A stretch of DNA of 64,000 nucleotides from Candidatus Gastranaerophilales bacterium (GTDB lineage: Bacteria; Cyanobacteriota; Vampirovibrionia; Gastranaerophilales; Gastranaerophilaceae): contig CALUVT010000003.1 of NCBI GenBank assembly GCA_944324345.1, forward strand, positions 1 to 64,000. The letters run 5' to 3'. Both the position numbers and the translations under genes were made by a program. Below, piece after piece: positions 1 through 64,000 of the stretch (the stretch's first letter is position 1; each line of letters begins with the position of its first letter). The notes under the pieces are model-generated. The model ran no database searches, was not told the DNA's origin, and was given only the letters and a program-made list of their open reading frames with translations.

Positions 1-41
1 CGAGCATACTTAGAATTTATTTTGTTTCCTTTCCCTTTTTA

Positions 42-67
42 CGACCTTTCAGGTCGACTTTTTTTTT
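42..67 (+). terminator. intrinsic terminator, plus strand
   Basis: A six-base stem (CGACCT/AGGTCG, loop TTC) is followed two bases later by nine T residues on the plus strand. It fits the end of a plus-strand transcript that starts before the window. The T run passes directly into the G9 tract. Confidence 0.55.
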
Positions 68-76
68 GGGGGGGGG
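68..76. repeat. G9 homopolymer tract
   Basis: Nine consecutive G follow nine T and end three bases before the stop codon of the minus-strand gene at 80-1945. G runs of this length are not expected by chance in such AT-rich DNA. Three C10 tracts occur elsewhere in the window (18169, 27584, 52088). Here the tract lies between convergent 3' ends, so no coding or promoter effect is evident. Confidence 0.8.
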
Positions 77-79
77 AGA

Positions 80-1945
80 TTAGTTTTCAGCCTTATATAA
101 TCTTGCAAAAAAGCAGGCAACGTGTTGAATTGAATCAACTCTTACCCACTGTCTCGTTGCTTTAAATCTTATAGAATTCAGAGAACGAGCTTGATTTTTA
201 TGGGAATAGGTATATTCACTACAGTTGAAAAGATAAAATTGGGATTTGGCTGCTTTTTTACAACCTTCTAAAAGTCTTTTGGCAATGTTATCTTTCCCAA
301 GGAATTTAGCCAAATAATACGCTGCAACAAGCCCCTCAGATCTTGCACCATCAGGGAAGTAGTGATCTCCATAGTTGTAATAGTATCCACCTTCATAATC
401 AATATACGGGGAATCATCTCTTTGATACATTTTTTCAAGCATTGTGTTTGCATCTGTAAAGACAAAATTTATATAGTTGTCTTTCCTAAAATTTTTATCC
501 TTTGCCCATTCTTCAATAGCCTGCATAAGCCAAGCATCTGAAGGCAGTGCCGTAAATAAATCCGCATAAATCTTAGGGCGTTCATCAACAATCCAATCGA
601 GGGCTTTTTTAGAAATTTTTCGAGTTTCTTTTACGAGCTTGTCATCATCATAAAAATGATTTGCAAAAAGAGCCAGACCTAAAAGTGCTTCTCCAGGATA
701 ATAAAACGAAAATGTTTCTTTTCTTTCTTCATCAGACATATTTACAAGCGGATTTCCGTCTTGATAGGCCGGATGAATATAGTAGCCCAAAAGTTCACCA
801 TTTTTATAAACCCTGCTTAATATGTGCCTTACATAACCCTTGATATATTCATCATAAGATTTGTCTCCGGTAAAATTTCTATACTGCATTAAAGCAACAA
901 GGAGAACTCCCGAGCCACCCAGTTTAGCCTTGTTGTTATAAAATGCATAATAGGCTTTTCCCCATTTGGTATCGTGTTCTTTTGTTATAGAAATACTCCA
1001 ATCAATTGCTTTTTTAGCGGCCACAACATACTTTTCATCAGAAGTTAATTGATAAGCCCTTATTAAGGCAATAATCCCGCCGCAATGCCTTAAATCATTG
1101 TAGTAAAGATTATCTTCATCCCTTTTAGGATGCTCATGGTCTTTTTTTGAGTCATCTGTACAGTCGTAGTAATAAAGAAATCTGCCATCCTCATACATAT
1201 TATCCAAAAGCCACTGAGAAGATTTTACAACCTGATTGTACAAAACTTCGTGATTAAAATTATTATACAAAATATTACCCCTATAAAGCGGGATACAGGT
1301 ATCTTTATAAGAGATAAAAGCTCTTGAGCGAAAAAGAAAATATTCATAGGTCTTAGAAGAAGACAAAATTTTTAACCTTTGAGAAATACTGTTTGTCATC
1401 TTTCCTATTGGAGTTTTTTTAACAAGAGTGTTCAAAACAGCTTTCAAGGCCAACTGGTTCAAAACAATTGCATCAGTAGGCATATAATAGTATGATATTC
1501 CATCGTTTCTTAATTCTAAGCCATTTATGCCAATTTCAAAACGGCCGTTGTTAAAATATTCGGAATTTAGCTCCGACGGTTTTATCTTTTTCCTGTCTAT
1601 AACATACTCCAACATTATACGACATACATCTTCATCATCTACATTTAACTTAGCAAAATCTTTATTTTTCCTCAGCATTTCAATATTGCGATTTAATGTA
1701 TCTTCAAAATTAGATTTTCTACTACCGTAACGGATAAATTTAAGTCCTGATTGGAAAAGTGTAATATATGTCAAAGTCTCATCTTTTTTATAATCCACAA
1801 TTCCTGACAAATCTAAACCATCAATTTTTAAGCGATTACCACTAGTTAAAGAAAAACGAATACGTTTTAAAAGCTCATTAATCGCAGAAAAATCTTTATT
1901 ATAAAACTCTCTTTCTTTATCATTGAATTCTTTAAAATCAAGCAT
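80..1945 (-). CDS. six-hairpin glycosidase-like protein of unknown substrate
   Basis: A 621-residue protein without signal peptide or membrane segment. From about residue 240 to the end it has repeated helix-helix elements with aromatic motifs (WLLDN, a GGIIALIRAY-type helix, GEALLGLALF, WLMQAIEEW, GLVAAYYLAKF) that resemble the alpha/alpha-toroid of six-hairpin glycosidases and polysaccharide lyases. The first 220 residues are not a family I recognise; they contain a MPTDA motif near residue 155. No catalytic residues can be assigned by eye. The ATG at 1943-1945 has no clear Shine-Dalgarno sequence, and the gene stands alone. A role in sugar-polymer turnover is inferred from the fold only. 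Confidence 0.6.
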   Translation of the reverse strand: MLDFKEFNDKEREFYNKDFSAINELLKRIRFSLTSGNRLKIDGLDLSGIVDYKKDETLTYITLFQSGLKFIRYGSRKSNFEDTLNRNIEMLRKNKDFAKLNVDDEDVCRIMLEYVIDRKKIKPSELNSEYFNNGRFEIGINGLELRNDGISYYYMPTDAIVLNQLALKAVLNTLVKKTPIGKMTNSISQRLKILSSSKTYEYFLFRSRAFISYKDTCIPLYRGNILYNNFNHEVLYNQVVKSSQWLLDNMYEDGRFLYYYDCTDDSKKDHEHPKRDEDNLYYNDLRHCGGIIALIRAYQLTSDEKYVVAAKKAIDWSISITKEHDTKWGKAYYAFYNNKAKLGGSGVLLVALMQYRNFTGDKSYDEYIKGYVRHILSRVYKNGELLGYYIHPAYQDGNPLVNMSDEERKETFSFYYPGEALLGLALFANHFYDDDKLVKETRKISKKALDWIVDERPKIYADLFTALPSDAWLMQAIEEWAKDKNFRKDNYINFVFTDANTMLEKMYQRDDSPYIDYEGGYYYNYGDHYFPDGARSEGLVAAYYLAKFLGKDNIAKRLLEGCKKAAKSQFYLFNCSEYTYSHKNQARSLNSIRFKATRQWVRVDSIQHVACFFARLYKAEN

Positions 1946-2102
1946 AAGCTAATAATATCACTAAATTGCGATTATAGCAAACGGTTATAAATTAAAGCAG
2001 ATAAAAATACTTTGCATAAAATAAAAAACGTAAAGATTTCTTTAATCTTTTGACATGCCAAAAAAGTTGTTGTTCAATAGGAATAAGACTTGGTAGGAAT
2101 TT

Positions 2103-5100
2103 ATGTACATAAAACAACTTGAAATAGATAATTTTAAATCATTTGCCAACAAATCAGAAATCCCCTTACTTAAGGGATTTACAACAGTTTCTGGGCCAAA
2201 CGGGTCAGGAAAAAGCAACATTATAGACAGTGTTCTTTTTGCACTTGGTCTTGCCAATGCCAGTGAACTTCGTGCAGAAAATTTATCCCATTTCATTTCA
2301 ACTTATACAAAAAGAAATGAAGCCTTTGTAAAAGTAACTTTTGGCGATACAGAGAATGGAGAAGATTTAAGCATAGGGAGAAAAATCCGCAAAACTTCAC
2401 AAGGATACGCAAGTACCTACTATATAAATGATAGTGTCACAACTCTTACCAATGTCCATGCTATTTTAGAAAAATATAATGTAACCCCAAACAGCTATAA
2501 TGTTATGATGCAAGGTGATGTTATGGGGATAACTAACTGTTCTCCCAAAAACAGAAGAAAAATTATTGACGAGATAGCAGGAATAGCAGATTTTGACAGA
2601 CGTATAGAACAAGCAACAAATGAACTTGAGACTGTAGAGCAAAGGGTAGAACGTTCAACCGTTATTCTAAATGAGGTTGACAACCGTCTTGAACAACTCA
2701 AAGAAGAACGGGAAGTGGCCCTAAAATACCAAAAATTGAGAGAAGAAAAACAGTCTTTGGAAAGTCAGGTTAATAAAGTAAGATTTTTTGACCTAAAAAG
2801 AAACCTTGAACAAGCTCATGAGAATATACTGGAATTTACAAAGAAGAAAAAAGAAGAAGAAGTAAAAAATAAGGATTTAGATGAAAGACTAAACCTCATT
2901 AAGCAAAAATATCAAGAAATTTCAGAGCTTGTAAAAGAAAAGGGTGAAGCACAACAAATCGAATTGAAAAAACAAGAAGAAGAAATAAAAGGCGAAATTG
3001 ACCGAAAAAATAATGCAACAAATTATGCAGATAAACAAATTCACGATGGTCTTCGTTCTATCGAAAACGCTAAAAACGGTATAGAAGGTTTTAAAAAGAA
3101 AATAGAAGATTTTAAACTAAAAATTCAACTCAAAAATGATGAAATAGAAGGTATTAAAACCAATATTTCTACAAGAGAAGCAGAACTGAAAAAGATTTTA
3201 GAGGATATGACAGGGCTTAGTGCAACGGCTGATGAGCATATTGAAAAAAGAAACAATTTAAGAAAGCAGCTTGAAGACCTGAAAGATGAGGAAACAAAAC
3301 TAATACAAACTAAACTCCCTCTTGAGAGTGAATTAAAAAATCTTCAAAGAGATTTAGATGAAGCAAATGCGAAACTTCAAGAACTGAATGAAATGAAATC
3401 TAATTTTGCATCAAATCAGGATTTGAAAAAGACACTTGTCGATCAACTTCAAAAAGAAATGGCTGATTTTAAAGTTATTCAGCAAAATTCAATGCACGAT
3501 TTGGATTTAACGAAAAATGAAATTAACGATTTAAACTACAATATCCAAATGGCATACAGAAAAATTTCAGCGATGGAAGCTAAAAAACAAGCCGCTGAGG
3601 ATGCAAATTTTGGACGAGCTATAGATACTGTTATTAATGCAAAATTAAGAGGAGTGCATGCTCCACTTGCAAAACTCGGGACTGTTGATAAAGAATATTC
3701 AATAGCTATGGAAGTTGCATTTGGGGGAAGAATGGCTCACATAGTTGTAGATGATGAGCATGTAGCATCGGTTGCGATTGAGCTTTTAAAATCCTCTAAT
3801 GCCGGCAGAGCGACATTTATACCATTAAATAAAATTAAAAAAGCTCCAACCAAATTACAACTTCCAAAAGATAGAGGCGTAATTGATTTTGCAATAAATC
3901 TTGTCGATTTTGATGATGAATATATTGATGCATTTTATTATGCAGTAGGAGATACAATTGTCGTCGAGGATTTGGAATCTGCAAAAAAACTTATCGGTAA
4001 ATATAGAATGGTAACCCTTCAGGGAGAGCTTTTAGAAAAATCAGGTTCAATGACAGGTGGAACACGCCTTAGGACAGGTTTAAGCTTTAGCCAGAATGAT
4101 GATGAGGAATTAAACAAGTTTAAAGACCGTTTAAAAGAGATGGAACAAAAACTTGGTTCTCTTGAAAACAAAAAAACATCTTTGGAACAAAAACTTGAAG
4201 ATGTTAGAACAAAATATTCAGATGCGATGAGCGAGTATTCAAAATCTAAAGTTGAACTTGATAATATGAATCAAAATTTTGCAAACAGTGAAAATATTAT
4301 CAAGGAAAAAACTGATTTTATAGAAAAAACAGAACCACAAATTGCAGAGTTAAACAAAAAGTTAGACAAGCTTGAAGAAAAAAATGTCAAAATTTATGAT
4401 GATATGGCCATCTGTCAGGAACAAATCGAAGAAGTTGAAAAACTTATTAATGACAAAGATCTGAAAGATTTGAAAGAAAAAACAGAAGGTGTAGAACACG
4501 AAATTAAACGTCTTCAAGGCAACCTTATGAATGCTAACAATGATAAGAATGAACTTGATCGCCAAATTGCATTTCACAACAATTTAATAGAAACCAAAGA
4601 AGAAGAAATTGTAAATATAGAACATAATAATGTAAAACTGGAAGAAGACAAAGCTCGTTATAAAAATGATATAGTTGAATTGAGCAACAAAATGGAACAG
4701 CTCCATGAACAAATAGAGCAAATAGAAGAGAAATTAGGCAAACTGTTAAAAGAACGCGATGATATCAATAATGAGCTGATAGAACTTGAAAAACAAAAAC
4801 ACATAAGAATTGCAGATATCGAAAGAATAGCAGAACAAATTGAATCTTTCAAAGCTCGCAGACGTGAACTAGAACCTCAACTTGAGACCGCCAAAAAAGA
4901 ACTTGAAGATTCAGGAGAAGATATTAACAAACTCGAGCCGGTAACAATCTCCATAGAAGAAATAACTTCAAAAATTAAACGGCTTGAAAACCGTATGGCA
5001 GAGTTAGGAGATGTTAATATGCGTGCACTTGCCGCATATGAAGAAGTTCTTGCTCGCCAAAATGAGTTGAAAGAACAAATTGAAACTCTATCTAAAGAAC

Positions 5101-5600
5101 GTAAAGAAATTTTGGATAGAATGCAAGGGTATGAACAGCTGAAAAAAGAAACATTTATGAAGACATTTAATCACATAAATGAAAACTTTAAAGAAGTTTT
5201 CCATCAACTTTCAGAAGGAGAAGGGGAATTAAAACTTGAGTGTCCTGACGATCCATTATCAGGAGGTTTGACAATTGAGGCTCAACCAAGAGATAAAAAA
5301 CTTCAAAGATTGGAAAGTATGTCCGGCGGAGAAAAATCATTAACAGCTCTTGCATTTGTATTTGCAATACAGCGTTATATGCCATCACCGTTTTATGCAT
5401 TTGATGAAGTTGACGCGAGCTTGGATACAATGAATGTTGAGCGTATCGCCCAAATGGTGCAGAACCAATCAAAAGATACGCAATTTATAGTAGTTAGTCA
5501 CAGAAAACCTATGATAGAATCAGCTAATAGGACATTAGGCGTAACCCAAAAAGAAAAGGGTATAACAAAGGTTACGGGTATCAAGTTAAGGGACGAGTAA
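2103..5600 (+). CDS. smc: chromosome condensation ATPase SMC
   Basis: A 1165-residue SMC, normal length for the family. Walker A GPNGSGKS is at residues 31-38. Long coiled coils fill about 170-500 and 680-1000. The hinge lies at about 505-670 (GVHAPLAKLG, FGGRMAHIVVDD). The ABC signature SGGEKS is near 1074 and Walker B FYAFDEVDAS near 1097-1106, with catalytic E1102. It forms the ATP-driven arms of the bacterial condensin that compacts and segregates the chromosome. TAGGA precedes the ATG. It is first in an operon with scpA (9 bp gap) and scpB, so the whole complex is encoded together. The call is secure. Confidence 0.97.
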   Translation: MYIKQLEIDNFKSFANKSEIPLLKGFTTVSGPNGSGKSNIIDSVLFALGLANASELRAENLSHFISTYTKRNEAFVKVTFGDTENGEDLSIGRKIRKTSQGYASTYYINDSVTTLTNVHAILEKYNVTPNSYNVMMQGDVMGITNCSPKNRRKIIDEIAGIADFDRRIEQATNELETVEQRVERSTVILNEVDNRLEQLKEEREVALKYQKLREEKQSLESQVNKVRFFDLKRNLEQAHENILEFTKKKKEEEVKNKDLDERLNLIKQKYQEISELVKEKGEAQQIELKKQEEEIKGEIDRKNNATNYADKQIHDGLRSIENAKNGIEGFKKKIEDFKLKIQLKNDEIEGIKTNISTREAELKKILEDMTGLSATADEHIEKRNNLRKQLEDLKDEETKLIQTKLPLESELKNLQRDLDEANAKLQELNEMKSNFASNQDLKKTLVDQLQKEMADFKVIQQNSMHDLDLTKNEINDLNYNIQMAYRKISAMEAKKQAAEDANFGRAIDTVINAKLRGVHAPLAKLGTVDKEYSIAMEVAFGGRMAHIVVDDEHVASVAIELLKSSNAGRATFIPLNKIKKAPTKLQLPKDRGVIDFAINLVDFDDEYIDAFYYAVGDTIVVEDLESAKKLIGKYRMVTLQGELLEKSGSMTGGTRLRTGLSFSQNDDEELNKFKDRLKEMEQKLGSLENKKTSLEQKLEDVRTKYSDAMSEYSKSKVELDNMNQNFANSENIIKEKTDFIEKTEPQIAELNKKLDKLEEKNVKIYDDMAICQEQIEEVEKLINDKDLKDLKEKTEGVEHEIKRLQGNLMNANNDKNELDRQIAFHNNLIETKEEEIVNIEHNNVKLEEDKARYKNDIVELSNKMEQLHEQIEQIEEKLGKLLKERDDINNELIELEKQKHIRIADIERIAEQIESFKARRRELEPQLETAKKELEDSGEDINKLEPVTISIEEITSKIKRLENRMAELGDVNMRALAAYEEVLARQNELKEQIETLSKERKEILDRMQGYEQLKKETFMKTFNHINENFKEVFHQLSEGEGELKLECPDDPLSGGLTIEAQPRDKKLQRLESMSGGEKSLTALAFVFAIQRYMPSPFYAFDEVDASLDTMNVERIAQMVQNQSKDTQFIVVSHRKPMIESANRTLGVTQKEKGITKVTGIKLRDE

Positions 5601-5609
5601 TAAGGATAT

Positions 5610-6437
5610 ATGAGTACAGAGGCAGTATTAAACTATAATATGGATTTACCCGATCTTGGATTATCAAAAGACGGAAAACCTAAAAGTGAAGGGATAGGTA
5701 TTCTTGTCGATATGGCAAAAGCCGGTAAGATTGATCCTTGGAATATTGATATCATTGATGTAACAGATAAGTATCTTGCTCATATGGTTCAAATGAAATC
5801 CCAAAATCTGAGGGTTACGGGAAGAACTTTTCTTTTCGCAGCAATTTTACTAAAATTAAAATCCAACGTTCTTGAAGGGATAGACATAATGTCTTTTGAA
5901 CAACAGGAACAGGACAACATAGAATATGATGATGATGGATTTATAGTTGATTACGGAGAAGAAGATTACGTCCCGACAAATAATGTTATATCAATCGACG
6001 AAGTACTCCAGAGAAGAACCAGCGTAAGATTAAACCATAATCGTGTTGTGACTTTGAAAGATTTGATAAGACAATTGCAGTTTTATGAAAAACTTGAACA
6101 AAGACAGTCTCTAAAAAGTGCACATGAACGTGCAAAAAGGAGAGTGCAATCATATTCAAGATTAACGCCGGATGACATCGTAAACTTAGCTCACGAAGAG
6201 TACATAGAAAGCTGCGTTCTAACTTTGAAAGAAAACTTGGGACAAATTTTTGAAAAAAATGATAAAATAGAACTAAATGAGTTAACGCTTCTTGGAATGG
6301 ACAGAATAAGTGCTTATATTGCACTTTTGTTTCTAACGGCGGAAACTGATTATGATCTGAAACAGGACGAATTTTATTCAGATTTGTATGTTGTAAAAGG
6401 TGGAGAAAATAATGAACACAGAACAGTTGAAATCTAG
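5610..6437 (+). CDS. scpA: condensin kleisin subunit ScpA
   Basis: A 275-residue kleisin. The N-terminal helical part (KIDPWNIDIIDVTDKYL, then FLFAAILLKLKSNVL) matches the ScpA segment that binds the SMC neck. An acidic linker follows at about 92-125. A C-terminal winged helix (ELTLLGMDRISAYIALLFL) binds the SMC head. The start lies 9 bp after the smc stop with a weak AAGGA, suggesting coupled translation. The acidic DDDGFIVDYGEEDY linker resembles cyanobacterial ScpA proteins more than the short Firmicutes forms; that comparison is from memory. Confidence 0.93.
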   Translation: MSTEAVLNYNMDLPDLGLSKDGKPKSEGIGILVDMAKAGKIDPWNIDIIDVTDKYLAHMVQMKSQNLRVTGRTFLFAAILLKLKSNVLEGIDIMSFEQQEQDNIEYDDDGFIVDYGEEDYVPTNNVISIDEVLQRRTSVRLNHNRVVTLKDLIRQLQFYEKLEQRQSLKSAHERAKRRVQSYSRLTPDDIVNLAHEEYIESCVLTLKENLGQIFEKNDKIELNELTLLGMDRISAYIALLFLTAETDYDLKQDEFYSDLYVVKGGENNEHRTVEI

Positions 6438-6930
6438 AATTGAGGCTGTTTTGTTCATAACGGCCAGAGCAGTTTCTCTCGATGAAATTGCAACAATTCT
6501 CGGAGAAGATACAGAAACAATAGAAGAAGCAATCCTTGAGTTGATTATGGATTATTCAACCAGAGAGGGAGCTTTGGAAATTGACGACGAAAATGGTTAT
6601 ATATTACAGGTTAAAGAAGATTATATGGATTTAGTAGAACTTCTCTGCCCTGTAGATTTAAAACCTGCTGTACTGAGGACGCTATCTGTTATAGCTTTAA
6701 AGGAACCTATAAGGCAAACCGATTTGAAGGAACTCAGAGGTTCAAACGCCTATGAACACGTTCAGGAACTCGTAGAAAAAGGACTTGTGGCAAAAACAAG
6801 AGATAAAAACGGCAGAAGTTTTAATCTTAAAACTACACCAAAATTTGCAGAGTATTTTAAACTTAAGGGTGATACCAGATCTCTGGCTAAGATTCTTGAA
6901 ATTGATAAAGGCGTAAAAGATAATGACTGA
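6412..6930 (+). CDS. scpB: condensin subunit ScpB
   Basis: A 172-residue protein with two winged helices typical of ScpB: the first about residues 5-75 (IEAVLFITARAVSLDEIATILG), the second about 85-160 (LRTLSVIALKEPIRQTDLKELRG, LVEKGLVAKTRDKNGR). It dimerises and binds ScpA near the SMC heads. I chose the ATG at 6412 because AAGGTGGAG lies seven bases upstream; an in-frame GTG at 6400 would sit inside that ribosome binding site. The gene overlaps the scpA end by 26 bp and the next gene by 8 bp. Confidence 0.92.
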   Translation: MNTEQLKSRIEAVLFITARAVSLDEIATILGEDTETIEEAILELIMDYSTREGALEIDDENGYILQVKEDYMDLVELLCPVDLKPAVLRTLSVIALKEPIRQTDLKELRGSNAYEHVQELVEKGLVAKTRDKNGRSFNLKTTPKFAEYFKLKGDTRSLAKILEIDKGVKDND

Positions 6931-8272
6931 GAAAAATAGTAGTCATAAATTATTAACAGTTGTAATTTGTACATTTGCTGTAGCTTTTGGTCTTTTTTTT
7001 AAACTTCTTCCTGCATTTTTTTTCTGGCAGGGACAGAATTATTTAAAAAATCAGGATTACGTAAAAGCATACTACTATCTTAAAAATGCTTATAATTTTG
7101 ACCGACAAAATAAAGACTACAGATATTACTACGTTCAAACCCTTACAAACTTAACCCCAACTGTAAAAGTTCAGAAAAGTATTTTTGAAATATCTGAAAG
7201 CAAACAGGATGACAGTGCAAGAATGCTTGCAAAATCCGAAATATCCAAATGGCAAAACAATATTCTTAAAAACATCGGTGACAATTATATAGAACAAGTT
7301 CCTCTAGACAGGAAAATTATAAGATGGGATGCAGAAACATTTCCTCTTCAAATTGTTATAAAAGACAAAAGTGATATAGAATTACCGCCATATTACAGAG
7401 TGGAAATATTAAGAGCTTTCGCACAATGGCAAAATGCATCAGGTTTTTTGAAATTTCAAGAGACAAAAGATGCCAAAAATGCTGATATAATCGTAGAAAT
7501 AACCTCTTTACCACCGGATTTATGTAAAGAAGAAGTTTGCAGATACGTCGTTGGATATACTACCCCAAAGTACAAAGGTTCACAATTAAAAAATATGACA
7601 ATTGTATTATATGACAAGGATCCTTACGGAAATTATTTTTCAGATAAGGAGCTTTTTAACACAATACTGCATGAAATAGGTCATTCTCTTGGGATTATGG
7701 GACATAGTTACAGCTCTGAAGACTTGATGTACATGAGTAAAGAAGGCAACAATTTCTATTCCCCATACAGGAGTTCTTTCCAGTACCTATCATCTAAAGA
7801 TATTAATACAGTAAAACTGTTATATAAACTTATTCCTGATATAACCAATACCCCAATAAATAAAATCAATACAAAAGGACTTGTTTATGCACCCGTCGTC
7901 CTTGGAACATCACAAGAAATTTCGTCAAGAAAACTGGAAGAAGCAAAAAATTATATAAAAAATGCTCCTGATATTGCAGGTGGATACATAGATTTGGGAA
8001 TTGCATACGCGGAACTAAACAAAAAATCTGAGGCAGAAAAAGCAATGAATAAAGCTTTAGAACTTGCTCAATCCGATAATGAAAAATACATAGCATTCTA
8101 TAATCTTTCTATTCTATACCTGAATAACAAACAATTAGACAAAGCGTTAGAATATGCAAATAATGCAAAAAATATTCTTAATTCCGAAGAAATCAAAGAG
8201 TTAATAACAAATATCAACCATGCAAAATCGTCAAAGAAAAAACCTTTTGCCGGAAATAATTTTACTAAGTAG
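6923..8272 (+). CDS. membrane-anchored zincin (matrixin-like) metalloprotease with TPR repeats
   Basis: A 449-residue protein. One hydrophobic segment at about 9-33 looks like an uncleaved anchor. A TPR-like hairpin follows (about 38-75), then a zinc protease domain with HEIGHSLGIMGH at 250-261, the HExxHxxGxxH signature of metzincins, with a downstream DLMYM that can serve as the Met-turn. Two more TPR units lie at about 350-430 (GGYIDLGIAYAELNKKSEAE, YNLSILYLNNKQLDKALEYA). It starts inside the last codons of scpB (ATGACTGA overlap), so it is co-transcribed with the condensin genes. The protease domain should face the periplasm. The substrate is unknown. Confidence 0.8.
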   Translation: MTEKNSSHKLLTVVICTFAVAFGLFFKLLPAFFFWQGQNYLKNQDYVKAYYYLKNAYNFDRQNKDYRYYYVQTLTNLTPTVKVQKSIFEISESKQDDSARMLAKSEISKWQNNILKNIGDNYIEQVPLDRKIIRWDAETFPLQIVIKDKSDIELPPYYRVEILRAFAQWQNASGFLKFQETKDAKNADIIVEITSLPPDLCKEEVCRYVVGYTTPKYKGSQLKNMTIVLYDKDPYGNYFSDKELFNTILHEIGHSLGIMGHSYSSEDLMYMSKEGNNFYSPYRSSFQYLSSKDINTVKLLYKLIPDITNTPINKINTKGLVYAPVVLGTSQEISSRKLEEAKNYIKNAPDIAGGYIDLGIAYAELNKKSEAEKAMNKALELAQSDNEKYIAFYNLSILYLNNKQLDKALEYANNAKNILNSEEIKELITNINHAKSSKKKPFAGNNFTK

Positions 8273-8323
8273 ATAGCAAAATTATTTTTCAGCGGTTTTA
8301 AAAATACAAAAAAGGGGTTTTCT

Positions 8324-8953
8324 ATGATTTCAGCAATTAATTCCGGAACACAAAACAATATTTCTTTTACAAGTGTGGTGCCTTTTCGAGTTTTTATAGA
8401 CGGTTTAGAAACATTTGATCAGAAGCATTTAAAATATGCAACACACAAACTTACTTCAGTACTAGCAGGACCTGCCAATAACGACCCTAAAAAATTAAAA
8501 ATCATAAGAGAATTTGCAAAATTTGACCCTGATTATTCATTAGAAAGTGGTTTTTACGGATACCCAAGAAGAAAAAACAAGAAGAATATACAGCCGTCTG
8601 ACTATTTCAGATGTATTTTTGACAGAATTGGAAATTTTTTATTCACCGGAGCACAGGCCGAGAAGTTAAATGAACTTGGCAAATCAATAGGTAGTGAAAA
8701 AGTTGCATGTAAATCAAGAAGAATATCAAACAGCTTTGATCTTCAAGCCGCGAAACATTACTATAGCTTTGTAATCGGAAATTTTTTGCGTTCTGCAAAA
8801 CTTAGAATAAAAGAGACTTTTGATCCAAAAACAAGAGTAAGAGTCGGCAAACCTGTTGAAATGCACATTAATATGTTGAGCAACGGTAAGTATGGGATGT
8901 CTAATTTTAAAATGCATCTTGATAATATAGATTTTAAACCAATCAACTCTTAA
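8324..8953 (+). CDS. lineage-specific protein of unknown function
   Basis: A 209-residue soluble, basic protein, not recognised. It begins MISAINSGTQNNISFTSVVP; a short Asn-rich leader ending in [I/T]SFT-small residue also opens the large membrane protein at 37821. The rest has no membrane segment or known catalytic motif; RVGKPVEMHINMLSN near the C-terminus resembles no family I can name. AAAGGGG precedes the ATG. It lies 51 bp after the zincin gene and may share its transcript. Confidence 0.6.
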   Translation: MISAINSGTQNNISFTSVVPFRVFIDGLETFDQKHLKYATHKLTSVLAGPANNDPKKLKIIREFAKFDPDYSLESGFYGYPRRKNKKNIQPSDYFRCIFDRIGNFLFTGAQAEKLNELGKSIGSEKVACKSRRISNSFDLQAAKHYYSFVIGNFLRSAKLRIKETFDPKTRVRVGKPVEMHINMLSNGKYGMSNFKMHLDNIDFKPINS

Positions 8954-9037
8954 CAATCGCTTCACAAACACTTTAAAAATAACCTTGTTTAATTTATATT
9001 TAATTGGTTTGGAAAATAGAATATGGAGATATGTGAG

Positions 9038-10414
9038 ATGTATAATGTAGCAATTATCGGAGCAGGGCCTGCCGGAATTTTTGCGGCTTTGGAGATAACA
9101 AAGTTAAAACCTGATTGGAAAATCGTTCTTATTGAAAAAGGACAAAAAATAGAAAACAGAAAATGCTTGCTTCGTGAAGGCTATGAAAAATGTCCATCTT
9201 GTAAGAAATGCGGCTTGTTATGCGGATGGGGCGGAGCCGGAGCCTTTTCTGACGGCAAACTTACTCTAACTCCTGATGTAGGTGGCCATCTTGTTGATTA
9301 TATGGACCGTAAAAAAGTTGAAGATTTAATTGCATACGCCGATCAGCTATACCTGGACTTTGGTGCTACAGAAGAAGTCTTTGGTACTGATATGAAAGTT
9401 TTTAGAGAACTTGAAAGACAAGCTGTTTTAGCAGAATTAAAACTTGTTCATTCTCCTGTAAGACACTTGGGAACAGAAAGAAGCCTCGATGTATTAAAAA
9501 ACATGCAAGATTATCTTAGTGAACGTATAACAATATTGAATAACGTCACTGCACAATCATTTATCGTTGAATGTGAACAGGTTAAGGGAATAATTCTTGA
9601 TAATGGAGAGACAATAAGTGCCGAGTATACTATAATTGCTCCTGGCAGAGAAGGTGCTGATTGGTTAACTCAAGAATTTGCAAAACATAAAATAGGAATG
9701 GTTAACAATGCTGTTGATGTAGGTGTCAGAGTTGAACTTCCTGCTCCGGTTTTTGAACCGTTAACAGATAAACTTTACGAATCAAAATTGATATATCATT
9801 CTCCGACTTTTGGAGATGAAGTTAGAACATTCTGCATGAATCCAAATGGAGAAGTTGTTCAGGAAAATTACAACGGAATATCTACTGTAAATGGCCACAG
9901 TTACGCAGAAAAAACAACTAATAACACAAATTTTGCATTACTTGTAAGTGAAAAATTTACAGAACCGTTTAAAGAACCTATACAATATGGTCAACATATT
10001 GCAAGATTAGCTAACATGCTTGGCGGAGGAATTCTTGTACAAAGATTTGGAGACTTGCTTGACGGACGTCGTTCAACTCCGGAAAGAATTAAATCCAGCA
10101 TTATTAAACCAACTCTAACTTGTGCAACCCCTGGGGATTTAAGCCTTGTAATCCCTTACAGACAAATGACAAGTATCATTGAAATGCTTCAAGCACTTGA
10201 TAAAGTTTGTCCGGGCACAGCATCAAGATATACTCTTCTTTACGGAATAGAAGTCAAGTTTTATTCTGCAAGAGTCAAATTGACTGATGAACTTGAGACT
10301 GAAGGTGTAAAAAATCTATTTGCAATAGGTGATGGAGCAGGTGTCACAAGAGGTTTGATACAGGCATCAGCTTCCGGTGTTCACGTTGCAAGAACAATTT
10401 GTAACCGCGGATAA
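9038..10414 (+). CDS. FAD-dependent oxidoreductase (COG2509-type dehydrogenase)
   Basis: About 458 residues. The N-terminus is a Rossmann FAD-binding site (GAGPAG, a few residues in, then the acidic strand end LIEKG). Next comes a cysteine-rich segment CPSCKKCGLLCGWGGAGAFSDGK, typical of the uncharacterised COG2509 dehydrogenases, and a C-terminal FAD motif AIGDGAGVTRGLIQAS. Reaction and electron partner are unknown for the family. The in-frame ATG at 9023 is possible; I prefer 9038 because TGGAG lies nine bases upstream and the protein then begins MYNVAIIGAG like its relatives. It ends 5 bp before the ybaK-like gene. Confidence 0.82.
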   Translation: MYNVAIIGAGPAGIFAALEITKLKPDWKIVLIEKGQKIENRKCLLREGYEKCPSCKKCGLLCGWGGAGAFSDGKLTLTPDVGGHLVDYMDRKKVEDLIAYADQLYLDFGATEEVFGTDMKVFRELERQAVLAELKLVHSPVRHLGTERSLDVLKNMQDYLSERITILNNVTAQSFIVECEQVKGIILDNGETISAEYTIIAPGREGADWLTQEFAKHKIGMVNNAVDVGVRVELPAPVFEPLTDKLYESKLIYHSPTFGDEVRTFCMNPNGEVVQENYNGISTVNGHSYAEKTTNNTNFALLVSEKFTEPFKEPIQYGQHIARLANMLGGGILVQRFGDLLDGRRSTPERIKSSIIKPTLTCATPGDLSLVIPYRQMTSIIEMLQALDKVCPGTASRYTLLYGIEVKFYSARVKLTDELETEGVKNLFAIGDGAGVTRGLIQASASGVHVARTICNRG

Positions 10415-10419
10415 AATTT

Positions 10420-10890
10420 ATGGAACATAAAACGAACGTGATGAGAGAGCTTGACAAGCTTAAGATTTGCTACAAATCTTATTGCTACAAGGATACCAAC
10501 GCTATAAGCGGTATTGATGTTGCAAATGTATTAAATCAAAACCCAAAGCAGGTTTTTAAAACTTTAGTCACAATTGGAAAATCAAAGAAGAACTACGTTT
10601 TTATGGTTCCGGTAATAAATGAGTTAGATTTGAAAAAAGCAGCCAAAAGTGTTGGTGAAAAATCAATAGAAATGGTTAAATCAAAGGAACTTTTGGGTTT
10701 AACAGGCTACATACACGGCGGGTGTTCTCCTATTGGGATGAAAAAGTTTTTTCAAACAACAATAGATAAAAGTGCAGAACAATTTGATTCCATAATTTTT
10801 AGTGCCGGGAAAATCGGTTATCAAGTAGAACTGAGCCTAAATAATCTATCAAAGATTATAAAATTCGATGTCGCTGACATTATTGAATAA
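10420..10890 (+). CDS. ybaK: YbaK/EbsC-type aminoacyl-tRNA deacylase
   Basis: A 156-residue protein matching the YbaK/EbsC family along its whole length: YKSYCYKDT, QVFKTLVTIG, VMVPV-like FMVPVINELDLKKAAK, and the GYIHGGCSPIGMKK loop that lines the active site. The family hydrolyses mischarged Cys-tRNA(Pro) or related species. Only 5 bp separate it from the FAD enzyme upstream, so they are probably co-transcribed; no functional link is evident. The start lacks a good ribosome binding site, consistent with translational coupling. Confidence 0.9.
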   Translation: MEHKTNVMRELDKLKICYKSYCYKDTNAISGIDVANVLNQNPKQVFKTLVTIGKSKKNYVFMVPVINELDLKKAAKSVGEKSIEMVKSKELLGLTGYIHGGCSPIGMKKFFQTTIDKSAEQFDSIIFSAGKIGYQVELSLNNLSKIIKFDVADIIE

Positions 10891-10911
10891 ACAAAAATTC
10901 TACCGCGACAA

Positions 10912-11952
10912 TTAAGATAACCAAGGTTTTACAAGGTATTTAATAGCCTTCCCTTCAATATGCTGATTCATAGCCCACTCAACTTTCTCAAGAGGAATCG
11001 TATCTGTGATGAGTTTTTCAACCTCTAATTCCCCTGATGCAATATAATCAAGAGCCATTCTAAAGTACTTTGGCGTGTGGTGGAAAACACTCATTAAAGA
11101 AATATCTCCATAATGCATCTTTGTTGTATCAAAAGTCACTGTAGAACCTGACTTACAGCCTCCAAAAAAGTGAACTGTACCACCCGGGCGAACACAAGAA
11201 AATATCCTTTCCCAAATTTCAGGCAATCCTACACACTCAACAGCAACATCCAAGCCTCTATGTTCTTCTGTATATTCTCTAAATATTTTTTCGGGATTAT
11301 TGTACTTTGTTAAATCTACAATTTCATCAGCATGAGCGAATTCTTCTGCGGCTTTTAATTTTATAGGATTTCTTCCCGCAACAATTACATTAGCACCTTT
11401 TAACTTCGCAAGTCTTGCAAACATTAAACCGATAGGTCCTATACCTATAATTCCTACAGTCTGACCTTTTTTTATGCCGGTTCGTTCAACACCATGAACA
11501 ACATTTGCCAAAGGTTCGCAAAATGCAGCCTTATCAAAGCTTAAATCATCCGGCAAAATCAGCATATTTTTCTCAACAATACGAGCCGGAACTGTTATGT
11601 ATTGAGCATAAGCTCCATTTAACAAATCGAGATTTTCACACAAATTGTACTCTTCTCGTTTGCAGAAAAAACAGTGCCCGCAAGGTGCAGAATTTGCAGC
11701 AACCACTCTATCTCCGGGTTTAAACTTTTCAACACCTTTTCCAACTTTTTCAACAATTCCTGCAAATTCATGGCCAAAACCTGACGGCACAGATTTTATA
11801 AGGACAGGATGCCCTCTTCTGAAGGTTTTAACATCAGTTCCGCAAGTTAAAGCAGAAATAACCTTCACAACAACCTCACCCTCCTGAGGAGGTTTTACCA
11901 TTACTTCTTCTAACTTTATATTTTGAGGTCCATAATACTGTATAGCTTTCAT
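10912..11952 (-). CDS. zinc-dependent medium-chain dehydrogenase
   Basis: A 346-residue MDR-family dehydrogenase. Catalytic zinc ligands are in CGTD (about residue 37) and GFGHEFAG. The structural zinc lobe is CGHCFFCKREEYNLC (CxxCxxCx7C). The NAD(P) Rossmann motif GIGPIG is near 170. Members oxidise polyols, threonine or sugar alcohols; the substrate cannot be read from sequence. It overlaps the upstream paralogue at 11949 by four bases (ATGA), so the two are translationally coupled and may act in one pathway or as a heteromer. Confidence 0.88.
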   Translation of the reverse strand: MKAIQYYGPQNIKLEEVMVKPPQEGEVVVKVISALTCGTDVKTFRRGHPVLIKSVPSGFGHEFAGIVEKVGKGVEKFKPGDRVVAANSAPCGHCFFCKREEYNLCENLDLLNGAYAQYITVPARIVEKNMLILPDDLSFDKAAFCEPLANVVHGVERTGIKKGQTVGIIGIGPIGLMFARLAKLKGANVIVAGRNPIKLKAAEEFAHADEIVDLTKYNNPEKIFREYTEEHRGLDVAVECVGLPEIWERIFSCVRPGGTVHFFGGCKSGSTVTFDTTKMHYGDISLMSVFHHTPKYFRMALDYIASGELEVEKLITDTIPLEKVEWAMNQHIEGKAIKYLVKPWLS

Positions 11953-12929
11953 AATTTTATATACGCTTTCATAATTTTATTGGATATTGTATCATCAAAG
12001 GCTTTTTGAATATCGTCGAGTTTATACACAGTTGAAATTCCAGAAACTTTAACCTTACCCGTTTTTAAAAGTTCCAGAGAATCTCTTAAATCTCTCGGTG
12101 ATGGAGAATAACTCCCAAGAACAGTTAGTTCTCTGTAATAGATTTCATTATTTGGGTAAGAAGATAAATCCGACGGAGTACTTGAAAATACCAAAATCTT
12201 CCCACCATTCCTAACATACTTTAATGCTGTATCAATAGCCTTATCTGCACCTGAAGTCATAAAAATACCATCTGCTTTATAACTTTCAGGTAATTCTCTA
12301 ACATCATAAGCATCAATTCCAAAAGACTTCAAAAACTTTATTCTATCCTCGATTAAATCACAACCGACAACATTAATACCATAAGCTTTTAAAGCTTGTG
12401 CCATCAATATTCCAATGGAACCAAGCCCTACAACAAGGGCACTGTCACCAACTAAGAGATTCGCTCTTTTTACTGCTCTTACAATACAGCCTAAAGGTTC
12501 ATAAAATGATGCTTCTATTTCAGATAAATTTTCAGGTTTCAAATGAGCAACATTCTCTAAATGTTCCTCACTCAAATAGACATATTCGGAAAATCCGCCT
12601 GGAAGCAAATTTGTTTCTTTAAAATGCTTGCACATAGAAACATTTCCGTGTTTACAGTATACGCAATTTCCACAAGGAATATGATGAGAAGTTACTATTA
12701 CATCCCCTTTTTTAAAAGAAGTATTTGAATTTATATCAACGATTTCGGCAACAATTTCATGGCCTAAAACAGTTCCATCTTTGGATATCTTATGAATAAA
12801 TTTTACGATGTCAGATCCGCAAAGACCACAACCCAAAACTTTGACCAAAGCACCTTTTCTGTCATCAAGATTTAAATCTTCGATTGTTTTTACAGCAATT
12901 TTGTCATTATCAATTACAGCTATTTTCAT
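11949..12929 (-). CDS. zinc-dependent medium-chain dehydrogenase, paralogue
   Basis: A 326-residue MDR dehydrogenase: CGLCGSD and GHEIVAEI for the catalytic zinc, CGNCVYCKHGNVSMC for the structural zinc, and a VVGLGSIG nucleotide motif. The start is the ATG at 12927-12929 with GAGG seven bases upstream; an in-frame GTG at 12939-12941 lies just before that site. First gene of a two-gene minus-strand operon with the paralogue at 10912. Substrate unknown; sorbitol- or threonine-dehydrogenase-like is as far as the sequence goes. Confidence 0.87.
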   Translation of the reverse strand: MKIAVIDNDKIAVKTIEDLNLDDRKGALVKVLGCGLCGSDIVKFIHKISKDGTVLGHEIVAEIVDINSNTSFKKGDVIVTSHHIPCGNCVYCKHGNVSMCKHFKETNLLPGGFSEYVYLSEEHLENVAHLKPENLSEIEASFYEPLGCIVRAVKRANLLVGDSALVVGLGSIGILMAQALKAYGINVVGCDLIEDRIKFLKSFGIDAYDVRELPESYKADGIFMTSGADKAIDTALKYVRNGGKILVFSSTPSDLSSYPNNEIYYRELTVLGSYSPSPRDLRDSLELLKTGKVKVSGISTVYKLDDIQKAFDDTISNKIMKAYIKL

Positions 12930-12961
12930 ATTCAGCCTCACTGGAAAATTTTAACACAAAC

Positions 12962-12990
12962 TTGAAAAGATTAAAAATAAATTATATAAT
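12962..12990 (+). promoter_or_regulatory. sigma-70-type promoter of a leaderless gene
   Basis: TTGAAA (12962-12967), a 17-base spacer, and a perfect TATAAT (12985-12990) end exactly six bases before the ATG at 12997. Transcription should therefore start at or next to the A of ATG, leaving no room for a Shine-Dalgarno sequence. Confidence 0.65.
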
Positions 12991-12996
12991 AAGTAT

Positions 12997-13983
12997 ATGA
13001 CAGTCATTAGAAGATTAAATTGTTTTGATGCTCCTAAAATAAAAAAGATGATTTCTTATCTCGGTAACGATGATGGAGAAAAATTTTCAAAGGCATTGGT
13101 TGATGAAGCTTTTATGGTTCTTCACAACTTATTACCGCTCAAGTACAAGTTTATGCCTTTGTCATATATTTTACTTGAGAATAAGGAAATTTTGGGATTA
13201 ATTACAGTTGTTCCAACTTATGGTAATACTTCTAAGGTAAACATTACAAAACTCATTTTTAGACAAAACCTCTACGATGTAGGCAAACGTCTTATTGAAT
13301 TTGTTATAGCAAAACTCGGGGCTAAAGGAGCAACTTCGTTTCACGTCGCAGTTGATCAATCACACGATGAATTGCTTGATCTATTTATGAGAGGATGCGG
13401 GTTTAGACAGTGCAGCTACGAAAATTTATGGAAAATAGAAAATTTTATACCAAAAACCGACAAGAAAGCTGATTTTAGATACTGCCAAAACTCAGATGCA
13501 ATCAAAGTCGCAGCTCTTTATAACAATGAACTGAACAACCTTTATAAACCTTCAATGGAAAGATCTAAAGGAGAATATAGAGAACCCTTATTTGCCGGAA
13601 TGACAAATTTTTACAAAAATCGATATGTTCTTGAAGAGCCTTCAAATAACAGAATTATAGCATACCTTTCTATTACGACATCTGATAATCTGAACTTTAT
13701 AATTGATATGTCGTTAAATGATGCTTACAAAGTTCCTTATGATGAGATAATAAACTTTGCACTTGGAGAAATTTCCAGAAAGAAAACAAAATTCTATGCT
13801 TTTTTAAAACACCGTCAATACACAAAAAATGCTGACATGCTTGAAAAATACTTACACGAAAGAAATTTAAACTGCATCCAAACACAGTGTGTTCTGGTTA
13901 AAGATTTTTATAAACCTGTAAGACAAACAGAAAACGCTTTACAGATATTTTTGTTTGGAGAAAATGAACTCGCCTCAAATTAA
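12997..13983 (+). CDS. GNAT-like acyltransferase domain protein
   Basis: A 328-residue soluble protein. The first half (about 1-155) has the order of a GNAT fold: IRRLNCFDAPKIKKM, LLENKEILGLITVVP, GKRLIEFVIAKLGAKG and a MRGCGFRQCSYENLW strand near 135. The second half (about 160-310) may be a second degenerate GNAT unit (FRYCQNSDAIKVAALYN, RIIAYLSIT). No substrate can be named. It appears to be translated from a leaderless mRNA. It is transcribed away from the zinc dehydrogenase pair. Confidence 0.6.
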   Translation: MTVIRRLNCFDAPKIKKMISYLGNDDGEKFSKALVDEAFMVLHNLLPLKYKFMPLSYILLENKEILGLITVVPTYGNTSKVNITKLIFRQNLYDVGKRLIEFVIAKLGAKGATSFHVAVDQSHDELLDLFMRGCGFRQCSYENLWKIENFIPKTDKKADFRYCQNSDAIKVAALYNNELNNLYKPSMERSKGEYREPLFAGMTNFYKNRYVLEEPSNNRIIAYLSITTSDNLNFIIDMSLNDAYKVPYDEIINFALGEISRKKTKFYAFLKHRQYTKNADMLEKYLHERNLNCIQTQCVLVKDFYKPVRQTENALQIFLFGENELASN

Positions 13984-13994
13984 TAATTTATTTT

Positions 13995-15069
<1,075 letters not shown>

Positions 15070-15075
15070 TAAAAT

Positions 15076-15918
15076 ATGCTAGATAAAAATACAGATTACG
15101 AAATAGTAGTGTTCTCAGTAGGCGACACAAAAGCCGGCACTAAAATGGGAAAACTTCAATTAAAAAACCTTGAAGATGAATCCATTTTAAACTGCATACT
15201 TTGGGAAGAAACACTAAATCGCTATGACAGCAAAATTTTTAGAACAGGCAATATAGTAAAAATTATAACAGCTTCGTTTAATGAACGTTACAACAACTGC
15301 CTTGTATCTAACTTGCAACTGATTAAAGAAGCCAAAACTGGCTTAGATGAAGATGAGCGTGAAAAAATTTACACAGAGCTTGTATCCTACATCGACACAA
15401 TTAAAAATGAAAAACTAAATACTTTTCTAGCTAAATATTTTGCTGAACACAAAGATAAAATTAAAATTATGCCTGCAGCAAAGCTTATGCACCACAACTA
15501 CATTGGCGGTTTAATGGTGCATACGCTAGAATGTCTTCGTTATGCAGAAACAAATATGGAATTATCTCAATACAAGTTTAATCGTGACAATATAATTGCG
15601 GCTTGTATGCTGCATGATATAGGAAAAATCTTCGAATACACAATTGATTTGGAAACCGGATTGATTGACTATGATGAAAATTTTCGCAAAGAATGGTTAA
15701 CACATTCTCAATACGGGTTTTCAATTTGTATGAACGAAGGTTTCCCGCAAATCGCCAGAATGATTGCTGCACACCACGGAAGAAGTGATTGGGGAGCAAT
15801 TATAGACCTTGACCAAAAAGATTTGGAACCCGAACTATATTTTATACATTTTATAGACAATTTGTCAGCAAAATTTGGGAAAATAAACGTTCATTTACTT
15901 GAAAAAGAAGGAGTGTAG
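15076..15918 (+). CDS. OB-fold/HD-domain 3'-5' exoribonuclease, YhaM-like
   Basis: A 280-residue protein with an N-terminal OB fold (about 1-90; MGKLQLKNLEDESILNCILW) and a C-terminal HD phosphohydrolase domain. HD residues visible are HHNYIGGLMVHTLE, MLHDIGKI, THSQYG and AAHHGRSDWGA, matching the YhaM/CBF1 family of metal-dependent exonucleases that trim RNA and single-stranded DNA. The gap to ilvC is 6 bp, and the thymidylate-kinase-like gene follows 2 bp after the stop, so it belongs to an ilvC-HD-kinase-kinase transcript. Confidence 0.85.
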   Translation: MLDKNTDYEIVVFSVGDTKAGTKMGKLQLKNLEDESILNCILWEETLNRYDSKIFRTGNIVKIITASFNERYNNCLVSNLQLIKEAKTGLDEDEREKIYTELVSYIDTIKNEKLNTFLAKYFAEHKDKIKIMPAAKLMHHNYIGGLMVHTLECLRYAETNMELSQYKFNRDNIIAACMLHDIGKIFEYTIDLETGLIDYDENFRKEWLTHSQYGFSICMNEGFPQIARMIAAHHGRSDWGAIIDLDQKDLEPELYFIHFIDNLSAKFGKINVHLLEKEGV

Positions 15919-15920
15919 AT

Positions 15921-16595
15921 GTGTCGAAATTAACAGAAAAGCACAATTACAAAGGGACTTTAGTTTGTGTAGAAGGGATTGACGGATCCGGAAAATCTAC
16001 TCAATTAGCTCTGCTCCGTGACTGGTTAAAATCAATTGGGCAAGATGTTATTTTTACGGAATGGAATTCTTCTGAATTAATCTCTCAAACTACAAAACTT
16101 GCGAAAAAGAAAAATATGCTTTCTCCAAGAACTTTTTCTTTGCTTCACGCAGTTGATTTTGCTGACAGATTAAAACAGGTTATTGATCCTGCTTTGAAAG
16201 CCGGTTTTATTGTTTTGGCTGACAGATACGCATACACAGCTTTTGCAAGAGATGTTGCAAGAGGAGTTGATCCTCAATGGGTTAGAAATGTATACAACTT
16301 CGCTATAAAGCCTGATCTTGCAATCTATTTTGACATCAATCCAAAAGATTCTATGGAAAGAATCTGCTCAAACCGCACTCCAAAGTTTTATGAAGCAGGT
16401 ATGGATTTAAAACTCAGCAATGATCCCTATGAAAGCTATATGATTTTTCAGGGAAGAGTAATTGACGAATATAAAAAAATGGTAGATGAATTTGGGCTGA
16501 TTAAACTCGATGCTATGGACTCTATACATTCAAAACAAGTGAGAATAAGAGAAATGTTAAAGGAAGTTCTTAATAACAAAGGAGTAAACATATAA
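15921..16595 (+). CDS. thymidylate-kinase-like P-loop kinase, copy 1
   Basis: A 224-residue P-loop kinase of the dTMP-kinase family: GIDGSGKST at 19-27, the DRY motif LADRYAYTAFARD, and a LID-like region before SMERICSNR. The canonical TREPGGT substrate loop is replaced by TEWNSSELI, so dTMP may not be its substrate. Translation starts at a GTG: the ATG two bases earlier runs into a stop after four codons, and GGAG sits seven bases before the GTG. It is followed, with TAATG overlap, by a second copy with the same architecture. Confidence 0.8.
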   Translation: MSKLTEKHNYKGTLVCVEGIDGSGKSTQLALLRDWLKSIGQDVIFTEWNSSELISQTTKLAKKKNMLSPRTFSLLHAVDFADRLKQVIDPALKAGFIVLADRYAYTAFARDVARGVDPQWVRNVYNFAIKPDLAIYFDINPKDSMERICSNRTPKFYEAGMDLKLSNDPYESYMIFQGRVIDEYKKMVDEFGLIKLDAMDSIHSKQVRIREMLKEVLNNKGVNI

Positions 16596-17266
16596 TGACA
16601 CAATTTAAAACAAAACACGGATATGAAGGTTTGCTTATTGTTATAGAAGGGACGGACGGTTCCGGAAAATCCACTCAGCTGGAGCTTTTGAAACGTTACA
16701 TTCAAGCTCAATCTTATGGTGTAATAATTTCAGAGTGGAAAACATCACGTTTGATTGCAAATGTTATAGATGATGCTAAAGATAGAAACCTACTAAACGC
16801 AACAACATACAGCCTTCTTTATGCAGCTGACTTTGCAGATAGGCTTGAAAATACGATAATCCCAGCCTTAAAATCAGGATTTATAGTACTTTTAGACAGA
16901 TATTATTATACCGCTCTTGCTCGAGATGTAGTAAGAGGACAGGATATTGAATGGGTCAAAAATCTCTACGATTACGCACCTGAACCGGATTTAATCTTTT
17001 ATCTTGATATGCCTGTAGATGTTCTTCTAAAAAGAATTATCGGAACAACGGGGCTAAATTATTATGAAAGCGGAAGAGATGTAGGTTTTTCATCAGATTT
17101 TTATAAGAGTTTTGAAATATACCAAAATAAGTGCCTTGAACAGTACGAAAAAATGAAATCTGAATATAACTTCATAAGTATTGACGGCACAAAATCTATT
17201 GAAGAAATCCACTCTATAATGAATTTTGAAGTCCAAAAAATTCTTAATTCCGGAGTGTTGTACTAA
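16595..17266 (+). CDS. thymidylate-kinase-like P-loop kinase, copy 2
   Basis: A 223-residue paralogue of the preceding gene, aligned residue for residue at the N-terminus (GTDGSGKST at 19-27, as in copy 1). It has LLDRYYYTALARD and, in place of REPGGT, SEWKTSRLI. Both copies keep an EW pair at that point, so this is a subfamily trait and not decay. The start codon overlaps the stop of copy 1 by one base. Tandem retention suggests a heterodimer or divided substrates (dTMP and another nucleotide); which copy is the essential Tmk cannot be decided here. Confidence 0.78.
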   Translation: MTQFKTKHGYEGLLIVIEGTDGSGKSTQLELLKRYIQAQSYGVIISEWKTSRLIANVIDDAKDRNLLNATTYSLLYAADFADRLENTIIPALKSGFIVLLDRYYYTALARDVVRGQDIEWVKNLYDYAPEPDLIFYLDMPVDVLLKRIIGTTGLNYYESGRDVGFSSDFYKSFEIYQNKCLEQYEKMKSEYNFISIDGTKSIEEIHSIMNFEVQKILNSGVLY

Positions 17267-17282
17267 ATATGTGAAATAAATA

Positions 17283-18104
17283 TTATTCTAACAGATACTT
17301 GGCAGAACAACCCGAACCGGCTATACCATAAACAGTATTCCCCGTTTGAGAACCAATATCTTTTGAACAACCTGTAATTCCATACTCTGGATTGTTTAAA
17401 TTAGGCATTTCTTCAAACAAAGTATCTGAACCAGCAGGAGCTAAATAATGCTTGTTCTTTTTTATATCAGAAGATACATGGATTACGAACACATCTCTCC
17501 CAAATTCATTCGGACCGTTCTGAAAATTATTTACATCAACAACTATCCAAGGCCCTGACCACAACTCTCCAAAGTATACTACTGCACCATCCTGTAATAG
17601 CAATGCTAATTTGTAATAATTATATGCGTACAACCCAAAAGGTGAATAATTATTAGGAATAGCTCCTGTTCTAACCCCAAGAGCCTTATATCGAGAATAA
17701 ATATTGGCAACACCCGACCATTTATACTTTCCTCGCTTATTATACCAATCAGAATTATAGTAGTCACAAACCTTATTTTTAGTGAGAGCAGTAGAAGAAA
17801 CTCCACAATAGTCAACTACTCTTAACTTCGATTTCATGGCACTGAAAAATTCATCAGTATAACCTTGATCATGACAATTACCATATTGACTGTGGTTACA
17901 TACAGTTACATCATCCGCTAAAACTTCATTGAATGCCGTATTTATTACAGAATACTCTTTCTTCCACTTGGCAATGTTTTGTTTGTTTTGTATTTCAGGG
18001 ATTACTGTAGTGAGCGTTAATACTGCTACAACCCCGATTATTCCTAAAGTTATTAATACTTCTGCTAGGGTAAAACCCTGTCTTTTATAATAGTAATGTT
18101 CCAT
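17283..18104 (-). CDS. type IV pilin-like / pseudopilin protein A
   Basis: A 273-residue class III signal protein. The prepilin site is KRQG-FTLAEVLITLGIIGVV: cleavage after Gly, N-terminal Phe, Glu at +5, one hydrophobic helix. Then comes a cysteine-containing globular domain with DYCGVSS, a conserved VDVNNFQNGPNEFGRDVF segment shared with the other two pilin-like genes in the window, and a C-terminal GCSKDIG...SGCSAKYLLE. It is presumably exported and assembled in a pilus or pseudopilus. The ATG is six bases after TATAAT, so the mRNA is leaderless. A G10 tract lies about 65 bases upstream. Confidence 0.85.
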   Translation of the reverse strand: MEHYYYKRQGFTLAEVLITLGIIGVVAVLTLTTVIPEIQNKQNIAKWKKEYSVINTAFNEVLADDVTVCNHSQYGNCHDQGYTDEFFSAMKSKLRVVDYCGVSSTALTKNKVCDYYNSDWYNKRGKYKWSGVANIYSRYKALGVRTGAIPNNYSPFGLYAYNYYKLALLLQDGAVVYFGELWSGPWIVVDVNNFQNGPNEFGRDVFVIHVSSDIKKNKHYLAPAGSDTLFEEMPNLNNPEYGITGCSKDIGSQTGNTVYGIAGSGCSAKYLLE

Positions 18105-18110
18105 ATCACT

Positions 18111-18138
18111 ATTATAACATTTGTTCTCTTTTTTACAA
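18111..18138 (-). promoter_or_regulatory. promoter of pilin-like gene A
   Basis: On the minus strand: TTGTAA (18138-18133), 16-base spacer, TATAAT (18116-18111), then AGTGAT and ATG. The stretch from the -10 to the ATG (TATAATAGTGATATG) is identical to that of pilin gene B at 27518. Confidence 0.7.
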
Positions 18139-18168
18139 GCCTTAAATCCAATGGTTAAGCTCTGAGTG

Positions 18169-18178
18169 CCCCCCCCCC
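18169..18178. repeat. C10 (minus strand G10) tract upstream of pilin gene A
   Basis: Ten consecutive C on the plus strand, preceded by GTG and followed by GAA. It ends 30 bp upstream of the -35 box of the pilin promoter. Pilin gene B has a tract of the same length at the same place with the same flanks. Candidate slipped-strand phase-variation site. Confidence 0.85.
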
Positions 18179-18281
18179 GAAGCTCCTTGACAATAAAATC
18201 TTATTCATAAATCCTCTCCTTATATCCTTAGTATAACTTATTTATCAATGTTTTGTTAAATTATTAACATAAAAATTTACG

Positions 18282-18304
18282 TTATGAAACATTTTGCTTC
18301 ATAA
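18282..18304. promoter_or_regulatory. inverted repeat upstream of the OmpR-type effector gene
   Basis: TTATGAA and TTCATAA form a perfect 7-9-7 dyad 65 bp upstream of the start at 18369, in the promoter region. A TTATG-like element and TACATT follow. It could be the binding site of the winged-helix protein itself (autoregulation); this is inference. Confidence 0.4.
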
Positions 18305-18368
18305 GTCATGGTTTATGCTACATTATAGAAGTAACGAAACATACACTATAGTTTAAGGAGATTAATGA

Positions 18369-19001
18369 ATGTCTGAATATCTGAGCAAGGAAGAGATTAA
18401 ACAATGGAGAAGCTCATTAGAAAAGATTACATTAGAAGAATATGCTGCCAGATTAGGGAAAAAAATAGAAGAGGCAAAACCTACAAACGATTTAATTGAC
18501 ATAGTTTTAAAAGGGAAACCTGTTGTCTCATCTGAAGACGATTGGGAAAAACCTCACGCTGAAAGACTTAGTGCTATTGCTGAACGCAGTTATGAAAGGG
18601 AAAGAGAAATTGCCCCAAGTCCTTTTTCTATACACAAAATGGTTGCGGATGAAACCTCTGTAAAAGTAGAAAAAGCTGAAAAAACTCCGGAAAAGAAAAA
18701 GACAACTGCAAAAAAATCTCCACTACCAAAAACTTCAAAAAAATCCACATCTAAAGAATACACAAACGATTTGAGAGATGAAGTAAGAGTTGTGTTTAAA
18801 AAGGCTTTAACAGATCGTGAACAAAAGGTTTTTGACCACTTTGCCGCTAATAAAGGTAAAATTGTTTACGCAAAGGATCTGGCTGCTTTGCTTGATTTGC
18901 CAAGAGATTATGTATATAAATACATAAAAAATCTTAGAGCAAAAATTGAAGGTGAAAAACTTGAAAATGCAGATAAAGGCGGATTTATTTTAAAAATTTA
19001 G
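18369..19001 (+). CDS. DNA-binding protein with a C-terminal OmpR-type winged helix
   Basis: A 210-residue protein. Residues 1-75 form a helical segment (LSKEEIKQWRSSLEKITLEEYAARLG). A Lys/Thr/Pro-rich linker spans about 95-135. A winged helix of the OmpR/PhoB effector type lies at about 145-210 (LTDREQKVFDHFAANKG, YVYKYIKNLRAKIE, closing GGFILKI). No receiver domain is present, so it is not a standard response regulator. AAGGAG precedes the ATG by eight bases; an ATG four bases earlier leads to an immediate stop. Target genes are unknown. Confidence 0.7.
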   Translation: MSEYLSKEEIKQWRSSLEKITLEEYAARLGKKIEEAKPTNDLIDIVLKGKPVVSSEDDWEKPHAERLSAIAERSYEREREIAPSPFSIHKMVADETSVKVEKAEKTPEKKKTTAKKSPLPKTSKKSTSKEYTNDLRDEVRVVFKKALTDREQKVFDHFAANKGKIVYAKDLAALLDLPRDYVYKYIKNLRAKIEGEKLENADKGGFILKI

Positions 19002-19047
19002 TATCTGTTTGCTTTTGTCAAATTTTGAAGATTTAGAAATATAGATT

Positions 19048-19075
19048 AAAAAGCCTTCTTTAAAGAAGGCTTTTT
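19048..19075. terminator. bidirectional intrinsic terminator
   Basis: AAAAAGCCTTCTTT pairs with AAAGAAGGCTTTTT, a long A/T-flanked stem that works on both strands. It separates the plus-strand effector gene from the minus-strand rmuC. Confidence 0.9.
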
Positions 19076-19151
19076 AATTGTGTTTTTTTACTAAATTGTC
19101 TTGTGAGAACCTATTCATTTGAACAATTTAAAGTTTAACTTTAATCTTCAA

Positions 19152-20234
19152 TTATTCAACATCATCCGCAATATCATCAGGAAGGTTAGGGAGTTCCTTT
19201 GTGTATACACAACCTAGTTTTTCTAGTTTTGTTATCTGGTTAATGATATTTCCGGTACCATTTAATTTCTTTAATGAAGAATTCAAATTATCACGGATTT
19301 TTAGAAGCTCTCCAAGCAAAGAAGCAAATTTATCGTGAATATTTGTACATAAACGTGCCATTTCAAGAACATTTTTATTCTGCCTGTCAACAACATGGAA
19401 AGCATTTATAATTTTTAACGCTGCAAGCAAGGTAGAAGGGGACACCGGCATAACTTTATTTTTCCAAGCAAAATCCCATAACGCACAATCATCACAAAAC
19501 ATCATAGAATAACAGCTTTCAATAGGAATAAACATTAACACATAATCAGGGGACGCTTCCTCTGTAGAATAATCTCTTTTCGCCAAACCATTAATATGAG
19601 CTTTTGTAGAATCAACAAATTGTTTATAATGAATCTGTTTTTCCTCGTCACTTTTTGCATTTAAAAAGCCTTCCCAAGCTGCAAAAGAAGTCTTACTGTC
19701 AATATAAATACATCTACCTTCTGGTAAAAACACTGTAGCATCGGGTCTACCTTCTGAGGTACCTGCTTGAATTTTATATTCCTCATCTTTTCTCAAACCT
19801 GAAGCTTCAAGAACTCGTTCCAAAACAATTTCACCCCAGCGTCCCGAAGCTCTGTTATCAGATTTCATAACATTTACAAGGGAATTAGCATCATGTGAAA
19901 TTCTATTACCTGTTTCCAAGAAACTTTTTATATTCATATCGAACTTTGTAAAATGTTCAGCCTCAACTTTAAAGTTCTGCTCAGCTCTTTTTTCAAAATC
20001 CTCAATCCTTTCTTTAAACCGTTTAAAAAATTCATCTAGTTTTTCCCTATTTTGGTTTGAAAGTTCAGAAGAATTTTCCTTAAAAATTTTATTTGCAGTA
20101 TTTTCAAAATACAACTTCATTTGTTCAAGAAGTAAATTTTGTGCTTCATTATTGTTTTTGTTTATCACTTTAAAAGGAATAAACACGCACAAAGCACCGA
20201 CTAAAAAACCAACTAAAAATATTAAAATTTCCAT
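19152..20234 (-). CDS. rmuC: DNA recombination protein RmuC
   Basis: A 360-residue RmuC. It has an N-terminal membrane helix (about 3-21), a coiled coil (about 30-125), then the conserved nuclease-like core: SDNRASGRWGE, GRPDATVFLPEG, IYIDSKTSF, and DYVLMFIPIE. RmuC limits inversions and recombination at repeats; the core resembles restriction-type PD-(D/E)xK folds. Its upstream region holds an inverted repeat shared with the divergent response-regulator gene. Confidence 0.93.
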   Translation of the reverse strand: MEILIFLVGFLVGALCVFIPFKVINKNNNEAQNLLLEQMKLYFENTANKIFKENSSELSNQNREKLDEFFKRFKERIEDFEKRAEQNFKVEAEHFTKFDMNIKSFLETGNRISHDANSLVNVMKSDNRASGRWGEIVLERVLEASGLRKDEEYKIQAGTSEGRPDATVFLPEGRCIYIDSKTSFAAWEGFLNAKSDEEKQIHYKQFVDSTKAHINGLAKRDYSTEEASPDYVLMFIPIESCYSMMFCDDCALWDFAWKNKVMPVSPSTLLAALKIINAFHVVDRQNKNVLEMARLCTNIHDKFASLLGELLKIRDNLNSSLKKLNGTGNIINQITKLEKLGCVYTKELPNLPDDIADDVE

Positions 20235-20306
20235 ACCCTACATTTCTCCTTAAGAAAATTATACCACAACAAGATTACTCCAAAAAGACTAGCACTAAAA
20301 AATAAA

Positions 20307-20354
20307 TCAACCATGCGGCCAAATATTGAAAAGCATGATTTAGAGCATGGTTGA
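20307..20354. promoter_or_regulatory. long-range inverted repeat between rmuC and the response regulator
   Basis: TCAACCATG (20307-20315) and CATGGTTGA (20346-20354) are perfect inverted copies with a 30-bp spacer that also contains AGCATG. It could be a looping operator or a small structured RNA; nothing else identifies it. Confidence 0.35.
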
Positions 20355-20436
20355 GGCAATATATCAATCTAAAGATGTAAGACAAATTCTCAAACCTAAT
20401 AACAAGCAATATCAATCAGGGCATGGATGAAAAGAA

Positions 20437-20471
20437 CCCTCTAAAAGTTGTAGTATTTATAATGTAGAGGG
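20437..20471 (+). promoter_or_regulatory. response-regulator promoter flanked by an inverted repeat
   Basis: CCCTCTA (20437-20443) and TAGAGGG (20465-20471) are perfect inverted copies around a TATAAT at 20458-20463. The dyad embraces the -10 region 24 bp before the gene start, a position suited to autoregulation by the NarL-type protein. Confidence 0.5.
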
Positions 20472-20494
20472 AAGATAAAAATAGGGAGATAACA

Positions 20495-21193
20495 ATGAGA
20501 GAGTTTAAAAGAAGATCAAGAGTTTTACTAATTGATGACAATGCAGATCACTTAAGAGGGGTAAAAGAATTAATCACGCTTGAAAGCAGTTACGAAGTAG
20601 TTGGAACAACAACAAGTGCAAACATTGGAATTAATCTTGCAAAAAAATACCGTCCTGATATCATCCTAATGGATATCAATATGCCGGAAAAAGATGGTTT
20701 ACAAGCAATTCAAGAGATTGAAAAGCTTGATATGGGAATCAGAGTAATAGCACTCAGCGGTTATGATGATGCAGACTTGATATTCAGAGCAATGAAAATA
20801 GGTGCAAAAGGTTACGTATTAAAAACTATGGCATCAGCACAACTTATCTACGCAATGGACGAGGTTGCAGCAGGAAAGATTTATCTTCCTACAGCACTAA
20901 CATCACGTTTCTTTGAATATTTCCAAAACTCATTCAAAGAAGAGGCAAAATCCTCTTCAGAAGAAAACCTCCTTACTTACCTTACAGCACGTGAAGAAGA
21001 AGTTTTGGATCTTCTCACTCAAGGTAATAACTATAAGGGGATTGCAGGGAAACTATTTATTTCGGAAACTACTGTTAAAACTCACGTAAATAATATCTTC
21101 CAAAAATTACAAGTTAATGACAGAACTCAAGCAGTACTCTACGCATTAAATAACGGATTTGCAAATAGAAGACTCTCTAAAATTGCAGTCTAA
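20495..21193 (+). CDS. NarL/FixJ-family response regulator
   Basis: A 232-residue two-domain regulator. Receiver: acidic pocket D14-D15, phospho-acceptor D60 (LMDINMP), switch S88 and K110. LuxR-type helix-turn-helix at about 160-222 (LTAREEEVLDLLTQGNNYKGIAGKL, TVKTHVNNIFQKL). GGGAG precedes the ATG. It is followed by a strong terminator and then a histidine kinase, most likely its partner. Targets are unknown. Confidence 0.93.
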   Translation: MREFKRRSRVLLIDDNADHLRGVKELITLESSYEVVGTTTSANIGINLAKKYRPDIILMDINMPEKDGLQAIQEIEKLDMGIRVIALSGYDDADLIFRAMKIGAKGYVLKTMASAQLIYAMDEVAAGKIYLPTALTSRFFEYFQNSFKEEAKSSSEENLLTYLTAREEEVLDLLTQGNNYKGIAGKLFISETTVKTHVNNIFQKLQVNDRTQAVLYALNNGFANRRLSKIAV

Positions 21194-21220
21194 TTATAAC
21201 GGCTATATGTAAACAACATT

Positions 21221-21252
21221 AATGGTTCAGCCGTCAGGCTGAACCATTTTTT
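21221..21252 (+). terminator. strong intrinsic terminator between response regulator and kinase
   Basis: AATGGTTCAGCC and GGCTGAACCATT form a perfect 12-bp stem with loop GTCA and a T run. It lies only 13 bases before the kinase start codon, so kinase expression must come from readthrough or from processing; no separate promoter fits in the gap. Confidence 0.9.
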
Positions 21253-21265
21253 AAGGGTAAAGTTA

Positions 21266-21925
21266 ATGACAAATACTGACTTAATACTTGAACAATCAAG
21301 ATGTATCTCACACGAAATTCGAAACCACTTGTCAATTTGTGAGATTTACACTCAAATCATAAAAAAGAATCTTGAAGATGCAAATATCGAAAACACATCA
21401 ATAAACAATGCTCTTGAATGTATAAGTAAATCACTTAAAATCATGTGTAATTCTCTTCTTGATTTAAAATCCTTAAACAACATTAATCCTAAAAATTGTG
21501 ACATTAAACAGCTTTTAGAAGAAGGGACAAAACTTGCTCAAGTCTACATTCACGACAAAGATATAAAAATAAAATGTAATTTGAAAAACACCTGCACAGC
21601 CTATGTAGATGAAAACAAATTTCTTGCCTGTGTTGTAAATATAATAAAAAATGCAATAGAAGCAATTCCGGAAAAAGGCGAAATAAAGATTTCTCTTGAC
21701 GTAAAAGGCAATTTTGCACATATAAAAATATCTAATAACGGAACCCCAATATCAAAGGATAAGCAAAAAACTATATTTGAAGAAGGATATACAACAAAGT
21801 CAACAGGAAGCGGACTTGGTCTGCATATATGCTTAACAAATCTGAAAGCACAAAATGCACTTCTTAAATTAAACAAATCGAACTCAGAAATTACAGAATT
21901 TGAAATTGATATCCCAACTATTTAG
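21266..21925 (+). CDS. soluble histidine kinase without sensor domain
   Basis: A 219-residue kinase core. H-box SHEIRNHLS with H16, N-box NIIKNAIEAIP, G1 NNGTPIS, and G2 TGSGLGLHI. It lacks any membrane segment and any input domain, so it must respond to a partner protein or a cytosolic signal. AAGGG is 8 bases before the ATG, right after the terminator hairpin. Likely phosphodonor of the response regulator at 20495. Confidence 0.9.
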   Translation: MTNTDLILEQSRCISHEIRNHLSICEIYTQIIKKNLEDANIENTSINNALECISKSLKIMCNSLLDLKSLNNINPKNCDIKQLLEEGTKLAQVYIHDKDIKIKCNLKNTCTAYVDENKFLACVVNIIKNAIEAIPEKGEIKISLDVKGNFAHIKISNNGTPISKDKQKTIFEEGYTTKSTGSGLGLHICLTNLKAQNALLKLNKSNSEITEFEIDIPTI

Positions 21926-21932
21926 GCAAAAT

Positions 21933-22652
21933 TTACTCATTAAATTCCTGAATTGAAATAGATTCAATGCCTGAAAGATTTCTGTATGTTTTATACAACT
22001 CTTGAACAGGATTACGTCCGGCAAAGTCTAATATAACGACTATTTTAGTCATATTTTCATCCTGTTTATTCAATTTTTTTGAAACCTCAATTAGATATTT
22101 ACTGTTTTCTATAATGTAGTCATATATAGAATTGGAATTTTCATTCAAACAGGAAATACTCATCTTTATTCTTTTAGTGTTTTTTGCAGTTGAAACCAGA
22201 ATATTTCTCTCGAAAAGTCTCACAGAGACCAACACAAGGATAGAAAAGACAGTTGCAAAAATCGCAATAGAAAACATACCTGCTCCGCAGGCCATACCAA
22301 CAGCAGCCGAAACCCAAAGAGTTGCCGCAGTTGTTAAACCAAAAACAGTTGCTCCGTGACGAAAAACAGTACCCGCACCAATAAAACCGATACCGGTTAC
22401 CACTTGAGCAGCAACACGTGCAGTGTCTCTTGTCCCTAATTCATCACCTGTTACAGAAACTTCAGGGAAACCGTATATAGAAATTATAGTAAACAAACAA
22501 GCTCCAAGACATACCAAAATATTTGTTCTTAAACCTGCATATTTATTTGTCATTTCACGTTCCAAACCAATCGCAAAACTTAAAAGCAATGCAGATAAAA
22601 GTCGAACAGCAAGTGTTATATCAAACATAAATCCGGAATTTACTAAATCCAT
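21933..22652 (-). CDS. MgtC/SapB family membrane protein
   Basis: A 239-residue protein with five hydrophobic helices in the first 150 residues and MgtC motifs: AIGLEREMTNKYAGLRTNILVCLG, then VTGIGFIGAGTVFRHG and GLTTAATLWVSAAVG. The C-terminal cytosolic domain (about 160-239) looks ACT-like. The family is linked to magnesium limitation and acid tolerance; its transported species is unsettled. It converges tail to tail with the kinase gene, 7 bp apart. Confidence 0.9.
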   Translation of the reverse strand: MDLVNSGFMFDITLAVRLLSALLLSFAIGLEREMTNKYAGLRTNILVCLGACLFTIISIYGFPEVSVTGDELGTRDTARVAAQVVTGIGFIGAGTVFRHGATVFGLTTAATLWVSAAVGMACGAGMFSIAIFATVFSILVLVSVRLFERNILVSTAKNTKRIKMSISCLNENSNSIYDYIIENSKYLIEVSKKLNKQDENMTKIVVILDFAGRNPVQELYKTYRNLSGIESISIQEFNE

Positions 22653-22705
22653 ATAACTTCTCCTTATACCAGCTTAACATATTCATTTACTATCTTCAAA
22701 GCCAA

Positions 22706-23773
22706 TTATCTTGTCTTGCTTTTCGGATCTAAAATATCCCTTATTGTATCACCAATAAGGTTAAAAGCCAACACCGCAATAAAAATTAAAAAACCAGGAG
22801 TCAAAAGCCAAGGACGGTAGATTATGTTTGTATATTCCTGAGCTTCTTTCAACATATTCCCCCAGCTGGCATCGGGTTGTTGTATACCAAGTCCCAAAAA
22901 GCTTAAACCTGATTCAGACAATATGTAAGATGGGACGGATAAGGTCATTGCAACAATAACAAAGCTTGTTGTCTGTGGAAGAATATGTTTTACAATTACC
23001 CGCAAATTCGATGCTCCAATAGATTTTGCGGCTTGAACGTATTCTTGCTTCTTTATTGACAGAACCATACCTCTTACAACTCTTGCAAAGCCTGCCCAAC
23101 CGATTAAGGCCAATATAACAACTATAAGCATAAATCTTTGAACACTAGTCATCCCGGAAGGTAAAATTGATGCCAATATAATCAATAGGTAAAAACTTGG
23201 TATAGACATTACAGCCTCAGCAAATCTCATCATTAAAATATCAACCTTACCACCGAAATAACCTGCAATTCCGCCATACAAAAGACCGATAGGAAACAAA
23301 ACAAATAATGCAAGAAATCCAATAGTCATTGAAATTCTTCCGCCAAAAAGTATTCTTGAAAAAACATCACGACCATTGATATCTGTCCCTAAAAGGAACA
23401 ATCTGCCGGTGGAATCGGTAGTTACAAGGTGTCTTTTCATAGGAATTAAATTCAAAAACTTATAAGGCTGACCTTTTGCAAAAAATTTTATATAATGTTT
23501 TTGACTTCTATCTAGTGTATAAACAATTTTCAATTCTTGCGGATCAAATTCTCGTTTGTAATTGTATGTGTACGGCCGTGACAATTTCCCGTTTTCATCT
23601 ATAGTAAATATTTTGGACGGCGGGACATAAGCCATAGACCTATCAGAAAAATCCTTCGTATAAGGAGCTATAAAATCAGCAAAAAATAATGAAAAATATA
23701 TAAAACCTAAAAGCAAAAATGCAATTCTTGCAAACTTGTCTTTCCAAAGCTGTTTGAACAAATCTTTTATCAT
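22706..23773 (-). CDS. oppC: oligopeptide ABC transporter permease, OppC type
   Basis: A 355-residue permease: N-terminal membrane helix (about 17-35), a long periplasmic insert (about 40-130), then five helices. The coupling EAA loop is EYVQAAKSIGASNLRVIVKHILPQ in the second half, and the end LIGDTIRDILDPK is typical of OppC/DppC. It pairs with OppB, whose stop overlaps this start by four bases. No ATPase gene follows, so OppD/OppF must be encoded elsewhere. Confidence 0.92.
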   Translation of the reverse strand: MIKDLFKQLWKDKFARIAFLLLGFIYFSLFFADFIAPYTKDFSDRSMAYVPPSKIFTIDENGKLSRPYTYNYKREFDPQELKIVYTLDRSQKHYIKFFAKGQPYKFLNLIPMKRHLVTTDSTGRLFLLGTDINGRDVFSRILFGGRISMTIGFLALFVLFPIGLLYGGIAGYFGGKVDILMMRFAEAVMSIPSFYLLIILASILPSGMTSVQRFMLIVVILALIGWAGFARVVRGMVLSIKKQEYVQAAKSIGASNLRVIVKHILPQTTSFVIVAMTLSVPSYILSESGLSFLGLGIQQPDASWGNMLKEAQEYTNIIYRPWLLTPGFLIFIAVLAFNLIGDTIRDILDPKSKTR

Positions 23774-24750
23774 GCCTGACTCCCCTCTCTTATTCTCGGA
23801 TCAGTTATAATAAGGAGAATATCCGCAATCAAATTTCCTAAAATCAACATAACAGCCCCCATCATCAAGGAAGCCATAACAAGATTTATATCAGATTTTA
23901 AAACAGCTTCAAGAATAAGCCTGCCAAGTCCCGGATACTGAAATACGTACTCAGTTAAGGCTGCTCCGCTCAATAATCCTGCAAATTCAAACCCCAAAAG
24001 TGTGATTAACGGATTAACAGCATTTCGAAGAGCATGTTTAAACACGACCTTTACCTCACTAACCCCCTTAGCTCTTGCAAACTTAACATAATCGCTATCC
24101 AAAACATCAAGCAAGTTTCCTCTCATCTGACGCTGCAAACCTGCTAAGGATAAAGTAAATAATACAGTAACCGGCAATATTAAATGATGCGTAATATCTA
24201 AAAATTTCTCTAAAAAAGACATCTCCATAAAATTTGAACTTGTAAGTCCTCCTACAGGGAACCAACCCGTTTTTACCGCAAAAATTAAAAGTAAAACTGC
24301 GAAGAAAAATGAAGGAATTGCCATTCCAATACTTGTTAAAACGGTCAATATTCTATCAAAAGGAGTCTTCCAATTAATAGCGGCAAGTACACCGAGCGGA
24401 ATCCCGACTACCCATGCCAGAAATATAACAACCGTTGTTAAAAGCAAGGTATTTGGTATGCGTTCTTTTAATTTTGTACTAACTTTTTCTCCGTTTGATG
24501 TAACCCCTAAATCTCCTTTTATAAAGGATTTGGCCCATTTCCCATATTGGACAATAATCGGTTTATCAAGTCCTAGTCTTTCAGTTTCTTTCTGCAATGT
24601 TTCTTTTGATACAGAAGGATTTAATCTTAATTCTGCAAGAGGATCAACAGGAGACAAACGAATTATAAAGAAGCTTATCAATGAAACTATAATAAGTAAA
24701 GGTATTGTCTGAAGTATTCTCTTTAGTATATAAATAAGTATCTGCATCAT
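23770..24750 (-). CDS. oppB: oligopeptide ABC transporter permease, OppB type
   Basis: A 326-residue permease with six membrane helices. It begins ILKRILQTIPLLIIVSLISFFIIRLSP and has an EAA loop YVKFARAKGVSEVKVVFKHALRNAVNPL, closing VADILLIITDPRIREG-like. Four-base ATGA overlaps on both sides show tight coupling in oppA-oppB-oppC. Confidence 0.93.
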   Translation of the reverse strand: MMQILIYILKRILQTIPLLIIVSLISFFIIRLSPVDPLAELRLNPSVSKETLQKETERLGLDKPIIVQYGKWAKSFIKGDLGVTSNGEKVSTKLKERIPNTLLLTTVVIFLAWVVGIPLGVLAAINWKTPFDRILTVLTSIGMAIPSFFFAVLLLIFAVKTGWFPVGGLTSSNFMEMSFLEKFLDITHHLILPVTVLFTLSLAGLQRQMRGNLLDVLDSDYVKFARAKGVSEVKVVFKHALRNAVNPLITLLGFEFAGLLSGAALTEYVFQYPGLGRLILEAVLKSDINLVMASLMMGAVMLILGNLIADILLIITDPRIREGSQA

Positions 24751-26588
24751 TCACCTTCCTCTATATAAATTTCCTCAATATTATGAGTAACACCTCCAAG
24801 ACTTGTCGGATATACATTTTTAAACTTATTTCTTATTGCTGAAATTATAAGCGGTGAATAAATGTATATAAGCGGTTTTTCCTCATATACGATTGATTGA
24901 TATTCGTCGTAATACTTTTTTCTATCCTCAAATTTTGTTTGAAGTGCACCTTGGGTATAAAGGTAATCAATTCGTTTTTCAAACGGATATCTTTTACTTT
25001 CAATATCAGTTTCAAGCCGTTGGTTAAAAATATGGAGCGTCCCGTCAGAAAGCCAAACATTTTTCCCGCCATTCGGTTCAAGAGGAGAGCCTGTAAATCC
25101 CATAATAACCATGTCCCAATCTAAAGTTGACATAAGTTTATTTACCAGAGAATTGAACTCTATTGGTTTAAAGTTGACCTTCATTCCCAAGTCTTCCAAA
25201 TCCTGTTTCACCATAACTCCAATTGCTTCTCTTTCGGTATTTCCAGCATTCGTGTAAAGATCAAATTCAACATGGTTTCCGAATTTATCTATCAAATGTC
25301 CTGCTTTGTCCCAGTAGAACCCTGATTTTTTAAGAAGTTCTTTGGACTTATTAATATCTCTTTTATGTCCCTTAATTTCTTTATTCAAAAATATTGAATT
25401 AAGTGTTTCAGGGGTAAAAAGCGGTTCTGCCAAACCATTTGCAATATTGAAAATCATATTTTCTCTATCTAGGGCATAATCTACAGCTTGACGGAAATTT
25501 TTGTCCTGAAACCATACCTGCTTTTTGGGATTAACGTAATACTTGCCGTTTTTGTCTTTGCGATTATTCAAGTTCATAGACAAATACATAGTTCCGGTAT
25601 TTGGACCAAGGTTGTAAACGGTAAAATCTGAATGTTTTTCCATTTCCTTAAATCTTGCAACATTTGCACCCTGGAGTCCTATTTCATCGAGTTCTCCACC
25701 CTCAAATTTTAAAACCTGATTGTTTATATCTCCAACAATCATATAAACAATTTTGTCTAAATACGGAAGTTTTTGATCATCCTTATTTATCACGTAATAG
25801 TTAGGATTACGTTCAAACACAACCCTTTGTGCCGGCACATATTCTTTTAACTTAAATGCTCCTGATATTACAAAGTCCTTTGGGTCAGTATTAGTTGACA
25901 AAAAACCGTCAAAGTATGCTTTCCCTCGATTTACTGCCGGTTCAAAAATATGTTTCGGAGCAATAGGTGATGAAAGCATCCTTAAAAATGGGGCAAAAGG
26001 TTTTGGAGTGACAAATTTAACAGTATAATCATCAATCTTCTCAACAGTTGGAAGCTTTCCATCTATTACAACAGAATCTCGCGTAGAAGTATTACCATAC
26101 CCGTCAAAAATTATATTTTGCCAAGTAAATACAACATCATCCGCATTGATTGGTTTTCCATCTGACCATTTTATCCCTTTTCGTAAATGTATTAAATATT
26201 CACACCCGTCTACTTTGAAATCCTTAGCAAGTTTTGGAATTGTTTCCCCTGTAACAACATCAGTCGTAACAAGTCCGTCATACATAATTTCAGACATTTG
26301 AGATGATATGTTATCTTTGGAATTAAACGGGTTAAAAGTTTTTGGCCCCTCTCCAATCGTAGAAGTAACAAAAGTCCCTCCAAATTTCCCTACAGGTGCC
26401 TCTGACTGTAAATAATCAACCCCATCTATTGTAACATTCCTCTTTATATAAGGATAATAATTTAAGATAGATTCCTGCTCATAATTTTTCGGGTTCAAAA
26501 CTACTTGCTCAACATCAGCCCTAATACAGGCTTTCAAAACAAGACCTGTTAAAATTAAAACCAAGATAACATACAAAACCCGTTTCAT
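24747..26588 (-). CDS. oppA: oligopeptide-binding lipoprotein, SBP family 5
   Basis: A 613-residue family 5 solute-binding protein. The N-terminal signal ends LVLKAC, an atypical lipobox (Lys at -2), so membrane anchoring at Cys21 is probable. Conserved parts are GPKTFNPFNSKDNISSQ, the LRKGIKWSDGKPINADDVVFTWQ segment, AVDYALDRENM, and a late WDMVIMGF. No Shine-Dalgarno sequence is visible before the ATG. Substrates are probably peptides, though family members also bind nickel or sugars. Confidence 0.9.
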   Translation of the reverse strand: MKRVLYVILVLILTGLVLKACIRADVEQVVLNPKNYEQESILNYYPYIKRNVTIDGVDYLQSEAPVGKFGGTFVTSTIGEGPKTFNPFNSKDNISSQMSEIMYDGLVTTDVVTGETIPKLAKDFKVDGCEYLIHLRKGIKWSDGKPINADDVVFTWQNIIFDGYGNTSTRDSVVIDGKLPTVEKIDDYTVKFVTPKPFAPFLRMLSSPIAPKHIFEPAVNRGKAYFDGFLSTNTDPKDFVISGAFKLKEYVPAQRVVFERNPNYYVINKDDQKLPYLDKIVYMIVGDINNQVLKFEGGELDEIGLQGANVARFKEMEKHSDFTVYNLGPNTGTMYLSMNLNNRKDKNGKYYVNPKKQVWFQDKNFRQAVDYALDRENMIFNIANGLAEPLFTPETLNSIFLNKEIKGHKRDINKSKELLKKSGFYWDKAGHLIDKFGNHVEFDLYTNAGNTEREAIGVMVKQDLEDLGMKVNFKPIEFNSLVNKLMSTLDWDMVIMGFTGSPLEPNGGKNVWLSDGTLHIFNQRLETDIESKRYPFEKRIDYLYTQGALQTKFEDRKKYYDEYQSIVYEEKPLIYIYSPLIISAIRNKFKNVYPTSLGGVTHNIEEIYIEEGE

Positions 26589-26651
26589 AGTACTAGAATA
26601 ACATAAAAAAGATTTTTGTTTATAGCCTATACAGGGAAATTCTTATGTTAT

Positions 26652-27518
26652 TTAATTTGAATACAACTTTGTTGCACTGCAACATGCACCTGAAAGAGAT
26701 GTTCCATTTAATAAGTCTCCAGAACCTAAAAAACCTTGAGCTCTTTCTGCACCAGCATCTTTTGAACACCGACAAACATTTCCATTTGCACTTTTATTAA
26801 ATGTCCCTTCTGCTCCTATTGGTTTTATCCAGTCATCATTTACCATAGCTGCAAATAGATCTTTACCTACGACATTTGGCCCTTTAGCAAATGAATTTAC
26901 GTCAACAACTATCATACCTGTTGAAAGTCCACCAAAATATATTGTTGTTCCATCCGGTTGTAGCACTGCCTTAAACATATAATCCCAACCAGTATACATT
27001 GTACCCGCATAATCCCGACATATTGCTGGCATTAGCTGTTTTCTAGAAGAAGCAGGAGAAGATGTCATTAAAGAATCATAAAGTCCATAAGCCGCAGAAC
27101 CACCACATAAACCGGTCCACGGTTGATAATAATTTGCACAATATTCACTTTCTCCATATTGGGGATACCCGCAACTGTCAATAACTTTGAGACGGGATAC
27201 AAAATTTTTGACAAATTCTGGGGATAAAGTTGCGTATTTAGAACTTAACATATATTCTCCAGGAGGTATACATTTTGTAGGAATGTCTAAATCACCTTCC
27301 TTACTCTTTACACATATTCCCCCTCCCATCTCTTCTTTTACCTCATAGTAGACATTGGCAATTTCACTATACTTTTTCTTCCACATAGCAGCATACTGTT
27401 TATCCATGTAACTATCTATAAATGCAGGTAAAACAAGAACTGCAACAACCCCAACTATTCCTAAAGTTATTAAAACTTCTGACAGTGTAAATCCAAATTT
27501 TGTGCAGTGATGTTTCAT
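26652..27518 (-). CDS. type IV pilin-like / pseudopilin protein B
   Basis: A 288-residue class III signal protein starting MKHHCTKFG-FTLSEVLITLGIVG, with cleavage after Gly and Glu at +5. The globular part has ICVKSKEGD, an SCGYP loop, VVDVNSFAKGPNVVGKDLF as in pilin A, and a C-terminal VCRCSKDAG...SGACCSATKLYSN. The open frame extends 53 codons further upstream through the G10 tract, but that part is promoter DNA. The ATG used here sits six bases after TATAAT (leaderless). Closest relative in the window is pilin A at 17283. Confidence 0.86.
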   Translation of the reverse strand: MKHHCTKFGFTLSEVLITLGIVGVVAVLVLPAFIDSYMDKQYAAMWKKKYSEIANVYYEVKEEMGGGICVKSKEGDLDIPTKCIPPGEYMLSSKYATLSPEFVKNFVSRLKVIDSCGYPQYGESEYCANYYQPWTGLCGGSAAYGLYDSLMTSSPASSRKQLMPAICRDYAGTMYTGWDYMFKAVLQPDGTTIYFGGLSTGMIVVDVNSFAKGPNVVGKDLFAAMVNDDWIKPIGAEGTFNKSANGNVCRCSKDAGAERAQGFLGSGDLLNGTSLSGACCSATKLYSN

Positions 27519-27524
27519 ATCACT

Positions 27525-27552
27525 ATTATACATTTTATTTTTAGTTTGACAA
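27525..27552 (-). promoter_or_regulatory. promoter of pilin-like gene B
   Basis: Minus strand: TTGTCA (27552-27547), 16-base spacer, TATAAT (27530-27525), then AGTGAT and ATG. Spacing and the sequence from the -10 to the ATG copy those of pilin A, consistent with a duplicated promoter cassette. Confidence 0.75.
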
Positions 27553-27583
27553 GTGTAAAACCCTTGAAGGAAGCTTAGAAGTG

Positions 27584-27593
27584 CCCCCCCCCC
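27584..27593. repeat. C10 (minus strand G10) tract upstream of pilin gene B
   Basis: Ten C between GTG and GAA, 31 bp upstream of the -35 box. The equivalent tract at pilin A is 30 bp upstream. AAGCT lies a few bases before both tracts and TGACAA a few bases after both, so the tract belongs to a larger conserved element. Confidence 0.85.
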
Positions 27594-27770
27594 GAAAACC
27601 TGACAAAATTCAACATTCTCATACTTCTTGCTCCTTAATTCATATAAAATACTTCTTACAGGACAATTATAAAACATTTTTCACAATTTTTCAATAAAAA
27701 AAATTTAATCAACATTTCCTTGAAAAAACAAGCTGACAAAATTCGAGCAACAATATATGAAAACTAACAT

Positions 27771-27833
27771 TACAAAAATTAATTTTTCCTTAAGAAAATT
27801 AATTTTTGTACAAATCCGTTATATAAATATAAT
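27771..27833 (+). promoter_or_regulatory. groESL promoter with a 16-bp inverted-repeat operator
   Basis: A perfect 16-8-16 inverted repeat (27771-27786 and 27795-27810, arms starting TACAAAAATTAATTTT) is followed by TTGTAC (27806-27811), a 16-base spacer and TATAAT (27828-27833). The right arm overlaps the -35 box. It is not the CIRCE sequence. The intergenic region 27519-27867 otherwise holds only the pilin promoter and its G10 tract; in 27594-27770 I see no gene. Confidence 0.7.
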
Positions 27834-27867
27834 GTAGACTTGAATTAGGAGAAAAGGAGAAAATATT

Positions 27868-29815
<1,948 letters not shown>

Positions 29816-29835
29816 TAAGTCCAGTAAAAATCAAA

Positions 29836-29875
29836 AAACCAAAAAAGCGAGCTAAAAAGCTCGCTTTTTTGGTTT
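29836..29875. terminator. bidirectional terminator after groEL
   Basis: An 18-bp stem (29836-29853 with 29858-29875; GC core AGCGAGCT/AGCTCGCT, flanked by A and T runs, loop AAAA). It serves groESL and the convergent calpain-like gene, whose stop codon falls inside it. Confidence 0.93.
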
Positions 29876-31619
29876 ACCCTAATAAACTATCAAGTCCGGT
29901 AGCTTCTTTAAATTTTTGCCACCAAGATTTTTGTTCATCATATTTTGAAATTGTCATGCTTTTGCAATATTCTCTAAACATTTTTCTGGACATTTTTAAC
30001 TCTCTATCCGGATACCATGGGTTAATAAGGATAACTTCATCATCAGTTACTTTCTTAACAGTAAAAGCATGCCCTCCGCTATCTTTTAATGAATCCCCAA
30101 TTTTAAAGCTGGCTGTTGCAACTAGGTCTGATTTATTGTCATCTTCAAAGTCTTTTTGTATTTTATTGAGCATTTTGTTAAGTGCGTAGTCTGTTTTCCT
30201 TATATTTCCATCTATTTCGTCTATGGATTTAACCTTGTATTGATACTCTGTGAGGAGTGGAAGTGCCATATTATCCTTTAATGCCACTGATGATAAAATA
30301 GGAAGTTCATCGTAATCTGAACTTGAATAATATTCTGATTTTTTGCCTGTTAAAATAAATATCGCATCGTGTTCCCATCCACTATTAAGAATATTATGCT
30401 CTTCTCGTCCTGTTACCATACCTGCTTTTTGCCAGTATTCTTTAACAGACAGATTATTCGCCTTAAGAGTTTGTTGGACTTCTTCTCTATATTTTTCAAA
30501 AGCAGCTTCCAACAATATTACATCGGGGTCGCCTTTAGAGTATCTTTCACCTTCTTTTGCTAGAATATCCCTAACTTCATCTTCTGTAAAGGAATATTGC
30601 CCAGTTATAAATACTTTGCTCATATTATCATCTTTTAAAGATTTTGCTGCCAATTTAGCACCTGGCAATTTGAGAGTATATACTTTCTCTCCATTTACTG
30701 TTTTTTCTGTTCGGAGACTTTGCAGATATTCTTGACCTCCCGAAACGTTTCTAATGGAATTTATTGTAGCTAACAAATAGCAGTCACCTTGGCTTTTTTG
30801 AAAAGAATTGCCATAATAATTATCCAGTCCTAAATCGTCTTGTTTAGGTTTCTTAATAGGTTGTTTAGGCTTGATTGTGTTTATTGGGGTTGGGTCTACC
30901 GGTGTTGGGGTATCAGGATTTTTTATTCCTTTATTCCAGTCTTTTAAATTTTTTGCACGTTTCATTTTTAGCTGCTCATCATCTATAGCTCTTAGAATTA
31001 CACCACCTTGTTCATTTTTTTCTAAGGAAAATGCCATATCTTTGTATCTGGACATATAGGTTCCGTCAGCTTCGTTATATATGAGTTTTGTGAATTGATT
31101 CTCTCCGTATGCGGAAGGGAGTTCCATCATTAATATTTTAGGTAATGAGCCGTCTTCTGGCATTGTTGTATTCTGAGGAATTTTAACAACACCATTGTAT
31201 ATTCTATCAGAGATTCCGGCAGCTCTTGCATCAATTTCAACATTTTCAAGTTTACCGTTAACAAATCCAAAATCTCTCGCTTGGAGCGTTACTTGAGCAT
31301 GTTCATCACTTTCCGTCCCGCCTAGTTCAAACATAAATTGTAAAAACTTTTCGTTTGCGATGTTGTTTAATTTTTTACTATCAAGATATGCTCTTGCTTC
31401 TTCTTCAGTTATTACTTTATCAGAAATTGCTTGAGTTAAATCAGCCTTTAATATCTCAAGTTCTTCCTGACTAATTTTTCCGTCGCCTGAAGTGTCAATT
31501 TTGGACCAAATAGTGTTAAGATCTTCTGAAATGTTTTCTTTTGTTATACCAGTTTTTAATTTTTTCCAGTCAATACTTCCAATGTTACCAATTTGAATTT
31601 TATGTTCATTATTCGGCAT
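29874..31619 (-). CDS. calpain-like (C2 family) cysteine protease with EF-hand
   Basis: A 581-residue protein. An EF-hand loop, DTSGDGKISQEE, spans residues 42-53 with D42, S44, D46, K48 and E53 in the ligand positions. A Pro/Lys-rich linker (about 235-265) leads to a calpain core: SQGDCYLLATINSIR with C280, GGHAF with H517, and LINPWYPD with N533, giving the Cys-His-Asn triad. The region 60-235 has no known family match. No signal peptide is visible. The ATG at 31619 has TTAGGAG eight bases upstream; the GTG six codons earlier is less likely. Calcium dependence is inferred. Confidence 0.82.
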   Translation of the reverse strand: MPNNEHKIQIGNIGSIDWKKLKTGITKENISEDLNTIWSKIDTSGDGKISQEELEILKADLTQAISDKVITEEEARAYLDSKKLNNIANEKFLQFMFELGGTESDEHAQVTLQARDFGFVNGKLENVEIDARAAGISDRIYNGVVKIPQNTTMPEDGSLPKILMMELPSAYGENQFTKLIYNEADGTYMSRYKDMAFSLEKNEQGGVILRAIDDEQLKMKRAKNLKDWNKGIKNPDTPTPVDPTPINTIKPKQPIKKPKQDDLGLDNYYGNSFQKSQGDCYLLATINSIRNVSGGQEYLQSLRTEKTVNGEKVYTLKLPGAKLAAKSLKDDNMSKVFITGQYSFTEDEVRDILAKEGERYSKGDPDVILLEAAFEKYREEVQQTLKANNLSVKEYWQKAGMVTGREEHNILNSGWEHDAIFILTGKKSEYYSSSDYDELPILSSVALKDNMALPLLTEYQYKVKSIDEIDGNIRKTDYALNKMLNKIQKDFEDDNKSDLVATASFKIGDSLKDSGGHAFTVKKVTDDEVILINPWYPDRELKMSRKMFREYCKSMTISKYDEQKSWWQKFKEATGLDSLLG

Positions 31620-31713
31620 TAGATTAGCTCCTAACACAAATTTACCTACGTAAACTTATATACGGCAGAAACTATCTAAATCTTTAAGTTTTGCTTAATA
31701 TATTGTAATGAAT

Positions 31714-32619
31714 TCAAGCATTTAGGTAACGCTCACCCGTATCAGGCAGAATGACTACAACCATTTTATTTTTGAACTCAGGACGTTTTGAAATTTCAAT
31801 TGCTGCGTACATTGCGGCACCTGATGAAATCCCGCATAAAATTCCCTCATTTGTTGCAAGAAGTCTTGCTGTATCTATTGCGTTTTCATCACTTACAGGA
31901 ACAATTTCATCAACGATATTTTTATCAAAATTCTTTGGAACAAAATTTGCACCAATACCTTGAATTTTATGGGAGCCTGCCGGTTTGCCTGCTAGTACCT
32001 GTGATGTTTCAGGTTCAACTGCTATAACTTTAATTTCAGGTTTATGTGTTTTTAGACCTTTTGCAATCCCTGAGATTGTTCCACCTGTTCCGACACCCGC
32101 TATAATAACGTCTACGTTGCCTTCAGTATCTCTCCAGATTTCTTCGGCAGTTGTATTTATATGAGATTCAGGATTGGCAGGGTTCTCAAATTGCTGGAGT
32201 ATAACTGAATTTGGGTATTTTTTGCTTAATTCTATCGCTTTATCCACTGCACCTTGCATGCCCTTTTCACCCGATGTTAAAATTATTTCTGCACCGTATG
32301 CACTTAACAACTTTCTTCTTTCAATACTCATAGTCTCCGGCATAGTCAATATCATTTTATAACCCTTTACAGCACAAACCATCGCAAGTCCAATTCCTGT
32401 ATTCCCGCTTGTTGGTTCAATAATAACCGTATCTTTATTAACCAAACCTTCTTTTTCAGCTTGCTCTATCATATTTAAAGCAGGACGGTCTTTGACAGAA
32501 CCGCCGGGATTAAAACTTTCTAGCTTTGCGACAATAACAGCATTTCCTGTATTTAGTTTATTAATTTTTACCAGTGGTGTATTTCCGATTAATTCAAAAA
32601 CATTTTCAGCGATTTTCAT
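31714..32619 (-). CDS. cysK: cysteine synthase A
   Basis: A 301-residue O-acetylserine sulfhydrylase: [12 protein letters not shown] lysine K43 in [34 protein letters not shown], and a closing PDTGERYL. It makes cysteine from O-acetylserine and sulfide. Stands alone between the calpain-like gene and the envelope-stress operon; no cysE nearby. Confidence 0.96.
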
Positions 32620-32646
32620 TACAAAACTCCCTTTGGATACATACTA

Positions 32647-32677
32647 CAAAAGGGTTGATTAAAAATCAACCCTTTTG
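32647..32677 (-). terminator. terminator of the sigma/anti-sigma/Spy operon
   Basis: CAAAAGGGTTGATT pairs with AATCAACCCTTTTG around a three-base loop. It lies 17 bases after the stop of the Spy-like gene on the minus strand; the T tract is short. Confidence 0.75.
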
Positions 32678-32693
32678 TTTTGGAGATTATAAG

Positions 32694-33305
32694 TTATTCT
32701 TTTACAGGAGTTGGTTCTACAGGTGCAGGAACTGCAGGTCTTGCTCCATCAGGGCCAAACCCGTGACGACGACCATATTCTGGATGACCACCTTTTTTAT
32801 GTCTTTTTTCGAAGTTCTTACGACCTTCTTCTTTCATCTTTTTCAATTCTTTTTGCTGTTTTTTAGTCAAAATAGATTCGAAATCTTTCATATTCTGCAT
32901 ACGAAGTTCATGAGCTTCACGTTTTAATGCAACAATTTCTTTGTGAATTTGAGCTAATTTTTCTTGCTGCATTTCTACTGCCATTCTTGAACGTTTTACA
33001 GCTTCTGCTTCCGCACGTTTTTCTTTGATTTTTTCCATAATCGGCTTCATCTGCTCAATGCCTTTTTGACGAATTTCTTTTGCCTGAGCCTTTTGTTCAT
33101 CAGTTAATTTTAAACGGTTCTCAAAATCTGCTTGACGTTTTTTAAATTCCGGATTCATTGGAGGTTTTTTGTGAAAATCAGCTTCTTTGGACTGAACTGC
33201 CGGTTGAGTCGATGTAGTAGTCGTTACAGCTGATGTGTCTGCTGCCATGGTTGCACAAGCACTGAACGCAATAATACTTGCAACTAATAATGTTTTTTTA
33301 ATCAT
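32694..33305 (-). CDS. Spy/CpxP-like periplasmic LTxxQ protein
   Basis: A 203-residue protein with a signal peptide (KKTLLVASIIAFSACATMAA, cleavage near AMAA-type ATMAA). The mature part is highly charged and helical, with LTDEQ near 75 and LTKKQ near 150, the paired LTxxQ motifs of Spy/CpxP/CnrX proteins, and a His/Gly/Pro-rich tail. Such proteins bind unfolded proteins or metal in the periplasm and can sense stress. I use the ATG at 33305, nine bases after AAAGG; the ATG at 33311 is too close to it. Last gene of the operon with the sigma factor (17 bp away). Confidence 0.8.
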   Translation of the reverse strand: MIKKTLLVASIIAFSACATMAADTSAVTTTTSTQPAVQSKEADFHKKPPMNPEFKKRQADFENRLKLTDEQKAQAKEIRQKGIEQMKPIMEKIKEKRAEAEAVKRSRMAVEMQQEKLAQIHKEIVALKREAHELRMQNMKDFESILTKKQQKELKKMKEEGRKNFEKRHKKGGHPEYGRRHGFGPDGARPAVPAPVEPTPVKE

Positions 33306-33322
33306 AATCATAATCCTTTCTT

Positions 33323-33820
33323 TTATAATAAATCTTGTAACGTAACAGCCAATTCTTTTTTGGCATTGTATAGTCTTGATTTAATTGTACCTACCGGACA
33401 TTTTAATTTATGAGCCGCGTCCTCATAAGAATATCCATATATTTCACACAGCATTACTGTTTGTCTAAACTTTGGTTTCAATTGATTTATAGCTTCAATT
33501 ATTCTTTTTTGCCTTTCGTTACTTATTAGAGTAAGTTCCGGTGTTAGTTTCTTATCTTTTATTTGATTTAGAGATTCATCGTCAGCAACAGCATTATCAC
33601 TGACTTTTTTGTACGATGATTTTAAATAATCTTTTGAAACATTTTTGGCAATAGTATTTATCCAGCTCTTGAAAGAGCCTTGTTCTTTGTAATTCCTTGC
33701 ATTTTTCCAAACCTTTATATAGACCTCTTGCTCTAAGTCTTCGTTATTTTCTTTTGTTATAAGTTTTATGATATTTTTTACGTTGCTTTGATTGCTTTTT
33801 ATAAGCTGTTTAAAGTCCAT
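33323..33820 (-). CDS. ECF-type RNA polymerase sigma factor
   Basis: A 165-residue ECF sigma factor: region 2 at about 8-75 (NNEDLEQEVYIKVWKNARNYKEQGSFKSWINTIAKN), region 4 at about 105-160 (LKPKFRQTVMLCEIYGYSYEDAAHKLKCPVGTIKSRLYNAKKEL). It should direct transcription from promoters of the GAAC-N16-CGTT type, one of which precedes the operon. The gene lies 3 bp after the anti-sigma gene and before the Spy-like gene. Confidence 0.93.
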   Translation of the reverse strand: MDFKQLIKSNQSNVKNIIKLITKENNEDLEQEVYIKVWKNARNYKEQGSFKSWINTIAKNVSKDYLKSSYKKVSDNAVADDESLNQIKDKKLTPELTLISNERQKRIIEAINQLKPKFRQTVMLCEIYGYSYEDAAHKLKCPVGTIKSRLYNAKKELAVTLQDLL

Positions 33821-33823
33821 TAA

Positions 33824-34168
33824 CTATTCCACCATTAAAAAACCGTACGAATCCACCGGGAATCCATAATCTTCTGCACTTAAAGTTGTACCGTATTTTA
33901 TTGTATCCGAAATATCTGTATTAAAATTGATTACACCCAGTGTTGTTCCGCTTAGTAATATCGCAAAAACAGCACAAGCAGCTTTTAACTTTGTAATATT
34001 TCTTCTTTTTTCTTTGTAATATGGCCTCACTTCTTTCAACAAATCAGAAACTCTGTTCATAACTTCTTGTTCTTTTTGACAATCAGGACAACTTTTCACA
34101 TGTTCCATCAAAGTTTCTTCATTGCCGAAAGTAAATAAAGCTTCATATTTTGTACATTTTTCGTTCAT
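33824..34168 (-). CDS. membrane anti-sigma factor with ZAS-type zinc motif
   Basis: A 114-residue protein. The N-terminal cytosolic part has H23-xxx-C27-xx-C30, the zinc anti-sigma motif, with an additional C5. One membrane helix lies at about 62-82 (AACAVFAILLSGTTLGVI). A short periplasmic tail of about 30 residues follows. It should hold the ECF factor at the membrane. It precedes the sigma gene, the reverse of the commonest order but the order of cnrYXH-type loci. GGTGG precedes the ATG. Confidence 0.82.
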   Translation of the reverse strand: MNEKCTKYEALFTFGNEETLMEHVKSCPDCQKEQEVMNRVSDLLKEVRPYYKEKRRNITKLKAACAVFAILLSGTTLGVINFNTDISDTIKYGTTLSAEDYGFPVDSYGFLMVE

Positions 34169-34221
34169 TTGGTTCCACCTTTTGTGTAGATTGTTTTATT
34201 TTTTAATCTCTACACTTATAT

Positions 34222-34245
34222 AACGATTAGAAAAATAAAAAGTTC
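34222..34245 (-). promoter_or_regulatory. ECF-type promoter of the stress operon
   Basis: On the minus strand GAAC (34245-34242), exactly 16 bases, then CGTT (34225-34222), about 54 bp before the anti-sigma start. This matches the general ECF promoter form and implies that the sigma factor activates its own operon. Confidence 0.6.
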
Positions 34246-34341
34246 ATTTTTTATTTGAAAATATTTTTTCTGTAATATATTATAACAAATGTAAATATAC
34301 TAGCAAAAATTTAAATTTACGGTTTTTAAACATAGAGAATC

Positions 34342-34884
34342 ATGGCACTAGCAGAAATTTTAAAACGTACCTGTAAGAAATTGGGCGAAAATAATAAACC
34401 AACATACGTTGTAATGGCAATAGCAACCGTTAAAGGCATTTGCCGTCCAACTTTTACTATGATGGACAAAACTGAAAATCCTGAAACAAAAAAGTACACA
34501 GCTTTAAGAGAAGGATTAACAGAGGTTATTGCAATTCCGGCATATTGGGCATGCGGAGAATTGGCAGGCGGATTAGCAAAAAAAGCATTTAAAGATAAAG
34601 CATTAGCAGGTAGAGCTGAAAAAAATCTAATGTTTATGGGAGTTTGTATTGCCGCATTATTTGTTATACCTGGACTTTGTTCTGTTGCAATCAAACCTAT
34701 CATGGACAAAATCGGATTAAAAGCCCCAGACGAGAAAGAAAAACCTTCTAAAAAAACAATTACCCCTACGGTTAATCCATATCTAACAATACCTGCAAAT
34801 CAGGTTATACAAAGAGACAAATTCCCACAGGTCCACACCTTTACGGCAAGACCACAGATAGGAATGAAAGTAGGTGGGTTATGA
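34342..34884 (+). CDS. lineage-specific membrane protein, TKxYxAxxE family
   Basis: A 180-residue protein, not recognised. It has hydrophobic segments at about 50-68 and 92-112. It contains CRPTFTMMDK...ETKKYTALREGLTEVIAIPAYW, which aligns with RPGFILIDK...DTKQYAAAKEFLYQATCLAVY in the next gene, so the two are paralogues. The C-terminal tail is Pro/Thr-rich. The next gene overlaps it by four bases. A related but longer protein is encoded at 37821. Function unknown. Confidence 0.65.
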   Translation: MALAEILKRTCKKLGENNKPTYVVMAIATVKGICRPTFTMMDKTENPETKKYTALREGLTEVIAIPAYWACGELAGGLAKKAFKDKALAGRAEKNLMFMGVCIAALFVIPGLCSVAIKPIMDKIGLKAPDEKEKPSKKTITPTVNPYLTIPANQVIQRDKFPQVHTFTARPQIGMKVGGL

Positions 34885-35522
34885 TAAGTATCGCACAAAG
34901 AATGCTAACAAGTTCTAATCTCGCGTCTATTGCGCAAAATACAACCCAATCTGTTACGATAGAAACAACACTGAAATCTATAGGAAGACCCGGATTTATT
35001 CTTATCGACAAGGACATAGATTCTGATACAAAGCAGTACGCGGCAGCTAAAGAATTCTTATACCAAGCAACTTGTCTTGCGGTTTATATGGCTCTAATTG
35101 TACCTGTGTTCAAAAAAGGCGGATTTAAACTTGCTAAAGAAAAGTTATTCAAAAATACAAACGGTTTTGAGCACTTCAAAAATGTCACTGAATATTTACA
35201 CTATAGAAAATTGGCAGATAACCCATCAGTAAATAACAGGCTTGCAACACTTGAAAAAGAACTTCCTGCAAGCAAAACAAAAGTTAAAGAAAAATATAAT
35301 GACATATTAATTGAAGAGTTAAAAAAAGAAAATCCAGAAAAATTTGCATATGTCAAAGGAGCAGTTGAGTTAAGCAACATAATCGGTTCAGTACTTGGGC
35401 TTGCAATACTTGCACCTCAAGTAAGCCATGCATTCATTCATCCTGCTCTCAAATTCTTAGGACTTGAAGATAAAAACAAAAAGGCCGATAATCAATCAAA
35501 AACTTTGGATAAAAATGCATAA
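34881..35522 (+). CDS. lineage-specific membrane protein, paralogue of the preceding gene
   Basis: A 213-residue protein with hydrophobic segments at about 58-75 and 160-180, starting within an ATGA overlap. It carries RPGFILIDKDIDSDTKQYAAAKEF, homologous to the upstream gene, with a central charged helical region (about 90-155) that the neighbour lacks. Overlapping paralogues suggest a hetero-oligomeric membrane complex. Function unknown. Confidence 0.65.
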   Translation: MISIAQRMLTSSNLASIAQNTTQSVTIETTLKSIGRPGFILIDKDIDSDTKQYAAAKEFLYQATCLAVYMALIVPVFKKGGFKLAKEKLFKNTNGFEHFKNVTEYLHYRKLADNPSVNNRLATLEKELPASKTKVKEKYNDILIEELKKENPEKFAYVKGAVELSNIIGSVLGLAILAPQVSHAFIHPALKFLGLEDKNKKADNQSKTLDKNA

Positions 35523-35552
35523 AAAAAGAAACTCTCTCGAGTTTCTTTTTTT
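35521..35552. terminator. intrinsic terminator
   Basis: A 14-bp stem (AAAAAAAGAAACTC with its complement, loop TCTC) begins in the stop codon of the gene at 34881 and ends in a long T run. It can serve the convergent pilin gene too. Confidence 0.88.
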
Positions 35553-35568
35553 TACACGAAATTAACTT

Positions 35569-36177
35569 CTAGTAATCCATTATCCAACCATCACGTAGGA
35601 TCTGGGCAAAACAAACTCCATATTCACCTCCCATACAACCCTCTAAAGTAGCACTATCAGGGCTGACCGTTGATGTAACCGAACCATCACTATCAACGGA
35701 TAGAATAAACAGGTCTCTTCCATAAATATTTGGAGGTTGTTTCCCATTTATATCAACTGTGGCGATAAGGGAAGAATCAAGTTTTCTTAGACATAAAGTA
35801 CTTCCACTTGCCAAAACTGCACAGGCATCATTTGAAGTTAACGTATTAGGGAACTCTACACCACTTAATGTTGTATATTCATCAGCTAAACATTCAGTAA
35901 GATTTGAAGAAGTACAAGACTGAACGGTTTTAAAATATGTTGTTAAAAATGTTAGAGCACTTTGCCTCAAGGCTCTCACTTCACTCAAACGTTGTGTATT
36001 ATTTTCTGTCATTGCCGTTTCTGCAGCTTGGGACAATTCTGAATATACTTTTCTTAATTGCGTTACATAACTTTGACGTTGGTAATTTTCCATTAAATTA
36101 GGGACAGTCATTGCTGCAACAACCCCAATAATTCCAAGTGTAACCAAAACTTCTGCCAACGTAAATGCATTTTTCAT
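35569..36177 (-). CDS. type IV pilin-like / pseudopilin protein C
   Basis: A 202-residue class III signal protein with a very short leader, MKNA-FTLAEVLVTLGIIGVVAA. The residue before the cleavage site is Ala instead of the usual Gly; some prepilin peptidases accept it. Glu is at +5. The globular part has paired cysteines and DINGKQPPNIYGRDLF, the counterpart of the VDVNxFxxGPNxxGxDxF segment in pilins A and B. Unlike those it has a leader with GAGAGG-type Shine-Dalgarno and no G tract, so it is probably expressed constitutively. Confidence 0.85.
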   Translation of the reverse strand: MKNAFTLAEVLVTLGIIGVVAAMTVPNLMENYQRQSYVTQLRKVYSELSQAAETAMTENNTQRLSEVRALRQSALTFLTTYFKTVQSCTSSNLTECLADEYTTLSGVEFPNTLTSNDACAVLASGSTLCLRKLDSSLIATVDINGKQPPNIYGRDLFILSVDSDGSVTSTVSPDSATLEGCMGGEYGVCFAQILRDGWIMDY

Positions 36178-36240
36178 ACGCAGTATCCTCTCTTATCCTC
36201 TCTTTTTCCTAATATAAATATATTTTAACATGTATTATCA

Positions 36241-37545
36241 TTATTTACAAGACACAATATAATTAATAGAACGCTCTGTTATTAATTCTGCTTTTAATTT
36301 TTTGTTCTTTCTTTCCTTTTTAGGCAGAACAACGGGCTCTACAATTCCCCAGTTTGAATTTATCGGCTGGAACTTTTCATGTTCAATATCGCTTATATAT
36401 TGAGTCAGTGCCCCTAGCATTGTTATTTTAGGAAGGACAACAAGCTCCTTTCCGGACAAATAATTGAACGCATTTATCCCTGCAAGCATTCCTGTTGCTA
36501 TTGATTCAGTATAACCTTCAGTACCGGTAATTTGACCGGCAAAAAATAAATCTGCTCGATATCTCGCTTGAAGAGAGGCATTTAATACTTTTGGAGAATT
36601 TATAAAAGTATTTCGATGCATAACTCCGTAACGGACAATATTAACATGTTCCAAACCCGGAATTGATTGCAATAACTCTTTCTGACTTGCCCATTTCAAA
36701 TTAGTTTGAAAACCTACAAGATTATAAAGAGTTCTGGCGGAATTATCCTGCCTTAACTGCACTACAGCATAATTTTCGATACCTGTGCGTTTATCAACAA
36801 GACCAACAGGTTTCATAGGCCCAAACCTTAATGTATCAACACCACGAGAGGCCAAAACTTCTATAGGGAGGCAACTTTCAAAAAATTTTGCATTTTTTTC
36901 AAACTCCTTGAGTTCAATTCTTGGGGCATTTATTAATATTTCGTAAAACTTTTCATACTCAGCCTTATTCATAGGACAATTTATGTACGAAGCTTCTCCT
37001 TTATCATATCTGCTTGCCCAAAATGCTTTATCAAAATTTATACTATCTTTTTCCACTATTGGAGCAATTGCATCAAAAAAATGCAGATGTTCACTTTTTG
37101 TAAAATCTTTTATGGAATTTGCTAATTTGTCTGAAGTTAAAGGGCCAGAAGCAATTATTGTACAGCCATCAGGAATATTTTCAATTTCTTTTCTTATAAC
37201 ATTGATATTGGGGTCATTTGAAATTCGCTCGGTAACTCTGCTTGAAAAGAGATCTCTGTCAATAGCCAGGGCATTTCCCGCCGGGACAGAACTTTCACGA
37301 GCAATTGTAATCAATTCCCCACCTAAAAGCTCCATTTCTTTTTTTAAAAGCCCGGAAGCATTTGAACAATCCGACGCACCTAAACTGTTTGAACATACAA
37401 ATTCTGCAAATTTATCAGTTTTATGGGCACCAGTTGACTTATTTGGCCGCATTTCATACAAATCTACCTTAATTCCTCTCTTCGAGAGCTGTAAAGCAGC
37501 TTCTGAACCTGCCAATCCTGCACCTATTACATTCACTTTTTCCAT
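36241..37545 (-). CDS. trmFO: tRNA (uracil-5-)-methyltransferase TrmFO
   Basis: A 434-residue folate/FAD-dependent tRNA U54 methyltransferase. It has FAD site VIGAGLAGSEAALQL, YEMRPNKSTGAHKT, the FVCSNSLGA loop with the catalytic Cys, YGVMHRNTFINSP, and GTEGYTESIATGMLAGINA. It replaces TrmA in many bacteria, including Firmicutes and Cyanobacteria relatives. Single gene with a short gap to the pilin on the same strand. Confidence 0.95.
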   Translation of the reverse strand: MEKVNVIGAGLAGSEAALQLSKRGIKVDLYEMRPNKSTGAHKTDKFAEFVCSNSLGASDCSNASGLLKKEMELLGGELITIARESSVPAGNALAIDRDLFSSRVTERISNDPNINVIRKEIENIPDGCTIIASGPLTSDKLANSIKDFTKSEHLHFFDAIAPIVEKDSINFDKAFWASRYDKGEASYINCPMNKAEYEKFYEILINAPRIELKEFEKNAKFFESCLPIEVLASRGVDTLRFGPMKPVGLVDKRTGIENYAVVQLRQDNSARTLYNLVGFQTNLKWASQKELLQSIPGLEHVNIVRYGVMHRNTFINSPKVLNASLQARYRADLFFAGQITGTEGYTESIATGMLAGINAFNYLSGKELVVLPKITMLGALTQYISDIEHEKFQPINSNWGIVEPVVLPKKERKNKKLKAELITERSINYIVSCK

Positions 37546-37661
37546 AAAAAGAGTTTATATCGGACAAAAAATAGTGTCAATTTTATAGACAACCGGGGTA
37601 TTTGTTCATTTCTTAATTTCAGTTATTACATTTTTTGTAAATTTATTGTTATATTTGTAGT

Positions 37662-37681
37662 AAAAAACTTGCAAGTTTTTT
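37662..37681. other. 20-bp perfect palindrome
   Basis: AAAAAACTTG is followed directly by its complement CAAGTTTTTT, then more T. It lies in the gap between divergent trmFO and the gene at 37821. As a loop-less palindrome it is a poor terminator; it could be a protein-binding site. Confidence 0.35.
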
Positions 37682-37820
37682 TATTATTAAGTATAATAAA
37701 TACACTTAATACATTTATTACCTTTCTTAACTTTTGTTAAAATCCAGATTAAAAAAAGCAATAAGTGTAGAAATAAAGTTTTTAAATATGTGTGTAGTTA
37801 TGAAAATTTAAAGTAGGGAC

Positions 37821-39770
37821 ATGTCAGTAAAAGCAATCAATTCGTCAACAGATGTTGTTAGATACAACCGCTCTGAAAAGAAAAAAAACAATCAACATCA
37901 GCAAACATTTACAGGTAGTTTTAACCCCATAGTGATGTTGATGGATGCTATTGATAGAGGAGGTTTTGCAGCCTCATTTATTGCTCAGGACGGTATTGGG
38001 ATGGTTGCTCCGAGAATATACGAGGGACTTAACAGAAACCGTAAGGAAGACGAAAATGGTAAAAAGACTGGACCTTTGAACTGGGAATTTGCCAGAAGAG
38101 AGGGTATTCGAGAAGTTCTCAGCGGTCCGAGTGCTTTTCTTATTCCGCTTGGAATACTTTCTATCATCAAAAGAGTTTCCGGTTCGGCAAACAATGTTCA
38201 TGTTAGCCATATCAAAGCTTTAGGACAAAATTTAACAGAGTATATCGCTAAAAATCCTGAACAACTTAAAAATTCTGTAGAATTAAAGAAGGGATATTAT
38301 GCGAAAGTCTTTGAAAATGCCCTTAGAAATTCTACTGATGAAAGTTTTGTAGAAAATGACGTCAAAAATACCGCCAAAAAATTCGCTGATACGCTTGTTG
38401 AAGTAGAGACAAAACGTGCAAGTAAAAACAGAAAATCTGCAAATGAACTTTATTCAAAGCTTGTTGAAGAATATATGAATATCAGAAAATCCCATGCTGC
38501 TCCGTCAAGTGATGAACTTGGCGTAACTATGAAAATGACTGATGGAGAATTGGGTACAAACATAAGGCGTTTAACACAAAGCTTAACTGATTATACTGGA
38601 GATGTCCTAAATAAAGCTGCTAAGAAAGGAATTTCTCCTGAAAATATTCAGGAATTTATTGCTAAATTTAATAAACAAAGAGCAGGAACAAGAGTATTGT
38701 CGAACTTAGGTATGTGGTCAGCTGTAGTTGTTTTCTACACGTTAATTCCTAAACTTTATAATTTGGGACTTAAACATGACCCTGGCTTAAAAGGTTTGGA
38801 AGATACTCAGGATAACAAAGCTGAAAACAATACAAAACCTGACAAAAAAGCTGCTGATAAAACAGACAAAAAAGGTGATAAGGATGTTTCATTCACCGGG
38901 AACTTTGTTCAAAAACTCGGAGACACAGCCGCAAAAAAAGGTGGAGTTAGTAATATATTAAAAATATTTGAATTTAATGGTGCTTCTATGTCAGTACCTG
39001 CAATGCTTACTTTGTTGTTTGGATTTTGTCTTCCTCCAAGATATGTAAATGCAAAGAGTGACAAAGAAAGAAAAGAAATTTTGGTTCGCGATATATCAAG
39101 CTTCGTAGCCATATTGTTCGGTGCAAAGGCACTTTCAAGAGGTTTTTCAGATATGTTTGCAAAAATTTCCGGACTTGCACTGAATGTAAAACCAAAGAAC
39201 CATTCCGATGGATTGTTCCAAAAAATTAAAAATTACTTTACTGCAGGAGCCGGAGTTGAAGTATTGTCCAGTGAACAAATTGTTTCTAAATATAGCGATT
39301 TAAGTGGTTACAAAGACGGCATAAACGGATTTTTCAAATTCCTACAGGAAAATGGCGGAAATGTTAAAAAAGTTTTGAAACTTGATAAAAAAGTTAAGGA
39401 AAATGCTGACGCAATATTACAACGCTTCAAAAACAAATCACTTAAAGAAGCTACTTTAGAGGAAATTGACGATGCATTCAGAAAAGCAAAAGGCTCTATA
39501 GCTCTTGAAAACATTTATTCAATATTCTCATCAAAAGACAATAAATTTATAAATCGTGCAAAGACTTACAATAGTGCATTTGGATTTGCCTCAACACTTG
39601 TTCTTGTACCGGCATTTATGATGTGGCTTGCAAGATACTGTGAAAAGATGACCAAAAATGCCGTTGAAAAAGAAAAAGCAGAAAAAGAAAAATTGCAACA
39701 AAATGTTTTGGTTCAGAGTGCAAAGTTTATTCCAAGCAACAAGCCTACAATGGCAGGATTTCTCAAATAG
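37821..39770 (+). CDS. large lineage-specific multi-pass membrane protein
   Basis: A 649-residue protein of unknown family. The N-terminus carries QTFTGSFNPIVMLMDAIDRGG, then hydrophobic segments at about 107-121, 294-313, 385-405, 420-440 and 590-608, with charged coiled stretches between. A second FTG motif (DVSFTGNFVQKLGD) follows a Lys/Asp-rich linker near 350-365, so the protein may be two fused copies of an FTG-headed unit. RREGIREVLSGPSAFLIPLG resembles the ALREGLTEVIAIPAYW stretch in the gene at 34342. AGTAGGGAC precedes the ATG. Confidence 0.65.
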   Translation: MSVKAINSSTDVVRYNRSEKKKNNQHQQTFTGSFNPIVMLMDAIDRGGFAASFIAQDGIGMVAPRIYEGLNRNRKEDENGKKTGPLNWEFARREGIREVLSGPSAFLIPLGILSIIKRVSGSANNVHVSHIKALGQNLTEYIAKNPEQLKNSVELKKGYYAKVFENALRNSTDESFVENDVKNTAKKFADTLVEVETKRASKNRKSANELYSKLVEEYMNIRKSHAAPSSDELGVTMKMTDGELGTNIRRLTQSLTDYTGDVLNKAAKKGISPENIQEFIAKFNKQRAGTRVLSNLGMWSAVVVFYTLIPKLYNLGLKHDPGLKGLEDTQDNKAENNTKPDKKAADKTDKKGDKDVSFTGNFVQKLGDTAAKKGGVSNILKIFEFNGASMSVPAMLTLLFGFCLPPRYVNAKSDKERKEILVRDISSFVAILFGAKALSRGFSDMFAKISGLALNVKPKNHSDGLFQKIKNYFTAGAGVEVLSSEQIVSKYSDLSGYKDGINGFFKFLQENGGNVKKVLKLDKKVKENADAILQRFKNKSLKEATLEEIDDAFRKAKGSIALENIYSIFSSKDNKFINRAKTYNSAFGFASTLVLVPAFMMWLARYCEKMTKNAVEKEKAEKEKLQQNVLVQSAKFIPSNKPTMAGFLK

Positions 39771-39788
39771 GAAAGTAAATAGAATATA

Positions 39789-39822
39789 AATAAAGCGGAT
39801 AAGAAAACTTATCCGCTTTATT
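39789..39822. terminator. intrinsic terminator
   Basis: A 15-bp stem (AATAAAGCGGATAAG with its complement, loop AAAA) ending in A/T-rich sequence, shared by the convergent genes at 37821 and 39845. Confidence 0.88.
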
Positions 39823-39844
39823 ATTTATTGATATAAAATCAACA

Positions 39845-40048
39845 CTAATCTTTAATTAAAGCATTAATATCTGCAACCATAGCATCAGGATCGAAGCCGT
39901 GAACTTTTGCTCCTGCTTCTAAGTTTTCAAAATGAGCAGCTGCACATCCTATACAGCCTAAACCATATTTTTGAAAGACTTCAATACTTTCAGGGCACTG
40001 TTGAACAATGTCCATAATGTTCATATCTTTTGTGATTTTTCCTGCCAT
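39845..40048 (-). CDS. DUF1858 small CxxC protein
   Basis: A 67-residue protein matching DUF1858: ITKDMNIMDIVQQCPESIEVFQKYGLGCIGCAAAHFENLEAGAKVHG-type, with C32-xx-C35 and an earlier C18. Such domains occur beside hybrid-cluster proteins and in disulfide or sulfur relay contexts; the function is not settled. AAGGAG precedes the ATG. Confidence 0.85.
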   Translation of the reverse strand: MAGKITKDMNIMDIVQQCPESIEVFQKYGLGCIGCAAAHFENLEAGAKVHGFDPDAMVADINALIKD

Positions 40049-40125
40049 AATAATTCTCCTTATATTGACTTAATTTTTCCTGTCATTAAATATATTATAC
40101 AATAAAAATAGAAGGAAGTATAAAT

Positions 40126-40284
40126 ATGGAATTTTTGAAAAATCTATTCAAAGATGATGAAAAAGTAATTGGTCTTTGTGCGCTAAAAAAGCGTGAAAAG
40201 AGGGTTTTCTCATTCACGCCTGCATTTTCTGAATCCAATCTTATATACAAAACAAATTACTCTCAGAATATTTTCTTAAATTAG
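40126..40284 (+). CDS. 52-residue small protein, unrecognised
   Basis: A frame of 52 codons beginning MEFLKNLFKDDEKVIGLC, with AAGGAAG eight bases before the ATG and an AT-rich promoter-like stretch further upstream. The first 16 residues are amphipathic, the rest basic. It ends four bases inside the 3' end of the minus-strand gene at 40281. Good ribosome binding site but no known family; it could be a chance frame. Confidence 0.4.
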   Translation: MEFLKNLFKDDEKVIGLCALKKREKRVFSFTPAFSESNLIYKTNYSQNIFLN

Positions 40285-40493
40285 CATTGAATATCCAATC
40301 TGTTGGCGACTGGAGAAACGCTCATGCCAATAGCTTTAAAATACTCATTATCTGCTGTTTTAGGGTGATTTGCATTGTAAACTCCATTATTTACAGCATT
40401 TGCAACAAACCTATTTGCACGCACAGGTTTTTCAAAATTAAAACCGCCATTAATTCGTGGTAAACTTGGATTGAAATTAACTGTATTAAACAT
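40281..40493 (-). CDS. small protein with YNxNHP motif, copy 1
   Basis: A 70-residue polar protein starting MFNTVNFNPSLPRING, containing VYNANHPKTADNEYF. The ATG at 40493 has GAGGG five bases upstream; the TTG at 40505 lies before that site. The YNxNHPxxA motif recurs in the next gene. No signal peptide or membrane segment. Not a family I recognise. Confidence 0.55.
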   Translation of the reverse strand: MFNTVNFNPSLPRINGGFNFEKPVRANRFVANAVNNGVYNANHPKTADNEYFKAIGMSVSPVANRLDIQC

Positions 40494-40579
40494 AATTACC
40501 CTCAATTTTTCCCATTACATATTAATAAAGTATTTTTTTACAAAAAAATTGCTTCAAATGCATAAATTATTAAGAAAAA

Positions 40580-40786
40580 TTAAGCAAGTAAATCTAAATT
40601 TCTTGCTTGTGTGGCACTACCAGCAACTCTAGGATGATTTAAATTGTATTCTTCATTGTCCTGACGGGCAAAAAGTCCACTGTTAAATTCGTTTTGAACA
40701 CCTTTATTCTGTCTGTCATTTTCAAACAAATTAACAGCATTAACCCTAAAAATATTATTCGGTTGTATTCTATCAATTCCGTTCAT
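40580..40786 (-). CDS. small protein with YNxNHP motif, copy 2
   Basis: A 68-residue polar, Asn-rich protein starting MNGIDRIQPNNIF, with EYNLNHPRVAGSATQA. It shares the YNxNHP[K/R]xA motif and general layout with the gene at 40281, 86 bp downstream, so the pair is a divergent tandem duplication. Only a weak ribosome binding site is visible. Function unknown. Confidence 0.5.
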   Translation of the reverse strand: MNGIDRIQPNNIFRVNAVNLFENDRQNKGVQNEFNSGLFARQDNEEYNLNHPRVAGSATQARNLDLLA

Positions 40787-40860
40787 AACTCTATTATTAA
40801 TAAAAACGAAATTAAAACAACATTTTCAAAAACAAAAAAATTCTTTACAAAATTAACAAA

Positions 40861-41376
40861 TTATTGATCACTCTCGTGATGATCATTATCTTTCATTAAT
40901 TTTGCAAAATCAGAAGGTTTAATGCTTTGAACGAATTTTTTAAATTCTTGAGCTTCCTCCTCATCTTTTGCCGAATCTGTTGAAACAGAGCCGTTTGAAA
41001 TAACATTTGCGGTAACAAATATTGGAGCATCAACTCTTATCGCAACAGCAATAGCATCAGAAGGTCTTGAATCTATTTCCAAAACATTTCCGTCATCATT
41101 TGTTAAGAATAGTGTTGCATAATAAGTATCTTTTTCAACATCGTTAATCTCTATTTTATCAAGTTTATAACCTGTTTTTTCTATAATATTAATAATTAAG
41201 TCGTGAGTCATCGGACGTGCAACAGAGAGATTTTCAATCTTCCTGATAATTGCACTTGCCTCAGCTGAACCTATCCAGATAGGCAAAGCTTTTCTGTTTT
41301 CTTTATCATGTAAAACAACAATGGGAGAACCTGTTCTAGTATCAAGAGCGATTCCCATTACTTTCATCTCAATCAT
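40861..41376 (-). CDS. bifunctional nuclease family protein (DUF151)
   Basis: A 171-residue protein: MIEMKVMGIALDTRTGSPIVVL, LPIWIGSAEASAI, RPMTHDLIINII, and SRPSDAIAVAIRVDAPIFV, all BFN hallmarks. The C-terminus has an acidic helical tail (about 130-171). Family members have RNase/DNase activity in plants and a possible role in nucleotide or stress metabolism in bacteria. An ATG six codons upstream (41394) is possible; relatives begin at MIEMKV. Confidence 0.88.
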   Translation of the reverse strand: MIEMKVMGIALDTRTGSPIVVLHDKENRKALPIWIGSAEASAIIRKIENLSVARPMTHDLIINIIEKTGYKLDKIEINDVEKDTYYATLFLTNDDGNVLEIDSRPSDAIAVAIRVDAPIFVTANVISNGSVSTDSAKDEEEAQEFKKFVQSIKPSDFAKLMKDNDHHESDQ

Positions 41377-41451
41377 AATCTCATAACCTTTCATTTACTT
41401 TAAGAATATTTTACTATAAATAAATCTTCAAGTAAAACAGTAATAAAAGGA

Positions 41452-41480
41452 TTTACGAAAAAAAATATTTATGATAGAAT
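41452..41480 (+). promoter_or_regulatory. promoter of tRNA-Ser
   Basis: TTTACG (41452-41457), 17 bases, TAGAAT (41475-41480), placed 29 bp before the mature tRNA 5' end. Confidence 0.5.
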
Positions 41481-41509
41481 AACATTATCCGCATGAAACA
41501 TGCAGCTAT

Positions 41510-41598
41510 GGAGTAGTGGCCGAGTGGCTGAAGGCGGCACCCTGCTAAGGTGTTATGTGGGGCAACCTGCATCCAGGGTTCAAATCCCTGCTGCTCCG
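41510..41598 (+). tRNA. tRNA-Ser(GCU)
   Basis: An 89-base type II tRNA. Acceptor GGAGTAG pairs with CTGCTCC (one G-U), discriminator G at 41598. The anticodon loop CTGCTAA gives anticodon GCU, decoding AGC/AGU. A long variable arm is present, as in serine tRNAs, and the T arm is CAGGG-TTCAAAT-CCCTG. The CCA end is not encoded. Confidence 0.96.
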
Positions 41599-41600
41599 TA

Positions 41601-41634
41601 TAAAACTCCGAAACTAAAAAGTTTCGGAGTTTTA
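41601..41634 (+). terminator. terminator after tRNA-Ser
   Basis: TAAAACTCCGAAAC pairs with GTTTCGGAGTTTTA around a six-base A-rich loop, starting two bases after the tRNA. Confidence 0.9.
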
Positions 41635-41659
41635 TTATTTGTTTTAATTTTTATTTATA

Positions 41660-41781
41660 AAAACAGAAACGGGGATATTTGCAAATGCGGAAAAGAGTAT
41701 GGCGTTGACTCTGCAACATGGTTTGAAAATCAAGAGCTTCCTTCCGGAACTTGTTGTAGTGCTTACTACTTAACGAAATAA
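41660..41781 (+). pseudogene. decayed 3' end of a pilin-like gene
   Basis: About 40 codons directly after the tRNA terminator, reading NGDICKCGKEYG...LPSGTCCSAYYLTK and a stop. This matches the C-terminus of pilin B (NGNVCRCSKDAG...LSGACCSATKLYSN) and, more loosely, pilin A (SGCSAKYLLE). There is no start codon, no FTLAEV leader and no globular part. The open frame continues upstream through the tRNA only by accident. A remnant of recombination at the tRNA gene is the simplest reading. Confidence 0.7.
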
Positions 41782-41812
41782 AAAACTTTTAAATCCACGA
41801 TATTTCCAAGCC

Positions 41813-42217
41813 CTATTTTGGATTATCATTCGATTGAAAAGTTTGTTTTATATACTCCAAATCAATTTGTTCAGGATCAAAAGCACAAGGAATACTCTCC
41901 TCTTTCAGATAAATAATTCCCCATTTATTTAATTCAACTATTGCTGGAATTAGTTTTTTCCCGCGTTCAGTAAGTGAATATTCCGTTTTGGGCGGTACAA
42001 CAGGATACAATTTTCTATTTATTATTCCATCAGCTTCCAATTCTTTAAGTTGTTGTATAAGCATTTTAGGGGTTGCATGTGATATTAGTTTTTGGAGTTC
42101 ACTATATCTTAAAGTCTTGTTTATCAAATGCCCGATGATAACACCCTTATATTTCCCGCCAATTATTTCCATCGTCGCCTCTAAGGGACATTTGTATTCT
42201 GCATTCTTTTTTTTCAT
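41813..42217 (-). CDS. HxlR-family transcriptional regulator
   Basis: A 134-residue winged-helix regulator: YKCPLEATMEIIGGKYKGVIIGHL with the conserved redox-relevant Cys near residue 9, LRYSELQKLISHATPKMLIQQLKELEADGII, and EYSLTERGKKLIP. HxlR proteins respond to aldehydes, quinones or thiol stress. Start at 42217 is supported by GAGG seven bases upstream; the annotatable frame extends four codons further. Divergent from a metallo-beta-lactamase-fold gene, its probable target. Confidence 0.9.
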   Translation of the reverse strand: MKKKNAEYKCPLEATMEIIGGKYKGVIIGHLINKTLRYSELQKLISHATPKMLIQQLKELEADGIINRKLYPVVPPKTEYSLTERGKKLIPAIVELNKWGIIYLKEESIPCAFDPEQIDLEYIKQTFQSNDNPK

Positions 42218-42232
42218 AATATTCCTCAATAC

Positions 42233-42246
42233 TTACTTTTTAGTAA
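42233..42246. promoter_or_regulatory. candidate HxlR operator
   Basis: TTACT-TTTT-AGTAA is a perfect 5-4-5 dyad just upstream of the regulator start, with an additional TACT one unit before. The HxlR protein YodB is known to bind TACT/AGTA half-sites, so this is a plausible autoregulatory site. Confidence 0.4.
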
Positions 42247-42337
42247 CTATTATACATAAAAGTATATATTATACAAATAAGTAAATTCTTGTAAAAAAGT
42301 AAAACATATTTTAAAATATACAAAAAGGAGGGTAAAC

Positions 42338-43123
42338 ATGAAAATAACACAAATTAGAAATGCAACTATCATAGTCAATTTTAACAATATAACATTTTTA
42401 GTAGATCCTTGGCTTGCTCCAAAAGATTCAATGCCCGGGTTTGATTCTGCAATAAACTCTCAGATAAGACAGCCAAGAGTAGAACTTCCTTGTAAAATTA
42501 ATGAAATTCCACGAACAGATGCAGTTATTGTAACCCATATTCACCCTGACCATTGGGATGAATACGCTGAGGACTATTTGAATAAAGAAATACAAATATT
42601 TGTCCAATCAGATATTGATAGAGACTATTTAAATTCCAGAGGGTTTATAAATGTAGAAGTACTATCAGATAAAGGTACTGAGTTTAAAGGTATAAGTTTG
42701 TATAAAACCTACTGTCAACACGGGAAAAGAGAAACTATAAAACCAATTTGTGAACAAATTGGAATGCCTTATGATTCTATGGGAGTAGTTTTTAAGTCAA
42801 AGGGTGAAAAAACTTTATACATTGCCGGGGATACAATATGGTGTGAAGAAGTTGAAAATGCTTTGCACAAATACAATCCTGACGTTGTTGTTGTAAATGC
42901 TTGTGGAGCAACTGTTTTAAGCGGTGAAAGAATAATTATGAATATAGAAGATGTTGATAAAGTAATAAAAAACACAAACAACACAACCACAATAATAGCC
43001 AGCCATATGGACACAGTTAGTCATTTAACGGTTACTAGAGAAGATTTAAAAGAATATACTAAGAGTAATCATATAACGAACTTACTCATTCCTGCGGATG
43101 GAGAAACAATAGAAATTAAATAG
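42338..43123 (+). CDS. metallo-beta-lactamase-fold hydrolase, UlaG-like
   Basis: A 261-residue hydrolase: VDPWLAP near the start, the metal motif HIHPDH at 67-72, YIAGDTIW near 163, and a final SHMDTV as the last metal ligand. This arrangement fits the UlaG/YtnP branch of MBL-fold enzymes. Substrate unknown. AAGGAGG precedes the ATG. Next to a divergent HxlR gene and upstream of a flavoprotein. Confidence 0.88.
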   Translation: MKITQIRNATIIVNFNNITFLVDPWLAPKDSMPGFDSAINSQIRQPRVELPCKINEIPRTDAVIVTHIHPDHWDEYAEDYLNKEIQIFVQSDIDRDYLNSRGFINVEVLSDKGTEFKGISLYKTYCQHGKRETIKPICEQIGMPYDSMGVVFKSKGEKTLYIAGDTIWCEEVENALHKYNPDVVVVNACGATVLSGERIIMNIEDVDKVIKNTNNTTTIIASHMDTVSHLTVTREDLKEYTKSNHITNLLIPADGETIEIK

Positions 43124-43140
43124 TAATACATATAAAAAAG

Positions 43141-43168
43141 TTGTCAAGCAATGCTTATAGGGTATAAT
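43141..43168 (+). promoter_or_regulatory. promoter of the flavoprotein gene, with inverted repeat
   Basis: TTGTCA (43141-43146), 16 bases, TATAAT (43163-43168). ATGCTTAT in the spacer (43151-43158) pairs with ATAAGCAT at 43181-43188, 22 bp further on. AATATAAG[C/T]ATTTGCTA recurs at the hydrolase promoter (44745), which suggests a common regulator, probably the LysR protein. Confidence 0.55.
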
Positions 43169-43257
43169 TTTTTATACAATATAAGCATTTGCTAATTTCT
43201 TAAAATCTGATAAACTTGCTTTATATAGTTAATTGTATTTTTAAAGAAGAGGTAAAT

Positions 43258-43797
43258 ATGGGTAAAAATGTTTTAATTATTTCAACGAGCTTAAGAAACG
43301 GCAGTAACTCGGAAGTTCTTGCCAAAGAAACTGAAAAAGGAGCAAAAGATGCAGGCCACAATGTTGAATTTGTTTCTCTTAAAGAAAAAAACATCCAATT
43401 TTGTAAAGGCTGCTTGGCTTGCCAAAAATTAAAACATTGCGTAATTGACGATGATGCAAATGTTATAACAGAAAAAATGCTGAATGCAGATGTTATAGTC
43501 TGGGCTACTCCCGTTTATTATTACGAAATGAGCGGTCAAATGAAAACAATCATAGACAGAGCGAACCCTCTATTTGCAAGCAATTACAAATTCAGAGAAG
43601 TTTATCTTATAACAACAAGTGCAGACGGAGATGATGCAATTCAACCTGTTATTAATGGATTAAATGGTTGGATTGCTTGCTTCAATGGAGTTAAACTTTG
43701 CGGATATATCAGCGGCGGAGGACTTAATGGTCCTGCGGAAATAAACAACAATGAAAAACTTCTTGAAAAAGCTTATAATCTTGGAAAAAGTATATAA
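43258..43797 (+). CDS. iron-sulfur flavoprotein / NADPH-dependent FMN reductase family
   Basis: A 179-residue flavodoxin-fold protein: ISTSLRNGSNSE binds the FMN phosphate, and ATPVYYYEMSGQMKTIIDR is the family core. FCKGCLACQKLKHC has the CxxCxxCx5C spacing of compact cluster sites in Isf-type flavoproteins. Start is the ATG at 43258 after AGAGG; the longer frame is leader. Likely an electron donor or detoxifying reductase in this HxlR/LysR island. Confidence 0.87.
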   Translation: MGKNVLIISTSLRNGSNSEVLAKETEKGAKDAGHNVEFVSLKEKNIQFCKGCLACQKLKHCVIDDDANVITEKMLNADVIVWATPVYYYEMSGQMKTIIDRANPLFASNYKFREVYLITTSADGDDAIQPVINGLNGWIACFNGVKLCGYISGGGLNGPAEINNNEKLLEKAYNLGKSI

Positions 43798-43798
43798 G

Positions 43799-44692
43799 TT
43801 AAGAAATAAATTTTCTGTACAACTTTTCAAGAAAAATCTTAGATGCCGGAGAAAATACCTGATTTTTTTTCCACACAATGTCAAGCTTGGATTCGAGTTT
43901 TGGACTGAGAGGCCTGAAACATATATCACTGTTGTTTGTTACATCAACCAGCTTATCCAGAGTAACTGCGTAACCCATCCCAACATTAACCATAATTGCC
44001 GCATTATAAACGAGATTATATGTAGCAACTATGTTTAGTGTTTCAAAGCTTTTTCCAAACCAATCAAGAAAACCGCTGTCACAAGAGTACTTTTTTGACA
44101 TTTGTCGGGATGCTATAATAGGTTTGTCAACAATATCTTCAAGAGTTATGAAACTCTTTTCCGCCAATGGACTGTCTTTTTTCATAATGACACCCCAAAC
44201 ATCTTTTTGAGGAATTGTAATGTTGTCATACTTAGACAAATCTATGGGTTGAATCAGTACACCAAAATCAAACAGACCTTTATCTAATTTTTCTGTAACA
44301 TCTTCTGCATTGCCACTGTATATATGAAATTTGATATCCGGGTATTCCTCCCTAAGCTCTTTCATAACCTCAGCAATGTACTTCATTGATTCCGTCTCAC
44401 CACAACCAATATAAATATCTCCTCCAACTATATCGTTCATAGATTTTAGCTCGGACTCGGTTTTTTCAACCATTTCAACAATTTCTTGAGCTCGTTTTCG
44501 AAGCATAACACCTTCCGGGGTAAGAGTTACATGAGACTTTCCCCTAATTAAAAGTTTTTGTCCGAGCTCCTTTTCCAAATCCTGAAGCTGTCTTGATAAA
44601 GTTGGTTGAGTTAAATGTAAATAATTTGCAGCACCGGTTATACTCGATTCTCTTGCAACTGCCAAAAAATATCTCAAAACCCTTAGTTCCAT
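43799..44692 (-). CDS. LysR-family transcriptional regulator
   Basis: A 297-residue LTTR: N-terminal helix-turn-helix (SSITGAANYLHLTQPTLSRQLQDLEKELG) and a two-lobed effector domain (about 90-295). Divergent from the alpha/beta-hydrolase gene and convergent with the flavoprotein gene (1 bp gap). Both neighbours carry the same AATATAAGYATTTGCTA element in their promoters and may form its regulon. Effector unknown. Confidence 0.93.
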   Translation of the reverse strand: MELRVLRYFLAVARESSITGAANYLHLTQPTLSRQLQDLEKELGQKLLIRGKSHVTLTPEGVMLRKRAQEIVEMVEKTESELKSMNDIVGGDIYIGCGETESMKYIAEVMKELREEYPDIKFHIYSGNAEDVTEKLDKGLFDFGVLIQPIDLSKYDNITIPQKDVWGVIMKKDSPLAEKSFITLEDIVDKPIIASRQMSKKYSCDSGFLDWFGKSFETLNIVATYNLVYNAAIMVNVGMGYAVTLDKLVDVTNNSDICFRPLSPKLESKLDIVWKKNQVFSPASKIFLEKLYRKFIS

Positions 44693-44706
44693 AAGCTAAT
44701 GGTAAT

Positions 44707-44760
44707 ATTTTTAATTATGCTTGTCAAGTATTTTTAATTATGTAATATAAGTATTTGCTA
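44707..44760 (+). promoter_or_regulatory. hydrolase promoter with direct repeats in the LysR intergenic region
   Basis: ATTTTTAATTATG occurs twice (44707-44719, 44730-44742; 23 bp apart). TTGTCA (44721-44726), 16 bases, TAATAT (44743-44748) forms a promoter. AATATAAGTATTTGCTA spans its -10. Repeats at two-turn spacing in a divergent LysR region are typical regulator sites. Confidence 0.5.
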
Positions 44761-44813
44761 TTTTTTAAATATGGTAAATAATAAAGGAAGATGTAATAAA
44801 AAAAGAGGGAAAA

Positions 44814-45692
44814 ATGGAAATAATAAGAGTAAACACCCCAAGAGGACTGGAACTAAAAGGAGCCATGTGGGGAGACAATAGTTTTGATACGGTTGTTATA
44901 ATGATGAGCGGAATTTGCAGTAACGTGTTTCAAAATGACCTTTTACCTGCTACCGGAGAACTTTTAGAGGCTAATAAAATTGCCTTCATTGCAGGACATG
45001 CAATGGATGCTTTTTCTATGATTGCTTACTCAGATTTAAAAAATAAAAAGCAAGTTTATACAGGTGTAGTATTTGATGAATTTAATTACGTGTATGAAGA
45101 CGTCGAATCCTACGTAAAATACGCACAGGAGCTTGGTTTCAAAAACATTATACTTGCAGGGCATTCCCTTGGTTCTAACAAAATAATCAATTATTTGGGC
45201 AATACAAAAGACAATTTTGTCAATTATTTTATCGTAACGTCACCTGTTGATTTAAGCTATTGGTGGAAGGTCATGCCTGATATGGATAAGTGTCTGAAAG
45301 CCGCACAAAAATTTGTTGAGGACGGGCAACCTAATGCAATTATTCCGTATGTTTTTGGAGGATTTTCTCCAATGAGCGCACAAACTGTATTGAACTTTTA
45401 TAATGCCGAAAATCTTAAAAATTGTCCGGTTATAACTAATGACGGTGAAACAAATTCTTTAAAATCTATTAAAATAAACGGAGCATTCATAATAGGTGGA
45501 AAAGACAATATGGCAGATGGTAATCCCAAAGGCTTTTTGGAAAGGATAAATTCATATTGTAATCATCCGGGAAATAACAGAATAGTTGTAGTCGATGGAG
45601 CATCACACGTTTTTTATAACAAGCACAACGAATACGCATCCGCAATTCTTGAATGTGTAGAAAACGTTGTATCTTCAACAATAAGCATTTAA
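44814..45692 (+). CDS. alpha/beta-hydrolase
   Basis: A 292-residue alpha/beta-hydrolase. The nucleophile elbow is GHSLGS near residue 120, the acid probably in GGKDNMADG near 230, the histidine in GASHVFY near 265. It resembles the DUF1749 group. No signal peptide. Substrate unknown; regulation by the divergent LysR protein is likely. Confidence 0.83.
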   Translation: MEIIRVNTPRGLELKGAMWGDNSFDTVVIMMSGICSNVFQNDLLPATGELLEANKIAFIAGHAMDAFSMIAYSDLKNKKQVYTGVVFDEFNYVYEDVESYVKYAQELGFKNIILAGHSLGSNKIINYLGNTKDNFVNYFIVTSPVDLSYWWKVMPDMDKCLKAAQKFVEDGQPNAIIPYVFGGFSPMSAQTVLNFYNAENLKNCPVITNDGETNSLKSIKINGAFIIGGKDNMADGNPKGFLERINSYCNHPGNNRIVVVDGASHVFYNKHNEYASAILECVENVVSSTISI

Positions 45693-45820
45693 AAAATGGC
45701 ATAATATATCTAACAAGCATTTTTTAGTTTTGGTCAAACACAAATTCAATTTCTTACATTTACAAAACAGATATTTCATGCAAAAATATTGACGGAATCT
45801 TTTTAAAGCTGGATTATATT

Positions 45821-46597
45821 ATGAAAAAAGTTTCGGTTATAATACCTTGTTATAATCAGTCACAATATTTGGCTGAAGCTGTTTTATCAGTTCTTAATTC
45901 AACATATAAAAATATTGAAATTATTGTGGTGAATGATGGTTCAAGTGATATATCAACAGAAGATTTGAGGGATCTTGCCCCTGCAGGTGTAACTATTATC
46001 AATCAGGAAAACCTCGGAGTCTGCACTGCCAGAAATAATGGGATTAAATCATCAAGCGGAGAATATATTTTAACACTTGATGCTGACGATAAAATAGCCC
46101 CAACATACATTGAAATGGCTGTGAATATCTTAGACAATAACCCTCAAACGGGTATCGTTTACTGTGAGCATGAATTTTTTGGTGTTAAAAGCAGGCAACA
46201 CAAAATTGCATTTGCAACTATGATAAACATGCTTATTCAAAACAGAATTTTTTCAGCAGCTATTTTTAGAAGAAATCTGTTTGACAAAGTTAACGGCTAC
46301 AAAACTGACATGGAAAAGGGTTGTGAAGATTGGGATTTTTGGCTTTCTATAATGGAAACAGGAGCTGATGTATACAAAATTCCGGAAGTTTTATTCTTTT
46401 GGAGAAAATCAGAAAATGAACGGACGCAAAAGGCACTTAAGCCTCTTAATTACCTAAAAATAAGACTTTCGATAATCAAGCATCACAGAAAACTTTACAG
46501 TAAATACGCTTTAATTGTCTATCCTGTAATGTTTGCGATGGTTGTGAAAAACCTGTTATCACATTTTTACAAATCACTAAAAGGCGGCAATAAATGA
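45821..46597 (+). CDS. family 2 glycosyltransferase
   Basis: A 258-residue GT-A enzyme: VIIPCYNQSQYLAEAVLSVL, VVNDGSSD, the metal-binding LDADDK, and acceptor motif EDWDFWLS. A hydrophobic C-terminal stretch (about 228-245) may touch the membrane. First gene of the glycopolymer cluster, overlapping the next by four bases. Sugar unknown. Confidence 0.92.
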   Translation: MKKVSVIIPCYNQSQYLAEAVLSVLNSTYKNIEIIVVNDGSSDISTEDLRDLAPAGVTIINQENLGVCTARNNGIKSSSGEYILTLDADDKIAPTYIEMAVNILDNNPQTGIVYCEHEFFGVKSRQHKIAFATMINMLIQNRIFSAAIFRRNLFDKVNGYKTDMEKGCEDWDFWLSIMETGADVYKIPEVLFFWRKSENERTQKALKPLNYLKIRLSIIKHHRKLYSKYALIVYPVMFAMVVKNLLSHFYKSLKGGNK

Positions 46598-47844
46598 AAA
46601 TTTTATCATTATTTACAAGAGCATTTTTGTATATACCAAACAATATAAAGGGAATTCTTGTACATAAGAATTATAAAAAACGTCTAAAAGAGTTGCAAAA
46701 AGTTATTGGACAAAGGAAATTAAAAGTCTGTTTTCTAAATTCCGAAAATTCTAAATGGGTATACCAGTCTTTATATGACGAACTTTGCAAAAGTGACTTG
46801 TTTACTCCTCAAATCATTGTCGCTTTAGATAGAAGGTTTGATAATGCAGAAATTGAGAGGTTAAAATCAAATTACGAATTTTTTAAAAGCAGAGGGATGA
46901 ATGTTGTATGCTCATTTGATATTGAAAACAAAAAACACATACCGCTGAATAAATTTTGCCCTGACATTTTGTTTTATCAGGAGCCCTGGCAATTACCTGA
47001 AATATACAAACCATATGAAGTATCCAAGTATGCACTTTGCTGTTACAACAGCTATGGAACAGGTACAACTAACGGGAAAAACGAATATTGTGCAAGATTC
47101 TTTAAAGAAGTTTGGGCATACTTTCTTGACAATGAATTTGTGAAAAAAACTTTAGAAAATCACGGAGTATCAAATAAAAATCTTGTAGTTACCGGGAGTA
47201 TAAAACTGGATTCATATTTATCGCCTGCTAATCCGGAAAAACAATTATGGAAAACTGATAATTATAGAATAATATATGCTCCTCACTTTTCGTTCTATAA
47301 AACAAGTACTTTAAAATTTGGGACGTTTGACAAATATTACAAATTCTTTATTGAATATGCAAAATCACACCCGGAAATCGAATTTGTTTTTAAGCCGCAT
47401 CCGATGCTAAAGAAAACAATTATAAGAAAGAAATTAATGAGTCCTGAAGAAACCGAAAAATACTACTCTTTCTGGGATAAATCCTCAAATACTCATCTTT
47501 GGGAAAAAGGTGACTACTTTGACATATTCAAAACCTCTAATTTAATGATTACAGATTGTAATTCATTCTTAACTGAATATCTTCCGACTCAACATCCGCT
47601 CATTCGTTTAGTTCCCGAAAAAACAATAGGTTTGAATATATTCGGAGAAGAAATTACACAAGGTTATTACAAAATACATAATTTAGAAGAACTAAAAGAA
47701 ATTTTGGACAAATTAATAATACAAAAACAAGATCCATTGGAAGATGAGCGAAAAAAATGTTTAGAAAAATTAATTTTGCCGCAAAATGGAGTGTGTTCTG
47801 TTATAATTAATTATCTTATTAATAGAATTAGAGAGGGTGTATGA
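46594..47844 (+). CDS. CDP-glycerol glycerophosphotransferase-like enzyme
   Basis: A 416-residue protein resembling TagB/TagF-type polyol-phosphate transferases. Late motifs are YAPHFSFYK (near 230), EFVFKPHPM (near 270) and LMITDCNSFLTEYLPTQHPLIRL (near 320), matching the nucleotide- and acceptor-site motifs of that family. The WHG motif is not evident. It overlaps genes on both sides by four bases. Probably primes or extends a phosphopolymer. Confidence 0.7.
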   Translation: MKILSLFTRAFLYIPNNIKGILVHKNYKKRLKELQKVIGQRKLKVCFLNSENSKWVYQSLYDELCKSDLFTPQIIVALDRRFDNAEIERLKSNYEFFKSRGMNVVCSFDIENKKHIPLNKFCPDILFYQEPWQLPEIYKPYEVSKYALCCYNSYGTGTTNGKNEYCARFFKEVWAYFLDNEFVKKTLENHGVSNKNLVVTGSIKLDSYLSPANPEKQLWKTDNYRIIYAPHFSFYKTSTLKFGTFDKYYKFFIEYAKSHPEIEFVFKPHPMLKKTIIRKKLMSPEETEKYYSFWDKSSNTHLWEKGDYFDIFKTSNLMITDCNSFLTEYLPTQHPLIRLVPEKTIGLNIFGEEITQGYYKIHNLEELKEILDKLIIQKQDPLEDERKKCLEKLILPQNGVCSVIINYLINRIREGV

Positions 47845-48569
47845 TGAATATAGCAATAATTTTTGCTGGAGGAACAGGACAAAGATTTTCTAACGGTAAT
47901 CTACCAAAACAGTTCGTGAAAATCTTTGACAAGCCAATTATCATACATACACTTGAGATTTTTGAACAACACGATGAAATAGATAAAATCTATCTTTCAA
48001 TATTACCTGAATACCTTGATTATATGGAAGAATTAGTTAAAACTTTTAATCTTAAAAAAGTGCAAAAAATTATCAAAGGCGGCTCAACAGCACAAAATTC
48101 AATATATAATGCCCTAAAAGCAGCTGAAAAAGATAATCCACCAAATTCCATAGCTTTAATTCACGATGGAGTTCGCCCAATACTTGATACAGAAGTTATT
48201 ACCAATAACATACAAGATGTAAAAAAGTATGGGAATTCTATAACCTGTACACCCTGTTATGAAACGATTTTAGTAAGTGATAACGGAATAAATCCTCAAA
48301 AAATTCCGTACAGAAAAAACACTTATGCAGCTCAAGCTCCGCAATGTTTCTATCTAAACGAAATAATATCTGCACATGAAGAAATTCAGAAAACAAATCC
48401 CAATTACGTTGATATGATAGATGCTTGCACAATTTTCAATACTTTGGGAAAAACAACGCACATGACAAAAGGGAATTTCGGAAACATAAAAGTTACAACT
48501 CCTAGAGATTTATACATACTGAAAGCTCTATTGGAATTTAGGAAAGAGGAAATAAATGCATTACAGTAA
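47841..48569 (+). CDS. IspD/TarI-family cytidylyltransferase
   Basis: A 242-residue nucleotidyltransferase: FAGGTGQRF...LPKQF at the start binds CTP, with HDGVRP near 110 and VTTPRDLYI at the end. IspD (isoprenoid) and TarI (ribitol-5-phosphate) share these. The cluster, with two polyol-phosphate transferases and a fused dehydrogenase/epimerase next door, argues for an activated polyol such as CDP-ribitol or a relative, but IspD activity cannot be excluded. Overlaps the next gene by 14 bases. Confidence 0.82.
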   Translation: MMNIAIIFAGGTGQRFSNGNLPKQFVKIFDKPIIIHTLEIFEQHDEIDKIYLSILPEYLDYMEELVKTFNLKKVQKIIKGGSTAQNSIYNALKAAEKDNPPNSIALIHDGVRPILDTEVITNNIQDVKKYGNSITCTPCYETILVSDNGINPQKIPYRKNTYAAQAPQCFYLNEIISAHEEIQKTNPNYVDMIDACTIFNTLGKTTHMTKGNFGNIKVTTPRDLYILKALLEFRKEEINALQ

Positions 48570-50871
48570 CATAATCAATCCTAATACAATAATAGATACC
48601 AGACTAATAGTTGGATCCGATTATATAAATTGGGAAAAATTGAAAAACAAAAGTATTCTTATTACCGGAGCTACAGGGTTTATAGGTGCTCAAACAGTTT
48701 TAGCCCTTTCAAAAGCTTCTATGGATTTCAATTTAAACATCAAACTTGTTTTACCCGTAAGAAACATAAAAAAAGCGAAAAGCTTATTTTTCAAAGAGCT
48801 ACCTTTTGTAGACATCAAACTTCTAAAACATGATTTAGGCAAAAAATTAAGCTACGGCGGACAAATTGATTATATCATTCATGCTGCCTCAAACACCAGT
48901 TCAAAATCTTTTATTGACTACCCTGTAGAAACAATTAATACAACACTCAACGGCACAAGAAATATTTTAGAAATTGCAAAAGAAAAAAATATTGAAAGTA
49001 TTGTATACCTTTCTTCAATGGAAATTTATGGGACTTTGAGTTCTGATATTCCGGTAAAAGAAGACGAACTTGGACCTTTAAATCTACTAAATGAAAGAAA
49101 TTCTTATCCACAGGCAAAACGTATGACAGAGACAATGTTGTATTCATACTTTAAAGAATACAACCTGCCTGTAAAAATTGCACGTCTTTGTCAAATTATA
49201 GGCGGGAGTGTTCCCTTTAATGACACAAGAGTATTTGCACAGTTCGCAAGAAATGTTGTTGAGAATCAAGACATAGTACTGCATACGGATGGTTCAACCG
49301 TAAGAAATTATTGTGATATAACCGATTGTGTAACAGCAATTTTAAAGATATTAACAGAAGGCAAGTCGGGAGAAGCGTACAATGTAGCCAATAAAAATGC
49401 AATGTGCTCTATCAAAGAGATGGCAGAAAAAATTGCATCTAAAAAGGAAAATATAAATATTAAATACAAAATTACAAATGATAATAAGTATTTGCCCCAC
49501 ATTAAACTTTTACTAAATACAGAAAAACTTGAAGCATTAGGTTGGAGGGCCGAAATTTCAATTGACGATATGTTTACAAGACTTGTTGACGGACTGCTGG
49601 CTCAAAAAAACCAATCAATGATAAAATATTCTTTTAAAGATAAATTAAAATCATATATATGTTTAAAAAACTTTGGCGGTTATAAAAATTTGTCATTATT
49701 CGGTTTAAAACTAAAAATTCCAAACAACTGGATATATGAACATATATATAAGTTTTTACCAATAGATAATAAAAAAATTGTATTCAGCTGTTTCGCAGGA
49801 AACGGCTACGGCTGTAATCCTAAATATATAACTGAAGAATTAATAAATAAAAATATTAACTGTAGAATAGTATGGCTAACACTAAATCCAAAACTCAAGA
49901 AAAACATGTTCCCTCAAAATGTCCATTTGGTTGATGTCCAATCGGAAAGAGCTATATATGAACAGGCTACGGCTAAAGTATGGATTGACAATATCCGAAA
50001 AGTAAACTTTATAAAAAGAGGGTTATCTAAAAAAACTTCTCAAAAATATATCCAAACATGGCACGGCTCACTTGGGATTAAAAAAATTGGCTCGGATGCT
50101 GACTCCAATTTTTGGAATAAAAAAATTACAGGACAACTTTATAAAAAAGATTCTGAAATGACTGACATTATAATATCAAACAGCAGCTTTGAAACAGGAG
50201 TTTACAGAAGAAATATTAGTAGTAAAGCTAATATCAAAGAAATCGGTCACCCAAGAAACGATATACTTTTTAAAGATAATCGTGATGTAAAAGAACGGAT
50301 ATACAAACAGTATAAACTTGATGAAAACTCAAAAATTTTGTTATACGTTCCAACATTCCGAGACAACAAACATATAAGCTGCTATAATATCGACTACCCG
50401 AAATTACTTGAGCCTTTAGCAAAAAAATTTGGTGGAGACTGGAAAATTTTCATAAGACTCCATCCTAACATTAATCAATTAACAAATATACTTGTCCCAA
50501 AACATGACTCAATATTTGATGCAACAATGTATCCTGATATTCAAGAGTTAATGGCAGTTTCAGATATTGCAATCACAGACTACTCAAGCTGTATATTTGA
50601 CTTTTTGTTAACAAGAAAACCCGGATTTATTTATGCTACTGATATTAATGAATACGATACAGAAAGAGGTTTTTACTATTCATTAGAAGAAACCCCATTC
50701 CCAATTGCAAGAAACAATGATGAGCTAATTGAAAATATATTAAATTTTGACAATGAAAAATACCAAAAAGAAATTGAAATATTTTTAAGAGATAAGGGCT
50801 GTATTGAAAATGGACATGCCTCTCAACATATAGTAAAATTAATAAAAACAATAATAGAAGAGAAAGGTTAG
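48556..50871 (+). CDS. fusion: NAD-dependent epimerase/dehydratase plus TagF-like polyol-phosphate transferase
   Basis: A 771-residue two-domain protein. Residues 1-355 are an extended SDR: NAD motif G38-ATGFIG, catalytic Y184-PQA-K188, SSMEIYG before it. Residues about 390-771 are a CDP-glycerol glycerophosphotransferase domain: FSCFAGNGYGCNPKYI, QTWHGSLGIKKIG, GHPRND, VPTFRDN, RLHPN, and AITDYSSCIFDF...RKPGFIYATDINEYDTERGFY. The fusion couples making or reshaping the activated unit to its transfer. It overlaps the cytidylyltransferase gene, so three steps are in adjacent frames. Confidence 0.85.
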   Translation: MHYSNIINPNTIIDTRLIVGSDYINWEKLKNKSILITGATGFIGAQTVLALSKASMDFNLNIKLVLPVRNIKKAKSLFFKELPFVDIKLLKHDLGKKLSYGGQIDYIIHAASNTSSKSFIDYPVETINTTLNGTRNILEIAKEKNIESIVYLSSMEIYGTLSSDIPVKEDELGPLNLLNERNSYPQAKRMTETMLYSYFKEYNLPVKIARLCQIIGGSVPFNDTRVFAQFARNVVENQDIVLHTDGSTVRNYCDITDCVTAILKILTEGKSGEAYNVANKNAMCSIKEMAEKIASKKENINIKYKITNDNKYLPHIKLLLNTEKLEALGWRAEISIDDMFTRLVDGLLAQKNQSMIKYSFKDKLKSYICLKNFGGYKNLSLFGLKLKIPNNWIYEHIYKFLPIDNKKIVFSCFAGNGYGCNPKYITEELINKNINCRIVWLTLNPKLKKNMFPQNVHLVDVQSERAIYEQATAKVWIDNIRKVNFIKRGLSKKTSQKYIQTWHGSLGIKKIGSDADSNFWNKKITGQLYKKDSEMTDIIISNSSFETGVYRRNISSKANIKEIGHPRNDILFKDNRDVKERIYKQYKLDENSKILLYVPTFRDNKHISCYNIDYPKLLEPLAKKFGGDWKIFIRLHPNINQLTNILVPKHDSIFDATMYPDIQELMAVSDIAITDYSSCIFDFLLTRKPGFIYATDINEYDTERGFYYSLEETPFPIARNNDELIENILNFDNEKYQKEIEIFLRDKGCIENGHASQHIVKLIKTIIEEKG

Positions 50872-50872
50872 T

Positions 50873-51862
50873 ATGAATTTAAAAAAATTTATTAAAAGTA
50901 AATTATCAAATTTTATCAACGAAAATCCATTAAAATATTTTTCAAGATTAAATACTCATAAAAAAATGGTTTTAAATTGCTATAAAGAATACATGGAAAC
51001 CAACGATTTAAACCAATTGTTCAGAGAACTTGCTAAAGATTTGGATGAACAAAGTATAGCAACCATAACAACCATTCTATCCAGAATTCAGGAATTTCTT
51101 TTGAAAAATAAAACCTTTTTACTAACAAAAGAAGAAGCCGAGAAAATATCTCATGCTAATTTCCTGAACAAAAACATTGTCAAACTGGGAGAAAACATAT
51201 ACACAAACGGAAAGTATTATCTTCCTGTTAATAATTTTTTAGGCACTATTTTTATTGATAATTATTTCATTGAAGAGATAGAACATCCGGAAAAATTAAA
51301 AGACAAAGCAATAATTGATGTTGGGGCTTATATTGGAGATTCTGCATTGTTGTTATCTAAGCTTACAAATAACAATGTATATGGTTTTGAACCTGTATCA
51401 AGCAATTACGAAAAAATGATAAATACAATTAAGCTGAATAATTGTACTAATATTATTCCTGTAAAACAAGGGCTTGGAAGTGAAGAAAAGACTACAAAAA
51501 TAAATATTTACGGAAAAACCGGAACAACCTGCTCTGTAATTAAGCACCAAAATAAGGCTAATTGCATTCAAGAAGAAATAAGAACAACAACACTTGACAA
51601 ATATGTAAATGAAAACAATTTAAACATTGGTTTGATTAAAGTTGACATTGAAGGTATGGAAAAAGATTTTCTGAAAGGTGCAGAAAATACTATAAAAACT
51701 CAAAAACCGGTATTGTTACTCAGCGTATATCATACTGCTGAAGACTTTTTCACTATTAAACCTTTAATCGACAGTTGGAACTTAGGTTATAAATTTAAAA
51801 TAAGAAAAGCAACAAAAGAATCTATTCTTGATGATACAATTTTAATTGCAGAGTGCAGATAG
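50873..51862 (+). CDS. FkbM-family methyltransferase
   Basis: A 329-residue protein. The N-terminal 130 residues are helical and unassigned. The SAM-binding core begins IIDVGAYIGDSALLLSKL near 144, then NVYGFEPVSSNYEKM, TTLDKYVNENNLNIGLIKVDIEGMEKDFLKGAENTI, all typical of FkbM. It likely O-methylates a sugar of the polymer. Starts one base after the fusion gene stop. Confidence 0.88.
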   Translation: MNLKKFIKSKLSNFINENPLKYFSRLNTHKKMVLNCYKEYMETNDLNQLFRELAKDLDEQSIATITTILSRIQEFLLKNKTFLLTKEEAEKISHANFLNKNIVKLGENIYTNGKYYLPVNNFLGTIFIDNYFIEEIEHPEKLKDKAIIDVGAYIGDSALLLSKLTNNNVYGFEPVSSNYEKMINTIKLNNCTNIIPVKQGLGSEEKTTKINIYGKTGTTCSVIKHQNKANCIQEEIRTTTLDKYVNENNLNIGLIKVDIEGMEKDFLKGAENTIKTQKPVLLLSVYHTAEDFFTIKPLIDSWNLGYKFKIRKATKESILDDTILIAECR

Positions 51863-51876
51863 TAGGAGATAAAATT

Positions 51877-52977
51877 TTGGAAAAATTTAAAAACATAGAG
51901 TTTTTGAGAGTTGTTGGATGTATCGCAATTGTTTTACTTCACATTTTTAATGGGGGAGGTTTGTATGAGAGTTTTGCCTCAGCTTGGGATTTTAACTATG
52001 GCAAGATACATTGGATCACATCAAATGGGGCAAAGGCCGTTGATCTGTTTTTTATTTTATCAGGTCTGTTTTTTATGCTTAAAATCGCCCCCCCCCCGAA
52101 AATGCAATCTCTATATAGTTTTGTTAAAAAGAAAGTTATAAGACTTTGGCCGGTACTTATTTGGACTATATTTTTATATTTTTTAGTATCTCTTACAGGT
52201 GCTATAGAATTTCAGACCTTTAGCAATATTATTACTTTTTTTGGATTAAGCGGTAATGGAATCGGGTTGGAACGAGGTAATGTAGGGGCTTTCTGGTATG
52301 TTTCTGCAATGCTTTGGGTACTGGGACTATTTTTCTACTTGTTGAAAAATTTTGATAAGAAAATCGTAAACCTTATAATTGCACTACTTGTTTACTTTTC
52401 TTATGTATTTTTGCTGCATGCTAGAGATGGCTCTATTGGGAATCATATACAAACATTTTACAATGTTGTCAATGTAGGAATGCTAAGGGCATTTGGAGGA
52501 ATTGGTATTGGATATTTTATTGCTGAATGGTATAAAAATAACAGAGAAAATATACAAAATCTAACATTATCTTTTAGTAATAAGGTAGCTGTTTCTATTT
52601 TAGAATTTGGGTGTGTATTTTTCATAATTAAGAATCTCATGTTAAACAAATTATATTTTCACAACCAAATAATTTTTATAATAATATTTGCAATTACAAT
52701 AATTTTATTCCTTTTAAACAAAGGTTATATATCCGAATTCTTAAACAATGATTTTAACGTTTTTCTTGCGAAATATACTTATTCCATATATTTAACACAT
52801 TCTGTTGTTCGTGAGCTATTTAAAGGAACCTTTTGGAAATACCACCCGGAATTTGTATTTATGCACCCGTTATTGAATATTGTTATAACATTATTAACGG
52901 TATTAATACTCGGAATCATTACATATCACTTTGTTGAAAAGCCTGCAAGTAAATATTTACAAAAGAAATACTTATAG
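51877..52977 (+). CDS. membrane acyltransferase (family 3) with in-frame C10 tract
   Basis: A 366-residue integral membrane acyltransferase with about ten helices: LRVVGCIAIVLLH and KAVDLFFILSGLFFMLK at the start, the family signature R/H pair in the first helix, and FVEKPASKYL at the end. It decorates surface glycans with acyl groups. A TTG start at 51877 is preceded by AGGAG at eight bases. Codons 71-74 (APPP) are encoded by a run of ten C. Gain or loss of one C gives a stop within about 20 codons, so the gene is ON only in this length class. Confidence 0.87.
   Translation: MEKFKNIEFLRVVGCIAIVLLHIFNGGGLYESFASAWDFNYGKIHWITSNGAKAVDLFFILSGLFFMLKIAPPPKMQSLYSFVKKKVIRLWPVLIWTIFLYFLVSLTGAIEFQTFSNIITFFGLSGNGIGLERGNVGAFWYVSAMLWVLGLFFYLLKNFDKKIVNLIIALLVYFSYVFLLHARDGSIGNHIQTFYNVVNVGMLRAFGGIGIGYFIAEWYKNNRENIQNLTLSFSNKVAVSILEFGCVFFIIKNLMLNKLYFHNQIIFIIIFAITIILFLLNKGYISEFLNNDFNVFLAKYTYSIYLTHSVVRELFKGTFWKYHPEFVFMHPLLNIVITLLTVLILGIITYHFVEKPASKYLQKKYL
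52088..52097. repeat. C10 tract inside the acyltransferase reading frame
   Basis: Ten C, preceded by G and followed by GAA, as at the two pilin promoters. The tract falls between the second and third membrane helices. With eleven C the frame stops after GAA AAT GCA ATC TCT ATA TAG; with nine it stops after about 15 more codons. Typical form of a translational phase-variation switch. Confidence 0.9.
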
Positions 52978-53046
52978 AAAGGGGAATTTTCTTTATAAGA
53001 ATTGTTGTTTGTGCAAAAATACAAAGCATACAACGGAGTAATTGTT

Positions 53047-54093
53047 ATGACTAAGATAAGTATTGTTATGCCTGTTTTCAATAGCGAAATTTATTTGAGG
53101 GAAGCCATTGAAAGCCTAAGAGTTCAGACTTTTAAAGATTTTGAGCTCATTTGCGTTAATGACGGTTCTACAGACAGTTCTTTAGAAATTCTAAACGAAT
53201 TCAATAAAAAATATAATAATTTTATTAAAATAATATCTACTGAAAATCAAGGAGCCGGAGCTGCCAGAAATTATGGATTCCAGTTTGTTCAAGGGCAAAC
53301 GACAATATTTCTTGATAGCGATGACTATTTCTATCCAAATTTTCTTCAAGAAATGTATAAAAAATATACAGAAACTAAAGCTGATATCGTCGTATGCCAG
53401 TATTATATATCCAAGCTTGGGAAACTTATTCCAGAGCCAAAGGGTATAAATACAAACATGTTACCAAATCCTTGCAAACTCATTTTCAATAAATATGATA
53501 TACCTGACTATATTTTTAATTTTACAAACTACGCTGTAAGAAACAAACTTTACAGTACTGAATTTTTAAAAAAACACAATATACAATTTGAAAATGTACC
53601 TTCGGGCAATGATGTATTGTTCAGTCTGTTATCTCTTTTTTATGCAGAAAAGATAACAACCTTATTGAGCCCTTTAGTTGTATACAAAGCTCAAAATAAA
53701 AATTCTATTTCTTCTAAAGGTACAGAATTACTTGATATGTATAAATTCGAGACTTTTGAAAAACTAAAAAAAATAGTTCTTGCAAGCCCTGAAAATAAAA
53801 TTTTTGAAATTAGCCTTTATAACGTCTATCTCGCAAACATATTGAGATGCCTTAACCGTACAAAAGGGAAAATGAGATTAAAGTACTTGGATTGTATAAA
53901 AAATAATTTCAAAACAATTACTTCTAAAACAGAAATTTACAATCTCATAAATTATTATAAATTATTTTTTATAAAAATTCTTCCCGGTTGGCTTTATGTC
54001 CTTTTATACTATAAAGTAATCAACTATTTAACTAAAAACTTTGGAATAAAGCCTTCCAAAATTTTAAAACGGATAAGCAAGGTCAAAAACTAG
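53047..54093 (+). CDS. family 2 glycosyltransferase
   Basis: A 348-residue GT-A enzyme: ISIVMPVFNSEIYLREAIESL, VNDGSTDSS, LDSDDYF metal site. The C-terminal third resembles capsule and teichoic-acid glycosyltransferases. Start at ATG 53047 with GGAG eight bases upstream; the longer frame runs through non-coding leader. It follows the acyltransferase by 69 bp. Confidence 0.9.
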   Translation: MTKISIVMPVFNSEIYLREAIESLRVQTFKDFELICVNDGSTDSSLEILNEFNKKYNNFIKIISTENQGAGAARNYGFQFVQGQTTIFLDSDDYFYPNFLQEMYKKYTETKADIVVCQYYISKLGKLIPEPKGINTNMLPNPCKLIFNKYDIPDYIFNFTNYAVRNKLYSTEFLKKHNIQFENVPSGNDVLFSLLSLFYAEKITTLLSPLVVYKAQNKNSISSKGTELLDMYKFETFEKLKKIVLASPENKIFEISLYNVYLANILRCLNRTKGKMRLKYLDCIKNNFKTITSKTEIYNLINYYKLFFIKILPGWLYVLLYYKVINYLTKNFGIKPSKILKRISKVKN

Positions 54094-54170
54094 CAACAAC
54101 AAATTATTCGGTGATAAATAAAAATATTAATCGCAACTTTTGCCAATTTATTGGTTTATTGTCTCTGAAC

Positions 54171-54758
54171 CTAAGAATTACTTTCAGGTAAACACTTTTC
54201 GCTTGTCAAAGTCCTAACAACCTTGCAAGGATTTCCAAAAGCCAAAACATTTGATGGGATATCTTTTGTTACAACACTCCCGGCTCCAATTACAGTATTA
54301 TCACCTATTGTTACTCCGGGGAGCACAGTTACGTTACCGCCAAACCATACGTTATTGCCAACTTTTATAGGTTTTGCATACTCTAAACCCTTATTTCTTG
54401 TCTCATAATCCATTGGATGAATTGGAGTGTAAAACGAACAATTTGGGCCGATAAAAACGTTATCTCCAAAGCTGACAACTGCAGGATCAAGAATTACCAA
54501 ATTGTGGTTTGCATAAAAATTTTCACCGACTTCAATATTATAACCGTAATCACAAACAAAAGGTTGCTCTATAAGTAAATCTTCTTTTGTTTTACCTAGA
54601 ATTTCCTTTACAAGCGTTTTTCGCTTATCAGTTTCTGAAGGATGCAAATTATTATATTCATAACATAAAGATTTGCATTTTGTGCGTTCTTCTATCAATG
54701 ATTTATCATAATTTGCATCATACAACATGCCTTTTAACATTTTTTCTTTTTCGTTCAT
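54171..54758 (-). CDS. maltose/galactoside O-acetyltransferase family
   Basis: A 195-residue left-handed-helix acetyltransferase: N-terminal Mac domain (EKEKMLKGMLYDANYDKSL), active-site His in YTPIHP, hexapeptide repeats (IKVGNNVWFGGNVTVLPGVTIGDNTVIGAGSVV). The start at 54758 has AGGAG seven bases upstream; a longer frame to 54923 would overlap the divergent SGNH gene and has no ribosome binding site. It may acetylate sugars of the neighbouring polymer. Confidence 0.92.
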   Translation of the reverse strand: MNEKEKMLKGMLYDANYDKSLIEERTKCKSLCYEYNNLHPSETDKRKTLVKEILGKTKEDLLIEQPFVCDYGYNIEVGENFYANHNLVILDPAVVSFGDNVFIGPNCSFYTPIHPMDYETRNKGLEYAKPIKVGNNVWFGGNVTVLPGVTIGDNTVIGAGSVVTKDIPSNVLAFGNPCKVVRTLTSEKCLPESNS

Positions 54759-54812
54759 ATATCTTCTCCTGTTATCATGATAAAATAAACATAGTATATT
54801 TGGAAAAAATTT

Positions 54813-55403
54813 ATGAAAAATATTTTGTGCTTTGGCGACAGCAATACGTACGGTTACAATCCCAAAAACGGCTCCAGATACAATGTAAACACAAGATGGA
54901 GCGGAAGATTGGGTAATTATCATAATGTAGAAGAAGCCGGATGCAATAATAGAACCGCATTTTGTATTAACCCTGGGGGAGACAATTTAACAGGAATAAA
55001 AGTAATACCTAAATATTTGAAGCGAAATTTTGATTTTTTGATTATACAAATAGGGATAAATGATCTTCAAACGAATTATAATGCAAGCCTAAAAGATTTT
55101 GAAACAGGTATGAATAAGTTTTTTTATATCATAAATGATTACTGTCCAAACTCTAATGTCATAATTCTCTCACCTTGCGAAATTCAAGAAAATATTTTAA
55201 ACAGTAACTTTAAATTTCTGTTTGATGAACAATCTATAGAAAAATCAAAAAAAATATTCCCAATATATGAAAAAATTGCACAACAACACAAATATCAACT
55301 ACTTGACTTAAACAAAATAACAGAAGTCTCAAAACTTGATGGACTACACTATGAAGCGTCTCAACACGAAATTATTTCTAAAACAATTTTAAACTTGTTA
55401 TAG
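54813..55403 (+). CDS. SGNH/GDSL hydrolase
   Basis: A 196-residue esterase-like protein: block I FGDSNTYGYNP with the nucleophile Ser, block III IQIGINDLQTN, block V DGLHY with Asp and His. No signal peptide, so it acts in the cytosol or is exported otherwise. Divergent from the acetyltransferase gene; the pair could add and remove acetyl groups. Confidence 0.86.
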   Translation: MKNILCFGDSNTYGYNPKNGSRYNVNTRWSGRLGNYHNVEEAGCNNRTAFCINPGGDNLTGIKVIPKYLKRNFDFLIIQIGINDLQTNYNASLKDFETGMNKFFYIINDYCPNSNVIILSPCEIQENILNSNFKFLFDEQSIEKSKKIFPIYEKIAQQHKYQLLDLNKITEVSKLDGLHYEASQHEIISKTILNLL

Positions 55404-55487
55404 TATTATAAAAAAATATTTCATTGTACCAAGAAATAACCAACTTATGTAATGTTTTTTTTAATATTTATCAAAAATAATTTTTGT

Positions 55488-55874
55488 ATGGATTTAACTT
55501 GGTATAACACATTGAATAAGCCCGATTTTAACCCGCCTGCACAAGTTTTTGGACCGGTATGGGCATTTATGTATACTCTTATATTTATTTCATTTTTATT
55601 TTTTCTTTATTCTAAGAAAGCTGAAAACAAAACTCCGGGATTTTTAGCCTTTATAATACAAATTCTGCTGAATTTTAGCTGGAGCCCTGTATTTTTTATG
55701 CTTCACAATATTGAACTGAGCTTTGCTATAATAATACTTCTTATCATATCTATAATTTTAACAATTATATTTTTCTACAGAATATCGAAGATTTCAGGTC
55801 TGTTGCTTTTACCATACCTTGCGTGGACATGTTTTGCAGCTTACTTGAATTACTCAATTATGGTACTCAACTGA
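55488..55874 (+). CDS. TspO/MBR family protein
   Basis: A 128-residue, five-helix protein: TWYNTLNKPDFNPPAQVFGPVWAFMY at the start, LNFSWSPVFF, and LPYLAWTCFAAYLNYSIMVLN at the end. TspO binds tetrapyrroles and regulates stress responses. I start at MDLTWYN; an ATG 12 codons earlier exists and neither has a clear ribosome binding site. Confidence 0.9.
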   Translation: MDLTWYNTLNKPDFNPPAQVFGPVWAFMYTLIFISFLFFLYSKKAENKTPGFLAFIIQILLNFSWSPVFFMLHNIELSFAIIILLIISIILTIIFFYRISKISGLLLLPYLAWTCFAAYLNYSIMVLN

Positions 55875-58670
55875 TTACTTAATTTTCTTTAGAGATGAAA
55901 TAAAGTTGTTGTGCTGAACATCTCCATCTACCTTTGTTAAAAATATCTGACAATCTTTTTCGTCAGCATCAATTGGAGGTAATTGAGATATTTCTGCGGC
56001 ATAGTAATTACTGTCATTTCTCGCACTCAAAGGAATTCTATTAGCCAGACTATTTAAGGAGATATTTCTTAAAAATCCTGCAAAGCCTTTGTTTTTATTA
56101 CTAAACTTAGTATAAATTCTCAAAGAAGCGTCCCCCGATTCAAGTTCATAACGTCCTATAATAAACGAACTTAACTGAGGTGCGGAAGATTTTATCATCA
56201 TTTTTTCAACATTATTGTCTTTCAGTTCCAATGTCCCGTTTATCTTGTCAAAGTTCCCCTCAGGAATATTTACAAGATCAGAAAAAGTCGAAGGACTAAT
56301 CATAGCAAGAGGATTTCTGAACAACGCAGCAAATTTGAGAATATATTCAACAAGCCCGACTTTTTGTATTGTTCCATCCTTAACATTAAATTTTATAGAA
56401 CCATTCATCTTCAAAGAATCATCTGTATTTAATGCAATAATTCCGCTTGCTTTACCTGTAATTTCTCTTGGCAGAGCAAGCAAAGTTGTAGCAATAATAT
56501 CGGAATTAACATCCTTAATACCTAGCACTAAACTGTATTTATGTTTTTTTAAATCACAGTTTATTTTTGCAGATGAATGTCCCTCAGCAATTTCAAACCT
56601 GTTTGAATACATATTAAGTACACTATTTTTATCTAATGACAATGTAGCTTTTACATTAGCGAAATTAATATCCTTGTATTTGCCGTTAAGAACTTGCAAA
56701 ACACAATCTTCAACAATAAAATTACCGATATCAAATGTCGGAGTATTATCATCGTCGTCAACAGCTTCTCCTGACGGAGTTACATCAAATTTAGTCTCGG
56801 TAATTGCCTTGGAGCTTTGTTTATTAGCAGAAAGTAAGAATTTTTCAACATCGACATCATCAACAGTCAAATTAACATTTTTCACAACAACAGGAAACTT
56901 AATCTCGTTTATCAAACTGCCAGAAAAATCATAAGAAGAACGTCTATATTTTCCTTCTGCAGCAAGCTTTAACAGTCCGTTTTCAGTTGTCATTTCACCG
57001 TGTTTTAAAAACACTCTCTGAGATGGAATTCTAACCTCATCCATACTTAAATTCCCTTTTAAAGCAGGATATTTAGCCGTATTGTTATATTCCATAATCC
57101 CAGCGATTTTACCACCCCTGAAAAGCTTTTGTCCAATCAACACATTCAAAAATTCGCTTGGCAAAGGCCTTGGAATTTCAAAACCAAGATTTTTCACATC
57201 TGGAATCGGCTTTCCACAATCAACATTCCCAAATACTTTTACAACAGGCTGTATTTTGCCTTTCTTTTCATTTGGTAAATTTTCGGGTGCAATATAATAA
57301 TCTATAGACTTAATTGCCAAAAGATTATCTTCAAAATGAATATCACCTTTCAACATTCTTCTGTATGATGCTGGGGTTAATGATGCACCATCTATCAATA
57401 TGTCTTGACCTGATTTTAATCCAAACAACCAAACCAAATCAATCTTATTATTAATTGCTTTTATATCAAGTCTTGTTTTTGTAGTTCCACCAATCAATTC
57501 TACGGGAATACCCACCATTTTGGAAAAATAATTTTGTGCAAAATCATTGGTTACAACCGCTCTTGCAACTACGTTTGTATCAATGGATTTCAAATAATCC
57601 TTAACGGTTCCTTCCATTTCAACTTTATTTTCCTTACGGTAATTGTAATATCCGTCAAAATCTTTGAGTGTTATGTCATTTTTTGTCATAACAATCTTAC
57701 CTTTTTCCAACATGACAGGAATGTTACTTATTGGAACAATTTTGCAAGATATTTTATTTAAATTTACAACTCCGTTTAAATCATTTTTTGTTAGTTTTAT
57801 TTTAAAGTTAAAGTTCCCTTTCAAGTCTTTAAAAAATGCAAGAGGTTGATCTAAATTATTTTCAACAATATCTGAATCTATCAACGTGAGGACATCTGCT
57901 ACATCAATTTTATCAGTATATATTTCAAGCCAATACCCTATTTTGCGACTCGCTTCGGCATTGAAAAATATCTTTGACTTATTCATTGTCAAATAACAAT
58001 TCTTTATAAAAAGTGTTTTGTTATGAGTATAAACAGCATTCCTATCAGCAATATTGAAATGGGTATTTCTGCCGTCCTTTGTAATATCAGCTGTTATATT
58101 AAAATGAAGGAACTTAACATCTTTTTGGTTATTATCAAGCTCTAAATCATCGGCCTTCAAAGAAACGTAAGTTTTTGGTTCAACTTTGTAGAGAAACAAG
58201 GATTTTTTCACATATAACAATGAGTCGAAAAGATCAATATTCCATTCACTTTTTTTCTGCTCAGTTTTTTGCTCGGGGGCACTGAGTTTTGAAAGGTTGT
58301 TGATATCTGCAAATATGTAATCTGCACCAAGTTTTCTTATAATAATATTCTTATCAAAAATTTCTTTAAAAGAAATCACAGTATCAAAATTTTCAACTGC
58401 AAGCAATAAATCTTTTTTGTTGTACAAAGATAATTCGTCAACTTTAAAAGATATAACAGGAGAAAGTTCTGTCTTTAGGATAGGATTTTTGATATTTAAT
58501 CGTAAACCCGCAAGATCATACAAACTTTTTTCTACAACATTTATCACATGCTTGTTAGAAACAACAGCAGGTAAAAGCTTTAAATAAGCTCCCAGCAATG
58601 CTCCTATAAAAACAAAAACTACAAATACAGATACAATAGTTATTTTTAATCTTTTTGTTACGTTTATCAT
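55875..58670 (-). CDS. AsmA-like envelope protein
   Basis: A 931-residue protein with one N-terminal membrane helix (about 8-32; IVSVFVVFVFIGALLGAYLKLLP) and a long periplasmic region of repeated beta strands. The C-terminal part (NMYSNRFEIAEGHSSAKINCDLKKHKYSL..., ITGKASGIIALNTDDSLKMNGSIKFNVKDGTIQKVGL) resembles the AsmA/YhdP group, which bridges the periplasm for lipid transport. Start at 58670 is preceded by GGAGAGGGA; the 10-codon extension is not. It implies a two-membrane envelope, in tension with the teichoic-acid-like genes nearby. Confidence 0.85.
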   Translation of the reverse strand: MINVTKRLKITIVSVFVVFVFIGALLGAYLKLLPAVVSNKHVINVVEKSLYDLAGLRLNIKNPILKTELSPVISFKVDELSLYNKKDLLLAVENFDTVISFKEIFDKNIIIRKLGADYIFADINNLSKLSAPEQKTEQKKSEWNIDLFDSLLYVKKSLFLYKVEPKTYVSLKADDLELDNNQKDVKFLHFNITADITKDGRNTHFNIADRNAVYTHNKTLFIKNCYLTMNKSKIFFNAEASRKIGYWLEIYTDKIDVADVLTLIDSDIVENNLDQPLAFFKDLKGNFNFKIKLTKNDLNGVVNLNKISCKIVPISNIPVMLEKGKIVMTKNDITLKDFDGYYNYRKENKVEMEGTVKDYLKSIDTNVVARAVVTNDFAQNYFSKMVGIPVELIGGTTKTRLDIKAINNKIDLVWLFGLKSGQDILIDGASLTPASYRRMLKGDIHFEDNLLAIKSIDYYIAPENLPNEKKGKIQPVVKVFGNVDCGKPIPDVKNLGFEIPRPLPSEFLNVLIGQKLFRGGKIAGIMEYNNTAKYPALKGNLSMDEVRIPSQRVFLKHGEMTTENGLLKLAAEGKYRRSSYDFSGSLINEIKFPVVVKNVNLTVDDVDVEKFLLSANKQSSKAITETKFDVTPSGEAVDDDDNTPTFDIGNFIVEDCVLQVLNGKYKDINFANVKATLSLDKNSVLNMYSNRFEIAEGHSSAKINCDLKKHKYSLVLGIKDVNSDIIATTLLALPREITGKASGIIALNTDDSLKMNGSIKFNVKDGTIQKVGLVEYILKFAALFRNPLAMISPSTFSDLVNIPEGNFDKINGTLELKDNNVEKMMIKSSAPQLSSFIIGRYELESGDASLRIYTKFSNKNKGFAGFLRNISLNSLANRIPLSARNDSNYYAAEISQLPPIDADEKDCQIFLTKVDGDVQHNNFISSLKKIK

Positions 58671-58728
58671 CTTTCCCTCTCCAAAAAAATTATAGCACAA
58701 ATTATAACTTTTATGATACTATGTAGAT

Positions 58729-59631
58729 ATGAAGAGGATTTTTATACTACTTGCAATTTCATTATTGTTAGGCAATTGTACATTTGCTGAAGGGAATCAA
58801 ACCCAATCAATTTCTTCAAATATGAAATATACTGTTTTTTCAGATGAAGATAATAATTTTGGGCTTAAAGACAGTCAAGGAAATGTTGTAGTTGAGCCTG
58901 AATATAAAAAAATGATTAAACTTGGCAATTCTTGGATTATTCAAAAAAGGTCAAAATACGGACTTATGGATAATTCGGGGAAATACCTCATAGAGCCCAA
59001 ATACAGACACGTTGACAGAATTCTCGGCAAATACGTAAAACTGGGCAATGACAATGATTTTGGGATTTATAATGACAAAGGAGAAACAATCATACCTCCC
59101 GAATACACATCAGTTGATATACTTTTTGGCGGAATGTTCTTAACAAAAAAGAACTACAAATACGGAGTCTGTGATAAAGAAGGTAGAGTAATTCTTGAAA
59201 ACAAATTTGATGATATCTATATGCCCAAGCCAAATGTTATGCGTATACAGTATGCCGGGCAGTGGTATGAAGTAGAACAAATTGCCGGGGGAGAATTCGT
59301 ACCTCCTGAAGATATTCAAAATATCAAGAACAACGGTGATTTTAAAGTAACAGCATTTGTAAAAGATCCGGTTGCTGCATCAGGATATTCTGCGGTTACA
59401 TTTACGGATTATTTACTAAAGGTTTTCTCATCTATTTCACCGGCTCACGAAGAAACCATTGATGATTTAATGCTATCTCAAGGTGCTGATACAGTTAACA
59501 TATTTATAAAATTTACATGGCTTCCAAAATATCCTTTTACATTTGCTAAAAATTATTACCACAACCTTAGAGCACCGAATAATGGGCCACTTGCAGATGT
59601 AAAAACAGAATTAATCCAAAAAATGCAATAA
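58729..59631 (+). CDS. secreted WG-repeat protein
   Basis: A 300-residue protein with a signal peptide (KRIFILLAISLLLGNCTFAE) and about four WG/KWGL-type beta repeats between 40 and 190 (FGLKDSQGNVVVEPEYKKM, YGLMDNSGKYLIEPKYRHV, FGIYNDKGETIIPPEYTSV, YGVCDKEGRVILENKFDDI). The C-terminal 100 residues are unassigned. The repeats usually mediate binding at the cell surface. A TACTAT six bases before the ATG suggests leaderless transcription. Confidence 0.82.
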   Translation: MKRIFILLAISLLLGNCTFAEGNQTQSISSNMKYTVFSDEDNNFGLKDSQGNVVVEPEYKKMIKLGNSWIIQKRSKYGLMDNSGKYLIEPKYRHVDRILGKYVKLGNDNDFGIYNDKGETIIPPEYTSVDILFGGMFLTKKNYKYGVCDKEGRVILENKFDDIYMPKPNVMRIQYAGQWYEVEQIAGGEFVPPEDIQNIKNNGDFKVTAFVKDPVAASGYSAVTFTDYLLKVFSSISPAHEETIDDLMLSQGADTVNIFIKFTWLPKYPFTFAKNYYHNLRAPNNGPLADVKTELIQKMQ

Positions 59632-59982
59632 TTATTCGACAGCATGCTCCAATGCTTTTTCAAGAATGACTTTAACGTGATTATCATTTAATGAATAAAA
59701 TACATTTTTCCCACGTTTTGTCGACTTTACAAGCTTTGCAATTCTTAGGATTTTTAGTTGGTGAGATACAGCCGATTTTGTCATATCTAAAAGAACCGCC
59801 AAATCATTAACGCACATTTCAGCTTCCTCTAAAGCCCATAACAATCGTATTCTTGTGCTGTCTCCCATAACTTTAAAAAAATCGGACAGCTCATACAAAA
59901 CCTTCATTTCAGGCATATTAGGTTTTATTTTACCGACCAATTCGGGATTTATCGGTTCGCAATCAGCTCTTTTTACTTCCAT
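59632..59982 (-). CDS. SmtB/ArsR-type zinc-responsive repressor
   Basis: A 116-residue ArsR-family repressor. Winged helix with AVLLDMTKSAVSHQLKILRIAKLV. The last helix, DNHVKVILEKALEHAVE, has D-x-H and H-xx-E spaced exactly like the alpha-5 zinc site of SmtB/CzrA. The alpha-3 arsenic-type CVCDL is CVNDL, so it should sense Zn rather than As. ATG at 59982, six bases after a perfect TATAAT with TTGACA 18 bases upstream, makes it leaderless. Divergent from the P-type ATPase it likely controls. Confidence 0.9.
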   Translation of the reverse strand: MEVKRADCEPINPELVGKIKPNMPEMKVLYELSDFFKVMGDSTRIRLLWALEEAEMCVNDLAVLLDMTKSAVSHQLKILRIAKLVKSTKRGKNVFYSLNDNHVKVILEKALEHAVE

Positions 59983-59988
59983 ACTATT

Positions 59989-60018
59989 ATTATAGTTCAA
60001 CAATTGTTCAATTGTCAA
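59989..60018 (-). promoter_or_regulatory. promoter of the zinc repressor with internal palindrome
   Basis: Minus strand TTGACA (60018-60013), 18 bases, TATAAT (59994-59989). The spacer holds the palindrome AACAATTGTT flanked by TTC and CAA (59996-60011), a candidate autoregulatory site. Confidence 0.7.
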
Positions 60019-60046
60019 ATTTTTGTAACAAAATTTATTAATACAC

Positions 60047-60076
60047 TTGACAATTGAATAGTTATTCAATTATAAT
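60047..60076 (+). promoter_or_regulatory. zinc-ATPase promoter with operator between -35 and -10
   Basis: TTGACA (60047-60052), 18 bases, TATAAT (60071-60076). The perfect 9-2-9 dyad AATTGAATA-GT-TATTCAATT (60052-60071) fills the spacer. Its form matches SmtB/CzrA/CadC operators. A weaker TTGAG...CTCAA dyad follows at 60090-60105. Confidence 0.8.
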
Positions 60077-60122
60077 ACTAATAGAACAGTTGAGCTATTA
60101 CTCAATTATTAGGAGAATAAAT

Positions 60123-61994
60123 ATGTGCGAACACGACCATCAACATCAGGGCTTGAATGAAGATAAGAGCAAAATATTGAGTATTACAGTTTCACTTATT
60201 GTAATGATTTTAGCAATACTCAGTTCACAAAATAGCGGATTAAAAATCTGGTTATTTTTTATTTCATATTTAATAGCCGGTTGGGATGTGTTGTTAACAG
60301 CCGTAAAAAATATTTTTAAAGGGGAGCTATTTGACGAAAACTTTTTAATGACAATAGCTACTGCAGGAGCACTTGCAATCGGAGAATACCCTGAAGCGGT
60401 TATGGTTATGGTACTGTACCAGATTGGAGAACTTTTACAAGATAGAGCTGTTGAAAAGTCCAGAAAATCAATAACAGCTCTAATGGACATCAGACCGGAT
60501 TATGCAAACATCGAACAGGACGGAAAACTTGTACAAAAACATCCTGAAGATATAAAAGTAGGTACAATCATAATTGTAAAAACAGGAGAAAAAATTCCTC
60601 TTGACGGGGAAGTAATAGAAGGTAATGCTGTTGTTGATACTTCAGCCTTAACCGGCGAATCTGTTCCTAAAAATATTTTTGTCGGGGATAAAGCTGTGAG
60701 CGGATGTATAAATACCAATGGACTTTTAAAAATTAGAACAGAAAAAGAGTTCAAAGAGTCAACTGTATCTAAAATTCTTGAGTTGGTAGAACATGCAAGT
60801 TCAAAAAAAGCAAAAACAGAAAAGTTTATAACAAAGTTTGCAAAATACTATACTCCTGCAGTAGTTTGTTTAGCTGTACTTCTTGCAATCTTACCTCCTT
60901 TATTAATAGAAGGTTCTCAGTTTATGGATTGGTTTAAAAGAGCCTTAACATTCCTTGTTATATCTTGTCCTTGTGCACTTGTAATATCTGTTCCTCTTGG
61001 GTTTTTCGGAGGTATAGGAGGTGCTTCAAAAGAAGGAATTTTGATTAAAGGAAGTAATTATATAGAAGCTTTAGCAAACACAAAGGCTGTAGCATTTGAT
61101 AAAACTGGCACACTTACTAAAGGAACATTCAAGGTAACTGAGCTGCATCCTTCTGAAACAACGACAAAGGAAGATCTTTTAAAATACACAGCATTTGCAG
61201 AAAATTATTCTAACCACCCGATTGCACTTTCTATAAAAGAAGCATATGGAAACATTATTGACACAAGCAGAATAAAAGATGTAAAAGAAATTGCAGGTCA
61301 AGGAATAAAAGCTTTAGTCGATAATTCTGAAATTCTTGCAGGTAACAGCAAATTAATGAAATCGAATAACATAAAAATTCCAAAGATTGAATGCCTTGGG
61401 ACTATAATTTATACCTCTATAGACGGGGAATTCGCAGGTTATATAATCATTTCCGATGAATTAAAAGAGGATTCGAAAAAAGCAATATCTTCACTTAACA
61501 AAATTGGCATAAAAACAATTATGTTAACCGGAGATAACAAAAATACCGCAGAAATGATCTCGCAGGAACTTGGAATATCAGAGTTTCATTCAGAGCTCTT
61601 CCCTGAAGAAAAAGTTCAACAAATAGAAGAACTTATTAAGCACAAAAATCCTAAAACCAGTGTAATGTTTGTCGGTGACGGAATTAATGATGCACCTGTA
61701 CTAACAAGAGCAGATGTGGGAGTAGCTATGGGAGCATTAGGTTCAGATGCAGCAATAGAAGCAGCTGACGTTGTAATAATGGATGATAAACCATCAAAAA
61801 TTTCAAAAGCAATCAAAATTTCTCAAAAAACAATAACCATAGTAAAACAAAACATCGTATTTGCACTGGGTGTTAAAGCAATATTCTTAATCTGCGGTGC
61901 ATTAGGATTTGTCACAATGTGGGGAGCCGTATTTGCTGATGTCGGAGTTGCCCTCATTGCGGTTATTAATTCTTTAAGAACTCTTAAAAACTAG
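60123..61994 (+). CDS. zinc/cadmium-exporting P1B-type ATPase
   Basis: A 623-residue P-type ATPase. N-terminus MCEHDHQHQG is a short Cys/His cluster in place of a heavy-metal-binding domain. Membrane metal site is SCPCALV, the phosphorylated Asp is in DKTGTLT, TGES is the actuator loop, GDGINDAP the hinge. The whole matches P1B-2 Zn/Cd/Pb exporters (ZntA/CadA). Start is the ATG at 60123 with AGGAG; the longer frame lies in the operator region. It is under the divergent zinc repressor. Confidence 0.93.
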   Translation: MCEHDHQHQGLNEDKSKILSITVSLIVMILAILSSQNSGLKIWLFFISYLIAGWDVLLTAVKNIFKGELFDENFLMTIATAGALAIGEYPEAVMVMVLYQIGELLQDRAVEKSRKSITALMDIRPDYANIEQDGKLVQKHPEDIKVGTIIIVKTGEKIPLDGEVIEGNAVVDTSALTGESVPKNIFVGDKAVSGCINTNGLLKIRTEKEFKESTVSKILELVEHASSKKAKTEKFITKFAKYYTPAVVCLAVLLAILPPLLIEGSQFMDWFKRALTFLVISCPCALVISVPLGFFGGIGGASKEGILIKGSNYIEALANTKAVAFDKTGTLTKGTFKVTELHPSETTTKEDLLKYTAFAENYSNHPIALSIKEAYGNIIDTSRIKDVKEIAGQGIKALVDNSEILAGNSKLMKSNNIKIPKIECLGTIIYTSIDGEFAGYIIISDELKEDSKKAISSLNKIGIKTIMLTGDNKNTAEMISQELGISEFHSELFPEEKVQQIEELIKHKNPKTSVMFVGDGINDAPVLTRADVGVAMGALGSDAAIEAADVVIMDDKPSKISKAIKISQKTITIVKQNIVFALGVKAIFLICGALGFVTMWGAVFADVGVALIAVINSLRTLKN

Positions 61995-62623
61995 CGAATA
62001 AAATTTGTCATAATTTTATTTTCTGTTTGCGGGTGATTAATCCCCGCATTTTTCCCTGCTTCAATACATTTGAGTAACCAGGCCATGTTGTTTCCCAAAA
62101 CTCTCATAATCTGCATGCCTTCCAAATCCTGTTTTGCTTGCTCCGCAGAATTTTGAGCACCATGGGCCATACACCAATAATTTGAAGAAACTACCGGCAT
62201 TTGATTTATAGTAAAATGTTTTATAATTGCATCCAGAGAGGCAGTTGTACCCGCTCTCCTTGCAGAAACAACTGCAGCTGCAGGCTTAAAAGTAAAAGCT
62301 TTCCCTCCTGCATAAAATAATCTGTCCATAAAAGATAACAATCTTCCGCTTGGATGTGCATAATAAACAGGAGAGCCAAAAACGAACCCATCAGCCTCTT
62401 TAGCTTTTTCAATAACTTCGTTAACAATATCATCTTTAAAAACACATTTACCATCAAGTTTTTGACAAGCACCACAGCCTATACAGTCACGAATAGCATT
62501 CTTACCAACCTGTATAATTTCAGTTTCAACACCATTATTTTCAAGGGAATCCGCTACTTCTTTTAACGCTGTATAAGTACAACCATACTCATTAGAACTC
62601 CCATTAAACAACAAAACCTTCAT
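61991..62623 (-). CDS. iron-sulfur flavoprotein-like reductase
   Basis: A 210-residue flavodoxin-fold protein: FNGSSNEYGCTYTAL, FGSPVYYAHPSGRLLSFMDR, and a cysteine cluster DCIGCGACQKLDGKC (CxxCxxCx6C) like the flavoprotein at 43258. Its stop overlaps that of the zinc ATPase by four bases, tail to tail. AGGAGG precedes the ATG. Electron partner and substrate unknown. Confidence 0.86.
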   Translation of the reverse strand: MKVLLFNGSSNEYGCTYTALKEVADSLENNGVETEIIQVGKNAIRDCIGCGACQKLDGKCVFKDDIVNEVIEKAKEADGFVFGSPVYYAHPSGRLLSFMDRLFYAGGKAFTFKPAAAVVSARRAGTTASLDAIIKHFTINQMPVVSSNYWCMAHGAQNSAEQAKQDLEGMQIMRVLGNNMAWLLKCIEAGKNAGINHPQTENKIMTNFIR

Positions 62624-62720
62624 TAGAAAACACCTCCTGTAAAAGTTATTTTATCATAAAAAATAAAAATTTTTTTACAAAATCCGCAAACCAAAAACCA
62701 AAAAATTTCATATTTATTAT

Positions 62721-62755
62721 AAAAAAAAAGGCCTCCCTTTTCAAAGGGAAGTCTT
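62721..62755 (-). terminator. terminator of the sugar porter gene
   Basis: On the minus strand a stem GACTTCCCTTT...AAAGGGAGGCC (one mismatch, loop GAA) is followed by a run of nine T. Confidence 0.85.
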
Positions 62756-62760
62756 TTATG

Positions 62761-64000
62761 CTATACACCAATATCCTTTAATGGTTTACCATCCATAAGA
62801 TTTTTCTCTATATTTTCAAGGGAAACACCCTTAGTTTCAGGAATAAGTAATATAGTCAATATGACAAATAATATGTTCAATGCTGTATAAATCCAGAAAG
62901 TAACAGCTATACCGAAATTACTGATTAAAGTTAGGAACGTTGCACCAATGATCATATTTACTATCCAGTTTGTAGTTGTCGAACAAGCAACACCGAAATC
63001 TCTGCTCTTTAATGGCTGAATTTCAGAGCACAAAATCCAAACAACAGGACCTGCACTCATTGCAAAACTTGTGATGGTGAACAAAGTCATAATAACAGCA
63101 GCAATAGAAATCCAAATTGCACTAAATCCTGCATTAATCATGTATAAACAAACACCCAATAAGAATGTACCCGTAGCTATTCCCGCAAAACCTATTTTCA
63201 ATATAGGTTTTCTTCCTTGTTTGTCAACAGTCTTCATTGCTATAAGAGTAGCGAGAGAATTTACAAGACCACATATTACTGTTGCCAACATTTGTTGCTC
63301 AGTGTTTGCAAAACCTGCATGTTTGAAAATTTGCGGAGCATAATATAAAATCACATTCATACCGGTAAATTGTTGCATTGCCTGCAATAACATACCTAAA
63401 TAAACAGCTCTGCGAACATTTTTATTGGCTTTAAAAAGGCCCCAGCCTTCCTGTTTTACCTTAAGACTTTCTTTTATTTCATTAAGTTCTCCATCAGCTT
63501 TCGCATCAGTAGTATTTAACATTCTTAATATGTCTTTTGCTTTTTCAAAATGACCCTTTGAAGCCAGCCATCTAGGACTATCTGGCAATCCGAAAACAAA
63601 TACCATTAAAAAGATTGCAGGTATACTTATCACACCCAACATCATACGCCAATGACCGCCATAACTGAATAAAGTATCAGAAATAAATGCCAATAGTATA
63701 CCCAAAGTAACCATCATTTGATACATGGATATTAACTTTCCTCTATCTTCTTTTTCAGACATTTCAGAAAGATACAAAGGTGCTACATAAGATGCAATCC
63801 CGACAGCAAAACCCAGCATAACCCTTGATACCAGCAAAGTAGCAATATTCAATGCACACGCACACCCTATAGACCCTATAATAAATAAAGCTGCACCAGC
63901 CATCAAACTCTTCTTACGGCCCAACTTAAACGAAATCCATCCGGTAGATATAGCACCCAAAGCTGCACCAAGCATCATGGTGCTTACAACCCATTCCTGA
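62761..64000 (-). CDS. MFS sugar porter, 5' end outside the window
   Basis: At least 413 residues of a sugar-porter MFS transporter; the frame stays open to the window edge, beginning [16 protein letters not shown], so the first helix and start codon are missing. Motifs: [12 protein letters not shown] loop, [21 protein letters not shown], a [17 protein letters not shown] sugar-binding helix, and terminal [14 protein letters not shown]. It imports a hexose or pentose by proton symport or facilitated diffusion. The internal ATG at 63976-63978 is not the true start. Confidence 0.92.

Follow-up and report, generated by a model that had tools for sequence, protein, structure and literature searches.

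The best explanation for the single-base runs in the pilin genes of a Candidatus Gastranaerophilales genome is frame-based phase variation that covers most of the pilin repertoire and leaves each gene OFF by default, a reading to which we assign a probability of roughly 0.77. The run lies in the translated frame, out-of-frame lengths are in excess, a stop codon is planted in the frame of the usual length, relatives differ by one base, and run orientation obeys a strand rule. We infer a switch driven by slippage, pili built from the long product alone, and a benefit from varying the surface in the face of host, phage or competitors. Frame-based phase variation is itself a known kind of switching; the scale, the default-OFF design and the strand rule are what is new here, and our literature search found no report of phase variation in Gastranaerophilales.

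In the proposed mechanism, each pilin gene would be translated from a Shine-Dalgarno (SD) sequence and ATG through ~6-30 codons into a G (or C) run, followed by the rest of the leader and the FTLAEV stem, so that the prepilin leader would be reached only at one run length modulo three. With the usual run of the lineage one base away from that length and a stop straight after it, each gene would be OFF by default; a one-base slip in DNA replication would turn it ON, and a further slip would turn it OFF again. An in-frame share of ~9% implies that each cell would display a small, changing subset of pilins (~3-5 of 46 here), and within the genus the longer ON run (G11) would slip back more easily, making the ON state brief.

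Pilin A and pilin B carry the run in the coding leader

The window, the whole 64,000-nt stretch of DNA that was analysed, contained G runs of at least eight far above chance (11 eight-mer matches vs 0.29 expected). An earlier note on this DNA had described a cassette of G10, a TTGT[A/C]A box and TATAAT-AGTGAT-ATG shared by two minus-strand genes, pilin A and pilin B, and its letters and coordinates proved correct at both loci. In pilin A, the internal ATG is at 18104, TATAAT at 18116-18111 and TTGTAA at 18138-18133, with a 16-base spacer and the G10 tract 30 bases above the TTGTAA box; in pilin B, the internal ATG is at 27518, TATAAT at 27530-27525 and TTGTCA at 27552-27547, with the tract 31 bases above the box. 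The further claim that the upstream element had not diverged held only in part, as a 165-base upstream alignment of the two loci showed many mismatches and several gaps.

Both tracts lie ~10 codons 3′ of an upstream SD and ATG, inside the coding leader (Table 1). At G10, the frame from this ATG reaches a stop after 15-17 codons, and at G11 (or with two fewer bases, G8) it is open to FTLAEV/FTLSEV; the distance from the upstream to the internal ATG is 104 bases in each gene. Another ATG of pilin B, at 27677, shares the pilin frame at G10; lacking an SD and overlapping a TATAAT, it is improbable as a start. A G9 run at window positions 68-76 was rejected as a pilin tract, as its sequence is common to the ends of contigs 1 and 3: a 67-base sequence ending in T9G9 occurs at the start of contig 3 (window 1-76) and at the end of contig 1 (locus L034, 1472), where it represents an assembly-breaking repeat.

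Table 1. Coordinates of the run-bearing loci and of a tract-free pilin in the window
Feature	Position	Strand	Basis
Pilin A, SD AAGGAG (18221-18216) and ATG (18208-18206), likely true start	18206..18221	-	Sequence; SD and ATG at the same place in 190/193 family loci
Pilin A, G10 tract within the coding leader	18169..18178	-	Sequence, frame census
Pilin A, predicted OFF product: short frame at G10, MNKILLSRSFGGGALRA then stop	18155..18208	-	Translation, frame census
Pilin A, remaining leader and pilin, TQSLTIGFKACKKENKCYNSDMEHYYYKRQG/FTLAEV..., needs tract length 11 or 8	17283..18168	-	Pfam N_methyl 3.3e-6
Pilin A, internal promoter/operator-like module TTGTAA-16-TATAATAGTGAT-N7-ATtAC, in leader	18093..18138	-	Sequence; promoter activity putative
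Pilin B, SD AAGGAG (27636-27631) and ATG (27622-27620), likely true start	27620..27636	-	Sequence
Pilin B, G10 tract within the coding leader	27584..27593	-	Sequence, frame census
Pilin B, predicted OFF product: short frame at G10, MRMLNFVRFSGGGHF then stop	27575..27622	-	Translation
Pilin B, remaining leader and pilin, needs tract length 11 or 8	26652..27583	-	N_methyl 2.3e-4 in genome search
Pilin B, internal promoter/operator-like module TTGTCA-16-TATAATAGTGAT-ATGAAAC-ATCAC	27507..27552	-	Sequence
Pilin without tract, short ordinary leader MKNA/FTLAEV, for comparison	35569..36177	-	Sequence, Pfam
Acyltransferase gene with inverted element (C10 in coding strand), in frame at C10	52088..52097	+	ORF 51853-52977 = Acyl_transf_3, 1.1e-29

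Frame census of the pilin genes

A genome-wide search yielded ~50 runs from 103 nine-G matches; nearly all are exactly ten long, and only a few depart from the order SD, ATG, 6-30 codons, run and then pilin in another frame. This arrangement was found at 46 pilin genes out of 68 N_methyl loci (L297 included), of which 43 need length 11 or 8 to be in frame. As assembled, the frame is intact in five, comprising three with G11, one with C10 and one with G10, the last encoding a 512-residue product. An unfiltered census of this genome, which kept loci without a recognised pilin motif or stopped before it, showed the pilin frame open through the run at all loci; the other two frames were stopped in 44/45 and 45/45 loci.

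The start upstream of the run is supported by the presence of SD and ATG in 190 of 193 loci across the family, compared with an SD before the internal ATG in 0 of 35 cases in this genome, where a third of the loci lack the internal ATG altogether, as do most loci elsewhere. At some loci, the run sits within an ordinary prepilin leader of 18-22 residues, which makes any other start improbable there, and in the tract gene L049 no further start codon precedes the stem. Many leaders span 40-60 residues, long for a type IV prepilin. Counts by codon position in the leaders showed no third-position excess; the leader does not appear to be conserved as protein, and the test is either uninformative or argues against protein-level constraint. 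At four loci (L090, L100, L107 and L182), VIPNLFRD-type repeats lie in frame between the run and the rest of the gene, giving very long leaders. At another locus (L306, G000:C1:380678), the inverted run of a pilin leader has decayed (CCCCCTCCCGCG) and is out of frame; substitutions seem to have frozen this switch.

Pilin identity was judged by the N-terminal methylation motif with G or A before F, and a prepilin peptidase is encoded in the same genome (PF06750 match at C1:660727); with both in place, the tract genes are predicted to be type IV pilins or pseudopilins.

Run lengths in other members of the family

Of 39 relatives searched, 17 carried the element TC-G10-C..AGCTT; they all belong to the same genus, their records being mostly named Candidatus Gastranaerophilales, and pilin-leader runs with different flanks also occur in other genera of the family. 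Among 234 loci from six genome sets of the family, 21 were in frame against 78 (one third) expected (P=1.6e-18), the lengths being assembly consensus values and part of the 'other' set having been fetched by a pattern that allowed lengths 9 to 12 only. In genome G007, 40 of 45 pilin runs have length 10 and need +1; G053, which belongs to another genus, has 18 such runs, 13 of them G10 with a +1 requirement and four in frame. In G040 the run is usually 13 and length 12 would be in frame, and in G076 the two values are 11 and 10, as counted over loci with a recognised pilin motif and no stop before it. What is constant across the family, as judged from these assemblies, is thus an in-frame length one base off the usual run and not the number ten.

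Comparison of tract lengths among relatives revealed a one-base difference in 3 of 7 near-identical pairs at ≥93% identity, a small sample: G9 vs G10 in L128 and L137 (98% identity over 305 bases), G10 (out of frame) vs G11 (in frame) in L142 and L152, and G11 vs G10 in L164 and L189. These pairs, which stand between genomes or paralogues and not within a population, are the most direct sign of length change here. The contig of L128 (CALWEY010000024.1) is labelled Clostridia and carries two run-bearing pilins of Gastranaerophilales type; it is probably mis-binned. G11-G15 runs in G090, G066 and G034 were set aside as pilin switches, as they lie outside pilin leaders; those at L270-L289 of G090 and G066 belong to a different dispersed repeat (cccgcatgaatagtgcatttgc-G12), often at contig ends.

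A stop codon follows the run at its usual length

The out-of-frame state is marked by more than run length. In the length-10 frame, a stop occurs within five codons in 83 of 87 distinct G-type flanks and 24 of 33 C-type flanks, compared with 12/87 and 8/33 in the length-9 frame and a background rate of 31%. Glycan-type genes with interior runs behave differently, 7 of 10 being in frame at the usual length (Fisher 1.2e-5 vs pilins), and thus the default-OFF offset belongs to the pilin class and not to the run. It looks as if run length is a property of the lineage, with the frame offset selected for each gene class. The acyltransferase gene of the window, one of these glycan-type genes, is from its Pfam match and in-frame C10 probably a phase-variable glycan acyltransferase.

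Homopolymers are error-prone and all run lengths were read from assemblies, so that true runs might be in frame and their consensus lengths one base off. Such an artefact is the least probable of all the explanations weighed here: the same runs are assembled in frame in glycan-type genes, the offset changes sign (+1 or -1) from lineage to lineage, and a stop planted specifically in the length-10 frame is a matter of sequence, not of run length. It is also scarcely credible that the short upstream frame, reading Gly-Gly-Gly or Pro-Pro-Pro and then a stop, serves to attenuate translation from a pilin start further downstream. A frame of 12-23 codons ending just past the run is indeed near universal at the usual length; however, an attenuator does not need the pilin frame to be open all through the run, the downstream start is missing at many loci, and in-frame alleles exist.

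An internal promoter-like module in the leader

Many leaders contain a module of the form TTGnnA-16/17-TGnTATAAT with an inverted repeat GTGAT-N7-ATCAC. Read in the pilin frame, TATAATAGTGATATG encodes Tyr-Asn-Ser-Asp-Met, and TATAAT is in that frame in all 22 loci of this genome that have it. The module is conserved as DNA, because its Ser codon is nearly always AGT and its His-His nearly always CATCAC, with the seven middle bases variable. Among 39 module matches in this genome, 37 fall in tract pilins, and the module was not found in the tract-free pilins that were looked at. It is nevertheless absent from 12 of 45 loci here, 25 of 45 in G007 and 15 of 18 in G053. The module is real but an optional part of tract-pilin leaders, and it may act as an internal promoter that includes an operator, perhaps a pilin promoter of older date that the leader has come to enclose.

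The earlier note had placed the switch here, with a run at a fixed distance that would determine how far an upstream contact stands from the internal TTGTNA/TATAAT promoter, and with translation from the internal ATG. Conservation of the module at the DNA level, its restriction to tract pilins and the location of the run 49-61 bases above the -10 would suit promoter-type phase variation. The 49-61-base spacing, however, keeps no helical phase, while the reading frame is always kept; the module is often absent; the internal ATG has no SD and is often missing; and the upstream SD and ATG, together with the planted stop, are left unexplained. The fixed distance was accordingly not borne out, and a promoter-spacing mechanism is very unlikely for a tract that lies in a translated leader behind its own start. 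Frame-based switching does not depend on the module, nor can the module stand in for it when many tract pilins have none, but the module's DNA-level conservation falls outside the frame-switch model and counts against it. The broader idea of the note, that copies of one cassette would let several pilins phase-vary, is supported as a prediction from sequence.

Run orientation follows the replication arm

In five pilins of this genome, in L297 and in the acyltransferase gene, the element is inverted, giving C10 (Pro-Pro-Pro) in the mRNA. They make up the tract genes encoded on the minority strand of their arm: G lies on one strand per arm in 47 of 47 copies checked in this genome, where the runs served to define the arms, with two switch points, and independent support comes from GC skew. 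Run polarity changes from minus to plus on contig 1 and from plus to minus on contig 2, and is minus on contigs 3 and 4; the direction of a run goes with that of its gene without exception (Fisher 1.6e-8 in this genome and 1e-10 in G007). Single polarity switches of the same kind occur in G007, and every other listed contig with several matches has one sign only. Sampled at 15 kb, GC skew agrees with the strand rule at 11 of 16 places, with misses mostly near the switch points. As an origin marker, dnaA (C1:658k) falls inside one arm, and GC skew and run polarity were used instead. The G strand is probably the leading strand. Run-free pilins show no such bias, 14 of 23 being on the leading strand.

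Strand-dependent slippage would be the simplest idea for this rule. A stronger version is a tentative proposal that we consider unlikely: a dedicated process, linked to the direction of the fork, would keep almost all copies at a single length and in a single orientation (G on the positive-GC-skew strand), hence the inverted copies in genes on the opposite strand, and would leave pilins OFF with a set chance of switching ON. Loss of mismatch repair was rejected as a cause of slippage, as this genome has both a complete MutS and a second, MutS-like gene.

The strand rule also bears on programmed slippage, in which RNA polymerase or the ribosome would slip on a run of fixed length to make a constant small fraction of full-length pilin. 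The near-constant G10, the constant +1 need in the genus and the stop right after the run resemble frameshift sites. Programmed frameshifting, however, keeps site length and direction fixed among homologues, whereas the direction required here varies by lineage (+1 from 10; -1 from 13 and 11). Furthermore, G and C runs are used alike, close relatives differ in length, roughly one locus in eleven (the 21 above) is in frame, and the strand rule tracks replication, not transcription. We regard programmed slippage as clearly improbable. Frame-based phase variation, in contrast, is expected to place the run inside a reading frame that a change of length alters, to leave run lengths different among close relatives and to involve surface genes, all of which were found; the tract genes of the surface class comprise N_methyl pilins, the acyltransferase and glycosyltransferase-like genes.

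Discussion

In Neisseria opa genes, about a dozen in number, CTCTT repeats lie in the signal-peptide coding region. The pilin genes resemble them in having the repeat in a coding leader, in forming a multi-copy surface family and in that each copy would switch alone; they differ in using single-base runs instead of pentamers, in their number (46 pilin genes) and in being OFF by default. Bordetella fim and Neisseria porA carry homopolymer runs that set promoter spacing. A homopolymer near -35/-10 boxes is likewise found here; unlike in those systems, it lies in translated sequence and the spacing is not kept. The vlhA genes of Mycoplasma gallisepticum share with the present family many paralogues, a need for an exact repeat number and conserved flanks (PMC6258824), but their (GAA)12 repeat is in the promoter and acts on transcription (PMC6258824), whereas the pilin run is in the reading frame.

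Closest in kind is the poly-G/C phasome of Campylobacter, with ~9-11 G/C runs in the frames of surface genes and one-base switching (PMC6321876, PMC4965091). It comprises mixed gene classes, and its ON share is near neutral drift in a large set of draft genomes (PMC6321876, PMC4965091). Here, in contrast, there is one family of ~45 members with ~9% in frame, a planted stop and a strand tied to the replication arm. Run length in Campylobacter is 53% G9 and 26% G10 (PMC6321876); in the pilin family, ~85-91% of runs have one value within the genus. Turnover of run length may be slow, because run length is tighter than in Campylobacter and a full MutS is present.

If the frame-based reading is true, gene callers will annotate wrong start codons for these pilins or label out-of-frame copies as pseudogenes. 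In size the system would rank among the largest phase-variation sets formed by one gene family, and it would stand apart from the classic pathogens with numbers that can be tested; the link between run strand and replication arm, inverted copies included, makes strand-dependent slippage directly testable. Pilin display would depend on one-base switches that act independently and default to OFF, and an uncultured gut lineage of the cyanobacterial phylum would show only a small random subset of its ~45 pilins.
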